NCBI GenBank assembly: GCA_015075325.1
Contig: JABTUP010000003.1
Span: forward strand, 1-64,000
Direction: 5' to 3'
Length of the DNA stretch: 64,000 nucleotides
Source: Flavobacteriales bacterium
GTDB taxonomy: Bacteria > Bacteroidota > Bacteroidia > Flavobacteriales_E > Vicingaceae
Below, piece by piece: positions 1 through 64,000 of this stretch. Below the pieces are notes generated by a model, which had not been told where the DNA came from, ran no database searches, and was given only the letters and a program-made list of their open reading frames with translations. Both the position numbers and the translations under genes were made by a program. Every line of letters starts with the position of its first letter. Positions within the stretch are counted from its first letter, which is position 1.

Positions 1-1
1 G

Positions 2-709
2 CTAAATAATATTGAAGAAAAAGATTTTATAGTTTTTCAATTTTATTCCAAAGAATTGATGTTATCGAAAGACGATGTCATTTCCTTTTTATTCAATGAT
101 AATAAAATAATTGATTTCAAGATTAATAACAGCTCTTATAAATCATCTCATCCACATATAGATAAATTATTCGAAAATAAGGTTCTTATTACAGAAAGTG
201 AATTAAACATCTTTGAAACTCAACAATTTTTAAAATGGAAGATTTCATTAAAAAAACAAAATCGTGAAATAATTGGTGGGGAAGATGGCCACAAAATATA
301 TTTATCACACAATAACTTAGCAATTGTAATAAGAAAATTTACAAAAGAATATCGTGAATTAGTTCCTAAAATAATTCCAAATTATAAACCATTACAAGAA
401 CGCGAAAATGTATATATAGATAATCAGGACATTAAATCTGAGGAATGTTATGTTTATTTAATGATAGATACACTAAATAATTTTCACAAAATTGGAATAT
501 CAAATAGTCCTGAGTGGCGTGAAAAAACATTACAAAGTGAAAAACCATCAATAGAACTTATTGCTTCAAAAAAATTTGTTAGTAGAAATATTGCCTCTAG
601 TATTGAAAAAGCATTACACTCTACTTTCGCTGATAAAAGATTAAGAGGTGAATGGTTTCAACTCGAACCAAGAGATATAGAAGAACTAAAAATAACACTA
701 AACACATAA
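2..709 (+). CDS. GIY-YIG-like (T5orf172/MUG113-type) protein, 5' end outside window
   Basis: The reading frame is open from base 2 to the stop at 709 with no stop upstream, so the gene very probably begins before the window; the TTG at 56 and ATG at 59 are internal. The last third carries a T5orf172-type GIY-YIG fold: a YVYLMID strand, the HKIGIS strand and turn, an arginine in SPEWREKTLQ, a glutamate in the helix EKALHSTF, and GEWFQL near the end. This branch of the superfamily occurs in phage and bacterial proteins, often fused to N-terminal modules. The N-terminal part (LFNDNKIIDFKI, then a lysine-rich region) was not recognised. DNA binding or cleavage is inferred from the fold only. A small hairpin plus T-run follows the stop. 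Confidence 0.7.
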   Translation, partial: LNNIEEKDFIVFQFYSKELMLSKDDVISFLFNDNKIIDFKINNSSYKSSHPHIDKLFENKVLITESELNIFETQQFLKWKISLKKQNREIIGGEDGHKIYLSHNNLAIVIRKFTKEYRELVPKIIPNYKPLQERENVYIDNQDIKSEECYVYLMIDTLNNFHKIGISNSPEWREKTLQSEKPSIELIASKKFVSRNIASSIEKALHSTFADKRLRGEWFQLEPRDIEELKITLNT

Positions 710-715
710 TTTCCC

Positions 716-735
716 AACTCTCCTGAGTTTTTTTT
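716..735 (+). terminator. Weak intrinsic terminator after the GIY-YIG gene
   Basis: AACTC (716-720) pairs with GAGTT (725-729) around a TCCT loop, followed by an uninterrupted T-run. The stem has only five pairs, so the call rests mainly on its position directly after the stop at 709. Confidence 0.5.
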
Positions 736-738
736 TAG

Positions 739-759
739 ATTCCGTGTCAAGCACGGAAT
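739..759. repeat. Small intergenic palindrome (ATTCCGTG / CACGGAAT)
   Basis: Eight-base arms (739-746 and 752-759) pair perfectly around a five-base loop, followed by GACG. The block resembles dispersed intergenic hairpins of the ATTCCGTG...CACGGAATGACG kind. It lies just after a likely terminator and before another repeat-like block at 781-813. Confidence 0.6.
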
Positions 760-780
760 GACGCGTTTAATTTACCTTGC

Positions 781-813
781 GTTCTTGGCGTGGTTTCTTT
801 GTGTTCTTGGCGG
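781..813. repeat. Direct repeat GTTCTTGGCG x2 in an intergenic word block
   Basis: GTTCTTGGCG occurs at 781-790 and again at 803-812, joined by a T-rich spacer with CTTTGTG. It is relatively GC-rich for this genome and non-coding. It sits in the 217-base gap between the GIY-YIG gene and rpmE2, which holds the hairpin at 739-759, this block and the rpmE2 promoter. Confidence 0.55.
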
Positions 814-875
814 TAAAAAACCAAAACACAGCGTTAAATAATTTGAGAAAAAGTTTTTTATGACTTAAAAATGAT

Positions 876-883
876 TACATTTG
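876..883 (+). promoter_or_regulatory. -7 box (TACATTTG) of the rpmE2 promoter
   Basis: TACATTTG matches the Bacteroidota sigma-A -7 consensus TAnnTTTG exactly and lies 43 bases before the L31 start codon. No clean TTG was found at the ideal -33 spacing; a T-rich stretch lies near there. Confidence 0.6.
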
Positions 884-926
884 CCTCCGCTTTTGAAAGA
901 ACAGGTATAATAAATTATAAGTAAAG

Positions 927-1181
927 ATGAAAAAAGGAATACACCCAGAAAACTACAGATTAGTTGTATTTAAAGACATGTCAAACGACTACTCATTTGT
1001 AACTAGATCTACTGCAGAAACTAAAGAAACTATCGTTTGGGAAGATGGAAATGAATATCCAGTAGTTAAATTGGAGATTTCTCACAAATCGCACCCTTTT
1101 TACACTGGTAAAATGCAATTGGTTGATACGGCTGGTAGAATTGATAAATTTAAAAGCCGTTACGCTAAACATACAAAATAG
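927..1181 (+). CDS. rpmE2: 50S ribosomal protein L31 type B
   Basis: A complete 84-residue protein with the L31 hallmarks: it opens [11 protein letters not shown] and has the SHPFYTGK segment and the basic tail KSRYAKHTK. It lacks the CxxC zinc ligands of type A L31, which makes it the zinc-independent type B form. L31 bridges the 30S and 50S subunits. Type B is the usual or only L31 in many Bacteroidota, so it need not indicate zinc limitation. The gene stands alone, with its own -7 box at 876 and a strong terminator after it. Confidence 0.97.
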
Positions 1182-1204
1182 TTTTTTAAGAAATCTATTA
1201 TATA

Positions 1205-1240
1205 AAAGTCCTGATTTAACCATCAGGACTTTTTTTATTT
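1205..1240 (+). terminator. Rho-independent terminator of rpmE2
   Basis: AAAGTCCTGAT (1205-1215) pairs perfectly with ATCAGGACTTT (1222-1232) around a six-base loop and runs into a T-tract. It starts 23 bases after the rpmE2 stop and ends before the GlmU-like gene. Confidence 0.95.
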
Positions 1241-1270
1241 TAGTAATTTTCGCACTTAAACCGTCAGTTT

Positions 1271-2440
1271 ATGAATGTCATTTTTTTTGAAGAAAACAGA
1301 GCACAATTTTTACCATTAACCTTTACCCGACCCATTGCCGATTTACGCATAGGTATTTTAACCATTCGCGAAAAGTGGGAAAAAATGTTGAACGTAAAAA
1401 CCTCAACCAAAACAGTTGAATATTTAAGCAAAAAATATCCTGCTCAACTTACTTCAAATGCAAATACCATTTGGATTAACAGTTGTTTTTTTCCGAACGA
1501 AACTTTAATTGCTGAAATAAACGCTCTGCAACAAGGCGAAACATTACTGTTTTCGGGCAGCATTATTGCAGCAAACACACCACAATTGGAGTTATCAGCT
1601 ACCGAAAACTACACCAAAAAAACTACCCATTCAACCCCGCTTTTTATCACAAAAATTACCGATATTTTTACCAAAAACGAAGCTGCTATCCAAGCCGACT
1701 TTGATTTAATTACCAAAGGAAGAACATCGCAACCGCTTTCAAAAACCAATACACTTTTAGGTAACAACATTTTTGTAGAAGAAGGTGCAAAAGTGGAAGC
1801 GGCTATTTTAAACTCAACCACAGGGCCTATTTATATTGGTAAGGATTCTGAAATAATGGAAGGAAGTGTTGTTCGCGGGCCATTTGCTTTGTGCGAACAC
1901 GCTACACTTAAATTGTCCACAAAAATATACGGAGCAACAACAGTTGGCCCTCACAGTAAAGTTGGCGGAGAGGTTACCAACAGTGTTATTTTGGGTTATT
2001 CCAACAAAGGACACGATGGCTTTTTAGGAAATTCTGTTCTTGGTGAATGGTGTAACTTGGGTGCCGACACCAACAACTCTAACCTAAAAAATAATTATGC
2101 CGAAGTAAAATTATGGAACTACGCTACCGACAAAATGGAGCCTACTGGTTTACAATTTTGCGGTTTAATTATGGGCGACCACTCCAAATGTGGTATCAAC
2201 ACTATGTTTAATACAGGCACTGTAGTTGGCGTTTCGGCAAATGTGTTTGGCGGAAATTTTCCACCCAACTTTATTCCATCATTTAGCTGGGGTGGTGCTT
2301 CGGGTTTTGAAACTTATCAAATAAATAAAGCATTTGAAGTGGCAACACAAGTTATGGAAAGAAGAAACGTTTCCTTTACCGAAATAGATAAAGAAATTTT
2401 GACTTCCGTTTTTCAGCTTACTTCACACTATCGGAAATAA
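1271..2440 (+). CDS. GlmU-like sugar nucleotidyltransferase/acetyltransferase family protein
   Basis: This 389-residue protein belongs to the Bacteroidota-type alternative GlmU family (putative sugar nucleotidyltransferase). The N-terminus FFEENRAQFLPLTFTRP, then IADLRIGILTIREKWE, is typical of it and replaces the LxxGxGTRM loop of canonical GlmU. From about residue 165 the chain becomes a left-handed beta-helix of hexapeptide repeats (GNNIFVEEGAKVEAAIL, IYIGKDSEIMEGSVVRG, HSKVGGEVTNSVI), the acyltransferase architecture. The family is thought to supply UDP-GlcNAc or a related nucleotide sugar for wall and lipid A synthesis, but this protein's exact reaction is not proven by sequence. The start ATG at 1271 follows the rpmE2 terminator by about 30 bases. 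Confidence 0.85.
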   Translation: MNVIFFEENRAQFLPLTFTRPIADLRIGILTIREKWEKMLNVKTSTKTVEYLSKKYPAQLTSNANTIWINSCFFPNETLIAEINALQQGETLLFSGSIIAANTPQLELSATENYTKKTTHSTPLFITKITDIFTKNEAAIQADFDLITKGRTSQPLSKTNTLLGNNIFVEEGAKVEAAILNSTTGPIYIGKDSEIMEGSVVRGPFALCEHATLKLSTKIYGATTVGPHSKVGGEVTNSVILGYSNKGHDGFLGNSVLGEWCNLGADTNNSNLKNNYAEVKLWNYATDKMEPTGLQFCGLIMGDHSKCGINTMFNTGTVVGVSANVFGGNFPPNFIPSFSWGGASGFETYQINKAFEVATQVMERRNVSFTEIDKEILTSVFQLTSHYRK

Positions 2441-2453
2441 CCTTATTATTTTT

Positions 2454-2474
2454 AATTCGTGAAATTCGTGTCAA
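2454..2474. repeat. TTCGTG-type intergenic repeat copy
   Basis: The block starts AATTCGTGAAATTCGTG and ends TCAA. It differs by one base from the block at 59454-59474 in the lpxH upstream gap. It is non-coding, in the 154-base gap between the GlmU-like gene and lon. Nothing else in that gap was identified with confidence. Confidence 0.7.
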
Positions 2475-2594
2475 TAAAGCCAATTTTTCCGAATTCACAA
2501 ACATGGCACGAGGCTTGAAACTTTATCGATAACCTCAATAATAGAGGATTATCTAAAGAAAATACTGTCATATTGACTTAAACAATAAATAAAC

Positions 2595-5042
2595 ATGAAC
2601 GATAACTTTGACTTTAAGAATTTAGCAATTAGCAACATTATTGACGATGAAACGGAGTTTATTCCTTTGCTTTCTGCCGATGATGAAGAGCAAATGAATT
2701 CGGAAAAAACCCCTGATGAACTGCCAATATTACCGCTAAGAAATACAGTATTGTTCCCTGGAGTAGTTATCCCAATTACGGTTGGCAGAGATAAATCCAT
2801 CAAATTGATTAAAGATGCCTACCAAGGCAACAAAACTTTAGGAGTTGTTTCTCAAAAAAACGACAACATTGAAGACCCAAAAGAAAGCGATTTAAATAAA
2901 ATTGGAACTGTTGCACTTATTTTAAAAATGCTTAGAATGCCCGATGGTAACACCACCGTAATTATTCAAGGCAAAAAACGTTTTAAAATAAAAGAAGTTA
3001 CACAATCCGAACCTTACTTAAGAGCTACCATTGAACCTTACAACCAAGTTGAAAAACCATCTGGAAAGAACTTTAACGCACTGGTTGGCTCTATAAAAGA
3101 TTTGGCTTCTCAAATTATTGAACAATCGCCAAACATACCAACCGAAGCTACTTTTGCCATTAAAAACATTGAAAGCCCTACGTTTTTAATCAATTTTATT
3201 GCTTCCAACATGAAAGGAAGTGTTGCCGAAAAACAAGGATTACTAGAAGTGCCCGAACTTAATGAGAGAGCAAACAAACTACTCGAACACCTTTCGAAAG
3301 AATTGCAATTGTTGGAACTAAAAAACGATATTCAATCGAAAGTGCGACACGATTTAGATCGTCAGCAACGCGAATACTTCCTAAATCAACAAATTAAACA
3401 AATACAAGAAGAATTAGGTGGCGACCCAGTTCAGCAAGAAATTGAAGAATTTAAGAAAAAAGCAGAAAAGAAAAAATGGCCAAAAGAAGCCAAAAAACGC
3501 TTTGAAAAAGAACTTGAAAAATTAGCTCGTTTAAACCCTCAAGCAGCCGAATATTCTGTCCAACACAACTACATCGAAACATTAGTAGAATTGCCTTGGT
3601 TAGATTACAGCAAAGATAATTTTGATTTAAAACGAGCTCAAAAAATACTCGACCGCGACCATTTTGGTTTAGAAAAAGTAAAAGAACGTATTGTTGAACA
3701 TTTGGCTGTTTTAAAACTAAAAGGCGACATGAAATCGCCAATTATATGTTTGTACGGACCTCCAGGAGTTGGAAAAACATCGTTAGGAAAATCGGTTGCA
3801 GAAGCGTTGGGCAGAAAATATGTTCGTATGTCGTTAGGCGGATTGCGAGATGAAGCAGAAATTAGAGGACACCGAAAAACCTACATTGGTGCAATGCCGG
3901 GTAGAATTATTCAAAACATTAAAAAAGTAAATTCATCTAACCCTGTTTTTGTTTTAGACGAAATTGACAAATTAGGAAACAGCCATCAAGGAGACCCTTC
4001 CTCTGCCCTATTAGAGGTATTAGACCCTGAACAAAATAGTACATTTTACGACAATTTCTTGGAGTTAGATTACGATTTGTCGAAAGTATTATTTATAGCT
4101 ACTGCAAACTCGTTATCTTCCATACAACCCGCTTTACGCGACCGTATGGAAATTATTGAAATGACGGGCTATACAGTGGAAGAAAAAATTGAAATAGCTA
4201 AAAAACACTTGTTACCCAAACTATTAAAAAACCACGGTTTATCTAAAAAACATTTACAGCTTTCGAGTTCAGTTATCGAAAAAGTAATTACTGAATATAC
4301 TAGAGAATCTGGGGTTCGATTACTAGAAAAAACCTTAGCAAAAGTGGTACGTAACACTGCCAAACAAATTGCTATGGAAGAAAATGTTACTGATATAAAA
4401 GTAACTGCAAATCAATTACACGAAATTTTAGGACCAGGGCACTCGAAAGACAAATACCAAGGCAACGATGTTGCTGGCGTAGTAACCGGATTGGCTTGGA
4501 CATCTGTTGGTGGAGACATTCTTTTTATAGAAACCAGTTTGAGCAAAGGTAAAGGCAAACTTACCCTTACCGGAAATTTAGGTGATGTAATGAAAGAATC
4601 GGCAGTAATTGCTTTGGCATATTTAAAAGCTCATTCCGATATTATTGGATTAACATCTGAGGTGTTTGACAAATGGGATATTCACGTACATGTTCCAGAA
4701 GGAGCAACTCCAAAAGATGGCCCTTCGGCAGGTATTACCATGCTAACAGCTTTGGCTTCGGCATTTACACAACGTAAAGTAAAAAATAAATTAGCCATGA
4801 CTGGTGAAATTACTTTACGCGGAAGAGTGTTGCCTGTAGGAGGAATTAAAGAAAAAATATTGGCTGCCAAACGTGCCGAAATCAAAGAAATTATTCTATC
4901 GGAAGACAATAAAAAAGACATTTTAGAAATCAATAAAAAATACCTCGAAGGATTAACATTTCATTACGTTAAAACCATGATGGAAGTAGTTGAAATAGCT
5001 TTATTAAAGCAAAAGGTTAAAGATGCAGTAAAAATAGGATAA
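2595..5042 (+). CDS. lon: ATP-dependent Lon protease
   Basis: This 815-residue protein has the full LonA order: an N-terminal substrate-binding domain ([15 protein letters not shown]), a coiled coil (about residues 235-300), an AAA+ module and a C-terminal protease domain. Walker A is GPPGVGKTS from residue 388, with VFVLDEIDK as Walker B. The protease has the Ser-Lys dyad: Ser711 in PKDGPSAG and Lys754 in GGIKEK, with the expected 43-residue spacing. It degrades misfolded and regulatory proteins in the cytoplasm. The length fits the family. Start 2595 gives the usual short acidic extension of Bacteroidota Lon. The gene is monocistronic with its own terminator. Confidence 0.97.
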
Positions 5043-5055
5043 CAACTCATATACT

Positions 5056-5082
5056 AAGCGTAGCAGAAGCTACGCTTTTTTT
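5056..5082 (+). terminator. Rho-independent terminator of lon
   Basis: AAGCGTAGC (5056-5064) and GCTACGCTT (5069-5077) form a nine-pair stem with an AGAA loop, followed by a T-tract. It begins 13 bases after the lon stop. Confidence 0.95.
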
Positions 5083-5092
5083 ATCTTACGAC

Positions 5093-5134
5093 TTGTGTAA
5101 TTTCAAAATAGAGTTTGTGTAAATTCAAAATAGA
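5093..5134. repeat. Two tandem 20-bp units, period 22, upstream of dnaN
   Basis: TTGTGTAATTTCAAAATAGA (5093-5112) is repeated with one change as TTGTGTAAATTCAAAATAGA (5115-5134). It lies in the 294-base gap between lon and dnaN, after the lon terminator. The two-turn spacing would place both copies on the same DNA face, but no known operator was recognised. Confidence 0.75.
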
Positions 5135-5167
5135 ACTAATGATTACAACATAAAAGATTGGAAAGAC

Positions 5168-5245
5168 TGTTAATAATTTACCTGACTAATCACTATTCAC
5201 TAATTACTATTCACTAACAATTCATCACTCACCTTGTTAATAATT
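5168..5245. repeat. CTATTCACTAA repeat block flanked by 11-bp direct repeats
   Basis: TGTTAATAATT occurs at 5168-5178 and 5235-5245. Between them is a low-complexity block in which ACTATTCACTAA occurs at 5192-5203 and 5206-5217, followed by ATTCATCACTCACC. The arrangement looks like an inserted repeat with a duplicated target, upstream of dnaN. No coding capacity was found. Confidence 0.65.
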
Positions 5246-5292
5246 ATTGAAAAGTTTAAGAAACGAGCTCTACTAAACGCTACTAATTAAAT

Positions 5293-5300
5293 TATTTTTG
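5293..5300 (+). promoter_or_regulatory. Probable -7 box (TATTTTTG) of dnaN
   Basis: TATTTTTG matches TAnnTTTG and lies 36 bases before the dnaN start codon. No convincing -33 TTG at 19-21 bases was found. Confidence 0.45.
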
Positions 5301-5336
5301 TTAGTTGTAAATCGTTTATAAAATCAAAAAATAACC

Positions 5337-6458
5337 ATGAAATTTATAGTATCAAGTTCAGTATTATTAAAGCAAGTTCAAGGAATTAGTGGAGTTTTAA
5401 ATTCAAGTAATACGCTACCTATTTTAGATAATTTTTTATTTGAAATAAAAAAAGGTAAATTAAGTATTACCGCTTCCGATTTGGAAACCACAATGGTTGC
5501 TCAACTAAGTGTTGAAGCTAAGGAAGATGGTTTAATTGCTATTCCTGCAAAATTATTGTTAGATACATTAAAAAGTTTTCCTGAACAACCATTAACATTC
5601 ACGATAGACAAAGACACTTTTGGAATTGAAATTTCTTCGGATTACGGAAAATACAAACTAACCGGACAAAACGGAGCTGAATTTCCAAAAACACCAAAAT
5701 TAGATGCTGCATCAAACATTAAAATAGATGCATTAATTTTAGCAAACGCTATTAACAAAACCATTTTTGCAAGTGGCAACGACGAATTACGACCAGTAAT
5801 GTCAGGAGTATTTTTCGAATTAAATGAAACCAACTTGGTTTTTGTTGCTACCGATGCTCACAAATTGGTTCGCTACACACGTACTGATTTAAAAGCCGAA
5901 AAAGCTTCATCGTTTATTTTACCTAAAAAGCCATTAAACCTTTTAAAAAATATTTTAGGGAACATAGCTGAAGAAGTAACCATTAACTACAACGAAACCA
6001 ATGCCATGTTTGTGTTTGGAAACACCACGTTGATTTGTAGATTAATTGATGGTAAATACCCAAATTACAATGCCGTAATTCCTGTTGAAAACCCAAACAA
6101 ATTAACCATTAGCCGAACTGCATTTTTAAGTTCAATAAAAAGGGTATCGATATTCTCAAACAAAACAACTCACCAAGTACGATTAAAAATTAGCGGAAGT
6201 GAATTAAATGTTTCTGCCGAAGATTTAGATTTTTCAAACGAGGCAAACGAAAGATTAACTTGTCAATACGAAGGTGAAGACATGGAAATCGGTTTCAACT
6301 CACGTTTCTTAATTGAGATGTTATCAAATTTAGATTCAGATGAAATTAACATTGCCATGTCGGCACCAAACAGAGCTGGAATTTTAACTCCAACCGAAAA
6401 AGCTGAAGATGGAGAAGAAATTTTAATGTTGGTAATGCCAGTAATGTTAAATAATTAA
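5337..6458 (+). CDS. dnaN: DNA polymerase III subunit beta (sliding clamp)
   Basis: A complete 373-residue clamp. The N-terminus MKFIVSSSVLLKQVQGISGV, the TLPILDNFLFEI strand, the ASDLETTM motif of the first domain, and the C-terminal MLVMPVMLNN (equivalent of the usual MPMR end) mark it. The protein forms a ring dimer around DNA and tethers polymerase III and repair enzymes. No dnaA, recF or gyrB lies nearby, so the classical dnaA-dnaN arrangement is absent, as is common in Bacteroidota. Its upstream gap carries two unusual repeat blocks and a -7 box. Confidence 0.97.
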   Translation: MKFIVSSSVLLKQVQGISGVLNSSNTLPILDNFLFEIKKGKLSITASDLETTMVAQLSVEAKEDGLIAIPAKLLLDTLKSFPEQPLTFTIDKDTFGIEISSDYGKYKLTGQNGAEFPKTPKLDAASNIKIDALILANAINKTIFASGNDELRPVMSGVFFELNETNLVFVATDAHKLVRYTRTDLKAEKASSFILPKKPLNLLKNILGNIAEEVTINYNETNAMFVFGNTTLICRLIDGKYPNYNAVIPVENPNKLTISRTAFLSSIKRVSIFSNKTTHQVRLKISGSELNVSAEDLDFSNEANERLTCQYEGEDMEIGFNSRFLIEMLSNLDSDEINIAMSAPNRAGILTPTEKAEDGEEILMLVMPVMLNN

Positions 6459-6462
6459 GGAG

Positions 6463-6514
6463 TTAGGCACAAGGCAATAAGGCATTAGTCCTAATTAATT
6501 TGCCTTATGCCTAA
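6463..6514. repeat. AGGCATAAGG-type intergenic inverted repeat
   Basis: TTAGGCACAAGGCAA (6463-6477) and TTGCCTTATGCCTAA (6500-6514) pair at 14 of 15 positions around a 22-base loop that holds a further AAGGCATTAG word. It fills most of the 80-base gap after dnaN. There is no T-tract, so a simple terminator role is not obvious. Confidence 0.75.
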
Positions 6515-6538
6515 AAACTAACACCTAATTTATCCTCT

Positions 6539-7462
6539 ATGGATTTCTTAAAAAAACTTTGTACTATTCAAGCTCCTTCGGGAAGTGAATATGTAATGAC
6601 AAAATTCTTGTTGTCGTACATTAAAAAAGAACAAAAAAACTGGAAAGTAAAACCCGAAATAATTTATGGCGACGATTTTCAAGATTGTATTGTCTTAGTA
6701 TTTGGAGAACCCCGAACAGCCATTTTTGCCCACATGGATTCAGTTGGATACACCGTAGGCTATAAAAACAATCTGATAAAAATTGGTGGACCAGCAGCAA
6801 AGAAAGGAGCCATTTTGGTTGGTGAGGATGAACATGGGAAAATTGAATGTGTTTTAAAAGCTGAAAAAGACGAACACGATTATTTAACCTATTCAGCCGA
6901 TTTTAAAAGAGAAATTGAACGAGGAACAACTCTAACCTACAAACCTAATTTTAGAGAAGATAAAAATTACGTTCAATGTTGTTACATGGACAATCGTTTA
7001 GGTATGTGGACAGCTTTAGAAGTGGCTAAAACATTAGAAAACGGAGCAATAGTATTTTCAGCATGGGAAGAACATGGCGGAGGAAGCGTTGGATATTTGG
7101 GTAAATACTTATACGAAGGCTACGGAGTAAAACAAGCCTTAATTGCAGATATTACTTGGGTTACCGAAGGAGTTAAACACGGTAAAGGTGTTGCTATTTC
7201 GATGCGAGATTCGGGAATACCTCGAAGAAGTTATCTGAATAAAATAATTGAACTTGCTAAAAAAAGTAAAATTCCTTTTCAGCTTGAAGTAGAAAGTGCT
7301 GGCGGCAGTGATGGAAATGCATTACAACGCAGCTCCTACCCTTTTGATTGGTGTTTTATAGGAGCTCCAGAAGATTTTGTGCATACACCTGATGAAAAAG
7401 TACACAAAAAAGACATCAAAGCCATGGTGGAGATGTATATTTATTTGATGAAAGGCTTATAG
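6539..7462 (+). CDS. M42/M20-like zinc aminopeptidase family protein
   Basis: This 307-residue cytoplasmic enzyme resembles the M42 (glutamyl aminopeptidase/endoglucanase M) and related M20/M28 di-zinc peptidases. Candidate metal and catalytic residues are in order: His65/Asp67 (AHMDSVGY), Asp151 (MDNRLG), Glu177-Glu178 (WEEHGGGS), an Asp in ADITW, and His282 (VHTPDE). The N-terminal IQAPSGSE is the typical opening of these enzymes. The substrate is unknown; release of N-terminal residues from short peptides is the family role. It starts 80 bases after dnaN, across a hairpin repeat, and may be a separate unit. Confidence 0.8.
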
Positions 7463-7515
7463 TACTTCCTTTTTTCTTATCTTCGACAAATCATTCTTAC
7501 TTATATCATAATCAG

Positions 7516-10428
7516 ATGTTTTGTCTGTTAAAGAAATTTTGTTTTATATTATTGTTGATCTTGCACATCTCGGCAAAAGCTCAAAGCACATGTAATGCCT
7601 TAAATTTTGATGGCATAAACGATTATGTCAATGTTAATTCTTTGGCTACACCGATGGCTGGAAAAAGCATATTTACAATAGAATTTTGGATAAAAGCGGA
7701 TTTTAACGATCAATCTGGCCCTGGCTCCTCTTTGTTTGCAATAAACAATTTACCAGCACCAACTGGAAGCAATAGAATTTTATTAATGCTTGGAGACCCT
7801 CATGCCGCTACTCAAAATGGGAAATTATGGATAGGCAATAATCTTATTACTCCTTATTTAAGTAATGTTGTTATTGGAGACAACACCTGTCATCACATCG
7901 CCTACGCACAAAACGGCAATATAGGAACTATTTATATTGATGGTGTTTTTTCTGGAACACTTTCGTCAAACATAGTCTTATCTGCTTCTGATTTATACAG
8001 TATTGGTCAGGAATGGGATAATACTTCTACATCAGATTTTTACAACGGTGAAATCGATGATTTGAGAATTTGGGGCGAAGCACGAACCATTACTCAAATA
8101 CAAAGCAACATGAACAACGAATTGACAGGAAATGAACCTAATTTAATTGCATATTACAATTTTAACCAGGGTGTTGCTGGAGCTAATAATTCAGGGATAA
8201 ATACACTAACAGATAGCTCTCCAAATAACATTTCTGGCACACTCAATGGGTTCTCCTTAAATGGAAATGTTTCTAATTGGATTTTAGATAATTGTACAAA
8301 CTGTATTAGCACAAACAACTGTCATGCCTTATATTTTGATGGCGTAAACGATTATGTTAGCTTAAATTCATTAGCTCCAATTCTTTCAAATCCTTCTATT
8401 TCATCAAATTTTACTGTAGAATTTTGGATGAAAAGTAATAAATTTACTCAAACTCATAACTCAGTTACATTATTTGCAATTAATACTAACTCAAATTTTT
8501 CTGATGGATTAATTATTTCCATGGGAACCCAAAGCTCTCAATCAGGGCAAGTTTCTCTTAGTGACGATGCTGGAATTTACGACTTTACTACAGCAGAGGA
8601 TATTGGCGATAATATTTGTCATCACATAGCTTATATTAGATCTAGCACTACAGGTTATTTATACATTGATGGTATTAATGTAGGAAGTCACTTTACTACT
8701 TATTCAATATTAAGTACAGACAAAGTTAGCATTGGTCAAGAATGGGATTTTCTGACTACAACACCTACAACTTCGCAGTTTTATAATGGCGAGATTGATG
8801 ATTTGAGAATTTGGGGCGAAGCCCGAACCATTACTCAAATACAAAGCAACATGAACAACGAACTGACAGGAAATGAACCTAATTTAATTGCCTATTACAA
8901 TTTTAACCAGGGTGTTGCTGGAGCTAATAATTCTGGAATAAATACACTAACAGATAGCTCTCCAAATAATATTTCGGGTACACTCAATGGATTTTCCTTA
9001 AATGGAAATATATCCAATTGGATTTTAGATAATTGCACAAACTGTAATAGTTTAAATCCTTGTAACATTTCTAGTAATTTCAATTCAATAAATCATTGTT
9101 TAAACGATACTACTTATTTTACCGATTTATCTGTTGATAGCCTAGATAATATTATAAATTGGCAATGGAATTTTGGTGATGGGAGTTCTTCTACTGGAAT
9201 CCAAAACCCACAACATATTTATACCAATTCTGGAAACTTTAATGTAACACTAATTATTACTAATGATAACAACTGTATGGATTCCATAACAATTCCTATT
9301 TCTATTCATTCAACAACAAATTCAATTCAAAATCTTTCCATCTGCCAAGGCGATAGTGTGTTTTTTGATGGACAATTTTATAACACTAGTGGAATTTATA
9401 CAGATTCGTTGCAATCTTCATTTGGTTGTGATAGTGTTCTTACTTTGAATTTAAATGTAATTTCTTCCTTACAAACTCTTTTAAATCAAAGTATTTGTCA
9501 AGGCGATAGTATTTTATTAGGTGGCAGCTTCCAATATTTTGCTGGAGTTTACACCGATAGTTTACAAGCTTTAGCAGGTTGTGATAGTATTGTTATCACT
9601 ACATTAACTGTAAACCAAATTTATCATACAAATCAAAATTTATCAATTTGTGCTGGCGATAGTATTCTTATAGATGGCACATATCAAACCAGTTCTGGTA
9701 TTTATACAGATAGTTTACAAACCACATCAGGGTGTGACAGTATTATTACCATAAATCTTACCGTAAATCCAATATTTAATATTAATCAAAACGCAGCAAT
9801 TTGCCAAGGCGATAGCATCCTAATTAATGGTATCTATCAAACATCAGCAGGAATTTACACTGAAATCCTTCAATCCATAAATGGTTGCGACAGTACAATA
9901 ATTACTAATTTGTCGGTTGATTCAGTTATCCAATTAACTATTTCAAAAGATACCACTATAACACCTTGCAATAGTGTTCAATTATCTGTTAGTGGTTCAA
10001 ATTCCTATTTATGGTCACCATCATTAGGGTTGAGTTGTATTACTTGCTCAAACCCAATTGCACATCCTAGCGAAACTACAACCTACACTATACAAACTTC
10101 AAACAATACATGTGTTGTAAATAATTCAGTAACTGTTTTTGTTGAAGGCGATGTAACTATTTTTGTTCCTAATGTTTTTACTCCAAATAGAGATGGTCAA
10201 AATGATGGATTTAACATCATTGGAGATTGTATTGAAACTATCCATAAAATAATCTATAACAGATGGGGAATGGTGATGTTTGAATCAACTCAAATCAATG
10301 AAGTTTGGGATGGAACTACTTCTACTGGAGCTGAAGTTCCAGAAGGCACTTATTTTTACATATTTACTGTGACCCAAATAAATAAAGAGAAAAGTGTTTT
10401 TAAAGGTAGTCTTACTTTATTAAGGTAA
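7516..10428 (+). CDS. Secreted LamG/PKD protein with type B (gliding-associated) sorting domain
   Basis: This 970-residue protein has a signal peptide ending near AKAQS (about residue 23). Two LamG/concanavalin-like lectin domains follow (about 25-250 and 270-510), each starting ALxFDGxNDYV. Then come one PKD domain (WNFGDGSSSTG, about 550-600) and four 44-residue repeats with the pattern C-GDS...GIYTDSLQ...GCDS (about 610-800). The C-terminus (PNVFTPNRDGQNDGF ... YNRWGMVMFE ... WDGTTSTGAEVPEGTYFY) is the type B domain recognised by the type IX secretion system. It is probably a cell-surface adhesin or glycan-binding protein; the ligand is unknown. The second half of each LamG module is almost identical in DNA. 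Confidence 0.9.
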   Translation: MFCLLKKFCFILLLILHISAKAQSTCNALNFDGINDYVNVNSLATPMAGKSIFTIEFWIKADFNDQSGPGSSLFAINNLPAPTGSNRILLMLGDPHAATQNGKLWIGNNLITPYLSNVVIGDNTCHHIAYAQNGNIGTIYIDGVFSGTLSSNIVLSASDLYSIGQEWDNTSTSDFYNGEIDDLRIWGEARTITQIQSNMNNELTGNEPNLIAYYNFNQGVAGANNSGINTLTDSSPNNISGTLNGFSLNGNVSNWILDNCTNCISTNNCHALYFDGVNDYVSLNSLAPILSNPSISSNFTVEFWMKSNKFTQTHNSVTLFAINTNSNFSDGLIISMGTQSSQSGQVSLSDDAGIYDFTTAEDIGDNICHHIAYIRSSTTGYLYIDGINVGSHFTTYSILSTDKVSIGQEWDFLTTTPTTSQFYNGEIDDLRIWGEARTITQIQSNMNNELTGNEPNLIAYYNFNQGVAGANNSGINTLTDSSPNNISGTLNGFSLNGNISNWILDNCTNCNSLNPCNISSNFNSINHCLNDTTYFTDLSVDSLDNIINWQWNFGDGSSSTGIQNPQHIYTNSGNFNVTLIITNDNNCMDSITIPISIHSTTNSIQNLSICQGDSVFFDGQFYNTSGIYTDSLQSSFGCDSVLTLNLNVISSLQTLLNQSICQGDSILLGGSFQYFAGVYTDSLQALAGCDSIVITTLTVNQIYHTNQNLSICAGDSILIDGTYQTSSGIYTDSLQTTSGCDSIITINLTVNPIFNINQNAAICQGDSILINGIYQTSAGIYTEILQSINGCDSTIITNLSVDSVIQLTISKDTTITPCNSVQLSVSGSNSYLWSPSLGLSCITCSNPIAHPSETTTYTIQTSNNTCVVNNSVTVFVEGDVTIFVPNVFTPNRDGQNDGFNIIGDCIETIHKIIYNRWGMVMFESTQINEVWDGTTSTGAEVPEGTYFYIFTVTQINKEKSVFKGSLTLLR
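8041..9049. repeat. Near-identical intragenic duplication (two about 269-bp copies)
   Basis: Bases 8041-8309 and 8781-9049 are nearly identical and encode the segment from YNGEIDDLRIWGEAR to SNWILDNCTNC twice with almost no protein change. The 5' parts of the two LamG domains are clearly diverged. This is a direct repeat within one gene. Confidence 0.9.
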
Positions 10429-10529
10429 CAAAATTTCCTTCTTTTTCCATCCATTTTATTTACACGGTTTAAGTTATCGAGTGATTTATGTATTTTTACC
10501 ACATAATTCATATAAAATAATTAAATATA

Positions 10530-13202
10530 ATGAACTCAATCATTAAACTATTAAAAGCAAACTGGTATTACCTAGTTATTCTATTATTTTTTCTTGGTTT
10601 ATCTGCTGCATATTTTTCTCCTGCACTTGGTGGCTATACCTTACGACAAGGTGATATTGCAAGTTGGAAAGCTGCTGCTAAAGAATTGACTGATTTTAGA
10701 GAATTATTTAATGAAGAAGCCATTTGGACAAACTCCATGTTTGGTGGAATGCCTGGATATTTTATTAGTGTAACTTACCTTAATGGTTTAACTTGGTTAA
10801 GCAATATTCTTTCTTTAGGATTACCGTTTACCATGCTTCCAATTTCAATGGTTTTTATAGCCATGTTGAGTTTCTTTATTTTAGGAAAATCGTTAAAAAC
10901 CACAAACTTAATTGCAGTTTTAGGAGCAATCGCTTATGGATTTATTTCTTATCACATGCTAATTATTGAAGCTGGTCATAACACAAAAGTTCAGGCATTG
11001 AGTTACATACCTGCGGTTTTAGGAGCTTTTATAATGATTTATAAAAATAAAAACACTTGGTTTCCTGCTGGAATCTTTGCTCTATTTATGGGATTAGAAT
11101 TGAGGGCAAATCACATTCAAATGACTTACTATTTTTCATTTGTACTACTTGTTTTAGGTGCATTTTATTTTTATGAAGCCTTTAAAAACAAAACGATTGT
11201 TGATTTTTTTAAAAGAACATTACTAATTATCGCTGGAGCTGCCTTGGCTTTATTAGCCAACTTTAATAGTTTTTACAATGCTGCTGTTTACTCAAAATAT
11301 ACCATGAGAGGAGCTCCAGAATTAACCATTAACCCCGATGGTAGTGATAAAAAATCGACTCTTTCATCTGGTTTAGATCGCGATTATATTGTTCAATGGT
11401 GTTATGGTAAACAAGAAACCTATAATTTATTAGTTCCAAATGCAAAAGGCGATAGTAAAAATTTAACTAGTGAATATTTTGATTATTTAAGAGAAAACAA
11501 TCCTCAACTTTTTAATTTTTCTGCCGAACAATATCAAAAAAATCAAGGAAAAATTTTTGGCGGATACTGGGGCGACCAACCTTTTACCTCAGGTGCAAAT
11601 TACTTGGGAGCCATTATAGTGTTATTAGCTATTTTATACATTGTTTTTGTAAAATCAACTTTAAAATGGGCTTTAGTATTGGTTAGTATTTTAGCCATTA
11701 TGTTAAGTTGGGGAAAAAATTTAGGAGGCTCAATAGAAAACATGTGGCTTACCAACTTTTTTATCGACTACATTCCAATGTATAGCAAATTTAGAACTGT
11801 ATCATCAATCTTGGTAATTGTTAATTTAACCTTCCCATTAATGGCAATGTTATTTGTTAATCACATTTATCAAAACCTCGATTGGGCAAAAGCAAACCTT
11901 AAAAAAATAATGATTGCCAGTGGTTCTGTAGTTGGTATTGTTTTAATTTTTGCTTTTATTCCAAGTTTTTTCGATTTCACAAGTGATGTTGAAGACAGCA
12001 TTTTTAATCAGCTTTACCAAACTTATAGCCAAACGAAATCTGGAGTAAATCCTGCTGATGCAGAAGAAGCATTAATTGATTTTAGAATAGAAACTTTTAA
12101 AAGTGATTCGTATCGAACCATACTATTTTTAGCTTTAGCAATAAGTGTTCTTTACCTTTGGATTACAAAAAAATTAAAGTACAATTATGCCATTATGGGA
12201 CTAATTGCATTAGCATTAATTGATGTTTGGGGAGTAAACAAACGCTACTTAAACAACGAAAAAAATCCTCAAAACAAACGAGAATACTTATTGTGGGAAA
12301 AAGTAACGGGTTACGAAAACACATTTGCTGCAAACCCTGGCGATAAAGAAATTTACAATATTGAAGCTGCTAAAAATCCACAAATAGAACAAATAGCCTT
12401 ACAACGATTACAAGATCTGAAAAAAGAAAAAGGTCGTTTAACCTTTATGGACGAAGAAAGTGTTCGTTTTTCGACTCTTAATTTCAACACCAATTATCGT
12501 GTAATGAATCTCGACAATCCGTTTAATAGTGCTGCTGTTTCGTATTTACACAAATCATCGGGTGGATACCATGCTGCTAAAATGGCAAGATACCAAGATA
12601 TGATTGATTTCTACATTTCAAAGGAATTGTCGATGCTACAAACTCCAGAACAAACCAAAGTGTTGAATATGTTAAACACTAAATATTACTTGTATCAAGG
12701 TAATTTAGTTTTACAAAATCCGTTTGCATTCGGAAATGCTTGGTTTGCAAATGAAATTAAAACCGTAAAAAATCCAAACGAAGAAATTTTGGCCGTTGCC
12801 GATATCAATCCGAAAGTTACTTGTGTGGTTGATGAAAAATTTTCATCATTAATAGCAAACAAAAATTTTAAAAACGATAGTACCTCAACCATTGAATTAA
12901 CTTCTTATTTACCCAATAAATTAACCTACAAATCCAAATCAACAAACGAGCAGTTAGCTATTTTTTCAGAAATATATTACAAAGATGGTTGGAATGCTTA
13001 CATCGATGGAAAACAAGTTGACCACTTAAGGGCTAATTATATTCTTAGAGCTTTACCAATACCTGCAGGCGAACATCAAGTAGAATTTCGATTTGAGCCA
13101 AAAATGATTGGAATAGGCAATCTTATTGGGCTTGGTTCGTTTGTAATAATTATTGCCATTTTTAGTTTTGGAATTTATTCTGAATTAAAAAACAATATCT
13201 AA
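10530..13202 (+). CDS. YfhO family multi-spanning membrane protein
   Basis: An 890-residue integral membrane protein with a hydrophobic N-terminal half. Segments at about residues 13-30, 85-120, 125-190, 200-245 and 355-480 are membrane-like. A large soluble C-terminal part follows, and a last membrane segment lies near 860-883. The pattern and sequence (GGYTLRQGDIASW near the N-terminus; a C-terminal ELTSYLPNKLTYKSKSTNEQ domain with YYKDGWNAYIDGK) match the YfhO family of GT-C-fold, probably polyprenyl-phosphate-sugar-using glycosyltransferases. In Gram-positives YfhO glycosylates lipoteichoic acid; the substrate here is unknown. The gene is 19 bases ahead of a GT2 and probably leads the glycan locus. 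Confidence 0.85.
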   Translation: MNSIIKLLKANWYYLVILLFFLGLSAAYFSPALGGYTLRQGDIASWKAAAKELTDFRELFNEEAIWTNSMFGGMPGYFISVTYLNGLTWLSNILSLGLPFTMLPISMVFIAMLSFFILGKSLKTTNLIAVLGAIAYGFISYHMLIIEAGHNTKVQALSYIPAVLGAFIMIYKNKNTWFPAGIFALFMGLELRANHIQMTYYFSFVLLVLGAFYFYEAFKNKTIVDFFKRTLLIIAGAALALLANFNSFYNAAVYSKYTMRGAPELTINPDGSDKKSTLSSGLDRDYIVQWCYGKQETYNLLVPNAKGDSKNLTSEYFDYLRENNPQLFNFSAEQYQKNQGKIFGGYWGDQPFTSGANYLGAIIVLLAILYIVFVKSTLKWALVLVSILAIMLSWGKNLGGSIENMWLTNFFIDYIPMYSKFRTVSSILVIVNLTFPLMAMLFVNHIYQNLDWAKANLKKIMIASGSVVGIVLIFAFIPSFFDFTSDVEDSIFNQLYQTYSQTKSGVNPADAEEALIDFRIETFKSDSYRTILFLALAISVLYLWITKKLKYNYAIMGLIALALIDVWGVNKRYLNNEKNPQNKREYLLWEKVTGYENTFAANPGDKEIYNIEAAKNPQIEQIALQRLQDLKKEKGRLTFMDEESVRFSTLNFNTNYRVMNLDNPFNSAAVSYLHKSSGGYHAAKMARYQDMIDFYISKELSMLQTPEQTKVLNMLNTKYYLYQGNLVLQNPFAFGNAWFANEIKTVKNPNEEILAVADINPKVTCVVDEKFSSLIANKNFKNDSTSTIELTSYLPNKLTYKSKSTNEQLAIFSEIYYKDGWNAYIDGKQVDHLRANYILRALPIPAGEHQVEFRFEPKMIGIGNLIGLGSFVIIIAIFSFGIYSELKNNI

Positions 13203-13221
13203 AGTTACCAAGTAACTCATC

Positions 13222-14118
13222 ATGATTTCAATAATCGTTTGCACATACAACCGCGAACAATATTTACCCAAAATGTTGCAAAGTGTTGCTGCACAAAAAT
13301 GCAATACTAACGATTTTGAATTGGTTTTAGTAAACAACAATTCAACCGACGAAACACATCTAATTTGTGAAAAATTTGTTGCTGAAAATCCCTCATTACC
13401 TGTTCGATATTTTGTTGAAACCAAACAAGGTCTTTCGTTTGCACGAAATAGAGGTTTAAAAGAAGCCAAAGGAACTTACTTTGTATTTATTGACGATGAT
13501 GCTTTTTTATCGGATAACTACATTAAAGAACTAACCAGCTATTTGAAAAATGCACCAAAAGAATTGGGTTTTGGTGGAAAAATATTACCGTTTTTAGAGT
13601 GTGAACTCCCTAATTGGATGTCGAAATATTTAGAATCGCTAATGTCGGTTTTAGATTTAGGTAACGAAATAAAACCATTTAAAGGAGCTAAATATCCTGT
13701 TGGAGCAAACATGGGATTTTCGGCAAGTATTGTTCAAAAAATTGGCTATTTTAACGAAGAATTAGGAAGAACAGGAAATTCGATGCTGGGTGGCGAAGAA
13801 AAGGATTTTTTCTTTCGAATGAAAGCCGCAAATATTCCTATTTTATATTTCCCAAAAATGATGGTTCACCATGTTATTCCTGCAAAACGATTAACAGTTG
13901 CATTCATTCAAAAATTGGCATTAGGCATTGGCGAATCCGAACGCCTACGCACAAAAAAAAATGGAATAGGTTCGTACCTTTATCGTTGGATTTTAGAACT
14001 CTATAAATGGGGAGGAACATTTGCCTTATTTATAATTTATTTGTTTAAAGCATCTCCCTCAAAAGGCATTATGCTAATAAAATTTAGGTATTGGATAAGT
14101 AAAGGATTATGGGGATAG
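13222..14118 (+). CDS. Glycosyltransferase family 2
   Basis: A 298-residue GT-A enzyme. It opens with MISIIVCTYNREQYLPKML, has the nucleotide-sugar motif FIDDDAFL and the acceptor-side GGEEKDFFFR, and has a weakly hydrophobic C-terminal region that may associate with the membrane. It is expected to transfer a sugar from a nucleotide donor to a growing surface glycan. It overlaps the following flippase gene by 10 bases, which suggests translational coupling. Confidence 0.92.
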   Translation: MISIIVCTYNREQYLPKMLQSVAAQKCNTNDFELVLVNNNSTDETHLICEKFVAENPSLPVRYFVETKQGLSFARNRGLKEAKGTYFVFIDDDAFLSDNYIKELTSYLKNAPKELGFGGKILPFLECELPNWMSKYLESLMSVLDLGNEIKPFKGAKYPVGANMGFSASIVQKIGYFNEELGRTGNSMLGGEEKDFFFRMKAANIPILYFPKMMVHHVIPAKRLTVAFIQKLALGIGESERLRTKKNGIGSYLYRWILELYKWGGTFALFIIYLFKASPSKGIMLIKFRYWISKGLWG

Positions 14119-15602
14119 TTATTAAAAAATCAATAACTACTTCAATAATTAGCTACATTGGTATTTTACTAGGTGTAATCAGTGTACTTTGGCTTCAAAC
14201 TGCCATTATTACTGAACTCCAAATTGGTATTTTAAGCTACATAGTTGATGTAACAATACTTCTTTTACCACTAATTTTATTTGGCACAAGCGGAATACCT
14301 GTTCGATTTCTTCATCTTTTTAAGGAAAATAAAAACCGAAATCAATTTATTACTTCACTTTTTATTATTCCAGCAATATCAATTTTTTTGTTTTTATTGC
14401 TCTTTTTAATTTTTAAGCAAGAAATTTTCTTGCTTTTAGGAAAAAACACTTCGCAGTATTCCGATTATTTAATCTTTATTTTTCCCTTACTTTTTTGCTA
14501 TTCCTATCAATATTTAATCGAAGCCATATTATCAACCGAATCATTAATTGTATTCTCATCCTTTCTTAAAAACATACAAAGAAGGTTGGTTTTAATACTT
14601 CTATTGGTGTTATATCATTTTAAAATCATTTCATTTTATCAACTTGTTCAATGGTATGTTTTTAGTCATTTAATAGAAACTATTGCTCTTTACTTTTTTT
14701 TCACCAACCATTTTCAATTCAAATTTTCTAACCCTCTACCTATTTTAAAACATCCAAATTTAAAGGAATTTGTTAGCTACGGTTTGTATTTAATTATTGG
14801 AGTTAGTGGTGTTGTAATGGTTGGAAAATTAGACACTGTAATGATTAATAGTTTAACCAACAATTTTGAATTGCTGGGTGTTTATGCAATCGCTTTTTTT
14901 ATTGGCTCGGTTATAGAAATTCCGAAACGGATTGTGCATCAATTGGTTTTTCCCATCATGTCAAAATTAGTTGCAGAAGAAAACAAAGTAGAACTGGAAA
15001 AACTTTACAAACAATCAGGAATAAATCTATCTATTTTAGGTGTTTTTTTGTTTTTAATCATTTGGTTTAACATTGATGAATTGTTTTTAATTATACCAAA
15101 CGGAGAAAAATATGTAGCCGGTAAATGGGTAGTATTTTTTATTGGGCTATCAAAAGTAATTGATGTTGCTTTAGGAACAACTGATTTAATAATTAACGCA
15201 ACCAAACATTATAAATTAAATGGAATTTTAGCTCCATTGTTAATTATAATTACAATTGTAACAAACTATTTTTTAATACCTATTTATGGAATTACAGGAG
15301 CTGCTTTTGCTACAACAATAACTATTTGTATTTATTCTATAGTAAAATATACATTTGTTTACTCTCTATTAAAATTAAATCTAATTAGTAAAAATCATTA
15401 CTCATTAGTGCTTGTTTCATGTGTTATTTTACTAATCTTTTATTTTAAACCAATCTTCTTTTCCAATAACTTTTTAGAAATTATAGCCAATTCAACCATC
15501 ATAAGTATTATCTTTATTGGAGGAATTTTAACTTTTAAAACTTCCAATGAAATTAATGCTTTTGTGAAAAACAACCTTAAAAAATACCTAAAAACAAATT
15601 GA
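14109..15602 (+). CDS. Oligosaccharide flippase (Wzx/MATE-like)
   Basis: A 497-residue polytopic membrane protein with about 12-14 hydrophobic segments and few soluble loops, matching the polysaccharide biosynthesis / Wzx family. The segment TNNFELLGVYAIAFFIGSVIEIPKR and the last third (GITGAAFATTITICIYS) are typical of it. It probably flips a lipid-linked oligosaccharide across the inner membrane. Its start overlaps the GT2 gene, and the CMP-sugar cassette follows after a 38-base gap, so the same glycan is the likely cargo. Confidence 0.88.
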   Translation: MGIVIKKSITTSIISYIGILLGVISVLWLQTAIITELQIGILSYIVDVTILLLPLILFGTSGIPVRFLHLFKENKNRNQFITSLFIIPAISIFLFLLLFLIFKQEIFLLLGKNTSQYSDYLIFIFPLLFCYSYQYLIEAILSTESLIVFSSFLKNIQRRLVLILLLVLYHFKIISFYQLVQWYVFSHLIETIALYFFFTNHFQFKFSNPLPILKHPNLKEFVSYGLYLIIGVSGVVMVGKLDTVMINSLTNNFELLGVYAIAFFIGSVIEIPKRIVHQLVFPIMSKLVAEENKVELEKLYKQSGINLSILGVFLFLIIWFNIDELFLIIPNGEKYVAGKWVVFFIGLSKVIDVALGTTDLIINATKHYKLNGILAPLLIIITIVTNYFLIPIYGITGAAFATTITICIYSIVKYTFVYSLLKLNLISKNHYSLVLVSCVILLIFYFKPIFFSNNFLEIIANSTIISIIFIGGILTFKTSNEINAFVKNNLKKYLKTN

Positions 15603-15640
15603 AACAACCATGAGAAAATTATCTCACACAATGTAAACAG

Positions 15641-16303
15641 ATGAAAATTATTGCGTTACTTCCCATGAAAGGACACTCCGAAAGAGTTCCAAATAAAAAC
15701 ATGAAATTATTTAATGGTATTCCATTGTTTAATCATGTATTAACTACTTTACAAAACTGTGATTTAATTGATGAAGTAATTATCAATACCGATAGCAACG
15801 TTATTTCTGAAAGTGCTAAAAAATTTAGTAAAGTAAAAATTCACAATCGTCCAAACGAAATTTGTGGTGACTTTGTATCAATGAACGATATAATTGCTTA
15901 CGACCTCAACCATTCCGATGGAGATATTTACCTTCAAACTCACAGTACCAACCCACTTTTAAAAACAACAACCATACATCAGGCAATCGAAAAATTTAAA
16001 AACCAACGTGAGTTCGATTCGTTGTTTTCAGTAACTAAACTTCAAACTCGTTTGTATTGGGAAGACGTTAGGCCAATAAACCACAATCCAAATGAATTAA
16101 TACGGACACAAGATTTACCTCCAGTTTTCGAAGAAAATTCTAATTTCTTTATTTTTACAAAAAGTTCATTTAAAAACGCAGCAAACAAAAGAATAGGTAA
16201 AAAACCCATGATGTATGAAATGGACAAATTAGAATCAGTTGATATTGATGAACCACATGATTTTATTTTGGCTGAAACCATACAACAACTTAATTTAGTT
16301 TAA
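15641..16303 (+). CDS. Acylneuraminate cytidylyltransferase (NeuA)-family enzyme
   Basis: A 220-residue nucleotidyltransferase. The N-terminal loop LPMKGHSERVPNKNMK takes the place of the canonical PARGGSKGIPxKN of NeuA/KdsB enzymes. EVIINTDSN, YLQTHSTNPLL and the closing DIDEPHDFILAE also match the family, including its metal-binding acidic pairs. The family couples CTP to the anomeric hydroxyl of a 2-keto acid sugar, giving a CMP-sugar. No NeuB- or KdsA-type synthase is adjacent; an HpaI-type aldolase follows after 3 bases instead. It is the first gene of a six-gene run with overlapping or near-touching ends. The substrate is unknown. Confidence 0.85.
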   Translation: MKIIALLPMKGHSERVPNKNMKLFNGIPLFNHVLTTLQNCDLIDEVIINTDSNVISESAKKFSKVKIHNRPNEICGDFVSMNDIIAYDLNHSDGDIYLQTHSTNPLLKTTTIHQAIEKFKNQREFDSLFSVTKLQTRLYWEDVRPINHNPNELIRTQDLPPVFEENSNFFIFTKSSFKNAANKRIGKKPMMYEMDKLESVDIDEPHDFILAETIQQLNLV

Positions 16304-16306
16304 CAC

Positions 16307-17062
16307 ATGAATTTAAAACAAAAAATTAGAGCAAAACAGTTAACTCTTGGCAGTTGGATTACCATTCCAAATCAAGCAGTAATTGAAATCATGGCTTCAG
16401 CTGGTTTCGATTGGTTAACCATTGATATTGAACATTCAGCCATTGATATGGAAAGCATTCAAAACCTAATCGGTTTTATTCAGGCGAAAAACATTAAGGC
16501 TTTAGTTAGAGTTTATGCTAACGATGAAGTAATTATTAAAAGAGTGTTAGATGCGGGAGCCGACGGAATTATTGTACCAATGATTAAATCGAAAGCGGAT
16601 GCTGAAAAATTAGTCGATTATGTTTATTACCCACCAAAAGGCAAACGAGGTGTTGGTCTTTCGCGGGCACAACAATATGGTACTGGATTTAATGAATACC
16701 AAGAAAAACTAAAAAACGATATTATTGTAATAGCTCAAATTGAACACATTGATGCTATTAATAATTTAGAAGACATTTTATCGATTGAAGAAATAGATTC
16801 AACACTTATAGGTCCTTACGATTTATCAGCTTCAATGAAATTTCCAGGACAATATGACTTGCCTCAAGTTAAAGAGGCTATAAAAAAATACGACGATATT
16901 TGTGACAAATTAAATAAACCAAAAGGTGCTCATGTCATTCAATCTGATTATACTTTTACTAAATCAAAAATCGATTTAGGATATTCGTTTCTTGCCTTTT
17001 CGTTAGATTTTTTCTTTTTAGGAGATAAAGCAAGAGAACAAATGCAATTATTAAAAAAATAA
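16307..17062 (+). CDS. HpcH/HpaI-family aldolase
   Basis: A 251-residue TIM-barrel enzyme of the class II pyruvate aldolase family. Hallmarks are DWLTIDIEHSAID (base and acidic residues), ALVRVYANDEVIIKRVLDAGADGIIVPMI, YYPPKGKRGVGLSRAQQYG, the metal-ligand region IAQIEH, and IGPYDLSASMKFPGQ. Family members reversibly condense or cleave pyruvate and an aldehyde to make or break 2-keto-3-deoxy acids, which is the class of compound a NeuA-like enzyme activates. Its place between a cytidylyltransferase and sugar-modifying enzymes suggests a biosynthetic rather than catabolic role; that is inference. Confidence 0.88.
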   Translation: MNLKQKIRAKQLTLGSWITIPNQAVIEIMASAGFDWLTIDIEHSAIDMESIQNLIGFIQAKNIKALVRVYANDEVIIKRVLDAGADGIIVPMIKSKADAEKLVDYVYYPPKGKRGVGLSRAQQYGTGFNEYQEKLKNDIIVIAQIEHIDAINNLEDILSIEEIDSTLIGPYDLSASMKFPGQYDLPQVKEAIKKYDDICDKLNKPKGAHVIQSDYTFTKSKIDLGYSFLAFSLDFFFLGDKAREQMQLLKK

Positions 17063-17067
17063 AAAAA

Positions 17068-17943
17068 ATGAAAATAGCCGTTTTTGGAGGTACAGGTTTT
17101 TTAGGAAGTTATTTAGTTACCGAACTATTAGAAAGAGGTTATGAAGTTTTTGCACTTGATATAAATGATTCAAGTTATATACCGAGCAATAATTTTATAA
17201 AAGCTGATATTTTAGACACCACTCTTTTATCTAACCTTTTCGAACAATATAAATTTGATGTGGTTTATAATTTAGCCGGATTTGCAAGCTTAGAAAAAGC
17301 AATTGAACATCCTATTTCGGCATTTCAATTAAATGTTATCGGAAACCTAAATATTATTGATTTATGTGTTAAACATCAAGTTAAACATTTTGTTTATGCA
17401 AGTAGTGCGTATGCAATGAGTAGCAAAGGTTCGTTTTATGGTTTATCCAAATTATCATCCGAAAAAATTGTTGAAGAATACAAAGAAAAATACAATTTAG
17501 ATTATACTATTTTGCGTTACGGTTCGCTTTACAGTGAACGCGATTTTGAAAATAATTACATTTTTAATTTAGTAAAAACAGCCATAAAAACTGGCGAAAT
17601 AAATCATGCCGGAGATGGTGAAGAAGTAAGAGAATATATTCATGCTTTTGATGCCGCAAAATTATCGGCAGATGTTATCGAAAACGATAATCTTAAAAAC
17701 AAACACCTAGTTTTAACAGGAGTTGAACGAATAAAACGCGGCGATTTATTTAAAATGATTAACGAAATTTTAGGTGAAAAACTAAAAATAAATTTATCAG
17801 CCGACGGTTATCAAAATCATTACAAATACACACCCTATAGCTTTACTGCAAAAACAAGTCAAAAACTTACTCCAAACCCTTATGTAGATATGGGTCAAGG
17901 ACTACTTTCTTGTATTCAAAAAGCTCACGAATTAATAAAATGA
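17068..17943 (+). CDS. NAD-dependent epimerase/dehydratase (extended SDR)
   Basis: A 291-residue Rossmann-fold enzyme with the GGTGFLGSYL nucleotide-binding loop at residues 7-16, the NLAGFAS segment, and the catalytic YGLSK (YxxxK) with an upstream serine in YASSAYAMSS. It resembles GalE/RmlB-like nucleotide-sugar epimerases and dehydratases, but the substrate cannot be read from the sequence. Its stop overlaps the next start (ATGA at 17940-17943), and it begins five bases after the aldolase stop. Confidence 0.88.
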   Translation: MKIAVFGGTGFLGSYLVTELLERGYEVFALDINDSSYIPSNNFIKADILDTTLLSNLFEQYKFDVVYNLAGFASLEKAIEHPISAFQLNVIGNLNIIDLCVKHQVKHFVYASSAYAMSSKGSFYGLSKLSSEKIVEEYKEKYNLDYTILRYGSLYSERDFENNYIFNLVKTAIKTGEINHAGDGEEVREYIHAFDAAKLSADVIENDNLKNKHLVLTGVERIKRGDLFKMINEILGEKLKINLSADGYQNHYKYTPYSFTAKTSQKLTPNPYVDMGQGLLSCIQKAHELIK

Positions 17944-18608
17944 GTAATACCATTTTTTTATCTTATCCGCTAAACGACAAAGCCTTTGGTTATGCCAATG
18001 GAAATCGTTTTAATCTAAAAAAAGTGCGAAGTATTTGCTGTGGTGATACCAGTAATAATTCCTCTTTTGAAATGCCAACACACTTCGGAACACACATCGA
18101 TTACCCTTACCACTTTGATGAAAAAGGTAAAAATTCGTCCGATTATTTAGCTCAAGACTTCGTTTTTTCGAAAATAGCGTGTATTTCAATTGAAGAAACC
18201 ATAATTGATGATTACCTCATCAAAAACAACCACTTAAATCTTTCCAAAATACCTTCAGAAACTGAATTATTGTTTATAAAAACCGGATTTTGTTATAAAA
18301 GATTATTACCCGAATATTGGGAATTTGGATATGGTTTTCACCCAGAAACTGCTGCCTTTTTAAAACAAAAATTACCCAATCTTAAAGCCGTTGCATTTGA
18401 TTTAATCTCACTAAATTCTTACCAACACAGAGAGCTGGGTAGAATTGCTCACAAAGAGTTTTTAAGCACCCAAAATATTTTAATAATTGAAGAAGTTAAT
18501 CTTCAAGAAATTACCGAAAAAACCATATTTAATGAAGTTATTATTGCTCCACTACTACTCGAAAAAGCCGATGGTGCACCAGTAACCATAATTGCAAAAA
18601 TACAATGA
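17940..18608 (+). CDS. Cyclase-family (kynurenine formamidase-like) metal hydrolase
   Basis: A 222-residue protein. The start at 17940 is chosen because it makes the ATGA overlap with the epimerase stop; an in-frame ATG at 17910 is possible but lies inside the epimerase. The family signature HFGTHIDYPYHF (HxGTHxDxPxH) supplies the metal-binding His and Asp residues, and HRELGRIAHKEFL carries the later conserved histidines. Family members hydrolyse amide, ester or lactone-like bonds. In this cassette it could deformylate or open a lactone of the acidic sugar; this is inference. It overlaps the next gene by four bases. Confidence 0.85.
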   Translation: MSNTIFLSYPLNDKAFGYANGNRFNLKKVRSICCGDTSNNSSFEMPTHFGTHIDYPYHFDEKGKNSSDYLAQDFVFSKIACISIEETIIDDYLIKNNHLNLSKIPSETELLFIKTGFCYKRLLPEYWEFGYGFHPETAAFLKQKLPNLKAVAFDLISLNSYQHRELGRIAHKEFLSTQNILIIEEVNLQEITEKTIFNEVIIAPLLLEKADGAPVTIIAKIQ

Positions 18609-19258
18609 AAATAAAAGCAATATTTTATGATTTTGATGGTGTAATCAAAGATTCGACTAACATTAAATCAAAAGCGTTTTACGATTTATACGCTCCATTT
18701 GGTGATGAAATTGCCAACAAAGTGGCAAAATACCATTTAGAAAATGGTGGAATTTCTCGATTCGAAAAAATAAAATATTTTCATCAGGAATTTTTAAAAA
18801 TCAACCTTTCCGAACAAGAAATAGCCGAATGGGCTGATAAATTTTCTGCTCTGGTTTTACAAAATGTAATTGAAAGCAATTACGTTTTTGGTGCTTTAGA
18901 AAGTATTAAAACACTTGCAAACCAGTACCAACAATTTATTATTACAGGAACACCTCAAAATGAAATTGAGTTTATCTGCGAAAAATCAAACATTTCAACC
19001 TACTTTGTAGAAATTTGTGGTTCACCTAAAAACAAAATATCGTGGTGTAACGAATTGATAAAAAAACATCAATTGAGCTCTAATGAAATCGTTTTTATTG
19101 GCGATGCAACAACCGATTTTGAAGCAGCAGAAGCATGCAAACTTCATTTTATTTTAAGAGAACACGAAGAAAACGAAAAACTATTTTCAACCAAAGATAT
19201 TGTTAAAGTTAAGGATTTAAATAACTTAGCCGAAGTTATAAAAAACAACCTCTCATGA
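18605..19258 (+). CDS. HAD-superfamily phosphatase
   Basis: A 217-residue HAD hydrolase of the phosphoglycolate-phosphatase/beta-phosphoglucomutase type. Motif I is YDFDGVIKDS (nucleophile Asp9, general acid Asp11), a helical cap covers about residues 15-90, motif II is ITGTP, a lysine in SPKNKISW is motif III, and FIGDATTDFEAA is motif IV. By analogy with KdsC or NeuB-pathway phosphatases it may remove phosphate from the aldol product before CMP activation. It overlaps both neighbours through ATGA junctions. Confidence 0.88.
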   Translation: MKIKAIFYDFDGVIKDSTNIKSKAFYDLYAPFGDEIANKVAKYHLENGGISRFEKIKYFHQEFLKINLSEQEIAEWADKFSALVLQNVIESNYVFGALESIKTLANQYQQFIITGTPQNEIEFICEKSNISTYFVEICGSPKNKISWCNELIKKHQLSSNEIVFIGDATTDFEAAEACKLHFILREHEENEKLFSTKDIVKVKDLNNLAEVIKNNLS

Positions 19259-20181
19259 AAGTAGCTGTTACATCTCCTTCATTTTCAAAACATACCGATT
19301 TAATTGAAAAAATGAACAAGGAATTTCCTGATGCAAAATTAAATACCAAAGGAGAAAAATTTTCTCAAACTTCATTAATCGATTATTTAAAAGGTTATGA
19401 AGCAGCAATAATAGGATTGGATGAAATTGACGATAAGGTATTGGCTCAACTTCCCGAGCTAAAAATTATTGCAAAATATGGTGTTGGGCTTAACAACATT
19501 GATATTGAAGCATGTAAAAAAAGAGGCGTAAAAATTGGTTGGACAGGAGGTGTTAACAAAACTTCAGTTGCCGAAATGGTTATTGCAAACGCACTTACAT
19601 TGTTAAGAAATATTTACCAAACAGCTAATTTATTGAGTGAAGGAAAATGGGAGAAAGATGGCGGGGAACAATTAAACAATAAAACTGTTGGAATTATTGG
19701 AGTTGGTCATATCGGAAAAGAAGTTGTTCGAATGTTAGCTCCTTTTAATTGCACTATTTTGGTAAACGACATCATCAATCAAGATGACTATTATAAAACA
19801 AACAATTTAATAAAATCATCTAAAGAAGACATCTTTAAAAATGCTGATGTAATTACAATTCACACTCCACTTACCGCTGAAACACAAAATTTACTAAACC
19901 AAAAAAGTTTCTTATTAATGAAACCAAATGCTGTAATTATTAATACCGCAAGAGGTGGAATTGTGAATGAAAATGATTTATTAGAAGCATTAAAAAGCAA
20001 TCGAATTAAAGCGGCAGCATTAGATGTGTACGAAGAAGAACCTCCAACCAACAGCGAATTATTAGCTCTTCCAAACTTAATTTGTACTCCGCATATTGGA
20101 GGCAATGCAAAAGAAGCTGTTTTTGCAATGGGCATGAGTGCTATAAACCATTTAATCGATTATAAATTAATAAATTTGTAG
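19255..20181 (+). CDS. D-2-hydroxyacid dehydrogenase (phosphoglycerate dehydrogenase-like)
   Basis: A 308-residue NAD-dependent dehydrogenase. The Rossmann loop GVGHIGKEVV lies near residue 150. The catalytic Arg is in NTARGGIVNENDL, the Glu in DVYEEEPP and the His in CTPHIGGNAKEA, the standard triad. It interconverts 2-keto acids and D-2-hydroxy acids. It lacks the C-terminal ACT domain of regulatory SerA enzymes. At the end of the cassette it may feed or reduce a keto acid in the same pathway. It overlaps the HAD gene by four bases. Confidence 0.9.
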   Translation: MKVAVTSPSFSKHTDLIEKMNKEFPDAKLNTKGEKFSQTSLIDYLKGYEAAIIGLDEIDDKVLAQLPELKIIAKYGVGLNNIDIEACKKRGVKIGWTGGVNKTSVAEMVIANALTLLRNIYQTANLLSEGKWEKDGGEQLNNKTVGIIGVGHIGKEVVRMLAPFNCTILVNDIINQDDYYKTNNLIKSSKEDIFKNADVITIHTPLTAETQNLLNQKSFLLMKPNAVIINTARGGIVNENDLLEALKSNRIKAAALDVYEEEPPTNSELLALPNLICTPHIGGNAKEAVFAMGMSAINHLIDYKLINL

Positions 20182-20197
20182 CCTAATATAACCGCTA

Positions 20198-21247
20198 ATG
20201 ATTAAAAAATTCTTTTCCATTAAAATTAAACGATACCTATCCATTTTTTTTCTATGGTTAAGAAAAACGCTTATTTCTGTTGATTCTATTTCAATAAACC
20301 CAATTAAAAAACCTGTTAGAAAAGCAATTAAAATTACCGATTACTTTTTAACTAAACTTTTTGGCTCAAATTTTATCGAATTTGAAGTTTCTTCTGCTTG
20401 TAATGCTCGATGTATTTTTTGTTTATATCCTGAAATTGTTAAATCGGGAAAACGATTAAAAAACATGGATACAGAAACTTTTGAAAAAGCACTCGAAAAC
20501 ATAAAACAAACTCACTATTCGTTGTTAAGCTTTACACCTACCACAGGCGATATTTTCATGAACAAAGATTGGTTTATTTATGTTGATAAAATTAGAGCAC
20601 TAAAAAACATTAAACAAATTTTCTTTTACTCCAATGCAATACTTTTAAATGAAGAAAATCAAGACAAATTGATTGAAATCTTAAAAAAAGATAAAACTCA
20701 CAAAATTTTTGCACTTCTATTTTCGGTTGGTGGCACCGATAGAGAAACCTACAACACCATGTTTGGAGTAGATAAATACGATGTGGTTAAAGAAAACATC
20801 AATAATTTTTTGAAAAAACTACAAGCAGAAGATATTATTGTAAAAGTTGGTTTAGAATTTAGATTACCAAAAGACACTAAACTCGACTTTAATAAAGCAA
20901 AATTATTATTCAATCAAACTGATTATGAATTTTGCTCCATCGATGTTTTGTACAAATACATGTATAACAACCACATAGCAAAACTCAACAATTTAGATTA
21001 TATGGTTGAAGTTAAAAACCCCAAAAGAGCCTGTTCATACCTACACAAAACAAGATATGCAGCTGATGGAGGAGTTTGGGCCGATGGTTGTATGATTTCT
21101 GAAATGCCCAATGACTATTCGCTAAAATTGGGAGAAGTATCAGATTCTATTGAATTAATTGAAAAAAATAGAAAAAAAATAATAACCGACTGGGAGCAAG
21201 AAAATAAAATTCCAAAACCTTGTCAGGGATGCTCGTTTTACAGATAA
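20198..21247 (+). CDS. Radical SAM protein with C-terminal cysteine cluster
   Basis: A 349-residue protein with CNARCIFC giving the CxxxCxxC iron-sulfur motif at Cys68, Cys72 and Cys75, preceded by FIEFEVSS. Near the C-terminus are KRACSYLHKT, GGVWADGCM and PCQGCSF, a second cysteine group similar to SPASM/Twitch regions. Radical SAM enzymes of this shape modify peptides, sugars or cofactors. Here it lies between the keto-acid cassette and a glycosyltransferase-like gene, so sugar modification is the favoured guess. It is followed two bases later by the DUF115-like gene. Confidence 0.85.
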   Translation: MIKKFFSIKIKRYLSIFFLWLRKTLISVDSISINPIKKPVRKAIKITDYFLTKLFGSNFIEFEVSSACNARCIFCLYPEIVKSGKRLKNMDTETFEKALENIKQTHYSLLSFTPTTGDIFMNKDWFIYVDKIRALKNIKQIFFYSNAILLNEENQDKLIEILKKDKTHKIFALLFSVGGTDRETYNTMFGVDKYDVVKENINNFLKKLQAEDIIVKVGLEFRLPKDTKLDFNKAKLLFNQTDYEFCSIDVLYKYMYNNHIAKLNNLDYMVEVKNPKRACSYLHKTRYAADGGVWADGCMISEMPNDYSLKLGEVSDSIELIEKNRKKIITDWEQENKIPKPCQGCSFYR

Positions 21248-21248
21248 A

Positions 21249-22043
21249 ATGATAAAAAAAACAATAAAAAAATACATTCCATCACTGTTTTTAAACCAGC
21301 CAGGATATTTTAAAAGAAGTGCTGGCGTGAAAGATTTTAAGGACAAATACAAAGGCAAACGATGTTTTATTGTTGGCAACGGACCTTCATTAAATCAATT
21401 GGATTTAAATCTGCTGAAAAACGAATACAGTTTTGCAGTAAATTCTATTTACTACAAAACTAAAGAAATGGGGTACAAACCTACATTTTATGTTGTAGAA
21501 GACCCTCATGTTATCCATGATAATATAAAGGAAATAAACAACTACAACTGCGATTACATGTTTTTTCCAGCAAAATTTAAATCGTTATTTAAAAAAGCTA
21601 AAAATCGATTTTTTCTAAACTTGGATTATTCTTTTTTTAATGATGTTAGCCCATATTTTGAAATACCACGTTTTTCGCAAGATTGTTCGCAAGAAGTTTT
21701 TTGTGGGCAATCAGTAACCATAGTAAACCTACAACTTGCTTATTACATGGGATTTACCGAGGTGTATTTAATAGGAATGGACTTTACTTACAACATACCA
21801 GAAAGTGCAAAAGTAAAAGGCAATGTTATTGAAAGTACTGAAGATGATGTGAATCATTTTCACCCAGATTACTTTGGAAAAGGAAAAAAATGGCACGACC
21901 CAAAACTACATAATGTGTTGAAAAGCTACAAATTAGCTAAATTAATGTATGAATTAGATAATAGAAAAGTAATCAACGCAACTTTTGGAGGTAAGCTAGA
22001 GGTTTTTGACAGAGTTGAGTATTCAAGTTTATTTAAAAAATAA
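21249..22043 (+). CDS. DUF115/MptE-like protein, candidate CMP-sugar glycosyltransferase
   Basis: This 264-residue protein has the core GKRCFIVGNGPSLNQLD, then FAVNSIYYK, a segment near FCGQSVTIVNLQLAYYMGF, and VYLIGMDFTY. A His-rich stretch (HFHPDYFGKGKKWHD) follows. The NGPSL and GMDF motifs are shared by DUF115 (6-hydroxymethylpterin pyrophosphokinase MptE-like), the DUF115 part of Maf flagellin glycosyltransferases, and GT42 sialyltransferases, several of which use CMP-nonulosonates. With a NeuA-like gene upstream, a transferase role is plausible but unproven. Its TAA stop overlaps the next ATG by one base. Confidence 0.75.
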   Translation: MIKKTIKKYIPSLFLNQPGYFKRSAGVKDFKDKYKGKRCFIVGNGPSLNQLDLNLLKNEYSFAVNSIYYKTKEMGYKPTFYVVEDPHVIHDNIKEINNYNCDYMFFPAKFKSLFKKAKNRFFLNLDYSFFNDVSPYFEIPRFSQDCSQEVFCGQSVTIVNLQLAYYMGFTEVYLIGMDFTYNIPESAKVKGNVIESTEDDVNHFHPDYFGKGKKWHDPKLHNVLKSYKLAKLMYELDNRKVINATFGGKLEVFDRVEYSSLFKK

Positions 22044-22390
22044 TGAAAGAAGAAGAATTAAAAAAAACGTGGGAGGAAGTCTATTTTTCAGAGAATTGTC
22101 ATGAAAAAGAAATTATTGATGATTTGCCCAATTTATTAAAAGGTTGTGAGGTATTTTTTGATATTGGTGCAAGTGGCGGACAATATACCTTTTTTGCAAA
22201 CAAAATTTTACAAAACAAAAACATTGTTGCAGTTGAAGCCGATCCTATTCGCTTCAACATTTTAAATAAAAGTTGTAAAGAGTGGGAATCTATTAATAAC
22301 AATAATATACAAGCTTTACATCGTGCTTTTTATGAAAAAGACGATGAGTTTATTGATTTTTACGTAACAGAATCGAATGTGAGACGATAA
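22043..22390 (+). pseudogene. FkbM-family methyltransferase, truncated to its N-terminal half
   Basis: The 115-residue product has the SAM-binding start of FkbM methyltransferases (FFDIGASGGQYTFFANK, then NIVAVEADPIRFNIL and DFYVTESN) and ends abruptly at NVRR. Full FkbM domains run to roughly 220-260 residues, so the C-terminal half is missing. The sequence immediately after is the N-terminus of an unrelated methyltransferase in another frame, as if a deletion had joined two genes at about 22379. It may still be translated. It is probably a remnant rather than a working enzyme; an assembly or sequencing error is the alternative. Confidence 0.7.
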
Positions 22391-22418
22391 AGTTTTAACT
22401 GGTTTTTCGGGGCATCGT

Positions 22419-23231
22419 ATGGTTCGTTTGCTTCAAAATGTTTCAAAAGTTCGATTAAACGACTCTACATGCTATGTTGAAGTTGGCGTTTTTCAAGGAT
22501 TAACATTACTTTCTGTTGCTAAAGAAGTTAAAAATGCTCCTGTTTATGGTATTGACAATTTTGCTTTTTTTGACAGAAATGGAAAAAATCTATCCATAGT
22601 AAATGAACGAACAAAAAAACTTCAACTTTCCAATGTAAACATCATAAATGAAGATTATGAAGATGCATTAGAAAATCTTGCTACACATATTGGCAATAAA
22701 AAAGTTGGGGTTTATTTTGTTGATGGACCTCACGATTACAGAAGTCAATTGATGTGTTTAGAACTTATTAAGCCATTTTTAGCAGAAGATGCCATTATTA
22801 TTATTGACGATTGTAATTATCGACATGTTCGACAAGCAAATAGGGATTTTTTGTTTAACAACAAAGAATTTAAATTGATGTTTGAATCGTACACCAAATG
22901 TCACCCGCTAAATTTAAATGATAACGAACGCAAAGAAGCGGAAAAAGACTTTTGGAATGGTGTTAATGTATTGGTTAAAGATTCTGGAAACAAGCTAAAA
23001 GAATCTTACCCTCCTACTCATCGAGATAGAACACTGTTTGAAAATGAACACATTATTCAAACATCAAAACATCCTGATGCTATTACACATTTATTACCAC
23101 TTTCTAATTATTTTGGTGGTTTTATAAAATCTTTATCTAAGAAAAAAGCTGCTCAACCTGGAAAGTTTAAAATGATGAACACCTATAGTGATGAATTACC
23201 AAAAAATCAGTTTAATTCTTCATTAAGTTAG
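22419..23231 (+). CDS. Class I SAM-dependent methyltransferase (Methyltransf_24-like), possibly 5'-damaged
   Basis: From the ATG at 22419 this encodes 270 residues. TCYVEVGVFQGLTLLSVAKEV and VYGIDNFAFFD form the SAM site, GVYFVDGPHDYRSQL and IIIDDCNYRHVRQ follow, as in cephalosporin-hydroxylase-like Methyltransf_24 proteins. Thirteen protein-like codons (DDKVLTGFSGHR and onward) precede the ATG in the same frame, back to an ATG-TGA pair at 22377-22382. The natural start may therefore have been 22377, now blocked by a stop at codon 2. Methylation of a glycan or its sugar is the likely role, given the locus. Confidence 0.75.
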   Translation: MVRLLQNVSKVRLNDSTCYVEVGVFQGLTLLSVAKEVKNAPVYGIDNFAFFDRNGKNLSIVNERTKKLQLSNVNIINEDYEDALENLATHIGNKKVGVYFVDGPHDYRSQLMCLELIKPFLAEDAIIIIDDCNYRHVRQANRDFLFNNKEFKLMFESYTKCHPLNLNDNERKEAEKDFWNGVNVLVKDSGNKLKESYPPTHRDRTLFENEHIIQTSKHPDAITHLLPLSNYFGGFIKSLSKKKAAQPGKFKMMNTYSDELPKNQFNSSLS

Positions 23232-23235
23232 TTTA

Positions 23236-24465
23236 ATGAGTACTCCATGGTATAAAATATTAGGCCCTGGATTACTTTATGCAGGAGCAGCAATTGGGGT
23301 ATCTCATCTTGTACAATCAACTAGAGCTGGAGCTGATTTTGGTTATGGATTGGTTTGGGCAATTTTTCTTGCAAACATTTTAAAATATCCATTTTTTCAG
23401 TTTGGCCCACGGTATGCAGCAGTTACCGGAAAAAGTTTACTTCATGGTTACTCGGAGTTGGGTAAATGGTCTATTTACTTATTTCTAATCATCACATTGG
23501 TAAGCATGTTTATTATTCAATCGGCAGTAACAGTTGTAACTGCTGGTATTGCATCCGAAATTAGTGGAATGCATATTGAACCTTGGTTAATGTCAACTTT
23601 ACTGTTATTAGTTTGTGTGTTAATTTTAATTATTGGCAGATACAAATGGTTAGATAGAAGTATGAAACTTATTATTGTACTATTAACCCTTTCAACTATT
23701 ATTGCACTAATTGCCTCATTAACAGGCAACGCCTCAAAATATGAAGAACATATGGTTTCTTTTACCTTCTCAAATAAAAACCACATGTTGTTTCTTATTG
23801 CTCTAATGGGATGGATGCCAGCACCCTTCGATCTTTCTGTGTGGCATTCGTTATGGACCGTTGAAAAAATAAAAGAACAACCCAACATTTCTCTAAAAGA
23901 AACGCTTTTAGATTTTAATATCGGATATTGGGGGACTTTAGTATTAGCTCTATTTTTTTTAGCTTTAGGTGCAACTACATTACATGGAACAGGAATTCAA
24001 TTAGAAGCTAACGGTGGAAAATTTGCTAATCAACTGATAAATATATACACCAACAATATTGGTAAATGGAGCTATTTTGTTATTGCCATTGCAGCTTTTA
24101 CCACCATGTTAAGTACAACGCTTACTTGTTTCGATGCACAACCTAGGGTTATTGCTTCGGTATACAAAATTTTAAATTCTAACAACAACGAAAATAAACT
24201 GTATTGGATTTGGCTTATTATTTTAGGACTTGGAGTAGTTATTATTACCGCTTTTTTTATGATTAATATGAAATCATTGGTAGACTTTGCAACTGTTGTA
24301 GCTTTTGTTTCATCTCCAATTATAGCCATATTAAATTATCTGGTTATTACGAGTAAAAACTTTCCTGAAAAATTTCAACCTAATTTATTTCTTAAGATTT
24401 TAAGCTGGTTGGGTATTATTTATTTCGTAGTATTTTCAGCCTATTTTATTTTTATAACATTATAA
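23236..24465 (+). CDS. Nramp-family transporter with altered metal-site motif
   Basis: A 409-residue membrane protein with about 11 hydrophobic segments and the Nramp frame GPGLLYAG...RAGADFGYGLVWAIFLANILKY. The canonical DPGN of the first membrane segment aligns with GVSH, and the MPHN-type motif of segment 6 reads MPAPFD. The residues that bind Mn2+ or Fe2+ in classical NRAMP/MntH are therefore not conserved. Related Bacteroidota proteins are usually named divalent metal transporters; the substrate here cannot be assumed. It starts only four bases after the methyltransferase gene, so it may be co-transcribed with the glycan locus. Confidence 0.8.
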   Translation: MSTPWYKILGPGLLYAGAAIGVSHLVQSTRAGADFGYGLVWAIFLANILKYPFFQFGPRYAAVTGKSLLHGYSELGKWSIYLFLIITLVSMFIIQSAVTVVTAGIASEISGMHIEPWLMSTLLLLVCVLILIIGRYKWLDRSMKLIIVLLTLSTIIALIASLTGNASKYEEHMVSFTFSNKNHMLFLIALMGWMPAPFDLSVWHSLWTVEKIKEQPNISLKETLLDFNIGYWGTLVLALFFLALGATTLHGTGIQLEANGGKFANQLINIYTNNIGKWSYFVIAIAAFTTMLSTTLTCFDAQPRVIASVYKILNSNNNENKLYWIWLIILGLGVVIITAFFMINMKSLVDFATVVAFVSSPIIAILNYLVITSKNFPEKFQPNLFLKILSWLGIIYFVVFSAYFIFITL

Positions 24466-24519
24466 GTTATAAATCGTTTGCTTTATGTACCTTTTTTTGC
24501 ATCTTTACGTATTAAGTTT

Positions 24520-27500
24520 ATGATGAAAAAAAGTGTCGTAAAATATTGGATTATAGGTACATTCATACTTTTTACAGGCAATTTATTTGCCCAATGTCCA
24601 CAATTAAACGATTTTTTTGGTAATCCGAGCAATAATCCATACTGGTACGATTGTAGTGGTGGAAATTTTACATTAAACATCAATTCGCCCAATATTATTG
24701 GAACATGGACAGTTGATTGGGGCGATGGAAGTCCAATAAGTAATGGAGCTTCATTAAATCCAGGAAACAACATTTCACATCTTTATACTTCAGCCGTAGA
24801 CACATTTAATGTTGTTTTTACCGAAACTTCTTCAGGATGTGTAATTCAAGGGGTAGTTGTGATGGAACAAGCTACGAGTGCTTCAATTCAAATTCCTATT
24901 GGAGGTTTAACCCAAACTTGTGCTCCTTCTCCACTTGAATTTATTAATAGCAGTACCAACACATCTCAAACCACCGTATTTACTTGGGATTTTGGTGATG
25001 GTAGTCCTCTATTGGTAACTGATTATACTAATGTTGGTCAAACCATTTCACATATGTACCAACAAGGAACAGTAAATTGTGTTACTCAAGTTACCTTAAC
25101 CGCTGAAAATTATTGCAACACTATTCAAGGAGGAAATAGTACAGCTACCTTTAATCCGATAAGAATTTGGGATATTGACGATGCTGCGATAAATGCTTCA
25201 GCAACACTTTTATGTTACCCCGATACTCAAGTTACGTTTAACAATATTACCAATAGAAATTGCCTAGCTCAAGGAAATATAGCTCAACGATACGAATGGT
25301 GGAATTTTGGTGATTATTGGGGAAATGGTTACGATTCAATTGTTGGATGGGTTCCTTGGCCTCCAGCCCTACCCTACACGATGGCTTATCCTGGTATAGG
25401 TTCTTATAATGTAATGATGGTTGATAGTAGTTTTTGTGGCTTAGATACCGCATACATAACCATTCAAATAGTTGCACCACCTTTTGCTGCTCTTAACTCA
25501 TCAAACGATACCATTTGTGAAGGAGAATCTGTTTCTTTTAATAACCTATCTGGTGGTGGTGCAAATGCCTATTTCTGGAATTTTGGCGATGGTTCGGGAT
25601 GGGTTCCTTCTGCAGGAGGTAATGTTAATCATACTTTTAACAATGCTGGTGATTATACAATAAGTGTTGTTGCAATAATTGCTGGTGGAACTGGTGGTTG
25701 CAGAGATACTGCAACGATTGATTTACACGTTTTAGCGAGCCCCTCTGCAAATTTTAATTTCGACAACAATAACGGTTGCGATAGTATGACCGTAAATTAT
25801 ACTAATACATCATCAATTGATGCTATTTCTTGGAATTGGATTTTTGGTAATGGAAATACCAGCAACTTACAAAATCCACCCAGTCAGTTTTATGCAAATC
25901 AAGGAAATTACAATGTACAACTTACGGTTGAAAACTTGAATGGATGTAATGACACAAGAAACAGAACAATAACGGTTTACCAATCACCAACACCAGCATT
26001 TACACCTACAAGCGTTTGTGTAAACTCATTGGCAACTTTTATTGATAATTCCACATCATCAATTGGCGACCCTATTTTATCGTGGAATTGGAATTTTGGC
26101 GATTTATCTACTAGTACAAATCAAAACCCAACTCATACTTATAGTTTGCCTGGTTTTTATGACATGATTTTAACCGTTAATACGGCTTTTTGCTCGGGAA
26201 CAGACACTGTTCAAATTAACGTAGAGAATATTCCTACTGCAAACTTTTCTACAGATACCTCAAGTGGTTGTGCCGATTTATTGGTAAATTTCACTAACAC
26301 TTCATCTGCAAATGCGGTAAATTATATTTGGAATTTCGGCGATGGAAATTCATCAATATTACAAAACCCTAATCACACTTTTACCAATACTTTTGGAATT
26401 GACACATCATATACTATTCAACTTATTGCTCAAACTGCTTTTGGATGTTCAGATACAACAACACAGCTTGTAACAGTTTACCCAAATCCTATAGCTAGTT
26501 TTACAGATAATGCAACTTTAGATTGTGCTCCACTAATTGTAGATTTTACGAATACTTCAACAGGATACACCTCTCAAATTTGGAATTTTGGTGATGGAAG
26601 TCCAACTGATATTACCAACAATCCTTCTCACACTTTCGAAAACTTAACTTTATTTATCAATAACCATACTGTTTTGTTAACTGTTTTTAGTTTAAATGGT
26701 TGTGTTGACACTATATCTAAAAATATAACAGTTTATCCCGAACCTCAATTTGGTTTTAGTGTAAATCCTGATTCTGGTTGTAGCCCATTAATTGTAAATT
26801 TCCCTTCTGTAATTGGTGCTGTTGTTTACAATTGGGATTTTGGTGATGGTAACAATGGTAGTGGTCCAACTCCAAATCATATTTTTGAGAACACCTCTAC
26901 CAACAATCAAACATTTACGGTTACATTAACTGCAACATCTCCATTTGGATGTACCGATACAACTTATGGAAACGTTTTAGTTTTTCCAAACCCAACTGCT
27001 CAATTTTCTGTAAACGATTCAAATGGCTGCCATCCTTTTAATGTCAACATTACAAACAACTCAATAGGAGGAACTTATTATCATTGGAATATGGGTAATG
27101 GTGTTCTTTTTGATACGTTAGCTTCAAATTTTTCTCACACCTATTCTAATACAAGCGGTAGTTTACAAAATATTTCGGCTAACTTAATTGTTGAAACAGA
27201 TAAAGGTTGTTTAGATACTGCTGAGCAAAACATTACAGTTTACCCCGACTTAACTGCCATTATTCAAGCCGATACCGTTGGTTGTAGTCCGTTTAACTCC
27301 TCTTTATCAAGTTTATCAATTGGTGCGGTAAATTACTTTTGGGATTTTGATGATGGTTCTCCAATATCTAACCTTCAAAATCCAACCCATCAATTTGTAA
27401 ATACTGGTGTTACAGATAGAATTTTTAATGTTCGATTAATCGTAGAATCGATATATGGTTGTTTCGACACTACATACCAACAAATTTTAGTTTATCCTCA

Positions 27501-29055
27501 AACTACTGCATTATTTAATACCAATGTTACAGTTGGTTGCCAGCCTTTAAACGTAACTTTTAATAACAATTCATCAAATGGTTTTTTATACCATTGGAAT
27601 TTTGGTAATGGAACAACTTCAGATACCTTAGCATCAGTTTTTAATTATACCTATTACAACAATACCGGAATTGCTCAAAATTATACTATAACGCTAATTT
27701 CAGAAACCAATAAGGGATGTTTTGATACTACTTCTCAAAATGTTACTATTTACCCCGAAATTGTTGCTAATTTTATTACTGATACTGCTGGTTGTAGCCC
27801 TTTAAACAACACTTTTGTAAACACTTCAACAGGTGCTAATACATTTATTTGGAATTTTGGCGATGGATCGGCATTAGATAATAGTCCAAGCCCAAGTCAT
27901 TCATTTGTAAACTCAACTCCAAACGACATTACTTATTCCGTATCTTTAATTGCCGAATCGTTTTATGGATGCAGAGACACCATTAACAAACAAGTTACTA
28001 TTTATGCAACACCAATTGCTTCATTTGTTGCTAGTCCAATGTCACAGGCTTATCCTAGTAGTGTTGTATTAACTTCAAATACGAGCTCTTTTGGTTTTTG
28101 GCAATATCAATGGTATTTTGGTGATGGAGACACCTCTTCATTATTATCTCCACCAAACCATGTTTATAATACTTGGGGGAACTTTAATATTAGTTTGGTA
28201 GTTAGTGGAACACATTGTTCTGATTCAACGTTTACAACAATTGAAATTATTCCACCAGTTCCTGTTGCAGATTTTTCGGGCGAGGGTAAAGGTTGTCGAC
28301 CACTAAGAGTTCAGTTTGTTAACAATTCTTCATACGCAAATCAATACAGTTGGAGTTTTGGCGATGGTGGAATTTCGTCTCAAACAAACCCAAATTATAC
28401 CTATTACAACCCAGGAATTTATAACGTAACACTAACTGCCATTGGAGATGGAGGAACAAATACCATTGTAAAAAATCAAATCATTGAGGTGTATGAAATT
28501 CCTCAAGCATTTTTTACAGCAACACCATCTTCGATAACAATTCCTGGTCAGGCAGTAACTTTATACAATCTGAGTTCATTTGCTTCAAGTTACGAATGGA
28601 ATTTTGGCGATGATAATTTTTCAACTGAAGAAAATCCTCAACATTATTACACTTCGCCTGGTTTGTTTGATATAACTCTTGTTGCCACTTCAATTAATAA
28701 TTGTAAAGATACTTTTAAGTTAGTATCTGCAGTAGACGCAAAAGCTGAAGGTATAATTAAAATTCCTAACGCGTTTACTCCAAATCCTAGTGGTGGAAAT
28801 GGTGGTGTGGTTGTTGCAGGAGATTTAAACAACGATGTTTTTCATCCTATTATTTTTGGGGCAGAAAAATATGAATTGAATATTTTTAATAAATGGGGAG
28901 AACTACTATTTATCAGTAAAGATGTAAACATTGGTTGGGATGGTTATTACCGTGAAAAACTTGTTCAACAAGATGTTTACGTTTATAAAATTCAAGTTAC
29001 ATTTGTTGACGGCAGGTCAGAAACATTTGTTGGCGATATAACATTATTAAGATAA
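24520..29055 (+). CDS. Giant PKD-repeat adhesin with type B sorting domain
   Basis: About 1511 residues from the MM start at 24520. An earlier in-frame TTG at 24478 is rejected because it would add residues before the signal peptide (KKSVVKYWIIGTFILFTGNLFAQ). Around 16 PKD-like units follow, each centred on a W-N/D-FGDG-type motif and often opened by a GCSPL- or GCxP-like turn, at roughly 85-90-residue spacing. The C-terminus (IKIPNAFTPNPSGGN ... FNKWGELLF ... VGDITLLR) is the gliding-associated type B sorting domain. A type IX-secreted surface adhesin of the SprB kind is likely. It overlaps the TPR/PD40 gene by one base, and PorP/SprF follows. Confidence 0.9.
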   Translation: MMKKSVVKYWIIGTFILFTGNLFAQCPQLNDFFGNPSNNPYWYDCSGGNFTLNINSPNIIGTWTVDWGDGSPISNGASLNPGNNISHLYTSAVDTFNVVFTETSSGCVIQGVVVMEQATSASIQIPIGGLTQTCAPSPLEFINSSTNTSQTTVFTWDFGDGSPLLVTDYTNVGQTISHMYQQGTVNCVTQVTLTAENYCNTIQGGNSTATFNPIRIWDIDDAAINASATLLCYPDTQVTFNNITNRNCLAQGNIAQRYEWWNFGDYWGNGYDSIVGWVPWPPALPYTMAYPGIGSYNVMMVDSSFCGLDTAYITIQIVAPPFAALNSSNDTICEGESVSFNNLSGGGANAYFWNFGDGSGWVPSAGGNVNHTFNNAGDYTISVVAIIAGGTGGCRDTATIDLHVLASPSANFNFDNNNGCDSMTVNYTNTSSIDAISWNWIFGNGNTSNLQNPPSQFYANQGNYNVQLTVENLNGCNDTRNRTITVYQSPTPAFTPTSVCVNSLATFIDNSTSSIGDPILSWNWNFGDLSTSTNQNPTHTYSLPGFYDMILTVNTAFCSGTDTVQINVENIPTANFSTDTSSGCADLLVNFTNTSSANAVNYIWNFGDGNSSILQNPNHTFTNTFGIDTSYTIQLIAQTAFGCSDTTTQLVTVYPNPIASFTDNATLDCAPLIVDFTNTSTGYTSQIWNFGDGSPTDITNNPSHTFENLTLFINNHTVLLTVFSLNGCVDTISKNITVYPEPQFGFSVNPDSGCSPLIVNFPSVIGAVVYNWDFGDGNNGSGPTPNHIFENTSTNNQTFTVTLTATSPFGCTDTTYGNVLVFPNPTAQFSVNDSNGCHPFNVNITNNSIGGTYYHWNMGNGVLFDTLASNFSHTYSNTSGSLQNISANLIVETDKGCLDTAEQNITVYPDLTAIIQADTVGCSPFNSSLSSLSIGAVNYFWDFDDGSPISNLQNPTHQFVNTGVTDRIFNVRLIVESIYGCFDTTYQQILVYPQTTALFNTNVTVGCQPLNVTFNNNSSNGFLYHWNFGNGTTSDTLASVFNYTYYNNTGIAQNYTITLISETNKGCFDTTSQNVTIYPEIVANFITDTAGCSPLNNTFVNTSTGANTFIWNFGDGSALDNSPSPSHSFVNSTPNDITYSVSLIAESFYGCRDTINKQVTIYATPIASFVASPMSQAYPSSVVLTSNTSSFGFWQYQWYFGDGDTSSLLSPPNHVYNTWGNFNISLVVSGTHCSDSTFTTIEIIPPVPVADFSGEGKGCRPLRVQFVNNSSYANQYSWSFGDGGISSQTNPNYTYYNPGIYNVTLTAIGDGGTNTIVKNQIIEVYEIPQAFFTATPSSITIPGQAVTLYNLSSFASSYEWNFGDDNFSTEENPQHYYTSPGLFDITLVATSINNCKDTFKLVSAVDAKAEGIIKIPNAFTPNPSGGNGGVVVAGDLNNDVFHPIIFGAEKYELNIFNKWGELLFISKDVNIGWDGYYREKLVQQDVYVYKIQVTFVDGRSETFVGDITLLR

Positions 29056-30596
29056 TGAAAATGAAAAGAAGTTTATTAATTGGTTTTATTTTACTAAGCT
29101 TAAATGCTTATAATCAAACCTCCGACGTTAAAAAAGTAATCAGTTTGGCAGATTCAAGATTCGATATTCAAGATTATTTTGGTGCTGAAAAACATTACAA
29201 AGATGCCTATAACATAGATACAACAAATGCAACTGTTAATTATAAATTAGGCGTATGTTACTTCGAACTAAAAGATTACAAACAAGCAGAAAAATTCTTT
29301 CTAAAAACCAACAGCAATATAAGTTTAGAATTATTTAGATACAAAGCAGCTATTGCTCATGTAGATTTAAAATTTAAAAAAGCAATTAATTTTTACAATG
29401 GATACAAAATTATTAATGGCAAAAAAGATTTAACAAATGAAGAAATCAATCGATTAATCAATCAATCTATTTATGCCGAAGAACAAATTAAAACTCCAAG
29501 AAATGTACAAATACAAAATGTTGGTGCAACAATAAATAGTAAATATGATGATTATGTTCCTTTAATTCCTGCCGATGAACAATTCATGATTTTTACTTCA
29601 CGCAGACCAGAAAGCACTGGCAAAAAACTTGACCCTAATGGACGATATTATGAAGATATTTATTTCTCTAAAAAAAATGGAAGTAGTTGGGAAAAACCTA
29701 TACAGTTAAATAACTTAATAAATACTGAAACAAATGATGCTAGTGCCGGGTTATCTCCCGACGGTCAACTTCTCTTTATTTTTAGAACAAATCCAGATTT
29801 AATTTCAGGAGATATTTACGAATCGAGAATGGGGTTAAATGATTGGGAAAAACCAACAAAATTAAGCTCTTCTATAAATTCTGAAGATATTGAAACTAGT
29901 GCTTCTATTACTGCAAACGACAAAATAATTTACTTTTCAAGCAACAGACCAGGTGGATTTGGAGGTAAAGACATTTATAAAGTTGAAAGATTACCTAATG
30001 GAACTTGGAGTAAAGCCCAAAACTTAGGTGCTACAATAAATACCGAATTTGATGAAGACGCTCCATTTATTCATTCAGATGGTAAAACACTTTATTTTAG
30101 TTCAACTGGGCACCAAAACATGGGAGGATATGATATTTTTAAAACAAAAATAGGCGATGATGGAAATTGGACTTACCCAGAAAACATAGGATATCCAATA
30201 AATACAGTAAACGATGATATTTTTTATGTTGTTGCTGCCGATGGAAAATCAGGTTATTATTCATCATCACAACAAGGAGGATACGGAGGACAAGATATTT
30301 ATAAAGTATTGCTTAAAGATGAGTTTGAGCAACTTCATGTTATTAAGGGTGAAATTTATGATGAAAATTCGAAACCAATTGAAGCAAAAATTACATTAAT
30401 TGAAAACGAAACCGCTAAAATTCAAGGAATTTATAAATCAAAAGCAGCAAATGGAAAATTTATTATGCTGGTTGAACAAGATAAAACTTATAACTGTGTA
30501 ATTCAATCGGACGGTTTTCATCCTAAAACTCAAGAGTTAACTTTTGATTTAAAAAGTGGTAAACCCATGATTTTCAAATTACAAAAACAGAATTGA
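29055..30596 (+). CDS. TPR / PD40 beta-propeller protein without OmpA domain
   Basis: A 513-residue exported protein with signal peptide MKMKRSLLIGFILLSLNAY. TPR-like helices occupy about residues 22-150 (DIQDYFGAEKHYKDAY, YKLGVCYFELKDYKQAEKF). Several PD40/WD40-like blades follow (IYFSSNRPGGFGGKDIYKV, LYFSSTGHQNMGGYDIFK), then a carboxypeptidase-regulatory-like fold (about 430-510). This is the TPR-PD40-CRD order of PorE and of partners of SprB-type adhesins, but the peptidoglycan-binding OmpA domain of PorE is absent. It probably sits in the periplasm or outer membrane. It overlaps both neighbours by 1-4 bases. Confidence 0.85.
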   Translation: MKMKRSLLIGFILLSLNAYNQTSDVKKVISLADSRFDIQDYFGAEKHYKDAYNIDTTNATVNYKLGVCYFELKDYKQAEKFFLKTNSNISLELFRYKAAIAHVDLKFKKAINFYNGYKIINGKKDLTNEEINRLINQSIYAEEQIKTPRNVQIQNVGATINSKYDDYVPLIPADEQFMIFTSRRPESTGKKLDPNGRYYEDIYFSKKNGSSWEKPIQLNNLINTETNDASAGLSPDGQLLFIFRTNPDLISGDIYESRMGLNDWEKPTKLSSSINSEDIETSASITANDKIIYFSSNRPGGFGGKDIYKVERLPNGTWSKAQNLGATINTEFDEDAPFIHSDGKTLYFSSTGHQNMGGYDIFKTKIGDDGNWTYPENIGYPINTVNDDIFYVVAADGKSGYYSSSQQGGYGGQDIYKVLLKDEFEQLHVIKGEIYDENSKPIEAKITLIENETAKIQGIYKSKAANGKFIMLVEQDKTYNCVIQSDGFHPKTQELTFDLKSGKPMIFKLQKQN

Positions 30597-31588
30597 TTAA
30601 ATTCTATTTCATATCAACAGTTTTAATGTGCTCTACTTTTTTTTTAAAAGCACAAGACATGCAGTTTACCCAATTTAATGCTGCTCCACTATACTTAAAT
30701 CCAGGATTTACTGGCTCAACCATTGAACATCGCTTTATAGCAAATTACCGAAATCAATGGGCTGCAATTCATGGGCATTACAACAACATGCTATTTTCGT
30801 ATGATTATAATTTAGCCGAATTCAATAGTGGTGTTGGTTTGCTTATTGGACAAGAACGAGCTGGAGTTTCTCCGCTTGTTACTACTCAAATTGGTGCTTT
30901 GTATGCCTACAGATTTCAATTAAAAGAGAAAATTTGGATTCAACCTGGATTAAAATTTAACCTAATAAGAACAAGTTTGGATTATACCGATTTAGTATTT
31001 AACGACCAACTTTATACCAATGGAACAACGGTTGAATCATTCTCAATTGAAAACACTTCTTATCTCGATTTAGGTACTGGTGTTTTAATTTATAACGAAT
31101 CTTTTTGGGGAGGTCTTTCCTTTAACCACATTAATCAGCCCAATCAATCATTAACAAATAACGAAAGCCCACTCTATTTGAAGTTTTCTGCTCATGGTGG
31201 TTATAAATTTACCATTACTGACGGTGAAAAAAGAAATGCGGCTAAGTATTTTAATTTAGCTTTTAATTACAAAGCACAAAATAAATTTGACCAACTCGAT
31301 TTAGGTGTTTATTATACTCAAGAACCATTTGTTTTTGGACTTTGGTATAGAGGAATTCCTTTATTAAAATCTTATCAAGGAGTAATAAACAACGATGCAA
31401 TTGCTGTTATTTTAGGTTATACTTTTGTTGATTTAAATTTGAGCGTTGGCTATAGTTATGATGCAACAATTTCTAAACTTGCAGCTAATTCGGCTGGTTC
31501 GCACGAAATATCGCTAATTTATGAGCTAGCAACTAAAAAGAAAAAGAGGCGAAAAGCTAAGTTTTTCGCCCCTTGTGCAAAGTTTTAA
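30593..31588 (+). CDS. Type IX secretion outer-membrane protein, PorP/SprF family
   Basis: A 331-residue beta-barrel with signal peptide FYFISTVLMCSTFFLKAQ and the family opening QDMQFTQFNAAPLYLNPGFTG. YRNQWAAI and NSGVGLLIGQERAG are also typical. SprF-type proteins are paired with one type B sorted adhesin and are needed for its export or attachment; the adhesin two genes upstream is the expected partner. The start overlaps the preceding stop (ATGA). The basic C-terminal tail (KKKRRKAKFFAPCAKF) is encoded by DNA that also forms a minus-strand terminator. Confidence 0.93.
   Translation: MIKFYFISTVLMCSTFFLKAQDMQFTQFNAAPLYLNPGFTGSTIEHRFIANYRNQWAAIHGHYNNMLFSYDYNLAEFNSGVGLLIGQERAGVSPLVTTQIGALYAYRFQLKEKIWIQPGLKFNLIRTSLDYTDLVFNDQLYTNGTTVESFSIENTSYLDLGTGVLIYNESFWGGLSFNHINQPNQSLTNNESPLYLKFSAHGGYKFTITDGEKRNAAKYFNLAFNYKAQNKFDQLDLGVYYTQEPFVFGLWYRGIPLLKSYQGVINNDAIAVILGYTFVDLNLSVGYSYDATISKLAANSAGSHEISLIYELATKKKKRRKAKFFAPCAKF
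31548..31570 (-). terminator. Minus-strand terminator embedded in the PorP/SprF 3' end
   Basis: GGCGAAAA (31548-31555) pairs with TTTTCGCC (31563-31570) around a seven-base loop. Read on the minus strand it is followed by TCTTTTTCTTTTT. It lies 32 bases past the stop of the convergent lipoprotein gene, inside the coding end of the PorP gene. Confidence 0.7.
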
Positions 31589-31601
31589 TAACTAGTAAAG
31601 T

Positions 31602-32462
31602 TTACTCAACTACAATAACCAAATATTTAGATGAAGCCCAGAATTTTTCTGGGTTAGTTATCACCAATTTATCCACCGATTCTTTATCTCCATCTATTTT
31701 ATATGAATCTGTTGCATGAGTAGTAACCAACTTGGCTTTTTTACTTTTCAAATCAATATTTTTAACTAAAGTGATGTCAATTTTTGTAAAATAATCTTTA
31801 TTAAAATCGGCAGCTAATTTTTGCGATTTACCAATACCTATAAAACCACCTTCTTTAGTTAATACGCCCTGAGCAATTAATTCTTTTGCAGTTCCAAAGC
31901 AATAATAAGCAGTATTCAATTTGTCAGTTTGTGTTCCAATTTCTTCCAATCTGTTGTTGTACTCTTCAAATAACACTTTTAATTGCTCATTTGCATTTGC
32001 CAATTGAGTTTGTAAACTAACAATTTCTGCATCTTTTTCCTGTAATTGTGCAGCCATATTTTCAATCATTTTTTCTAGCTCAACAATTTTTAAATTCGAT
32101 TTTTTTAGTTTAGAATTTAAAGCAGCCATTTTCTGTTTATTTTCTTCTAACAAACTGTTAATGATACCAATATCGTTTACAATCATATCTTTTATACTGG
32201 CATTCATTTCTCCATCACCCATATTAAAGTTAGAAGTAACAATTTTTTGTTTTTCCTTTATTACAGCTAAGTTTTCGTGAATTTCGTTTAACGACTGAAT
32301 ATAGGTTTCTATTTGGCTGTCTTTTTCGCTTAATCCATTTTGAAGTTCAGTGTTTTGGTTAGCTAAATCGGCAGCTCGATTTTCTAATTCTTCATCTTTA
32401 CAAGAAAATAAAACAACAAAAATTGTTGATAAAAGTGCGATTTTCAAAAAATTAAATTTCAT
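31602..32462 (-). CDS. Coiled-coil lipoprotein of unknown function
   Basis: A 286-residue protein with a lipoprotein signal (LSTIFVVLFSC, acylated Cys21). An extended coiled coil (about residues 25-165, heptads rich in Leu, Glu, Lys and Asn) is followed by a globular C-terminal part (NTAYYCFGTAKELIAQGV ... FTKIDITLVKNIDLKSKKAKLVT). Similar lipoproteins are common in Bacteroidota and have no assigned function. The acidic KDEE after the Cys gives no clear localisation rule. It is convergent with PorP/SprF and divergent from the thioesterase gene, so it is monocistronic. Confidence 0.85.
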   Translation of the reverse strand: MKFNFLKIALLSTIFVVLFSCKDEELENRAADLANQNTELQNGLSEKDSQIETYIQSLNEIHENLAVIKEKQKIVTSNFNMGDGEMNASIKDMIVNDIGIINSLLEENKQKMAALNSKLKKSNLKIVELEKMIENMAAQLQEKDAEIVSLQTQLANANEQLKVLFEEYNNRLEEIGTQTDKLNTAYYCFGTAKELIAQGVLTKEGGFIGIGKSQKLAADFNKDYFTKIDITLVKNIDLKSKKAKLVTTHATDSYKIDGDKESVDKLVITNPEKFWASSKYLVIVVE

Positions 32463-32548
32463 ATTCGTTTTATATTTATTAATGAAATACTAAGTTACCA
32501 AAGTTAATCATACTATTTTTACAATCTTAAAATTAATGTATTTGAAGC

Positions 32549-32980
32549 ATGGAAAAATTAATTGAAATATACAATAAGGTTAACAATTTTGGTAGAGAAA
32601 ACAATTTTAAATTAACCATTATAAAACCTGGTGAAATTTTTTATGAAATGGAAGTGCTTGAAAAACATCTTGCAACAGTTTCTACTGCCCATGGTGGTAT
32701 GATTGCTGCATTGATGGATGGAGTTATTGGTGTTGCGGCTCTTACCCTTGTGGCTTCCGACGGAAAATTAGTTTCAACTGTTGAATACAAAATCAATTAT
32801 TTTAGACCTGTTTATTTAGGCGACAAACTAAAAGGACATGGTAAAGTTGATTATGTTGGAAAACGATTAATTTATAGTTCGGGAGATATTGTAAATCAAA
32901 AAGGTGAAGTAGTAGCAAAAGCAATGGGTACTTTTAATGCTTATCCCTTTGAAAAAAGCGACATGAAGAACTTTTTATAA
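32549..32980 (+). CDS. PaaI-family hotdog-fold thioesterase
   Basis: A 143-residue single hotdog domain. TVSTAHGGMIAALMDGVIGVAAL carries the HGG(x)hhhhhD signature of PaaI-type acyl-CoA thioesterases, followed by VEYKINYFRPVYLGDKLKGHGKVDYVG. It would hydrolyse acyl- or aryl-acyl-CoA in the cytoplasm as a tetramer; the substrate is unknown. No fatty-acid or phenylacetate genes lie beside it. Confidence 0.88.
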   Translation: MEKLIEIYNKVNNFGRENNFKLTIIKPGEIFYEMEVLEKHLATVSTAHGGMIAALMDGVIGVAALTLVASDGKLVSTVEYKINYFRPVYLGDKLKGHGKVDYVGKRLIYSSGDIVNQKGEVVAKAMGTFNAYPFEKSDMKNFL

Positions 32981-33035
32981 TTAGTTCGCTTAATAATTTC
33001 TTAATAATCTCGTAACATTATTTGCCAACATAAAA

Positions 33036-33063
33036 TTTTCTTCAAATCTAACTTTGAAGAAAA
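33036..33063 (+). promoter_or_regulatory. Perfect 11-bp stem-loop abutting the SiaC-family start codon
   Basis: TTTTCTTCAAA (33036-33046) pairs perfectly with TTTGAAGAAAA (33053-33063) around TCTAAC. The ATG at 33068 follows after four bases. The 3' arm contains the A/G-rich region where ribosomes would bind, so the hairpin could limit translation of the gene. There is no T-run after it, which argues against a terminator. Confidence 0.6.
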
Positions 33064-33067
33064 AACA

Positions 33068-33454
33068 ATGAAAAAATTTGAATTAAAAGAATCCATTAAA
33101 GTTCCTCGAATTTTAATTGACTACACCAAAGGAGAAATACAACTAACTGGTCGTTCTACAATTAACAATACTCAGGAGTTTTATCCTAGAATAATAGAGT
33201 TATTTCAACTATACGTTGATAAACCACAACCAAAAACCAACGTACTTATCGATTTAGAATATTACAACAAAGAGTCGGCTCATTATTTGTTTCAGATAAT
33301 AAAATTACTTTCCTCTTTAAATGAAGAAAACAAAAGTGAAACAAGAATTTTTTGGCATTTCGACCCCGATGATTATGGTATAATTGGAGACATTAATAAG
33401 TTAAAAACAGAACTAAACTGTAACATTACTGCCATTGAGTATGAATTAGCATAA
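33068..33454 (+). CDS. SiaC-family regulatory phosphoprotein (DUF1987)
   Basis: A 128-residue protein with the family landmarks KVPRILIDYTKGEIQLTGRS, FYPRIIELFQLYVD, NVLIDLEYYNKESAHYLFQII and IFWHFDPDDYGI. In Pseudomonas, SiaC binds a diguanylate cyclase and is switched by the SiaA phosphatase and SiaB kinase. Here no siaA, siaB or cyclase gene is adjacent, so any partner is elsewhere. The phosphorylated Thr/Ser of SiaC would lie in or near LTGRSTINNT; this is inferred. A perfect hairpin precedes the start codon. Confidence 0.88.
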   Translation: MKKFELKESIKVPRILIDYTKGEIQLTGRSTINNTQEFYPRIIELFQLYVDKPQPKTNVLIDLEYYNKESAHYLFQIIKLLSSLNEENKSETRIFWHFDPDDYGIIGDINKLKTELNCNITAIEYELA

Positions 33455-33457
33455 AAG

Positions 33458-33649
33458 CTACTTAACTACATATATAGGATGTAACAAATATTGTTCTCCA
33501 AAATTAGATACTACCCATTTTTTTAATTCCTCAACATCTTCTTCCATAAGGTTTTGGTAAGCCTTAGCTAATTCCTTTCTAAATAATTTAACATCAAAAC
33601 TTACTTTTTTCAACAAGTCTTTGGTGTATTCCAACATTTTTTTAGACAT
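33458..33649 (-). CDS. Small conserved-looking protein of unknown function (63 aa)
   Basis: A 63-residue product beginning MSKKMLEYTKDLLKKVSFD with a mostly helical, charged composition (KLFRKELAKAYQNLMEEDVEELKKW). I recall similar short proteins in other Bacteroidota with the pattern LxKVSFDxxLFxKEL, but no function. It fills the gap between the SiaC-family gene (convergent, three bases apart) and the M61 peptidase. No shadowing gene explains this frame. Confidence 0.7.
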   Translation of the reverse strand: MSKKMLEYTKDLLKKVSFDVKLFRKELAKAYQNLMEEDVEELKKWVVSNFGEQYLLHPIYVVK

Positions 33650-33761
33650 AGCACAGAATTTTAAAAGATTAAATTTAAAGAATTATTTTATAGTTTAACT
33701 CTTTTACAGAGCAATTATTATTGAGTAACTTTACATTTAACAACAATTAACACTTTTACTT

Positions 33762-35513
33762 ATGACTCGAATTTTTTGTTTCATCTTTTCAATATTATTT
33801 TTTCAATATTTACAGGCTGCTTCAGTTGATTACGAAGTTAGCATGACAAAGCCTCACACGCATTATTTTGAAGTTACTATGCATATAACTGATTTAAAAA
33901 AAGAGTTTATCGATATACAAATGCCAACTTGGGCTCCTGGATCTTATTTAATTCGAGAATTTTCAAGAAATGTAGAGGGATTAAAAGCAACAGCAAATGA
34001 AAAAGAAATTGAAACAAAAAAGCTAAATAAAAATACTTGGCGTTTATTTTCTAAAAATACCACAAACATTAAAGTAACATACGCAGTTTATGCTTTTGAA
34101 CTTAGTGTTAGAACCAGTTTTATTGATGCAACTCATGGTTACTTTAATGGTACCAGTTTATTTATGTTTATTAATGAATTAAAAAATAAACGAACAACAC
34201 TTAAAATTAACCCTTACAAAGACTGGAAAAAAGTAAGCACTTCACTAAAAAAAATAAGCAGTGATGAATTTAAATACGAAGCTGCAAACTTTGATGTTTT
34301 AGTTGATTCTCCTGTTGAAATTGGAAACCATGAAACCTTTAGCTTTAATGCTGCCGGAGTACTCCATCATGTTGCCATGTATGGCGAAGGCAATTATGAT
34401 GTTGATAAATTAAAAACAGATATGGCAAAGGTAATCGAAGCTTGCACTGCTGTTTTTGGAGAAAATCCCAATAAAGAATATACCTTTATTATTCACAACT
34501 TAACTACAGGAAGTGGTGGTTTAGAGCACTTAGAATCAACTACTCTTCAGGTAAACAGATGGACTTACCAAGGTGATGATTATAAAGCATTTTTAAGTTT
34601 GGTTGCTCATGAATATTTTCATTTATGGAACGTAAAACGAATAAGACCTGATGTTTTAGGTCCATTTGATTACAACAACGAAAACTACACTGACTTACTT
34701 TGGGTAATGGAAGGTTTTACAAGCTATTACGATGAATTATTGTTATACCGTGCAGGAATTTATTCTGAAGATGAAATTTTACGAAAATTAATTGGCTCAA
34801 TCAATAACATCGAAAATCAACCAGGAAATAAAGTAATGTCGGCAGCCGATGCCAGTTTTAATGCTTGGATTAAAGGCTATAGACCCGATGAAAACAGTTA
34901 CAACACAAGCATTTCATACTACACAAAAGGAGCTGTTATTGCTAATATGCTCGATTTGATAATTGTAAATGCTACTAAAGGTGAGAAATCACTTGATGAT
35001 GTGATGAAATACCTGTACCAAGAATATTACAAAAAACAAAACCGAGGCTTTAATAGTAAAGAAATGCAACAAGTTGTAGAAAAAATAGCAGGTATTAACT
35101 TAACCGATTTTTTTAAGAAATACGTTAATGGAACAGAAACTTTCGACTACAAAACCATCTTTTCTTATGCAAATTTTGATGTAAATGTTTCGGAAAGAAG
35201 TAGATTAACATTAGGTGCTACAGTTAAAAACAATGTGGTTAAAAATGTGGTAAGAAACAGCCCCGCATACGATGGCGGATTAAGTGTGAACGACGAAATT
35301 ATCGCCGTAAACGGATTTAGAGTGAATAACGACATTAATGATTTTATTAGTGGCTTTAATGAAAATGATACCATATCATTAATTATTAGTCGCGACAATT
35401 TAATTCAAGGCCTAAAATTTCCTCTTTTTAATACCATGTCAACTAATTATTCGATAAGCAGAAACAACTCAACAGAGAATGAAGTTTCTAAAAAATGGTT
35501 GAAAAAACTATGA
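33762..35513 (+). CDS. M61-family metallopeptidase with PDZ domain
   Basis: A 583-residue exported protein with a signal peptide ending near LQAAS. Its N-terminal beta domain (PTWAPGSYLIREFSRNV) is typical of M61 glycyl aminopeptidases. The zinc motif is HEYFH from residue 283, followed by LWNVKRIRP; the glutamate ligand is in VMEGFTSYYDELLLYRAG. A PDZ domain (about 475-545; AYDGGLSVNDEIIAVNGF) ends the protein. It should act in the periplasm on N-terminal Gly or Ala peptides, or as a PDZ-guided protease. It overlaps folA by the ATGA at 35510-35513. Confidence 0.93.
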   Translation: MTRIFCFIFSILFFQYLQAASVDYEVSMTKPHTHYFEVTMHITDLKKEFIDIQMPTWAPGSYLIREFSRNVEGLKATANEKEIETKKLNKNTWRLFSKNTTNIKVTYAVYAFELSVRTSFIDATHGYFNGTSLFMFINELKNKRTTLKINPYKDWKKVSTSLKKISSDEFKYEAANFDVLVDSPVEIGNHETFSFNAAGVLHHVAMYGEGNYDVDKLKTDMAKVIEACTAVFGENPNKEYTFIIHNLTTGSGGLEHLESTTLQVNRWTYQGDDYKAFLSLVAHEYFHLWNVKRIRPDVLGPFDYNNENYTDLLWVMEGFTSYYDELLLYRAGIYSEDEILRKLIGSINNIENQPGNKVMSAADASFNAWIKGYRPDENSYNTSISYYTKGAVIANMLDLIIVNATKGEKSLDDVMKYLYQEYYKKQNRGFNSKEMQQVVEKIAGINLTDFFKKYVNGTETFDYKTIFSYANFDVNVSERSRLTLGATVKNNVVKNVVRNSPAYDGGLSVNDEIIAVNGFRVNNDINDFISGFNENDTISLIISRDNLIQGLKFPLFNTMSTNYSISRNNSTENEVSKKWLKKL

Positions 35514-36019
35514 TGGTTTCTTTAATTGTAGCTGTAGCAGAAAACAATGCTATTGGTTACAAAAACGATTTAATTTGGCATTTGCCTAACGACATGAAGT
35601 ACTTTAAAGAAGTTACTTTACATCATCACATCATTACTGGACGAAAAAATTACATTTCGATACCAGAAAAATTTCGCCCATTAGTTAACAGAACTAATAT
35701 TGTATTAACACGCGATTTAAGCTTTTTTGAAGAAGGTTGTATAATTAAACATTCATTAAAAGAAGCAGTAGATTTTGCAAAAGAACAAAACGAAACAGAA
35801 GTTTTTATTATTGGTGGTGGACAAATTTATAAAGAAGCCTTAGAAAAAAATATGATTGACAAAATGTACATTACTCACGTTCATGAACATTTTAATGCCG
35901 ACACTTTTTTTCCTGAAATAGATTTTACCAAATGGAAACAAATAAAAACTGAACCTCATTTTGCTGATGAAAAACACAAACACGCTTATACATTTGCTGT
36001 ATATCAAAAAATAAACTAA
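35510..36019 (+). CDS. folA: Dihydrofolate reductase
   Basis: About 169 residues from the MM start at 35510, which overlaps the peptidase stop (ATGA); an in-frame ATG at 35495 lies deeper in the peptidase gene and is less likely. Signature segments are ENNAIGYKNDLIWHLPNDMKYFK (substrate site with the acidic Asp), HHIITGRKNY, and VFIIGGGQIYKEAL (NADPH loop). It reduces dihydrofolate to tetrahydrofolate with NADPH. No thyA is adjacent; the coupling to a peptidase gene is probably not functional. Confidence 0.95.
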   Translation: MMVSLIVAVAENNAIGYKNDLIWHLPNDMKYFKEVTLHHHIITGRKNYISIPEKFRPLVNRTNIVLTRDLSFFEEGCIIKHSLKEAVDFAKEQNETEVFIIGGGQIYKEALEKNMIDKMYITHVHEHFNADTFFPEIDFTKWKQIKTEPHFADEKHKHAYTFAVYQKIN

Positions 36020-36055
36020 TTTAGATTTCAATTTACTAGCTATATATCGTTTGAT

Positions 36056-36865
36056 ATGAATAAAAAACATCTACTTCTCTTAGTCGTTATTCTCGGAATA
36101 TTCTCTTGTAAAAAATCTGACCGAGATGAAGATAAAACAACCAATACAAGTGCTGATGTTGCTTTTGCGACCAATGTTACTTATGATGTTTTCAAAACAA
36201 TATACCAAGCAGCAAATTCAACTCAAGGAATTGTTACTGCAGCTTATGTTGATTCCATTTCTGTTTTTGGTTGCGATACCATTACAAAAGATACTACAAG
36301 TAATCCAAAATGGATGCAAATAAAATTTAATACCGATTGTACATCTAGCAGCATTATTAGAAACGGCAAACTTTATGTTACTTTTAATGGACACTTCAAC
36401 ACTCCAGGAACAACAGCAAACTTGGCTATTTATGATTTTTCTTACAATGGCTATAGAGTTTATGATGGTTCAATAACTTACAAATATGAAGGATTAACCG
36501 ATTCATTTCCGACATATTCTGTAACATTTACTAATTTGAAAATCATTAACAGTTTTAGCCAAAAAATTGTTTACTCAGGCTCGCACAAACTACAAATTAT
36601 TCAAGGACAAAATACACAAACAATAACTGATGATTTGTATTCAATTAGTGGTTCTAATAGTGGCAGGGTATTTAAAGGAAATGGATTTACTTCACAAATT
36701 ACAACTAACTTAAATTTATCAGGAAATTGCAATTGGATTGAAAGTGGTGTTGTAACTGTAAAACCTGATAATAATCCAACCAGAACATTAGATTTTGGTT
36801 CGGGTTGCGATAATAAAATAAGTGTAAAAGTTTACGACATCAACCACGAATTAGAACTACCTTAG
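36056..36865 (+). CDS. Lipoprotein of unknown function
   Basis: A 269-residue protein with a lipoprotein signal (LLLLVVILGIFSC, Cys18). The mature part is beta-rich, with a GCDTITKD...PKWMQIKFNTDC segment and a C-terminal repeat-like strand set ending in SGCDNKISVKVYD. Four mature-domain cysteines (GCDT, TDCTS, SGNC, SGCD) may form disulfides. No family with known function was recognised. It is followed by the flavin reductase three bases after its stop. Confidence 0.8.
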   Translation: MNKKHLLLLVVILGIFSCKKSDRDEDKTTNTSADVAFATNVTYDVFKTIYQAANSTQGIVTAAYVDSISVFGCDTITKDTTSNPKWMQIKFNTDCTSSSIIRNGKLYVTFNGHFNTPGTTANLAIYDFSYNGYRVYDGSITYKYEGLTDSFPTYSVTFTNLKIINSFSQKIVYSGSHKLQIIQGQNTQTITDDLYSISGSNSGRVFKGNGFTSQITTNLNLSGNCNWIESGVVTVKPDNNPTRTLDFGSGCDNKISVKVYDINHELELP

Positions 36866-36868
36866 ATT

Positions 36869-37708
36869 ATGCTTACCCTCAACCCTAATGAAATAGGAAC
36901 TCAAAAAACTCATCAATATTTATTAGGTGCGATTGGTCCTAGACCTATAGCGTTTGCAAGCACTATTGATAAAGATGGAATAAGAAATTTAAGCCCATTT
37001 AGCTTCTTTAATGTGTTTAGTGCAAACCCGCCAATTTTAATCTTCTCACCTGCCCGAAGTGGAAGAACAGGAGAAACAAAAAATACTTTTGATAACGTAA
37101 AAGAAGTTCCTGAAGTTGTTATCAATATTGTAAATTATAATATTGTTCAACAAATGTCACTTTCAAGTTCTCCATACCCAAAAGGGGTTGACGAATTTGT
37201 AAAAGCTGGATTAACCCCTGTTTCTTCTGAAACCATTAAACCTTTTCGAGTAAAAGAATCACCTGTTCAATTTGAATGTAAGGTAAATCAAATAGTTGAA
37301 TTAGGACAAAACGGTGGTGCTGGAAACTTAATTATATGTGAGGTACTACGAATTCATATTCAAGATGATATTTTAGATGCAAATGGTTTAATTGACCAAC
37401 ATAAAATAGACTTAGTTAGTCGAATGGGCGGAAATTGGTATTGTAGAGCTAACTCAGAATCGATGTTTGAAATTGAAAAACCACTTACCACTATTGGTAT
37501 TGGGGTAGACCAAATACCAGATTATATAAAAAACAACCCAATTTTGTCGGGTAACGACCTAGGGCTCTTAGCTAGTGTTGAAAAATTACCAAGCGTTGAA
37601 GAAGTTAACAATTACCCAAGAAGCAAAAAAGACAGTATTGTTGAAGCTAAAGAACTGATTGAAAAGGGTGAAATACATAATGCTTGGAAAGTATTACTTG
37701 CCAGATAA
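36869..37708 (+). CDS. Flavin reductase-like FMN-binding split-barrel protein
   Basis: A 279-residue protein of the flavin-reductase/FMN-binding split-barrel superfamily. GAIGPRPIAFASTIDKDGIRNLSPFSFFNVFSANPPIL is the FMN-binding core, with FSPARSGRTGETKNTFDNV after it. It probably binds FMN and reduces it with NAD(P)H, or protects a flavin-dependent partner. The last 50 residues (SVEEVNNYPRSKKDSIVEAKELIEKG) form a C-terminal helical extension. An AtoE-like transporter follows after three bases. Confidence 0.88.
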   Translation: MLTLNPNEIGTQKTHQYLLGAIGPRPIAFASTIDKDGIRNLSPFSFFNVFSANPPILIFSPARSGRTGETKNTFDNVKEVPEVVINIVNYNIVQQMSLSSSPYPKGVDEFVKAGLTPVSSETIKPFRVKESPVQFECKVNQIVELGQNGGAGNLIICEVLRIHIQDDILDANGLIDQHKIDLVSRMGGNWYCRANSESMFEIEKPLTTIGIGVDQIPDYIKNNPILSGNDLGLLASVEKLPSVEEVNNYPRSKKDSIVEAKELIEKGEIHNAWKVLLAR

Positions 37709-37711
37709 ACA

Positions 37712-39103
37712 ATGAGTTTTACAGAAAAATACACAAAAGCATTTAAATATCTTCTACCTACTCCGTTTACAATTGCAGTAATTCTATCTTTATTTACATT
37801 TTTAATTGCATTATTTTTTACCAAAGAATCGAATCACTCTATTATTTCCTATTCGTTTGAATTATTAAAACATTGGGAAGAAGGTGTTTGGAACTCTTCA
37901 TCGCTTGTATTTGCTATTCAAATGATGCTGATGTTGGTTCTCGGTCATGCACTAGCACTTACAAAACCATTTAATTCGTTAATTAATTTATTGGTAAAAC
38001 ATTGTACCACAACTGCAAAATCGGCTGCATTGGTTACCTTACTTACTGTTTTAGTTAGCCTATTTAATTGGGGATTGGGATTAATTTTTGGAGCAATTTT
38101 CGCAAGAAAAGTTGCCGAACATGCTCAATCAAATCAATTAAAAATAAATTATCCATTAATTGGAGCTGCAGGATATTCAGGATTAATGGTCTGGCATGGA
38201 GGTTTATCTGGTTCATCGTTAAGTAAAGTTGCAGAAACAAATCATTTAAAAGAAATGATGTCTGGGCTTCTTTCTCCTGAAAAAATGGATTTACTTCCCG
38301 AAAAAATAACGTATTGGGAAACCGTTGGCTCAACTATGAATCTAGCCATTATGGGATTGGTTATTACTATATTACCCATTCTCATGTATTACGTTGGGAA
38401 AAAAGTGAGCAATCAACCCATAACTTTACCCACAAGTTCAATTGAGTCAACAAACCTTTCAACATTGGATGGAGCTGAAAAATTAGACCATTCCAATTTT
38501 TTCTCTATATTTTTTGGAAGCTGTATTTTAGCCTATCTAATTTTTAAAATAGCTATCGATTACCATTTCAATGTATTGGATTTTTTTACTCCAAACAATA
38601 TCAATTTGCTACTTTTTTCATTAGCCATACTTTTTCATTCCAATTTTATTAACTTCCTTTCTGCTATTGACGAGGCAATTGTTGGAGCTTCTGGAATACT
38701 AATTCAATTTCCACTGTATTTTGGAATAATGGGTATTATGAAAGGTTCGGGTTTAGTAACTGATATTTCCAATTTCTTTGTTGTAATATCAAATGAACTA
38801 AGTTTTCCTATTTATACTTTTTTTAGTGCAGGTTTGGTAAATATTTTTGTTCCAAGCGGAGGCGGACAATGGGCTGTTCAAGGACCAATTATAATAAAAT
38901 CTGCTTTAGAGCTTGGTGTTTCATTACCTAAAAGTATATTGGCTTTAGCTTATGGCGATCAATTAACAAATATGCTACAACCTTTTTGGGCTCTGCCTTT
39001 GTTAGGAATAACTGGATTAAAAGCAAAACAGATATTACCTTATACGTTAATTTTAATGATGGCTGGATTAATTATTTATTCTTGTTGTTTATTCTTTTTC
39101 TAA
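37712..39103 (+). CDS. Short-chain fatty acid transporter, AtoE family
   Basis: A 463-residue polytopic membrane protein of the AtoE/short-chain fatty acid family. Typical stretches are LLPTPFTIAVILSLFTF, MLMLVLGHALALT, FNWGLGLIFGAIFARKVAE, GYSGLMVWHGGLSGS and FVPSGGGQWAVQGPI. It probably takes up acetoacetate, butyrate or similar acids. No butyrate or acetoacetate catabolic genes are adjacent. Its stop overlaps that of the convergent ABC permease by four bases, leaving no room for a separate terminator. Confidence 0.9.
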   Translation: MSFTEKYTKAFKYLLPTPFTIAVILSLFTFLIALFFTKESNHSIISYSFELLKHWEEGVWNSSSLVFAIQMMLMLVLGHALALTKPFNSLINLLVKHCTTTAKSAALVTLLTVLVSLFNWGLGLIFGAIFARKVAEHAQSNQLKINYPLIGAAGYSGLMVWHGGLSGSSLSKVAETNHLKEMMSGLLSPEKMDLLPEKITYWETVGSTMNLAIMGLVITILPILMYYVGKKVSNQPITLPTSSIESTNLSTLDGAEKLDHSNFFSIFFGSCILAYLIFKIAIDYHFNVLDFFTPNNINLLLFSLAILFHSNFINFLSAIDEAIVGASGILIQFPLYFGIMGIMKGSGLVTDISNFFVVISNELSFPIYTFFSAGLVNIFVPSGGGQWAVQGPIIIKSALELGVSLPKSILALAYGDQLTNMLQPFWALPLLGITGLKAKQILPYTLILMMAGLIIYSCCLFFF

Positions 39104-40335
39104 ACTGATGGTAAATCATCAACCGATTTAGAATCCATCGCATCTCTTAAGCCATTTCCTACTAGAACAAATGCAAGTACCATTAGAGTAATAGCAACAC
39201 CTGGTAAAACAGCTAAATAAGCATCACCAGTAATAATATAGCCTTTGTGTTCTGATATCATTTTACCCCATGTTGCTTGAGGTGGTTGAGCTCCAATTCC
39301 TAGGTAACTTAAACCTGCTTCAATTAAAATTGCAGATGCAAAATTTATTGCTGAAATTACAATAACTGGTCCTAATACATTTGGAATTATATGACGAAGC
39401 ATAATTCTTTTATCATTAAATCCTAATGCTCTACCTGCTTCAACAAATTCTTTTTCTCTTAAACTTAATACTTGACCTCTAACTACTCTGGCTACTTCAA
39501 CCCACATGGTTAATCCAACGGCAACAAAAACTTGCCAAAAATCTTTACCTAATGCTAAAGTTATGGCAATTACAAGTAATAAAGTAGGTATTGACCAAAC
39601 TACATTAATAATCCAAATAATAACATCATCAACCCAGCCTCTATAATAACCAGCAATTGCACCAAGTGTAATTCCAATAACTAATGAAATAAATACCGAA
39701 ATAAACCCAACGGAAAGAGAAATCCATGTACCAGCCATTAATCTACTCAATAAATCTCTTCCATATTTATCTGTACCTAGAAGATATTTTTCAGTAACAA
39801 TATTATTTTCAATTACTTCTTTTTTTAATTCCTCAATAGATACTACTTTTTTTCCTTCGTTTAACGTGTAAAATTCTAATCCGTCAACAGTTTCATTTAC
39901 TTTATTATGGTCTAGTTGATAAACTACATCAGCAAGATTAAATCTTAGAATTTGACCATTGTTTACCTCTGTTCCGGTATATTTTTCTACTACTATATTA
40001 CTTCCTTCAAAATTGTAATCGTAAATAGGAACATATTTATAATTACTTTCTAAACCCGTTGAAAATAAAGACCAAAAACTTCTTGATTTATCTTCTTCAT
40101 TTTTTCTGATTTTTAATAAATCTACACTAAAACCAGGCTTACGGGTTGTTATTTCAAGAATTTGATTATTTGCTTTAGGGGATGAATCGGGTCTAATTAC
40201 TGGGCCTAAAAGTGCAATTAAAGTAGATATACCGATTATAAACATGCCAAACAAAGCAAGCTTGTTTTTCTTCATCCTTTGCCAGGCATGATAAGTGAGT
40301 GACTTTGAATATATTTCTTTGTTTTCTCTAGCCAT
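39100..40335 (-). CDS. ABC transporter permease, DppC/OppC type
   Basis: A 411-residue inner-membrane permease. TYHAWQRMKKNKLALFGMFIIG is the OppC N-terminal segment. A hydrophilic insert of about 100 residues (periplasmic) precedes YLLGTDKYGRDLLSRLM. The EAA loop reads EAGRALGFNDKRIMLRHIIPNV, and the C-terminus ends LVGNGLRDAMDSKS. It should import peptides or a similar solute, but the partner permease, ATPases and binding protein are not in the window, so transport specificity is open. It overlaps the upstream GT2 gene by eight bases. Confidence 0.92.
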   Translation of the reverse strand: MARENKEIYSKSLTYHAWQRMKKNKLALFGMFIIGISTLIALLGPVIRPDSSPKANNQILEITTRKPGFSVDLLKIRKNEEDKSRSFWSLFSTGLESNYKYVPIYDYNFEGSNIVVEKYTGTEVNNGQILRFNLADVVYQLDHNKVNETVDGLEFYTLNEGKKVVSIEELKKEVIENNIVTEKYLLGTDKYGRDLLSRLMAGTWISLSVGFISVFISLVIGITLGAIAGYYRGWVDDVIIWIINVVWSIPTLLLVIAITLALGKDFWQVFVAVGLTMWVEVARVVRGQVLSLREKEFVEAGRALGFNDKRIMLRHIIPNVLGPVIVISAINFASAILIEAGLSYLGIGAQPPQATWGKMISEHKGYIITGDAYLAVLPGVAITLMVLAFVLVGNGLRDAMDSKSVDDLPSV

Positions 40336-41440
40336 TATAAACTCTTCCCTTCCAATTGAATTTGATAAAAAACGATAAAAATCCTACAACCAAAATATAA
40401 AACGGATAAACCAATTGTACAGGTACAAAATAGGTCATTTTTCTTCTTTTATCAAAGAAAGAAGAAACCAAAAATAATAATATAAAATCAATAAGCCATT
40501 TAGTTAGTATCAAGATTATATAAATACCCCTATTTTTATCGATTAAGACCAAATGAAAGTAGATGAAGATAGAAAATAAATTAATCGTTAATACTAAAAA
40601 ACTAAAAAACACTAACCAGTTGTTTTTGTAGTACTTACTTTTTGAAGCCCATCGAATTCGTTGATTAAAAAACTCACGAAAGGTATTTTCTGATTTTGTA
40701 TTTACTATAAATTCATTATGCAAAAAACCAACTATTTTCTTGTTCTTGATTTTTAATTCTTCCAATAAAAAAACATCATCACCAGATGGAGTTTTATTGT
40801 TTATTGTGGAAAAACTATTTAAAAAATCTTGCTTTAGAAAAGCTAAGTTGGCTCCATTATTTAAGACTGGTTTCTTATAGTTAAGTAAACCAAAAGTTAA
40901 TCCTTGCATTGCAAACATATCTAAATGCTGAAAAACATTTAAAAAGCCATTTTGCTCATTAAATTCAATTGGCCCTAAAAGCATAGATGCATCTCCTTTA
41001 AATTTAGATGAAATAATTTTTAGCCAATTTGGTGGTAATGTACAATCCGCATCTGTTGTAGCAATAATAGAATATTTAGCACTTTCAACTCCTAGTTTAA
41101 TGGCTTCTTTTTTAGCATTTTTATCACTCAATTTTAATAATCGAATTTGCTGATTTCTTTTGCAATATTCTTCAACTATTTCAATTGTTCTGTCTGTTGA
41201 ATGATCATCAACAATAATTAGTTCAAAATCAGTTACAGCATAATTTTGTTTTAACAACGAAACAATACATTTCTCAATATTCGATTCTTCATTTCGAACA
41301 GCTATAACAACAGAAATTTTGGCATCGTTTTCAATTATTGTATCATTTTTTGTTTGTTTGTAAAAGCCCCACGAAACAGTCAAAAATGAAACTGCATAAA
41401 CAATTGTTAATATAATTGGTATGTATAATAATAAATTCAA
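40328..41440 (-). CDS. Membrane-anchored glycosyltransferase family 2, TTG start within repeat-derived leader
   Basis: A 370-residue GT2 with an N-terminal membrane helix (NLLLYIPIILTIVYAVSFL), the GT-A core (KISVVIAVRNEESNI, DFELIIVDDHSTDRT, TTDADCTLPP), the QxxRW motif (NQRIRWASK) and three C-terminal hydrophobic segments. This is the processive-like or cell-wall GT2 architecture. The start is TTG at 41440-41438; an in-frame TAG lies just two codons upstream and no ATG fits the membrane helix. The 5' leader is a heptamer repeat array. The substrate is unknown. It is followed by the ABC permease with an eight-base overlap. Confidence 0.88.
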   Translation of the reverse strand: MNLLLYIPIILTIVYAVSFLTVSWGFYKQTKNDTIIENDAKISVVIAVRNEESNIEKCIVSLLKQNYAVTDFELIIVDDHSTDRTIEIVEEYCKRNQQIRLLKLSDKNAKKEAIKLGVESAKYSIIATTDADCTLPPNWLKIISSKFKGDASMLLGPIEFNEQNGFLNVFQHLDMFAMQGLTFGLLNYKKPVLNNGANLAFLKQDFLNSFSTINNKTPSGDDVFLLEELKIKNKKIVGFLHNEFIVNTKSENTFREFFNQRIRWASKSKYYKNNWLVFFSFLVLTINLFSIFIYFHLVLIDKNRGIYIILILTKWLIDFILLFLVSSFFDKRRKMTYFVPVQLVYPFYILVVGFLSFFIKFNWKGRVYNG

Positions 41441-41517
41441 TTCCTAATTCCTAATTCCTAATTCCTAATTCCTAATTCCTAATTCCTAATTCTTAATTCT
41501 TAATTCTTAATTCTTAA
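41441..41517. repeat. Heptamer tandem array: TTCCTAA x7 then TTCTTAA x4
   Basis: Eleven contiguous 7-bp units: seven TTCCTAA (41441-41489) followed by four TTCTTAA (41490-41517). The array covers the stop codon and last residues of the flippase-like gene (minus strand) and the whole leader of the GT2 gene. Since seven is not a multiple of three and each unit holds a stop on each strand, all six frames are closed. Confidence 0.97.
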
Positions 41518-42426
41518 TTCTTTTAAACCAAACAACCCAATAATTGCTGGTACCCCAATATTAATAACCCACAATAGAACTGAAGCACTGATGATGCTCA
41601 AATTATTATCTGATAATGAACTAAAGACTAGAACTGCAACAGAACTTCTAACACCTAATTCAGAAATCAATAATGTTGGAACAACTGAGGCTATTAAAAA
41701 ACAAACGGTTATTAACCATAACGAATTAATATCTGTAAAATGAATGTTAAAAGCCTCCAATACAAGCCAATATTGCACAAAAAACACAACATATCTAAGA
41801 AAACTATAAAACAACGCTACTAAAAATTGGTTAGGTTGTTTAATAATAACTGACTCAATCTTAAAAAATTTAAAAACCATCAATTTGATTTTTTCAAAGA
41901 AAAAAAAAGCAACTAACAAAAAAATTCCTAATAAAGACAAAATCAATAAACTACTGCTCGGAATATTTATTTCGATAAGGTTAAGAGTATAATACAATCC
42001 AACTGAACCCATCAACCAAGTTATAAGTAGTTGAGCATAAGAGCCAATAAAGGTATAATAAATCAGGTGTTTTAAATTTTCTTTATCATTCAATAAATAT
42101 GCTCTTGCGGGTATTTCTCCAACTCTATTTGGTGTAATTAAACTAACAGTAATACCAGTTAACACAAACTTAAAAGCATGGATAAATGTTATTTTTCTAA
42201 CATTTGCTATAAGAAATCGCCATTTATAAGTTTCAATTCCCCAATTAAACGCACCCAAAACCAAAACCACAATTAATAAATACCAATTAATATTTGTAGT
42301 CTTAATATCATTTAACTGAAGAGGAAAATCGTTTATTAATTTTGTTGTAATAAACAAAACAGCAGTTATACCTACAGTAATTCTAAGAAATAAATTAAAA
42401 TAATTGTATCTTGCAGTATTATTCAA
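41500..42426 (-). CDS. Lysylphosphatidylglycerol synthase TM-domain-like protein (UPF0104/flippase-like)
   Basis: About 308 residues with 7-8 membrane segments, matching the AglD/MprF-type transmembrane family (KWRFLIANVRKITFIHAFKFVLTGITVSL, then TPNRVGEIPARAY). The family contains lipid flippases and membrane regulators; the function here is unknown. The first 22 residues of the longest open frame (from 42492) lie antisense to the ruvC start region, so I favour the TTG at 42426. The C-terminus (KELRIKN and stop) is encoded by the heptamer repeat. It probably forms an operon with the GT2 and the permease. Confidence 0.8.
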   Translation of the reverse strand: MNNTARYNYFNLFLRITVGITAVLFITTKLINDFPLQLNDIKTTNINWYLLIVVLVLGAFNWGIETYKWRFLIANVRKITFIHAFKFVLTGITVSLITPNRVGEIPARAYLLNDKENLKHLIYYTFIGSYAQLLITWLMGSVGLYYTLNLIEINIPSSSLLILSLLGIFLLVAFFFFEKIKLMVFKFFKIESVIIKQPNQFLVALFYSFLRYVVFFVQYWLVLEAFNIHFTDINSLWLITVCFLIASVVPTLLISELGVRSSVAVLVFSSLSDNNLSIISASVLLWVINIGVPAIIGLFGLKELRIKN

Positions 42427-42442
42427 TTGGCACTTTTTTTTT

Positions 42443-42997
42443 GTGATTAAAGATAAAATTATATTAGGAATTGACCCAGGAACAACCATCATGGGTTATG
42501 GAATTATACACCTAAAAAACAATAAAACAGAATTACTTGCCATGGGTTCAATAGAACTTAATAAACTGGAAACTCATTTTTTAAAACTACAAAAAATATT
42601 TGAACGAACAAGCTACCTGATAAATGAATATAAACCAGATGAAGTAGCAATTGAGGCTCCATTTCTTGGAAAAAATGCTCAGTCCATGCTTAAATTAGGA
42701 AGAGCTCAAGGAATTTCAATTGCAGCTGCTTTATCTCAAAACATTCCCGTATTTGAATATTCACCAAGAAAAATAAAGCAATCGATTACAGGAAGTGGAA
42801 CAGCATCAAAAGAACAAGTAGCCGCCATGTTGGTTTCACTACTAAAAATAAAAAATCTCCCCAAACATTTAGATGCAACCGATGGTTTGGCTGTTGCCAT
42901 GTGTCATTCGTTTCAAAATAACACTACTTCTGGTGAAAAAAGTTACACTGGCTGGAAGGCATTTATTGCTCAAAATCCAAAAAGAAGTAAATCTTAA
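42443..42997 (+). CDS. ruvC: Crossover junction endodeoxyribonuclease RuvC
   Basis: 184 residues from the GTG at 42443. The family start KIILGIDPGTT contains the first catalytic Asp (Asp11). AIEAPFLGKNAQSMLKLGRAQG carries the Glu and the helix, KQSITGSGTASKEQV the DNA-contact loop, and HLDATDGLAVAMCH the last Asp pair. It resolves Holliday junctions with RuvAB. The in-frame ATG at 42404 lies upstream of a likely -7 box (TATCTTGC, 42407) and is rejected. It runs divergently from the flippase-like gene with about 16 bases between their start codons. Confidence 0.93.
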   Translation: MIKDKIILGIDPGTTIMGYGIIHLKNNKTELLAMGSIELNKLETHFLKLQKIFERTSYLINEYKPDEVAIEAPFLGKNAQSMLKLGRAQGISIAAALSQNIPVFEYSPRKIKQSITGSGTASKEQVAAMLVSLLKIKNLPKHLDATDGLAVAMCHSFQNNTTSGEKSYTGWKAFIAQNPKRSKS

Positions 42998-43383
42998 ATG
43001 TTTTTAATTTTGAATGCAATTTCTTGCATTTCTTCGTTTGATAACTTTAACTTAGGTCGTGAAAAATTAATATCCTCTACCGTTTGCAAAGGCAACAAGT
43101 GAATATGTGCATGTGGAACTTCTAATCCAATAACTGCAATACCAATCCGTTTACAAGGAATGGCTTGTTCTACTTGGTGAGCTATTTTATTAGCAAATAT
43201 CCATAGTCCACTATACAAATGTGGTTCTAAATCAAAAATATAATCCACCTGTTTTTTTGGCACTACCAAAACATGCCCTTTTGCTAAAGGAAATACATCT
43301 AAAAAGGCTATAAAATCATCAGTTTCATCAATGATATAAGCTGGTATTTCTCTCTTAATTATTTTAGAGAAGATAGATTCCAT
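42994..43383 (-). CDS. HIT-family nucleotide-binding protein
   Basis: A 129-residue protein with SIFSKIIKREIPAYIIDETDDFIAFLD at the N-terminus, KGHVLVVPKKQVDYIFDL, and the histidine triad VPHAHIHLLPL (HxHxH). It belongs to the Hint branch, which hydrolyses adenosine phosphoramidates and similar nucleotides in the cytoplasm. It overlaps the convergent ruvC stop by four bases. A large hairpin repeat (43445-43543) lies between it and greA, so it may be expressed separately from greA. Confidence 0.92.
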   Translation of the reverse strand: MESIFSKIIKREIPAYIIDETDDFIAFLDVFPLAKGHVLVVPKKQVDYIFDLEPHLYSGLWIFANKIAHQVEQAIPCKRIGIAVIGLEVPHAHIHLLPLQTVEDINFSRPKLKLSNEEMQEIAFKIKNI

Positions 43384-43444
43384 TAGTTAGTAAGATTAAT
43401 AAAAAAAATAGGATTTTGAAATCCATATAATCCATAAGATATTG

Positions 43445-43543
43445 GCCACAGATTCCACAAATTTTCACAGATTAAACCACGCTTACAGCATGGTAAAAAT
43501 TAATTTGTGAAAAAAATTTGTGAAAATAAGTGCAATCTGTGGC
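43445..43543. repeat. 99-bp imperfect palindrome, TCTGTGGC type
   Basis: GCCACAGATT (43445-43454) and AATCTGTGGC (43534-43543) are the outer arms. The pairing continues inward through CACAAATTTTCACAGATT against its near-complement (AATTTGTGAAAATAAGTG), about 30 bases per arm with few mismatches. A small inner stem is formed by CCACGC and GCATGG. It sits in the 189-base gap between greA and the HIT gene, where nothing coding was found. Confidence 0.85.
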
Positions 43544-43572
43544 ATTACTAAATATATAAGTTTAAATACAAT

Positions 43573-44046
43573 TTATCTCGAAATAGCTATAATTTCAAAA
43601 TTAACTTTACCTGTAGGAACAGTTACTTCAACAACATCACCCTTTGATTTTCCTAATAAGGCGTTTCCAATAGGCGAATCAACCGAAATCTTTTTTTCCT
43701 TCAAATTTGCTTCCTTTTCCGAAACTAATGTATATTCCATTTCCATTTTATTGGCTAAGTTTTTAATCTTTACTTTAGAAAGAATTAACGCTTTTGATGT
43801 ATCCAACTGCGATTCATCAATAATTCTTGCATTTGCTACAATAGTTTCTAGTTTAGAAATCTTTAATTCTAATAAACCTTGTGCTTCCTTAGCAGCATCA
43901 TATTCTGCATTTTCAGACAAATCCCCTTTGTCTCTAGCTTCAGCTATTTGAGCTGATATTCTTGCACGTTCAATACTTTTTAACTGATCCAATTCTTCAG
44001 TTAGTTTTTTAAATCCTTCTTCGGTATAATAATTAATTTGTGACAT
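43573..44046 (-). CDS. greA: Transcription elongation factor GreA
   Basis: 157 residues from the ATG at 44046; an earlier in-frame ATG (44085) would run into the PorV terminator hairpin and is rejected. The N-terminal coiled coil opens YYTEEGFKKLTEELDQLK and carries the acidic tip DKGDLSENAEYDAAKEAQ, and the C-terminal domain has SVDSPIGNALLGKSKGDVVEV. GreA enters the RNA polymerase secondary channel and stimulates cleavage of backtracked transcripts. Length is normal for the family. It is preceded by the PorV terminator and so has its own promoter. Confidence 0.96.
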   Translation of the reverse strand: MSQINYYTEEGFKKLTEELDQLKSIERARISAQIAEARDKGDLSENAEYDAAKEAQGLLELKISKLETIVANARIIDESQLDTSKALILSKVKIKNLANKMEMEYTLVSEKEANLKEKKISVDSPIGNALLGKSKGDVVEVTVPTGKVNFEIIAISR

Positions 44047-44071
44047 AACTAAGTGTGTTTTTATAAGCGAA

Positions 44072-44101
44072 AAAGAGTCCCGCATTAATGCGGGACTCTT
44101 T
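44072..44101 (-). terminator. Perfect 30-base palindromic terminator after PorV
   Basis: AAAGAGTCCCGCATT (44072-44086) and AATGCGGGACTCTTT (44087-44101) are exact reverse complements. On the minus strand the palindrome lies 23 bases past the PorV stop and is followed by a T-run (CTTTTTCGC), so it ends the TonB receptor/PorV transcript. Confidence 0.95.
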
Positions 44102-44124
44102 AAAATGTAATATTTAATGATGTT

Positions 44125-45213
44125 TTATAAATCAAATCGAACACCGATACTATGAGTTCCTGAAAAACGTTCAGTCATTTCATAAGCGTAGTGTAATCCA
44201 AAAGTACTTCCACTTTTTCCTAATGGAGCTATAACAGAACCTCCAAAAGAAGGGCCAGTATAAGCTGTTGTTCTTAATTTAGAATCAAACCAAGTAGTAC
44301 TTTCTAAAACATATCCAGCTCTTAACATAAACAAGTTTCTGAATCCATACTCAACACCTAATCTGTATTGGTCTTTAGTAAAAGAATTTGCAGTAAAATT
44401 AGCCGCAGCAGTAATTCTGTGATTTGCTTTAATTTGGTTTGATGCAGAATCTTTTACAGCTGCAACAAAGAAATCATAAGTTGCACCAATATTTAAAGAC
44501 GATGGTAACTGGTATGCAGCAGCCTTTCTTTGTTGAGTTGTAGTAACTCCAGTGTTTACATCAATATTAGTAAATGATAATCCTTCACCCGAAGCTCTCA
44601 TAGAAGGTCCTACATTATTTAAAGAGATACCAAATTTAATTCGGTCATTTTCTCCAGTAACATATTTAACACCAGCGTTAAATGCAACACCTCTACTGTT
44701 AACATTAGAAATAGATTCGCTAACTACTCTAACCACCATACCACCCGAAATGGTATTAGAGAATTTTTTTGCATAAGCTAAATCTAAAGTAAGGTAACTT
44801 GGTGAAAAAGTTCCAACACCACCCTCTGGTAAATCAACAGTTGTGATATCAATATCACCAAATCCCATTGACATAAATGAAAGACCAAGAACACCTGCTT
44901 CGCCAACTTTTTGTGTTAAACCAAACGAATTAATCTTTGTTTCACTACCTACTAACCAGTTTTTATGGGCAAACATTATTTCAGTTTTACGTGTAAAAGC
45001 TAAACCAGCTACGTTCAAGTTCATTGCTTCTAAACCAATTGCTGAAGCGGTATTTGCTCCACCAAAACCAACACTTCTTACCCAAGGATTAATGAGCAAT
45101 TGCGAAGCCCCAGCTTCACCAGCTCTATCTTCATTTCCAGCATAAACTGAACTAGATACAGTTAATCCTGCTAAAAAAAGTGTTACTGCAATTTTAATAT
45201 TCTTCATATTCAT
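44125..45213 (-). CDS. PorV/PorQ-family outer-membrane protein
   Basis: A 362-residue beta-barrel with signal peptide ending near SSVYA. It has the family opening GASQLLINPWVRSVGFGGANTASAIGLEAMNLNVAGLA and ends with the aromatic ...SIGVRFDL. PorV (LptO) proteins shuttle type IX-secreted proteins to the sortase; the PorQ branch differs in detail, and this copy could be either. Here it ends a minus-strand operon after a TonB receptor and a large secreted protein, so it may be dedicated to that partner rather than being the main PorV of the cell. Confidence 0.85.
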   Translation of the reverse strand: MNMKNIKIAVTLFLAGLTVSSSVYAGNEDRAGEAGASQLLINPWVRSVGFGGANTASAIGLEAMNLNVAGLAFTRKTEIMFAHKNWLVGSETKINSFGLTQKVGEAGVLGLSFMSMGFGDIDITTVDLPEGGVGTFSPSYLTLDLAYAKKFSNTISGGMVVRVVSESISNVNSRGVAFNAGVKYVTGENDRIKFGISLNNVGPSMRASGEGLSFTNIDVNTGVTTTQQRKAAAYQLPSSLNIGATYDFFVAAVKDSASNQIKANHRITAAANFTANSFTKDQYRLGVEYGFRNLFMLRAGYVLESTTWFDSKLRTTAYTGPSFGGSVIAPLGKSGSTFGLHYAYEMTERFSGTHSIGVRFDL

Positions 45214-45260
45214 TACTTTTTATATTCTATATGACTTATCTTACGTCTTCCGACTTCTTT

Positions 45261-48200
45261 TTATAATCCATTTAAATCGGTTGGACGAGTTACTCCAAAC
45301 CATTTGATAACAGTTTCACCAACTTCAGGTACTTCTACATGTATTAAATAAACTCCACCAGCAACTGGAATACCAGCTTGATTTTTTAAATCCCAATCTA
45401 AACTAGTAATAGAACTTCCTTTTACATACCTTCTCATTAAAGTACCACTTGTATTATAAATTGAAATAGTACATTTTTCTGGTAAGTTGGTTATTTTTAT
45501 CCTGTTATCAAATTTATCACTTTCATACTGCGAGTAAGCATAATATGGGTTTGGTACTGCTTTAATTTTATCTAACATTTCTTTTGCTGCAGAAGCAACA
45601 CCAGTTTCAGCAGCAAAATTATCCATGTTAAACATATACATTGGACGTTGAGCATTACCAACTGGTTCTGCATACGCTGAATGTGTAGTTGCAAACTTAG
45701 TATAAGGTCCTTTAACTCTTAATTGAATTCTTGCATCATTTGATAACAACGATTCCCCTTCTTGTAATGTTGGAAAACCAACCCACATACATGTTTCAGC
45801 AATCGTTTTTGCAATATTCTTAACGTGATTACTTACTGGATTTACTCCTCTAGGTACCGAATATAAACTATCTAATTTTTTACATTCGTCATATCGAGAT
45901 TTAAACACATAAACATAATGTCTTCCACCTAAGGCAGTATCAATAATAGGGAAATTCATGAAATCAAACTGAACATTGGTTGGATTCCACTTCATATCTG
46001 CTCCATTTTGGTCTGGTCGTGCACTATTTTCTCCAAAAGCCATATTTAAACGTTCTCCTGTTTCTACATTTATTGCATAACCAGGGAACCAACCCATTCC
46101 ATTTCCAGAGCCTACAGAATTTACTGTACCATCAGCATTGCCATTTTTATCAACATTTAAATGAGCTCTTTTATTAAATAGTAACTCATTTCCTTCAGTT
46201 AATGCTGCATTACTTCCAGTTTCATAAACGATACATCTAGTCCATTTACTCTTATCTGAAGTGAAAACAATATCAACAGAACTTAAGTTTGATAATTTAG
46301 ATCCAGGATAATTAACTGTTCCTCCGAAAACTACATTTCCTGAAGACAATTTAACAGGTACAGCAATTCCTGGTGCATCGTAAAGTGAAACAAGAGGTCT
46401 ATTTAACGCCATAGAAACAGATGAAACCATTCGATGAGGAGCCCAAGTCCCTCTCAATATATTTTCATAACTTTGATTCGCATCAATGAATTCGCCACCT
46501 TCTTGATGATCCATATATACATCAGAAAAACCTGCTGTATCTTGAATTCCTGATCTTATCCAATTTAATTGTGTTGCATTATCAGTATCAAATACTCCAG
46601 TCAACCATGGCTTAGTGGCATCAGAATAGGTAATAGATGCACTTAAAAATCCATTGTTACCTAAAGGATCTGAACCTGGAGATGTTGTTTGACGAATAGC
46701 TACTGAAAACCCAAGATTTGCGAAAACTTGTTCATTTAATGCAGCAATATTCCGTTCAGAATAAATAGTATCAGCGCCATTAATTACTCTCCAAATAGCA
46801 TCATTTAAAGAATTAACACCAGCTGGGGCAGTTGTTGAATCCATAAACTGTAAATAATAAGTACCTTCTTTAACATTTAATGGATCAACAACTTTAACAT
46901 CAATTGGGCCTTGACCAGCTTGGTAAATTGGATAATCCATAAAACCGTAAGATACAATTTGTGCTTCTGAAGTTGAAGTTAAATTTAATACTAAACCACC
47001 ATTACCAGCACCTTCAATTCTTGTAATCTCTGGAGCATCTCCATAATTTGAATTAACTATTGTTCCTCCATTTTTTGGTTGAGAACTATGAGGGATACCT
47101 GTATACGACTTAATAGTACCTCCAGTTGAATTGGTTCTACTAGCTAAATAGGGTTTAAGTTGTCCTCCTAAAGAGTAGTTTTGTGGGTCAACCGTTTTCC
47201 AGTTATTGTATGCATAAGCAATAGCAATAAAATGATATGATTTATGATTTACTAATTTTTTACTAGCTCCAGAAGCAAATGCATCTTCCGTAACTCTAAA
47301 CGAGTGTCTGATACCAAGATTTTTACCACTTACCATTTCTTTAGGAACATTTGCTTTAATAGCATCATCATATTCGTAATTTACTATTTGACCAATATTA
47401 TCTTCAATATCAACTTGTGCAATTAATCGTGCTACACTAGGATCGTCTAATTGGCTTACAGAAACACTAGCGTTTTTAATTTGATATATTTGATAACCTT
47501 GGAAAGTGTAATATGTCAAAGTATCTCTTTCTTCTTCAGTACCTTGATAAACACCATCTATTGTGTCTGGAATTGATATAAAAGGATCTTTAATTTTAGC
47601 ACCTTCTTTATAATTATTTGAAATCGGATTGTTGTTTGATAAAAACAAAATCAATTCATTTTCTAATTCTTGGATAGCAATATCAGGAGCATTTGGACCC
47701 TCTAATATTTTAAAACAGTTATCAAATAATGATTGAGCTTTATCATCAGCAACTTTAAGTGCCGATAAAGATGCAGTATTGTCTCCACTTAAAGCTCTCG
47801 CAAATACAACACCAACAGTAATATCATTAACTGCTCCTGGTAATAAGGTAAAAGGGCCTGCTGATTGGATAAACCGTCTATCACCTTTAGGATTTCCAGC
47901 TACAGCTTCTGTCCATGGTACAGGAGTAACAGGAACACCTTGAGTACTCCAAAATAAAGGATCAGAATCTCCAGGGAATAATAAATCAGCTTGTATAGTA
48001 TTTCCAGTAACTGAAGGATTACCAACTCCACCCCATGTCATTGGACCAACACCATCTAACCATCTTCCACGTAAATAATTGTAATAATCTACGGCTGTAC
48101 GAGGATCTCCATTACCATTTACAACAGAGCCAATATTATAATAAACAAACTTACGCATACCATAACGTTCATTATCAATAACTCCATCACCATAACCTAT

Positions 48201-49397
48201 ACCTAAACCAGAATAAGGGATACCATTAGAATCTAATGCATCCTGAATATTTGAAGTTAAAGGGTTATCAATACTATCATTATCCATGTATGGTCCTTCA
48301 AAAAAATCTACTCCAACAAATGGAGGTGTTGAACCATAACCTGTTACACCATTAGCGTCTTCATCCATATTATCACCATTGTAAACATAACCTAAACCAC
48401 GTGATGCATCACAACCTACATAATCATCATTAGAGTTTCCTAAATCAGGATCGACCCACTGTCCAAAATAAGTATCAGTAAAAGTAAAACTCGAACGATT
48501 AATTAACTCGTAATTATAGAATGTCATGTCGTTAATTTCATCATTGGTTGCAAAAGCAAAAGCCTGACCTCTAATTTCCATACCAATTGATGCACCTTGC
48601 GATTCTGTATGAGTGTTTCCTTTATCATTAAAAACAAACCAAATAGTAGAATCTCCAAATAAACGTATATCTCTAGTTGTTCTACAATCCACATCACCAA
48701 TTAAATCATATTTTGGGTAATCACCTTTTGTAGGGTCGTAAACACCATCACCATCATAATCATAAAATGGAGCTAATTCTTCAGCAACATAATAAGCTTG
48801 TTCTCTTTTCTTTACTGTATTACCTTTAGCAGGATAGTTTAAAATAAGGGGATGAATTTGATATCCAGGATTAGAAGAAGGATCATTAAACCAAGAAACA
48901 AATTCGTTTACAATAGGTCGAGAAACACCAAAAAATTGGTCGAAAATTTCACATGTTAGAGGATCTACTTCAGCCGTACCATCGGTTGTAAGAGGACCAG
49001 GCCAAAAATCGTTTGCTCCACCTTGTCGGAATTGTACAGCTGCAACTTTTAATTGTCCCGTTGGATCTTGTCCGCCAATCCATAAAGCACCAGCATACAG
49101 TGCCGTATATAAAGGGTCATCTTCATGTTTTTGTTTAGGTATATTGTATGAAGCAATACTATTTGCTCTATCTTGCCACATACTACCACCAGTTGCGTCA
49201 ATACGAGCTCTAACATTATTAAATTGTAATGAAGATAAAGCTATTGCAGGAGAACAACCAGCCGCTGGTGTTGGATTACTACCACCACCTTTATTATTAT
49301 TTCCATTATTCGATGTTGTTCTAGCATTTAGGTTACCAAAGGTTAGTAATGCAACAAATGCTAAAACTAATTTGGTGTTATTTCGTCCATTTTCCAT
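45261..49397 (-). CDS. Large secreted protein with type A-like C-terminal beta domain
   Basis: A 1378-residue exported protein (signal around LVLAFVALLTFGNLNA). The N-terminal half has acidic, repeat-poor extracellular regions such as YDYDGDGVYDPTKGDYP that resemble calcium loops. The end (NPYYAYSQYESDKFDNRIKITNLPEKCTISIYNTSGTLMRRY, then DWDLKNQAGIPVAGGVYLIHV) is an FlgD-like/type A sorting-related beta sandwich, but the usual basic tail is replaced by WFGVTRPTDLNGL. I do not recognise its biochemical function. It lies between a TonB receptor and PorV, so surface display by type IX secretion is likely. Confidence 0.75.
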   Translation of the reverse strand: MENGRNNTKLVLAFVALLTFGNLNARTTSNNGNNNKGGGSNPTPAAGCSPAIALSSLQFNNVRARIDATGGSMWQDRANSIASYNIPKQKHEDDPLYTALYAGALWIGGQDPTGQLKVAAVQFRQGGANDFWPGPLTTDGTAEVDPLTCEIFDQFFGVSRPIVNEFVSWFNDPSSNPGYQIHPLILNYPAKGNTVKKREQAYYVAEELAPFYDYDGDGVYDPTKGDYPKYDLIGDVDCRTTRDIRLFGDSTIWFVFNDKGNTHTESQGASIGMEIRGQAFAFATNDEINDMTFYNYELINRSSFTFTDTYFGQWVDPDLGNSNDDYVGCDASRGLGYVYNGDNMDEDANGVTGYGSTPPFVGVDFFEGPYMDNDSIDNPLTSNIQDALDSNGIPYSGLGIGYGDGVIDNERYGMRKFVYYNIGSVVNGNGDPRTAVDYYNYLRGRWLDGVGPMTWGGVGNPSVTGNTIQADLLFPGDSDPLFWSTQGVPVTPVPWTEAVAGNPKGDRRFIQSAGPFTLLPGAVNDITVGVVFARALSGDNTASLSALKVADDKAQSLFDNCFKILEGPNAPDIAIQELENELILFLSNNNPISNNYKEGAKIKDPFISIPDTIDGVYQGTEEERDTLTYYTFQGYQIYQIKNASVSVSQLDDPSVARLIAQVDIEDNIGQIVNYEYDDAIKANVPKEMVSGKNLGIRHSFRVTEDAFASGASKKLVNHKSYHFIAIAYAYNNWKTVDPQNYSLGGQLKPYLASRTNSTGGTIKSYTGIPHSSQPKNGGTIVNSNYGDAPEITRIEGAGNGGLVLNLTSTSEAQIVSYGFMDYPIYQAGQGPIDVKVVDPLNVKEGTYYLQFMDSTTAPAGVNSLNDAIWRVINGADTIYSERNIAALNEQVFANLGFSVAIRQTTSPGSDPLGNNGFLSASITYSDATKPWLTGVFDTDNATQLNWIRSGIQDTAGFSDVYMDHQEGGEFIDANQSYENILRGTWAPHRMVSSVSMALNRPLVSLYDAPGIAVPVKLSSGNVVFGGTVNYPGSKLSNLSSVDIVFTSDKSKWTRCIVYETGSNAALTEGNELLFNKRAHLNVDKNGNADGTVNSVGSGNGMGWFPGYAINVETGERLNMAFGENSARPDQNGADMKWNPTNVQFDFMNFPIIDTALGGRHYVYVFKSRYDECKKLDSLYSVPRGVNPVSNHVKNIAKTIAETCMWVGFPTLQEGESLLSNDARIQLRVKGPYTKFATTHSAYAEPVGNAQRPMYMFNMDNFAAETGVASAAKEMLDKIKAVPNPYYAYSQYESDKFDNRIKITNLPEKCTISIYNTSGTLMRRYVKGSSITSLDWDLKNQAGIPVAGGVYLIHVEVPEVGETVIKWFGVTRPTDLNGL

Positions 49398-49430
49398 ATC
49401 TATCTATATTAAGGTATAAATAATTTCTAA

Positions 49431-52400
49431 TTAAAAGTTTAACTGTAATCCTAATCTAATTCGTCGTGGTAAAGAAAAATTATCTGGATCTAGTAATTTA
49501 GTTTGGTACAAATCTCTAAATGCTTGTTCATCAGGATTTGTTGCAATAGTAGTTTGCCATTCAGCAGCAGCTAAAAATCCATCATCATCAGGGTTACCTG
49601 TTGCAGAATATACTTCTAAAATATTTTTAGAGTTCAGTAAGTTCAACACTTGAACATATACATTTAAGTAAGCTTTAGTACGTTCTTCACCTTCTCCTTT
49701 ACCCCATTTTAAATCAATATTTTTATCCACTTTTAAATCAACAGTGGTCTGCCAAGGTAAACGTGATGAGTTTAATGATGCTTCGATAGGGCTGTTAAAT
49801 GCTCCAGAAATAACAGCACTATTAACTACTCTTGAAGTTTTTGTATAAGGGGTACCTGATGCTGTTCTAAAAATGATGTTTGCTCCTGTATTGGCAAATA
49901 TTTCTTTTCCAAACAATACTGGTCCATTATAACTTTTACCAGCACCATAACGATAATCTGCCGATAAAACAATAACATGACGTTGGTCAAACGATAATGG
50001 TATTAATGTTTTTAAGTTACTGTTTCCACTAGAAACTAAGTTTAATGAAGTTGTAGTACTTGAACCAGTACCTTCAGCAAATTGTAATGTATAAGATGCT
50101 CTCATTGAGAAATTCTTTTGTCTTCTTAAATCGTAAGAAAAAGTCATTCCTTTTACTGTACCAAAATCACGGTTTCCGAAAGAAAGGTAATTAACGGGAT
50201 AAGCACCAGTTACTCTAGTTACTTGAATCATATCTTTTTGCTCTCTGTAAAAAGCTGCTATTTTTATTGAAGAATAGTTATTAATTTTTTGTTGAAAACC
50301 TAACTCATAATCAATAGTTCTCTCTGCTCTTAAATCTGGGTTATTAATTTGATTTGTTGTGTTTTGTACTAACAAATAATCAATTAACTGTAAGCTACTA
50401 TTTGAAGAAGGTCGTTGAGTTAGCACATCGTAGTGAGCAAAAAACAACGCTTCATCAGAAATAGGGAATGAAAAAGCGATACGAGGTGAAACATTAATTT
50501 GAGGCTCATAATCTTTAAATGATTTTGGGCTTAAATCATTAATTGCTGAATTATCTTCTGAATCAACTAACCAAGGTTGAGGAGTTTTAGTTGGATGTAA
50601 AACAGATGGATCAGTTAATTCTCTACCATCAGCATCATACCAAGTATCTCCATCACGGTAACCCACAACACTATTTAAAGTAGGGTCACTAGCATTAGCA
50701 ACATATACAACAAAATCATCACCAATATTAGATGGTTTACCAGGAATGTTACCCACTTCAGCAACCGTTTTAACTGGGAACATTGAATACTTATCTTTTA
50801 ATACAGGTTGATTAGCATCGTATCTATCTACACGAATACCAATATTGAAAATTAAATCTTCAAAAGCAAATTTATCTTGGATATAACCAGCCATGTAAAT
50901 AGGGCGGAAAGCACCTTGCTCTCTCAACAAATTACCATTTGCATCTTTTTTTGTAAAGAAATCATCTAAAGATGGATTACCTGATAGTTTTTTTCCAGTA
51001 TAATCGTAACCATAATAGTTAATTTGGTTTTGTGCATAACTGTTTAATAAATCATCAGCTGTAAAATCAGAAATGCTCCATAAACCATTACCATAAGAAT
51101 CAAAATCAATATAATCTAAGCCTTGTTGAGCTAACCCTAATTTAGTACGAATGTTTTTGTCAAATTGTGTTTGGTTTTGTCCATAAAAAGGTTCGAAAGT
51201 ATATTGAACAATTGAGCCTCCACTAGAATTGGTTAACGTATCAGTTGTATAAGAACCTTCGGTAACATTTCTGTTATCTAAGTGTGTATTTACTAAACCT
51301 CTTCCAAGAGTCCATAAACCTCTAGGAGAAATATTATACTGACTTATAGCTCTTTGTTCGTATTGAAATCCAATTTTAATAGAGTGACCTTTTATCTCGG
51401 CACTACCAGATGTAGTAATACGTAATTGATCTTGGTTAGTAATTTGGTATTGATTGTATTGACCTCCTTGAGCTGACCATAAGTTATAAATTGAACTAGG
51501 AGCATCACCATTTAATAAACCACCATTTCCTTGAACTTGAGATGGTCTTTCCCAATAGCCAGCTTGGTCGTTAGCAAATATTTGGTAGTAATTATCTACA
51601 TAGTTTGCCAAAATTGGATTTATTTCATCACGTTGAAATTGGTAAGCAACAACTTCATTTGTTGATAATAAACCGAATAAAGTATCTACAGGATTTCCGT
51701 TAGCATCAATTGAAGTAAATGTACCTGTATTATATGTATTTTGTCTTGTTGAAGTATATTTACCAATATATCCATAGTTTGCAAAATTATCTTTGTGTTC
51801 TTCGTCTTGAATTTTATTTAACACATTTGAATAATCTGCTTGAAGCGAAATAAATGCGTTCTTAATCAATGATGGATTATCTTTATCTTCGTTATTATCA
51901 AACCGTTGAGTAAAACGAGCGTAAGTTCTCCAAGAACGATCAATAAATTGTGGATTATTATCTGAATTCAATAGCGAATAACTTCGAATTAATCCACTAC
52001 CTTCTGCTCTATTCCTATCTTCGTAATCAAAAGTACCTCCAAGAGTTATAGTTGTATTTTTTGTTGGTGAAATATCAATTTTTCCCGCTAAGTTTAATCC
52101 TTTACGGTTTGCATTTTGTCTGTATTTAATTGTTTCTAAATCACTAGCTTTTAAGTAACTTGCTTGGTTTATTACACCTCCAATATCATCAGTTCTTCTA
52201 ATTAATGGATTTTTGTTTAGTTCATCCATTTTTTCATTATTAACCTTATAATTATCAATTGCAGATGGACGATAATCTAATTCATTTTTATACTCACCAG
52301 AAATAAAGAACCCAGCGATCGCATCAGTTTTGTTACCTGCAGAATCTTTTCTAGTAAAAATTGGACCAGCAAGATTGAAACCAAGTAAGTTGTAGCCATA

Positions 52401-53153
52401 AGAATCTAATCCAATTACTTTATCTCCATTTTTAAATCCTGAAGTTAAATATTCTAAACCTCCGAACCAATCTTTAGAAGCTCCACGAGTAGTAATACTA
52501 ACAATACCACCTGTAGCATCACCATATTCTGCAGGCATACCACCAGTAATTACAGAAACTTGTTCGATAGCTGCATTTGGCAAGTTAGCAGAACCTCTAA
52601 CACGAATACCATCTATATAAGTATCTGTTCCTGAAGTTCTAGATCCTCTAATATTATAAGAACCATCTTCGTTTACATTAACACCACCAACTGTTTGTGC
52701 AATAGAAGCAGCAGAACGACCTGGCATTTTAGCAATATCCTCTCTTGATACAGTTCCCCCTGATGAAGTTTGATCTTTTGAAATCAATGGTACTTCATAG
52801 TCAACTAACTCAAAACTATTTAAGTCTATACCTTGACCAGCTTTAATATCAGAGAAGGTTATCTTTCCGTCGTTTACAACTATACCAGACATTTTTACTG
52901 GTTGATAACCAACATATGACGCTTGAATTTCATAAGTTCCTGGAGTAAGAGCAGATATGGTATATTTTCCATCCATATCAGTCATGGTTCCTCCAACTTG
53001 AGCTCCACCTTTAAAAACAACGATGTTTGCAAAAGGCAAAGGTTCATTTGTCGATTTATCAATCATTTTACCTTTGATTGTTCCTCCAGATTGTGCTTGA
53101 ACTAATAAAGCAAGCATCATGGAAAATGTAAAAACAGCTAGTCTTTTCAACAT
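49431..53153 (-). CDS. TonB-dependent receptor with carboxypeptidase-regulatory-like domain
   Basis: A 1240-residue outer-membrane receptor. After the signal peptide (ending near LLVQAQ) come a carboxypeptidase-regulatory-like beta fold (about 23-110; GTIKGKMIDKSTNEPLPFANIVVF) and a plug (about 125-230; MPGRSAASIAQTVGGVNV ... GGMPAEYGDATGGIVSITTRG). A long 22-strand-type barrel ends in RRIRLGLQLNF with the C-terminal Phe of outer-membrane proteins. No SusD partner follows, so a starch-type uptake pair is unlikely; the next genes are a secreted protein and PorV. Expression probably starts at the promoter 53204-53236. Confidence 0.93.
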   Translation of the reverse strand: MLKRLAVFTFSMMLALLVQAQSGGTIKGKMIDKSTNEPLPFANIVVFKGGAQVGGTMTDMDGKYTISALTPGTYEIQASYVGYQPVKMSGIVVNDGKITFSDIKAGQGIDLNSFELVDYEVPLISKDQTSSGGTVSREDIAKMPGRSAASIAQTVGGVNVNEDGSYNIRGSRTSGTDTYIDGIRVRGSANLPNAAIEQVSVITGGMPAEYGDATGGIVSITTRGASKDWFGGLEYLTSGFKNGDKVIGLDSYGYNLLGFNLAGPIFTRKDSAGNKTDAIAGFFISGEYKNELDYRPSAIDNYKVNNEKMDELNKNPLIRRTDDIGGVINQASYLKASDLETIKYRQNANRKGLNLAGKIDISPTKNTTITLGGTFDYEDRNRAEGSGLIRSYSLLNSDNNPQFIDRSWRTYARFTQRFDNNEDKDNPSLIKNAFISLQADYSNVLNKIQDEEHKDNFANYGYIGKYTSTRQNTYNTGTFTSIDANGNPVDTLFGLLSTNEVVAYQFQRDEINPILANYVDNYYQIFANDQAGYWERPSQVQGNGGLLNGDAPSSIYNLWSAQGGQYNQYQITNQDQLRITTSGSAEIKGHSIKIGFQYEQRAISQYNISPRGLWTLGRGLVNTHLDNRNVTEGSYTTDTLTNSSGGSIVQYTFEPFYGQNQTQFDKNIRTKLGLAQQGLDYIDFDSYGNGLWSISDFTADDLLNSYAQNQINYYGYDYTGKKLSGNPSLDDFFTKKDANGNLLREQGAFRPIYMAGYIQDKFAFEDLIFNIGIRVDRYDANQPVLKDKYSMFPVKTVAEVGNIPGKPSNIGDDFVVYVANASDPTLNSVVGYRDGDTWYDADGRELTDPSVLHPTKTPQPWLVDSEDNSAINDLSPKSFKDYEPQINVSPRIAFSFPISDEALFFAHYDVLTQRPSSNSSLQLIDYLLVQNTTNQINNPDLRAERTIDYELGFQQKINNYSSIKIAAFYREQKDMIQVTRVTGAYPVNYLSFGNRDFGTVKGMTFSYDLRRQKNFSMRASYTLQFAEGTGSSTTTSLNLVSSGNSNLKTLIPLSFDQRHVIVLSADYRYGAGKSYNGPVLFGKEIFANTGANIIFRTASGTPYTKTSRVVNSAVISGAFNSPIEASLNSSRLPWQTTVDLKVDKNIDLKWGKGEGEERTKAYLNVYVQVLNLLNSKNILEVYSATGNPDDDGFLAAAEWQTTIATNPDEQAFRDLYQTKLLDPDNFSLPRRIRLGLQLNF

Positions 53154-53203
53154 ATTCAGTAATTTAACTATTATAAAATTTTATTCGTGCAATTTAAGAG
53201 GCG

Positions 53204-53236
53204 TAAAGATATGTAATATAAAATCTCTATTCCAAA
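53204..53236 (-). promoter_or_regulatory. Promoter of the TonB receptor / PorV operon
   Basis: On the minus strand TTTG (53236-53233) is followed by 21 bases and TATCTTTA (53211-53204), close to the Bacteroidota TTG-N19..21-TAnnTTTG form. It lies 50 bases ahead of the receptor start codon at 53153. The surrounding gap 53154-53396 is AT-rich and otherwise shows nothing recognisable. Confidence 0.6.
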
Positions 53237-53396
53237 TTATTTTACAGTAAATTTATTAAGAATATTGGAAACTTATTCACAACATTTAATTAACGGTTGA
53301 AAATAAAGCTTTTGTGGTAACTTAAATTAGTTTAAAGGATTATAAAATTCTTTTAATAAGAATTAAATAATAAATCTGAAAAATGTTAAACGCTTA

Positions 53397-53633
53397 TTAT
53401 CGTTTTCTTGGAACACCACGATTATCATCGTCATCTTCTTTGTCATCACCACCAACTACTCCTACAGATGATGATTTTGACTTTTCTGAAAAACTGGTAT
53501 TAGATTCTGAAAACGAATTTGAAGAAGCCATAGGTGTAGGTTCTTCACCCTTAGAACAAGATGAAAGAAAGTAAAGCATTGAGATAACTATGCTTAATTT
53601 CAATAATAATAATATGGCTTTAACTTTATTCAT
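53397..53633 (-). CDS. Tiny acidic/Ser-rich lipoprotein
   Basis: A 78-residue product from the ATG at 53633. The longer frame starting at 53642 is unlikely because its first codons overlap the -7 box. A lipoprotein signal (LSIVISMLYFLSSC) is followed by a Ser-rich linker and an acidic patch (GGDDKEDDDDN) closing with RGVPRKR. Similar short lipoproteins with an acidic run and a basic end occur in Bacteroidota, function unknown. An opposite-strand frame over the same DNA (53383-53574) is Ser/Pro-rich and lacks any export or RBS signal, so it is rejected. Confidence 0.65.
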   Translation of the reverse strand: MNKVKAILLLLKLSIVISMLYFLSSCSKGEEPTPMASSNSFSESNTSFSEKSKSSSVGVVGGDDKEDDDDNRGVPRKR

Positions 53634-53639
53634 CACAAA

Positions 53640-53669
53640 CAAATTTAAGAAAAAATAGATAACTCACAA
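53640..53669 (-). promoter_or_regulatory. Consensus promoter of the tiny lipoprotein gene
   Basis: On the minus strand TTG (53669-53667), 19 bases, then TAAATTTG (53647-53640), an exact TAnnTTTG match with ideal spacing. The ATG at 53633 follows after only six bases, so the transcript would have almost no leader. Confidence 0.7.
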
Positions 53670-53755
53670 GTTTTTTACTGTATTTTTTTAGCATTTCTTG
53701 GAAATCAGCTTTTTTTTCAGCATTTTTACGTTTCACTATCTGTATAACATATTTT

Positions 53756-54826
53756 ATGTTGAATAAATTATTAAGCATACTACTTTTTCCTTTTTCATTA
53801 TTATATGGATTAATTACCTATATAAGAAACAAGTTGTATGATTTAGAAATATTGAATTCGGTAGAATTTAGTCTTCCGGTTATTTCTGTTGGTAATTTAA
53901 ATGTTGGTGGTGTTGGAAAAACTCCTCATGTTGAATATTTAATTCGACTTTTATCTGACTACAAAACAGCTACATTAAGTAGAGGCTATAAAAGAAATAC
54001 AACAGGATTTTATTTAGCAAACGAAAAAACGACCATATATGAAATAGGTGATGAACCTATGCAATATAAAAGTAAGTTTAAAGATTTATTGGTTACTGTT
54101 GATGAAAAAAGAGTTAGAGGAATTAAAACTATTTTAAAATCAAATCCAGAAACAAAAGTTATCTTATTAGATGATGCTTACCAGCATCGAGCAGTGAAGC
54201 CTGGAATAAATATACTTGTTACTGATTATAGCAAAATGTACATTAATGATATTGTTTTACCTTCTGGAAGATTACGCGAATGGGCTATTGGAAGTAAAAG
54301 AGCTGATATTATTATCGTATCTAAAACTCCTGATATCCTTTCTCCTTTAGATATTAGAAGAATAAAGGAAGATTTAAAACCTGAACCCTATCAAGAAATT
54401 TTCTTTTCTTATACCAAATATGGAGAGCTAACTCCAATAACTGAAACTGCTTTTAAAATGGTTGTTGAAAAATCAAAAAATTGTTCTGTATTATTGGTAA
54501 CTGGAATAGCTAAACCACAACCTTTGTTCTATTATATTAAAGATAAATTTAATGCTGTAGAGCATCTAAAATTTCCCGACCACCACAACTTTACCTCAAC
54601 AGATATTGAAAATATAAAAGCATCATTCAATAATTTATATGGTAATAATAAATTAATAATTACCACAGAAAAAGATTTAATGCGATTATCTTTGCCCAAA
54701 ATAAAGGAGCAAATTGATGAACTTCCTTTCTTCTATCTACCTATTGAAGTATGTTTTCATGGCAAGGATAAAGAAGAGTTCGATACAAAAATATTAAAGT
54801 ATGTTAAAGCAAATACAAGAAGCTAA
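53756..54826 (+). CDS. lpxK: Tetraacyldisaccharide 4'-kinase (lipid A synthesis)
   Basis: A 356-residue inner-membrane-associated kinase. An N-terminal hydrophobic helix (LSILLFPFSLLYGLITYI) is followed by the LpxK form of the P-loop, VGNLNVGGVGKTPHVEYL (about 45-62). YKRNTTGFYL, VILLDDAYQHRAV (catalytic Asp region), PSGRLREW and KFPDHHNFT are all characteristic. It phosphorylates the 4' position of the lipid A precursor. It overlaps the PNP gene by 26 bases, starting a lpxK-PNP-udk-M1 peptidase run. Confidence 0.96.
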   Translation: MLNKLLSILLFPFSLLYGLITYIRNKLYDLEILNSVEFSLPVISVGNLNVGGVGKTPHVEYLIRLLSDYKTATLSRGYKRNTTGFYLANEKTTIYEIGDEPMQYKSKFKDLLVTVDEKRVRGIKTILKSNPETKVILLDDAYQHRAVKPGINILVTDYSKMYINDIVLPSGRLREWAIGSKRADIIIVSKTPDILSPLDIRRIKEDLKPEPYQEIFFSYTKYGELTPITETAFKMVVEKSKNCSVLLVTGIAKPQPLFYYIKDKFNAVEHLKFPDHHNFTSTDIENIKASFNNLYGNNKLIITTEKDLMRLSLPKIKEQIDELPFFYLPIEVCFHGKDKEEFDTKILKYVKANTRS

Positions 54827-55634
54827 AAATCACATTGAATCGAAAAATAATTCTAAACCATTAGTAGGCATCATATTAGGTAGTGGACTTGGTAATTTAA
54901 CGAGTCAAATCGAAATAGAAACAACTATACCCTACTCTCAAATTCCACATTTCCCTGTTTCAACTGTTGAAGGACATCAGGGGCAATTAATATTAGGAAA
55001 ACTAAATAATGTACAAATTGTTGCTATGCAAGGAAGATTTCATTACTATGAAGGATATTCAGCAAAACAATGCACCTTTCCTATTCGAGTATTAAAAGCT
55101 TTAGGAATTAATCAATTAATATTGAGTAATGCAAGCGGAGGGGTTAACGAGAAGTTTGAAATTGGAGATATCATGTTAATTACCGATCACATTAATTTAT
55201 TACCTGATAACCCACTTAGAGGAAAAAACATTGATGAATTAGGCCCAAGATTTCCTGATATGAGCGAACCTTATTCTAATAAATTAAATGGTATTATTAG
55301 AACCATTGCTTCTTCAAATAAAATAACATTAAGAGAAGGTGTTTATGCCGCACTTTCTGGTCCTACATACGAAACTCCAGCTGAATATAATTATGTAAGA
55401 GTTTTAGGAGCCGATGCTGTTGGAATGAGTACAGTTCCTGAGGTAATAGTTGCCAATCACATGGGACTACCATGCTTAGCTCTTTCTATAATTACCGATT
55501 TAGGTGTAAAAGGAAAAATTGTAGAAATTTCTCACGAAGAAGTACAAGAAATTGCCAAAAACACAGAACCAAAAATGACCTTCTTGATTAAGGAGTTAAT
55601 TTCTAGTATTTATTCTTTAAAATCAGTTAATTAA
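54801..55634 (+). CDS. Purine-nucleoside phosphorylase (trimeric type)
   Basis: 277 residues. GIILGSGLGNL is the phosphate-binding loop. TVEGHQGQLILGKL, MQGRFHYYEGYS and LSNASGGVNEKFEIGDIMLITDHINLLPDNPLRG follow, and EVIVANHMGLPCLALSIITDLG and SHEEV are typical of the PunA/human PNP class. It phosphorolyses inosine and guanosine. The start overlaps lpxK by 26 bases, and udk follows six bases after the stop, giving a small nucleoside-salvage pair within the run. Confidence 0.95.
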   Translation: MLKQIQEAKNHIESKNNSKPLVGIILGSGLGNLTSQIEIETTIPYSQIPHFPVSTVEGHQGQLILGKLNNVQIVAMQGRFHYYEGYSAKQCTFPIRVLKALGINQLILSNASGGVNEKFEIGDIMLITDHINLLPDNPLRGKNIDELGPRFPDMSEPYSNKLNGIIRTIASSNKITLREGVYAALSGPTYETPAEYNYVRVLGADAVGMSTVPEVIVANHMGLPCLALSIITDLGVKGKIVEISHEEVQEIAKNTEPKMTFLIKELISSIYSLKSVN

Positions 55635-55640
55635 TATAAT

Positions 55641-56252
55641 ATGATAATAATTGGAATAGCAGGAGGAACAGGTTCTGGAAAAACAACAGTTGTGCAACGA
55701 ATAGCTAATGTTGTTCCGGAAGAAAATGTAGCTATCTTAATGCAGGATTCTTACTATAACGACAATACCCATTTATCGTTTGAAGACCGAACCAAGATTA
55801 ACTACGACCACCCTAATTCAATTGATTTTGATTTACTTTTAGAACATATCACAAAATTAAAAGAACGAACACCAATAGAGCAACCTATATATTCTTACAC
55901 TACCCACTCAAGAACTGGAGATTATACCGTTATTCATCCTAAAGAAATTTTAATTGTAGAAGGTATATTAATATTTACCAGCGAACAACTACGAAAGATG
56001 TGTGATATTAAAATTTTTGTTCATACCGATTCTGATTTAAGATTGATAAGAAGAATTAAACGCGATATTAATGAACGTGGAAGAGATTTGGAAGAAGTAT
56101 TAAATCGTTATGAGAACACATTAAAACCAATGCACAATCAGTTTATCGAACCAACCATGAAATATGCAGATTTAATTATTCCTGTTGGTGGGGAAAATAA
56201 GGTTGCAATTGATATTTTGACATCAATGATTAAAGAGAAAATAAAAAAATAA
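55641..56252 (+). CDS. udk: Uridine kinase
   Basis: 203 residues with the P-loop GIAGGTGSGKTTVV (5-18). Typical uridine/cytidine kinase stretches follow: LMQDSYYNDNTHLSFEDR, NYDHPNSIDFDLL, YSYTTHSR, ILIVEGILIFTSEQLR, DSDLRLIRRIKRDINERGRDLEEVL and KYADLIIPVGGEN. It phosphorylates uridine and cytidine to the monophosphates. It is followed by the M1 peptidase after six bases, probably co-transcribed. Confidence 0.96.
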   Translation: MIIIGIAGGTGSGKTTVVQRIANVVPEENVAILMQDSYYNDNTHLSFEDRTKINYDHPNSIDFDLLLEHITKLKERTPIEQPIYSYTTHSRTGDYTVIHPKEILIVEGILIFTSEQLRKMCDIKIFVHTDSDLRLIRRIKRDINERGRDLEEVLNRYENTLKPMHNQFIEPTMKYADLIIPVGGENKVAIDILTSMIKEKIKK

Positions 56253-56258
56253 GTTCGT

Positions 56259-59200
56259 TTGAAAAATTTATTTATACTCCTCCTATTTATACAACATTCA
56301 CCATTCTTGTTCTCTCAAGTTGTTGATCAACCGTATTTTCAACAGCAAGTTAATTATGATATTAATGTTCGTTTGGATGATAACAGACATGAATTAGAAG
56401 CAACCGAAACTATTGAATACATCAATAATTCTCCTGACAAAATCGATTTCATTTATTTTCATCTTTGGCCAAACGGTTACAAAAGTTACAAATCGGCATT
56501 AAGTAAACAAAAGCTAGAAGGAGGAAGCACTCAACTTTATTATGCTAAAGAAGAAAACCTCGGATTTATTGATGGTTTAAATTTTACTTCAGGCGAACAT
56601 AAACTAGAGTGGGAATATGTTCTTCCTGACGAAGACATTTGCAAAGTTTATCTTCCTCAAGTTCTTTTACCAGGAGAATCAATTAAAATATCTACTCCAT
56701 TTCGGGTTAAAATCCCATTAGGAGTTTTCTCTCGTTTAGGACACATGGGGCAATCGTATCAAATAACCCAATGGTATCCAAAGCCCGCAGTATATGATAG
56801 AGATGGTTGGCATCCGATGCCATACTTAGACCAAGGAGAATTTTACTCAGAATATGGCACTTTTGATGTGAAAATTACGCTACCCAAAAATTATGTTGTT
56901 GGTGCAACAGGTGATTTAGTTAATGGAGAAAAAGAATTGGCATGGCTAAACGAAAAAGCTCAAAAAACAACTGAAATTACTCATTTCATATCATCAGACA
57001 TGAGTTTTCCTAAATCGAATGATACCATAAAAACATTACATTTTCATCAAGAAAATGTCCACGATTTTGCTTGGTTTGCCGATAAAAGATATCACGTGCT
57101 AAAAGGCGAAGTTACTCTTCCTCATACCAAAAGAAAAGTTACTACTTGGGCTATGTTTACCAATAATGAAGCTCATTTATGGAAAAACAGCATCGAATAC
57201 TTAAATGATGCAACTTATTATTACTCGTTATGGAATGGCGATTACCCTTACAATCATGTTACTGCTGTTGATGGAGCTTTAAGTGCTGGAGGAGGAATGG
57301 AATATCCTAATATTACAGTTATTGGAGAATCTGGAAGTGCATTTGGTTTGGAAACCGTAATCATGCACGAAGTTGGTCACAACTGGTTTTACGGTATTTT
57401 AGGGACAAACGAAAGGCTACACCCATGGATGGATGAAGGTTTAAACTCCATGAACGAAAATAGGTACATCGAAACCAAATATCCTAATCGAAAATTAATT
57501 CATACTGATTCACTTTCAACAAAAGGATTTTTACGTTTTTTCGATTTAGAGCACTACTCACACAAATGCCAATACGAAATGGCATACCTTATAAATGCTA
57601 GAAGAAATCAAGACCAAGCAATTGAAGAACACGGTGCAGAATACACTTCTTTAAATTATGGAGGAATTGTGTATTCAAAAACCGCAATAGTGTTTGATTA
57701 TTTAATGGCTTATTTGGGTGAAGAAACCTTTGATAAATGTATGCAACGCTATTATAAGGAATGGCAATTTAAACATCCTCAACCCAATGATTTAAGAAAA
57801 ATTTTTGAAGAAGAAACCAAAAAAGATTTGAGTTGGTTTTTTGATGATTTAATTAAAACCACAAAAAAAATAGATTATAAAATTACCAGTACAAAAAATG
57901 ACACAGCAAATCCTGAAAACATTTTGATTAAAATAAAAAACAATGGAAAAATAAATGGACCTTTTTCTATTTCAGGAATAAAAAACGACAGTATTGTTTC
58001 AACTCAATGGTACGAACCAATCGGTAAAAAAGCATTTGTTGACTTTAAACTGGGTGAATACGATTTATATAAAATTGATGCTGCATTGGATATTCCAGAA
58101 ATTTCGAGAAAAAACAATACGTTGAAATCAAAAGGGCTGCTTAAAACAATTGAACCACTGAGAATACAATTGTTTGGCAGTTTAGAAAATCCTGATAAAA
58201 CACAATTGTTTTTTACCCCCATTGCTGGTTGGAACAGCAATGATAAATTTATGTTGGGAACAGCTTTTTATAACACTACTCTTCCAACTAAAAAATTTGA
58301 ATATGTATTAGCTCCCATGTATGCTTTTGGCTCAAAAAATATTAATGGTTATGCTAATACTTTTTATCATATTTATCCAAATCAAGGATTCCAAGACATT
58401 GCTATAGGTGTAAAATCGGCTTCTTTTAGTTTCTTAAACTTTAATGCCCCCAACAATGCTGGAAAACAAGCTTTAGAATACTACAAAATATCTCCTCAAA
58501 TAAATATTGAGTTCAGGAAACGAAGACAACGACAATTCCATCACTATTTCTTAAATTTTGAATTTGCCAACATTTTTGAAGAGAATGCAAAGTTTAGTAG
58601 AAATGCCGAAGGATTGGTTTCGTATCAAATAAATCTAGAACGATTTTATGTAAATAATTTCACTGCTGGTATAAAAAGTAAAAATCCAATCAATCCTTAT
58701 ATTGCAAAAGTAAACATTCAACAAGCGGTGGATTTTGTTCGAGTTAATGTTGAGGCAAACTACAAATTTTCGTATGGTAAAAAAAATAGAGGTTTAGATG
58801 TGCGATTTTTTATTGGAAGATTTTTATACAACGACAATGCTAGTAGTCGATTTAACTTAAATATGAGTGGAAATTCCGACTATTTATACGAACACATCTT
58901 ATTAGGAAGAAACACTGTTGAAGGCTCCTTAAATCAACAAGCCATGATTACAGATGGAGGTTTTAAAAATTATACAACTGTTGCTTCCTCAAACAAATGG
59001 TTAAATGCAATTAACCTAAAAAGCAACTTACCCGTTTCGTTTTTGGGACTTTATGCTGATGTTGGTTTATCTGGATTTACTACTAAAAATTTTAGAGGCG
59101 ATGAAGTTGATGAAGTATCTCCAATTGCTTATGCATTTGGAGCAACTTTTATTGTTATCCCAAACATGTTTGAAGTATATTTTCCTATTAAACTTTCGAG

Positions 59201-59297
59201 TGATTTAAATCAATTAAAATACATGGAAAAAGTTAGGTTTATACTAAACATCAACCTAATTAAACCATTTGAAATGGCTCGTAAATTTGAATTTTAA
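56259..59297 (+). CDS. M1-family zinc metallopeptidase (TTG start)
   Basis: A 1012-residue exported protein. The start is TTG at 56259, which opens a good signal peptide (KNLFILLLFIQHSPFLFSQ). An N-terminal beta domain (DVRLDDNRHELEATETIEYIN-like) precedes GGGMEYP and the zinc motif HEVGH at residue 370, with the ligand Glu 19 residues later (WMDEGLNS). The last 400 residues are beta-strand-rich (KFMLGTAFYNTTL, then SPIAYAFGATFIVIPNMFEVYFPIKL) and end with a terminal Phe, suggesting an outer-membrane barrel-like C-terminus. It may be a surface aminopeptidase; the exact substrate is unknown. Confidence 0.9.
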   Translation: MKNLFILLLFIQHSPFLFSQVVDQPYFQQQVNYDINVRLDDNRHELEATETIEYINNSPDKIDFIYFHLWPNGYKSYKSALSKQKLEGGSTQLYYAKEENLGFIDGLNFTSGEHKLEWEYVLPDEDICKVYLPQVLLPGESIKISTPFRVKIPLGVFSRLGHMGQSYQITQWYPKPAVYDRDGWHPMPYLDQGEFYSEYGTFDVKITLPKNYVVGATGDLVNGEKELAWLNEKAQKTTEITHFISSDMSFPKSNDTIKTLHFHQENVHDFAWFADKRYHVLKGEVTLPHTKRKVTTWAMFTNNEAHLWKNSIEYLNDATYYYSLWNGDYPYNHVTAVDGALSAGGGMEYPNITVIGESGSAFGLETVIMHEVGHNWFYGILGTNERLHPWMDEGLNSMNENRYIETKYPNRKLIHTDSLSTKGFLRFFDLEHYSHKCQYEMAYLINARRNQDQAIEEHGAEYTSLNYGGIVYSKTAIVFDYLMAYLGEETFDKCMQRYYKEWQFKHPQPNDLRKIFEEETKKDLSWFFDDLIKTTKKIDYKITSTKNDTANPENILIKIKNNGKINGPFSISGIKNDSIVSTQWYEPIGKKAFVDFKLGEYDLYKIDAALDIPEISRKNNTLKSKGLLKTIEPLRIQLFGSLENPDKTQLFFTPIAGWNSNDKFMLGTAFYNTTLPTKKFEYVLAPMYAFGSKNINGYANTFYHIYPNQGFQDIAIGVKSASFSFLNFNAPNNAGKQALEYYKISPQINIEFRKRRQRQFHHYFLNFEFANIFEENAKFSRNAEGLVSYQINLERFYVNNFTAGIKSKNPINPYIAKVNIQQAVDFVRVNVEANYKFSYGKKNRGLDVRFFIGRFLYNDNASSRFNLNMSGNSDYLYEHILLGRNTVEGSLNQQAMITDGGFKNYTTVASSNKWLNAINLKSNLPVSFLGLYADVGLSGFTTKNFRGDEVDEVSPIAYAFGATFIVIPNMFEVYFPIKLSSDLNQLKYMEKVRFILNINLIKPFEMARKFEF

Positions 59298-59353
59298 TAT
59301 TTAATCAGATCAACTTTATCTAATTTAATATCAATAAAATAGCCTACAATGAA

Positions 59354-59474
59354 TTGACACGAATTACACTAATTTTTATTATACCAAAGGTATAATTTAG
59401 TGTAATTTCTTATGGAAACATTCAATTTAAAAGGTAAATAAATAGAATCCATTAATTCGTGCAATTCGTGTCAA
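59354..59474. repeat. 121-bp element with inverted TTGACACGAATT ends
   Basis: The left arm TTGACACGAATTACAC... (59354-59374) pairs with the right arm ending AATTCGTGTCAA (59454-59474), with two mismatches over 21 bases. Inside, TTATACC and GGTATAA form a second hairpin around AAA. It lies in the 232-base gap before lpxH, and its right arm matches the block at 2454-2474 at 20 of 21 bases. No gene was found in the gap. Confidence 0.85.
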
Positions 59475-59529
59475 AATGCTCAAAAAAGATTAACACGAAA
59501 GTTATTTTATTACTTTAGCTGAGTAAAAA

Positions 59530-60279
59530 ATGAATACAAAAACCAACATATATTTTGCGTCCGACTTTCATTTGGGAGCTCCAAACGATGAAGAAAGTTT
59601 AAAGCGTGAAAAAAATATTGTTCGCTGGCTCGACGAAATTAAAGTTGACGCAAAAGAAATTTATTTAGTTGGAGACATTTTCGATTTCTGGTTTGAATAC
59701 AAACACGCCATTCCCAAAGGATTTGTTCGTTTACAAGGAAAAATCGCTGAATTAACCGATAGTGGAATTCCTATTTATGTTTTTACTGGCAACCACGATA
59801 TGTGGATTTTTGATTACTTACCAAAAGAACTTGGCATAAAACTTTTAAAAGGAAATATAATCAGAAAATATAATGGGAAAACATTTTTCATTGGGCATGG
59901 AGATGGTTTAGGTCCTGGCGATTATGGCTATAAATTCATTAAAAAAGTTTTTGCAAACAAACTATGTCAATGGGCATTTGCACGAATACACCCCAATTTA
60001 GGAATGGGTATTGCCAACTACTGGAGTAAAAAAAGCAGAAAAGTTAATGCCGAACATGATGAAAAATTTTTAGGCGAGGAAAATGAGTGGCTGGCTATTT
60101 TTGCAAAAGATTACCTTAAAAACGAGCACATCGATTATTTTGTTTTTGGTCATCGACACTTACCCTTAGAAATTAAACTAAACGACCAATCAACCTATAT
60201 AAATTTAGGTGAATGGATTAAATACAATTCGTATGCTGTATTTGATGGAAATGAACTAAAATTGAAATATTACAAATAG
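59530..60279 (+). CDS. lpxH: UDP-2,3-diacylglucosamine diphosphatase-like enzyme
   Basis: 249 residues with the calcineurin-type metallophosphoesterase motifs DFHLGAP (Asp12/His14), LVGDIFDFWFEY, TGNHDMW, FIGHGDG and FGHRHLP, in the order of LpxH. It hydrolyses UDP-diacylglucosamine to lipid X for lipid A synthesis. LpxK lies in the same part of the window. A short MerR gene follows. Confidence 0.92.
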   Translation: MNTKTNIYFASDFHLGAPNDEESLKREKNIVRWLDEIKVDAKEIYLVGDIFDFWFEYKHAIPKGFVRLQGKIAELTDSGIPIYVFTGNHDMWIFDYLPKELGIKLLKGNIIRKYNGKTFFIGHGDGLGPGDYGYKFIKKVFANKLCQWAFARIHPNLGMGIANYWSKKSRKVNAEHDEKFLGEENEWLAIFAKDYLKNEHIDYFVFGHRHLPLEIKLNDQSTYINLGEWIKYNSYAVFDGNELKLKYYK

Positions 60280-60306
60280 GTTAAACATTTTTTCTACATT
60301 TGTTTT

Positions 60307-60627
60307 ATGTCAGATTCAAAATTATACTATTCTATTGGCGAAGTTGCAGAAATGTTTAACGTTAATGCTTCGTTAATTCGCTTTTGGGAAAAGGAATTCG
60401 ATATTATTAAACCAAAAAAAAACAACAAAGGCAACCGCCTATTTACCGTTCAGGATATTGATAACCTTAAAATTATTTATCATTTAGTTAAGGAAAGAGG
60501 TTTTACGCTTGAAGGAGCGAAAAACAAACTCAAAAACAACAGAAAAGAAACACTTGACAATGTTGAAATTGTTCAATCACTTCAACAAATAAAAAAATTT
60601 TTATTGGAACTAAAAGAGGAACTATAA
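60307..60627 (+). CDS. MerR-family transcriptional regulator
   Basis: A 106-residue protein with the MerR winged helix-turn-helix (YSIGEVAEMFNVNASLIRFWEKEF, IIKPKKNNKGNRLFTVQDIDNLKIIYHLVKERGFTLEGAKNKL). The short C-terminal helix has no metal- or drug-binding domain, so the effector is unknown; such small proteins are common in Bacteroidota. TACATTTG, a good -7 box, ends four bases before the ATG, but no matching TTG was found. A terminator follows directly. Confidence 0.9.
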   Translation: MSDSKLYYSIGEVAEMFNVNASLIRFWEKEFDIIKPKKNNKGNRLFTVQDIDNLKIIYHLVKERGFTLEGAKNKLKNNRKETLDNVEIVQSLQQIKKFLLELKEEL

Positions 60628-60644
60628 TCAGCTCCTCTTTTTTT
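60613..60644 (+). terminator. Rho-independent terminator overlapping the MerR gene end
   Basis: AAAGAGGA (60613-60620) pairs with TCCTCTTT (60633-60640), and a T-tract follows. The left arm is inside the last codons of the MerR gene, which is close to the convergent S74 protein gene (stop at 60661). Confidence 0.8.
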
Positions 60645-60660
60645 AAAAATCAATATTCAA

Positions 60661-63600
60661 TTACTTTTTCACCATTTTTTTAGTGGCAATTAACTCACCA
60701 TCAGCAATAAGGCTGTAAGTGTAAACGCCTGTTTTTAGGTTTTCGCCATAAACAGTTAATTTGCTTTCGCCACGTTCTTCAATTATCAGTTCTTTGATGA
60801 TGCGACCGTTTAAATCGTAAAACATCAACTTTGCTTCCATTACATCGGTTGGTATGTTGTAGTTAATTACCGTGTTTTCTGCAAATGGGTTAGGCAAATT
60901 TTGGTCTAAAATAATGCTGCTATGATTGGTTATCTCAATGCTTCGTTGATTTATTTCGTTGTTTAATTCTTGATTAGAAGTTTTGTTGCCTTCGTTACAA
61001 ATGTTGGCGTTTCTAATACAGTTTTCAAGGTAAGCTAAACGAGTTTCAAGGTTTTCTATAATTGAATCTTTAGACTGAACTTTACCGTCTAACTCTTTTA
61101 CACTTTCAACCAATAAAGGAACAACTCTATCGTAATTTACATGAACTAAACTCGAATCGTCAACAAAAGTTAACAACGGTTCTATAGCAGCAATTTCTTG
61201 AGCAATAAAACCAATGTGTTGTAAACTATCTAAGTTCATGTTGTTTTGAGCAGAACTAGTCCACTCATACGAAACACCACGCATTTGTTTTACTTTATCT
61301 AACGAATTAGATAAGTTTTGCACGTTAGTTTTTACGTTTTGGTCGGATAGTGTTGATTTATCAATTCGCTCGGTAATTTCATTTACTGCTTGTACGGTAA
61401 TAGGAATTAATGCATTGTAGTTTAACGATTTGTAACTCACCGCAGGGCTTATTTCGTTTCCTAAACTATCCAATTCGCTAGGCATATAAGAATCGTGAAC
61501 CAAATCAGGCAGTACATCGCCCACTTCTTGGGCAATAAAACCATATTGTAAACGGCTTTGAAAATTAAATTGAGGAAAACCAGCTACATCCATTTTATAG
61601 GTATGTGGTTTTAGTTTTCTTAATACATCTGTAGCTCCTTTTATGTTTTCTATATTGGTTTTAAACATTTTATCGGAGGTTAAAATACCTCCAGATGTTG
61701 ATTCAGCAATACCAACAAAATAACCTGCACGACTCATTGGATTTGAAGTTATTGATTGAGCTTTTATCCCATATAAATCTCCTTCAAAATACCCTCCAAT
61801 ACCATTTGGATCTATAGATTGAACAGATAAACCATTTTGCCATCCTGATGTAGAAGAATTGTTTCTTATATAAACTCTTGAATCTGAACCAGAACCACAA
61901 TATACATCTCCGAGAAATACTCTGCCAGATCCTGAAAGGTCTTGAAAATAAAAATCGTTATCATGTAAAGGTATTTCATAATTACCTGTTAATGGGTTTT
62001 GTGTGGCTGAACAATAATTTCCAACTCCACTACCCAAATTACTTCCATCAATCCAATGTACACGATTGTGGTCGGTTGGGTCAATAACTAAAACACGTGT
62101 TAACGTATTATCTTGTGTTACCGTTCTAATACGTAAATCACCATCGATATCGAGTTTGGCGTTAACCACATCAGGGTTTGCTGTATTTGGTCCTTCGGGT
62201 GAAAAATCGCCAATACCTACCATTCCAAAATTTGGTGCAGCTAATGTAGTGGCAACAGTTGGTTCAATACGCATGGTTTCTAATCCATTCCACGCTGTAT
62301 GAGGTTGGTTGTTAGTTGATGTTTCGGGTGTGGTGTAAATAAATCGTAAGTTATTGTACCTGCCATCTGCTGGAACAGGTTCATTGTCGCCCCAATTGAT
62401 AACGGCATCAAAACGTGCTCCAGGATGTGGTACAAGACCAATTATTCCAGGAGCTTCTTGTTTTAGTCCAACATACATGTTTTCTCTCCCATTGTTGGTA
62501 AATGTTCCTACATCCATCCAATTTCGCCAACCATCTGTTGCATTAATGTTATTTATTAAAAATCCAGTGTTGTAACCTAAATGCAATAAACTTCTAATTA
62601 AAGTAATATGTTCTTCACCTCGATTACTGATACCAATTCTTGTATTATCTCCTTCTGGATTAAATGGGTCTGGGTTTCCTTGATTTGTTGTTATTCGAAT
62701 ACGTTCACTATTTAGATTTTGATTTTCTACATTTTGTGTTTGTATTATAAAGGGCGATGCTTCTTGCCAACGTAAATAACCAAAGGATGGTTGGCCTGGT
62801 GTTTCATCTAAAATTCCTAGCCTCAAACCATCTGTTGTTGATTCGCCTACATCTACATTAGTTATTTGTAACCATGTTTCTTCATTTAAAGGATTATTCA
62901 GATGCAATAATGATTGTGGATTGTTAAATCCATTGCCCATACCAATAAAACCATCGGTTAAACCGTTATCTTCATTGATGTGCATTCTTTCGGTATTAGC
63001 AGTAAAAAAATCCATCGCCAAATTTTCTTGTTGGCGAATTTCGGCAGTGCCATCGGCAGCAATACCAAGTTTAAAGCCATCGGTTGCAGAAGGGTTTAAG
63101 GCACTGGCATTGGTAGCAAAGTTGGTTATTTGCAAATAAGTAGAAAACACACCATCGTTTAAGTGCAATTGCGATTGTGGGTTTAAAAAACCATTGCCCA
63201 TACCTATCAATCCTGTATTGCCAAAAAATGCTCCATCGGTTATTACCATTCGGGTTATGGGTGCTGAACCTCCCAATATACCAGGTCCGTTTATACCAAA
63301 AATCATTCTCGCTCCGTTTTGACTGGCTTGTAAGTTAACATCATCACTATTGGCAGGTACAAACAACCTAAATTTTTCAGTAACACTACCTATTGTTGCC
63401 CCTGTATATAGCTGCCAACTGTTACTTATAGTATTACTACCATCGGTACGAAACATTAACCCATCTGTTACAGGGTTGTTGGCTAATAAAAACTGGTTTA
63501 CGTGTAGTTTGGCTTGTACGCTGGCGTTGGTTGGAAAATTTCCAATAGCAACTTTTTGCATTGGAACGGTAGTTCGAGCATAAGTATTAATTGGAAATCC

Positions 63601-63681
63601 AGTGAAATTGAACTGAGCATTTCCTATCATCGGTAACCCTATCAGGCATCCGATAATTATTTTTTTTGTAAAGTTTTTCAT
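60661..63681 (-). CDS. Secreted protein with two S74 autoprocessing modules and type A sorting tail
   Basis: A 1006-residue exported protein (signal around IIIGCLIGLPMIGNA). The long N-terminal part has Ser/Asn-rich beta units (NPQSQLHLN, NPQSLLHLN, RSLLHLGYN). Two tail-fibre chaperone (peptidase S74) modules follow. The first begins near residue 669 (TSDKMFKTNI; Ser669, Lys674), the second near 779 (LSDQNVKTNV; Ser779, Lys784); both keep the Ser-Lys pair that self-cleaves in phage proteins. The C-terminus (LPNPFAENTVINYNIP ... GVYTYSLIADGEL) is a type A sorting domain for type IX secretion. The role is unknown. Confidence 0.85.
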   Translation of the reverse strand: MKNFTKKIIIGCLIGLPMIGNAQFNFTGFPINTYARTTVPMQKVAIGNFPTNASVQAKLHVNQFLLANNPVTDGLMFRTDGSNTISNSWQLYTGATIGSVTEKFRLFVPANSDDVNLQASQNGARMIFGINGPGILGGSAPITRMVITDGAFFGNTGLIGMGNGFLNPQSQLHLNDGVFSTYLQITNFATNASALNPSATDGFKLGIAADGTAEIRQQENLAMDFFTANTERMHINEDNGLTDGFIGMGNGFNNPQSLLHLNNPLNEETWLQITNVDVGESTTDGLRLGILDETPGQPSFGYLRWQEASPFIIQTQNVENQNLNSERIRITTNQGNPDPFNPEGDNTRIGISNRGEEHITLIRSLLHLGYNTGFLINNINATDGWRNWMDVGTFTNNGRENMYVGLKQEAPGIIGLVPHPGARFDAVINWGDNEPVPADGRYNNLRFIYTTPETSTNNQPHTAWNGLETMRIEPTVATTLAAPNFGMVGIGDFSPEGPNTANPDVVNAKLDIDGDLRIRTVTQDNTLTRVLVIDPTDHNRVHWIDGSNLGSGVGNYCSATQNPLTGNYEIPLHDNDFYFQDLSGSGRVFLGDVYCGSGSDSRVYIRNNSSTSGWQNGLSVQSIDPNGIGGYFEGDLYGIKAQSITSNPMSRAGYFVGIAESTSGGILTSDKMFKTNIENIKGATDVLRKLKPHTYKMDVAGFPQFNFQSRLQYGFIAQEVGDVLPDLVHDSYMPSELDSLGNEISPAVSYKSLNYNALIPITVQAVNEITERIDKSTLSDQNVKTNVQNLSNSLDKVKQMRGVSYEWTSSAQNNMNLDSLQHIGFIAQEIAAIEPLLTFVDDSSLVHVNYDRVVPLLVESVKELDGKVQSKDSIIENLETRLAYLENCIRNANICNEGNKTSNQELNNEINQRSIEITNHSSIILDQNLPNPFAENTVINYNIPTDVMEAKLMFYDLNGRIIKELIIEERGESKLTVYGENLKTGVYTYSLIADGELIATKKMVKK

Positions 63682-63711
63682 AACAATTGTTTTTTTAAGT
63701 TAGTAATAAAG

Positions 63712-64000
63712 TTAATAGAGTAATGTAATAAATCCTTTTTTTGTTTCCATTTTACCCCCATTTTTTGTTAGGTTAATGATGTAGTAGTATGTACCATCGG
63801 GCACTTTTGTTCCTGAATTGGTTCTCCCATCCCATAAATTAATGAATCCATCATTTTCAATTTTCAATTCTCCCATTTTCAATTCACTTCCCCATCGGTT
63901 GTATATTTTCCATGCAATATTTTCGTAGCCTCTTAATTTAATACTAAATACATCGTTTATACCATCATTGTTGGGTGTGAAGATGTTGGGAATGATTAAA
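63712..64000 (-). CDS. C-terminal part of a type B (gliding-associated) sorted protein, start outside window
   Basis: The minus-strand frame is open from the right edge to a stop at 63712. It translates as the type B sorting domain: PNIFTPNNDGINDVFSIKL, YNRWGSELKMG, LWDGRTNSGTKVPDGTYYY, then GFITLLY. The segment between RWG and WDG is longer than in the two other type B proteins of this window (18 residues against 12 in the 7516-10428 protein) because of an AATTGAAAAT-type repeat. Passenger domains are not visible. The gene runs in the same direction as the S74 gene. Confidence 0.85.
   Translation of the reverse strand, partial: LIIPNIFTPNNDGINDVFSIKLRGYENIAWKIYNRWGSELKMGELKIENDGFINLWDGRTNSGTKVPDGTYYYIINLTKNGGKMETKKGFITLLY
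63853..63884. repeat. ATTTTCAATT word x3 within coding DNA
   Basis: ATTTTCAATT occurs at 63853, 63860 and 63875. Read on the minus strand the repeat encodes the extra ELKMGELKIEN residues of the type B sorting domain. Similar AATTGAAAAT words are typical of Bacteroidota intergenic filler (from memory, not searched). Confidence 0.8.

Follow-up and report, generated by a model that had tools for sequence, protein, structure and literature searches.

Genetic Organization of the Cassette

The window, a stretch of DNA of 64,000 nucleotides, carries at positions 15641-20181 six open reading frames on the + strand whose families, as judged from the open reading frame list and a profile search, are those named in the original prediction. 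They are listed here together with their neighbours.

13222..14118, + strand: GT2-like glycosyltransferase, upstream, surface-glycan context (GT2-type N-terminus read from the sequence)
14109..15602, + strand: polysaccharide flippase, upstream, surface-glycan context (PF01943)
15641..16303, + strand: NeuA-like cytidylyltransferase (CMPT), 220 amino acids (PF02348, 102.7 bits, 3e-29)
16307..17062, + strand: HpcH/HpaI-type class II pyruvate aldolase (ALD), 251 amino acids (PF03328, 4e-32)
17068..17943, + strand: extended SDR of the epimerase/dehydratase type, 291 amino acids (PF01370, 1e-42)
17940..18608, + strand: PF04199 metal-dependent (cyclase-family) hydrolase, proposed lactonase, 222 amino acids (PF04199, 2e-13)
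18605..19258, + strand: HAD phosphatase, 217 amino acids (PF13419, 2e-15)
19255..20181, + strand: D-2-hydroxyacid dehydrogenase (DH) of the phosphoglycerate-dehydrogenase type, 308 amino acids (PF02826, 5e-58)
20198..21247, + strand: radical SAM protein, 16 bases downstream of the cassette (PF04055)
21249..22043, + strand: PF01973 (MptE-like/Maf) protein, candidate CMP-ulosonate transferase, 264 amino acids (PF01973, 87 bits)
from 22043: short FkbM open reading frame after the PF01973 gene

The tight packing that had been claimed for the six genes is borne out by gaps of 3 bases (CMPT/ALD) and 5 bases (ALD/SDR), followed by ATGA overlaps at three junctions (SDR/hydrolase, hydrolase/HAD and HAD/DH). 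The listed hydrolase frame begins with TTG at position 17910; the ATG at 17940, taken as the start here, is consistent with the ATGA overlap. Spacings of 16 bases to the radical SAM gene, 1 base to the PF01973 gene and -1 base to the FkbM frame follow downstream, and the operon probably extends past DH into these genes. The order glycosyltransferase, flippase, CMPT is also kept in two relatives (L021, L022), and no counterpart of the radical SAM gene at 20198 was seen in the compared neighbourhoods.

Properties of the Encoded Proteins

The structural model of CMPT (pLDDT 93) has its best folds among CMP-sialate/Kdn synthetases (Z 24-25.5), and comparison with eight CMP-sialate, Kdn and Pse synthetase entries gave Z values of 21-25.5. 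This fold, the PF02348 domain and the conserved catalytic positions K19, N20, R155, D201 and D203 place the protein in the NeuA/KdsB superfamily; with 91.7 bits against the PseF equivalog TIGR03584 (cut-off 205.7), it is not a PseF enzyme by this test. The altered NeuA loop noticed earlier, MKGHSERVPNKN, is present in CMPT, and its residues P8, M9, K10, S13, E14, R15, V16, K19 and N20 are invariant or at least 90% conserved over relatives. The altered loop may plausibly indicate a different substrate.

ALD combines the PF03328 domain with the metal-binding and catalytic residues of HpcH/HpaI class II pyruvate aldolases, the catalytic H43, R68, D82, E146 and D172 being at least 90% conserved among 43 sequences. 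It stays below all three equivalog cut-offs, with scores of 191.9 against 368.8 for HpaI, 160.4 against 406.75 for GarL, and 129.9 against 441 for YfaU.

The functions of the SDR, the hydrolase and DH within the cassette are ones that we infer. The SDR possesses conserved S113, Y124 and K128 residues, its nearest solved structure is the UDP-glucose 4-epimerase 4zrm, and it may be a sugar(-phosphate) oxidoreductase or an epimerase, with the solved structures pointing to NDP-sugar epimerases. Conserved in the PF04199 hydrolase are H48, G50-T51-H52, D54, H58, H171 and E184; its assignment as an arylformamidase (kynurenine formamidase) was rejected at 53.7 bits versus the TIGR03035 cut-off of 223. 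The slot of this gene is occupied by a 6-phosphogluconolactonase in 10 loci of relatives, never alongside the PF04199 cyclase, and the two lactonases tested (L014, L026) score 167.4 and 183 bits, above the TIGR01198 cut-off of 124.45. Because of this replacement, the PF04199 protein is probably a lactone-opening enzyme. The HAD phosphatase, for which a search of solved structures gave no match, has conserved D9, D11, K144 and D167 residues and the cap motif HxxxGGxSRxxK; DH has conserved R233, E262 and H280 residues and 1wwk as its nearest solved structure, and the two proteins are fused in one locus (L047).

The model of the PF01973 protein (pLDDT 90) has Maf (5mu5, Z 15.7) and the sialyltransferase CstII (1ro8, Z 13.0) as best folds, so that the PF01973 domain occurs together with a sialyltransferase-like fold, as in Maf/CstII-type proteins. 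In Maf, an enzyme that works with CMP-Neu5Ac and CMP-Kdo, PF01973 forms the catalytic domain (PMC11339370). As HPPK/MptE (8sd5, Z 12.8) is similarly near, we infer the transferase activity; on its modelled fold, the protein is a likely transferase for the CMP donor.

Distribution and Linkage across Genomes

Among 88 CMPT loci, 42 encode an aldolase together with an SDR and/or a HAD phosphatase (type 1), and this cassette type is spread over at least nine bacterial phyla. The search for conservation of the six-gene set was positive: all six activities are present in 30 of the 88 loci, all 30 being of type 1, and the median intergenic distance in the recurring gene sets is -4 bases. Chance gene neighbours are thereby ruled out, and the clustering across phyla is more than accidental. 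CMPT-ALD is the most frequent neighbour pair in type 1, and an aldolase is present in 53/88 loci overall; DH accompanies CMPT in 78/88 and is hence the more faithful partner. Type 2 (24/88) is devoid of an aldolase and keeps DH and a short SDR, so CMPT enzymes of this family can work without an aldolase; five of these 24 loci combine cyclase, DH, an aldose-dehydrogenase-like SDR and CMPT. Type 3 relatives possess a gene set with an AroB-like cyclase. Genes of the YhcH family, an anomerase for open-chain ulosonates (PMC8141875), occur in 15 loci, and in several loci such a gene lies between CMPT and ALD.

Viewed from the aldolase, the linkage is complete in the genomes sampled. A cytidylyltransferase gene adjoins or is near each of the eight ALD-clade genes of 247 Bacteroidota genomes and each of the five of 200 Campylobacterota genomes, and the partners of these 13 genes from two independent phylum samples are NeuA-like in six cases and KdsB-like in seven. 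Separation of aldolase and cytidylyltransferase is thus one-sided: the aldolase was never found apart (13/13), whereas the 24 aldolase-free CMPT loci retain DH. In two loci (L049, L114), the aldolase occurs with a cytidylyltransferase and neither an SDR nor a lactonase was seen adjoining the aldolase. Furthermore, a second aldolase family (PF00682, HMGL-like) is found with a HAD phosphatase and either a NeuA-like enzyme (L019, L122, L123) or a KdsB-type enzyme (L119, L120), the HAD protein being common to both aldolase sets. This two-by-two mixing of aldolase families with NeuA-like and KdsB-like enzymes lends support to a route of aldol addition, dephosphorylation and CMP transfer.

Linkage to PEP-Dependent Synthases

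Sialic acid and Kdo are made by the PEP-dependent synthases NeuB and KdsA, respectively, and neither enzyme is encoded in or beside the locus. A profile search detected no NeuB (PF03102) in the organism's own genome and no PF00793 gene on the cassette contig, the own-genome copies of the latter lying only on other contigs; two DAHP_synth_1 genes (contigs C12 and C19) and a KdsB-like gene (C34) are located far from the cassette contig. NeuB lies within 10 kb of 2/42 type-1 loci and KdsA within 10 kb of 0/42. A constant NeuB or KdsA partner just outside the cassette was thus not found in the window, the genome or the relatives, and the predicted independence from a synthase of its own withstood this search. 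A NeuB-family match exists somewhere in 33 of 40 type-1 genomes; seven type-1 genomes other than the own genome have none.

A Proposed Aldolase Route and Its Alternatives

We suggest, with a probability of about 0.64, that the operon supplies a surface glycan with a CMP-activated 2-keto (ulosonic) acid built via the aldolase. What was computed is the gene content, the conserved catalytic residues, the linkage and the absence of NeuB; the reactions are proposed on this footing. ALD would add a 2-keto acid, either pyruvate or hydroxypyruvate supplied by DH, to a phosphorylated aldehyde, and the resulting 2-keto sugar acid phosphate would be dephosphorylated by the HAD enzyme, as KdsC does for Kdo. 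The NeuA-like enzyme would then transfer CMP; in some relatives, a YhcH-type anomerase is encoded between aldolase and cytidylyltransferase. Use of the CMP donor would fall to the PF01973 (Maf/CstII-fold) transferase. Roles for the SDR and the lactonase may lie in preparing the aldehyde partner or in tailoring the acid. Of the originally predicted route, the aldolase linkage (13/13) and the synthase-free loci stand; the converse, a constant tie of CMPT to the aldolase, fails in 24/88 loci, which counts against the route. Also counting against it, DH is not required by it, yet is more faithful to CMPT than ALD, and the SDR, the lactonase and DH lack a secure position in the scheme.

Since DH stays with CMPT even without the aldolase, the main rival is an oxidative route, which we regard as unlikely. 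In it, a sugar (phosphate) would be oxidized by the SDR, the resulting lactone would be opened by the PF04199 enzyme or 6-phosphogluconolactonase, DH would oxidize the aldonate at C2 to a 2-ulosonate, and HAD dephosphorylation and activation by CMPT would follow, the aldolase being an auxiliary or recycling step. The lactonase replacement, the HAD-DH fusion and the five aldolase-free loci with cyclase, DH, aldose-dehydrogenase-like SDR and CMPT agree with this scheme; it fits poorly with an aldolase clade that accompanies a cytidylyltransferase in 13/13 cases, even where no SDR or lactonase was seen to adjoin, and with another aldolase family that substitutes with HAD alone. That the cassette instead acts on Kdo or another ulosonate from a synthase encoded elsewhere, modifying or re-activating it, is very improbable: the distant DAHP_synth_1 and KdsB-like genes and the widespread NeuB matches would permit it, but these synthases are unlinked to the cassette, NeuB is absent from the own genome and from seven other type-1 genomes, and the aldolase is left unexplained. 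We consider it more improbable still that CMPT activates not a 2-keto sugar acid but, for instance, the 2-hydroxyl of a hydroxy acid formed by DH. The faithfulness of DH and the nucleotide-loop motif unlike that of NeuA speak for such a substrate, while the nearness of CMPT in fold and sequence to CMP-sialate, CMP-Kdn and CMP-Pse synthetases, its replacement by KdsB-type enzymes and the YhcH-family genes speak against it.

Within the aldolase route, a tentative and rather doubtful variant is that ALD uses hydroxypyruvate from the phosphoglycerate-dehydrogenase-like DH, which would yield a CMP-ulosonic acid that keeps its 3-hydroxyl and is not 3-deoxy. We know of no dedicated pathway for an activated ulosonic acid of this kind; if this variant holds, the type 2 and type 3 relatives would make further unknown members.

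Relation to Known Systems

The proposed sequence resembles the CMP-Kdo pathway (KdsD, KdsA, KdsC, KdsB) in leading from an aldehyde phosphate to a keto acid phosphate, followed by a HAD phosphatase and CMP transfer, and KdsB-type enzymes can occupy the place of CMPT in relatives; it differs in that an HpaI-type aldolase replaces the PEP-dependent KdsA and in its additional SDR, lactonase and dehydrogenase. With the CMP-nonulosonate pathways (NeuB-NeuA, PseI-PseF, LegI-LegF), the cassette shares NeuA-type activation and a nearby Maf/CstII-fold transferase, but it contains no NeuB-family synthase, and its CMPT lies far under the PseF cut-off and has an altered nucleotide-loop motif. The catabolic HpaI, GarL and YfaU aldolases belong to the same family as ALD and have the same class II catalytic residues, whereas ALD misses their equivalog cut-offs and adjoins a cytidylyltransferase throughout the examined samples. 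A published aldolase-cytidylyltransferase route was not found in the open-access literature, the part of the literature that was searched.

Sialic, pseudaminic and legionaminic acids and Kdo shape the encounters of bacteria with hosts and phages, and genome surveys detect these acidic sugars through NeuB or KdsA. An aldolase-type route would be missed by them, despite its presence in at least nine phyla. If real, this route adds structurally unknown acidic sugars to bacterial surfaces, and a neglected class of surface sugars may await discovery. 3-Deoxy-L-glycero-pentulosonic acid is contained in Klebsiella K38. According to a title cited in PMC10433991, 4-deoxy-2-hexulosonic acid is contained in E. 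coli K3. The cassette enzymes could serve glycoengineering as a reversible aldolase-to-CMP synthesis set. The same logic, a reversible aldolase coupled to CMP transfer, underlies the chemoenzymatic one-pot combination of NanA with CMP-sialate synthetase, which, unlike a dedicated biosynthetic operon, is an in vitro method.

Gene organization of the cassette

The original prediction of six closely packed genes was borne out in the window by ORF calling and family searches, which recovered all six families and the tight spacing. Three bases separate the cytidylyltransferase (CMPT) and aldolase genes and five bases the aldolase and SDR genes, with three ATGA overlaps following.

Genes of the cassette (first six lines; family search and ORF call) and of the region 3' to it
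15641-16303, +, NeuA-like cytidylyltransferase (CMPT)
16307-17062, +, HpcH/HpaI-type (PF03328) aldolase
17068-17943, +, extended SDR
17940-18608, +, PF04199 hydrolase
18605-19258, +, HAD phosphatase
19255-20181, +, 2-hydroxyacid dehydrogenase
20198-21247, +, radical SAM protein, first gene past the cassette
21249-22043, +, PF01973 protein
22043-22390, FkbM-like methyltransferase ORF

A flippase gene and a GT2-like glycosyltransferase gene (the latter read from sequence) lie upstream. The genes 3' of the dehydrogenase gene (radical SAM, PF01973, short FkbM ORF) follow at 16, 1 and -1 bases, and the transcript therefore probably extends past the cassette into them. With only 115 residues and an early stop, the FkbM-like ORF looks like a truncated remnant; a second methyltransferase ORF begins at 22419. 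Another aldolase locus, L114, has a radical SAM/SPASM gene too, there adjoining the aldolase gene.

Distribution and locus types

Scanning a CMPT alignment against 84,980 species genomes yielded at least 577 relatives, of which the best 80 were kept; pooled with plasmid and whole-genome loci, they gave 88 CMPT neighbourhoods. These fall into three types (42, 24 and 10 loci) plus 12 loci outside them, fractions that are descriptive, as the loci are the closest relatives, many ended by contig edges, and are mutually non-independent. The types cluster on the CMPT tree (none of 500 label shuffles reached a value as low), and they are not each of single origin.

Type 1 (n = 42) has the aldolase in 42 loci, the extended SDR in 40, the dehydrogenase in 39 and the HAD phosphatase in 37; all six activities are present in 30. 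By record titles, it occurs in Bacteroidota, Balneolota, Campylobacterota, Thermodesulfobacteriota, Deferribacterota, Spirochaetota, Bdellovibrionota, Pseudomonadota, Bacillota and Chloroflexota. The cassette is real, widespread and coherent. Across type 1 (at least 90% of members), the aldolase, SDR, phosphatase and dehydrogenase keep their catalytic residues, and the metal ligands of the PF04199 hydrolase are conserved. Sequence conservation is lowest for the dehydrogenase, which reaches at least 60% identity to that of the window in just three type-1 loci and 29-40% in the others; distant family members therefore occupy its slot. The phosphatase and dehydrogenase are fused in one 535-residue ORF at L047:7700-9307.

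Type 2 (n = 24) combines CMPT, dehydrogenase and a short SDR without an aldolase, with GT2 and PF01973 genes frequent; the order is often GT2-CMPT-dehydrogenase-short SDR (e.g., L064, L074, L075, L076, L077, L091, L093, L099). Its hosts include Nitrospirota, a Methanosarcinales archaeon, Chloroflexota, Pseudoalteromonas, Legionella longbeachae and Dolichospermum. Type 3 (n = 10; e.g., L057, L073, L087, L068, L079, L053, L072, L084, L015) joins CMPT, mostly with aldolase and dehydrogenase, to a GmhA-like SIS protein, Gfo/Idh, a short SDR, often YhcH, and an AroB-related cyclase (TIGR04425, a putative sugar phosphate phospholyase); it is an uncharacterised variant, perhaps carbocycle-related.

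Absence of a constant NeuB or KdsA partner

As originally proposed, the cassette has no constant NeuB or KdsA companion: NeuB lies within 10 kb of CMPT in two of the 42 type-1 loci (in one of them on the opposite strand) and KdsA in none. A NeuB-family match occurs somewhere in 33 of 40 type-1 genomes searched whole and is missing from seven, including G054 and Polaribacter glomeratus (G266); the cassette can therefore do without NeuB. A NeuB search of the window's own genome found none. Two DAHP_synth_1 genes (KdsA or AroF type) and one KdsB-like gene, all on contigs other than that of the cassette, probably serve Kdo and aromatic amino acid synthesis. A distant CMPT relative (33%) lies in a capsule-like cluster of an E. 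coli plasmid (IncX1/IncY; L013, 8995-11905), which also holds an inositol-monophosphatase-like gene and a 514-residue protein ending in a NeuB domain (PF03102, residues 257-499).

Linkage of aldolase and cytidylyltransferase genes

Nor, in two phylum samples, does the aldolase part from cytidylyltransferases. At a threshold of E <= 1e-50, eight of 247 Bacteroidota genomes carry the aldolase; three (the window's own, G054, and G139, where the genes are ~5.5 kb apart) have a NeuA-like CMPT, and the other five aldolase genes have a KdsB-like cytidylyltransferase, above the PRK13368 cut-off, adjoining or near. Among 200 genomes of Campylobacterota, the phylum of a Sulfurovum genome, three of five aldolase genes adjoin a NeuA-like and two a KdsB-like enzyme, so that all 13 aldolase genes of this clade have such a partner. 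The aldolase itself is replaceable: an HMGL-like (PF00682) aldolase accompanies a NeuA-like enzyme and HAD phosphatase in L019, L122 and L123, and a KdsB-type enzyme and HAD phosphatase on two Leisingera plasmids. All four pairings of two aldolase with two cytidylyltransferase families thus occur, and the phosphatase is the third partner shared by all. Read most simply, aldol addition, dephosphorylation and CMP transfer would follow one another in a single route. A crude control agrees: among the matches listed, five of 46 PF03328 places (148 genomes) lie within ~6 kb of a cytidylyltransferase against ~0.3 expected under random gene scatter, which real genes do not follow. This replacement evidence goes beyond the original prediction and strengthens the aldol route, whose chemistry is predicted from sequence. 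A search of the open-access literature found no description of this aldolase-cytidylyltransferase route, which is weak evidence for its novelty.

Role of the dehydrogenase and of the hydrolase

The dehydrogenase accompanies CMPT even in the aldolase-free type 2. It may either oxidize an aldonate directly to the 2-keto acid, with a lactonase opening the lactone and the aldolase auxiliary, or, in aldolase loci, it would supply a 2-keto donor such as hydroxypyruvate. The aldolase could conceivably use the latter, as "hydroxyketoacid aldolase" entries are found among its solved relatives in the HpaI family. The gene set alone fits both roles and leaves the aldehyde partner unnamed. The slot between SDR and phosphatase genes holds the PF04199 enzyme in 25 type-1 loci and a 6-phosphogluconolactonase in 10, never both (two of the 10 were tested, scoring 167 and 183 bits against an equivalog cut-off of 124), an exchange suggesting that the PF04199 enzyme is a lactone opener. 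Four type-1 loci place YhcH between CMPT and aldolase, and six type-3 loci have it next to CMPT. As an E. coli member of this family opens the Neu5Ac ring for its aldolase (PMC8141875), its placement fits a 2-keto sugar acid switching between open and ring forms.

Candidate CMP-sugar transferase

The CMPT model resembles CMP-sialate-type synthetases (Z 21-25.5, top eight entries), KdsB being next at 20.4. That of the PF01973 protein (pLDDT 90) best matches a Maf glycosyltransferase (Z 15.7) and the sialyltransferase CstII (Z 13.0), closely followed by M. jannaschii HPPK (Z 12.8). In Maf enzymes PF01973 forms the catalytic domain, and one such enzyme takes CMP-Neu5Ac and CMP-Kdo (PMC11339370). 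PF01973 genes lie near CMPT in nine type-1 and 14 type-2 loci. The CMP donor is likely used by the 21249-22043 product. At L019:9859-11409, a 516-residue protein adjoining the CMPT and HAD genes fuses the HMGL-like aldolase to a PF01973-like (Maf/MptE) domain.
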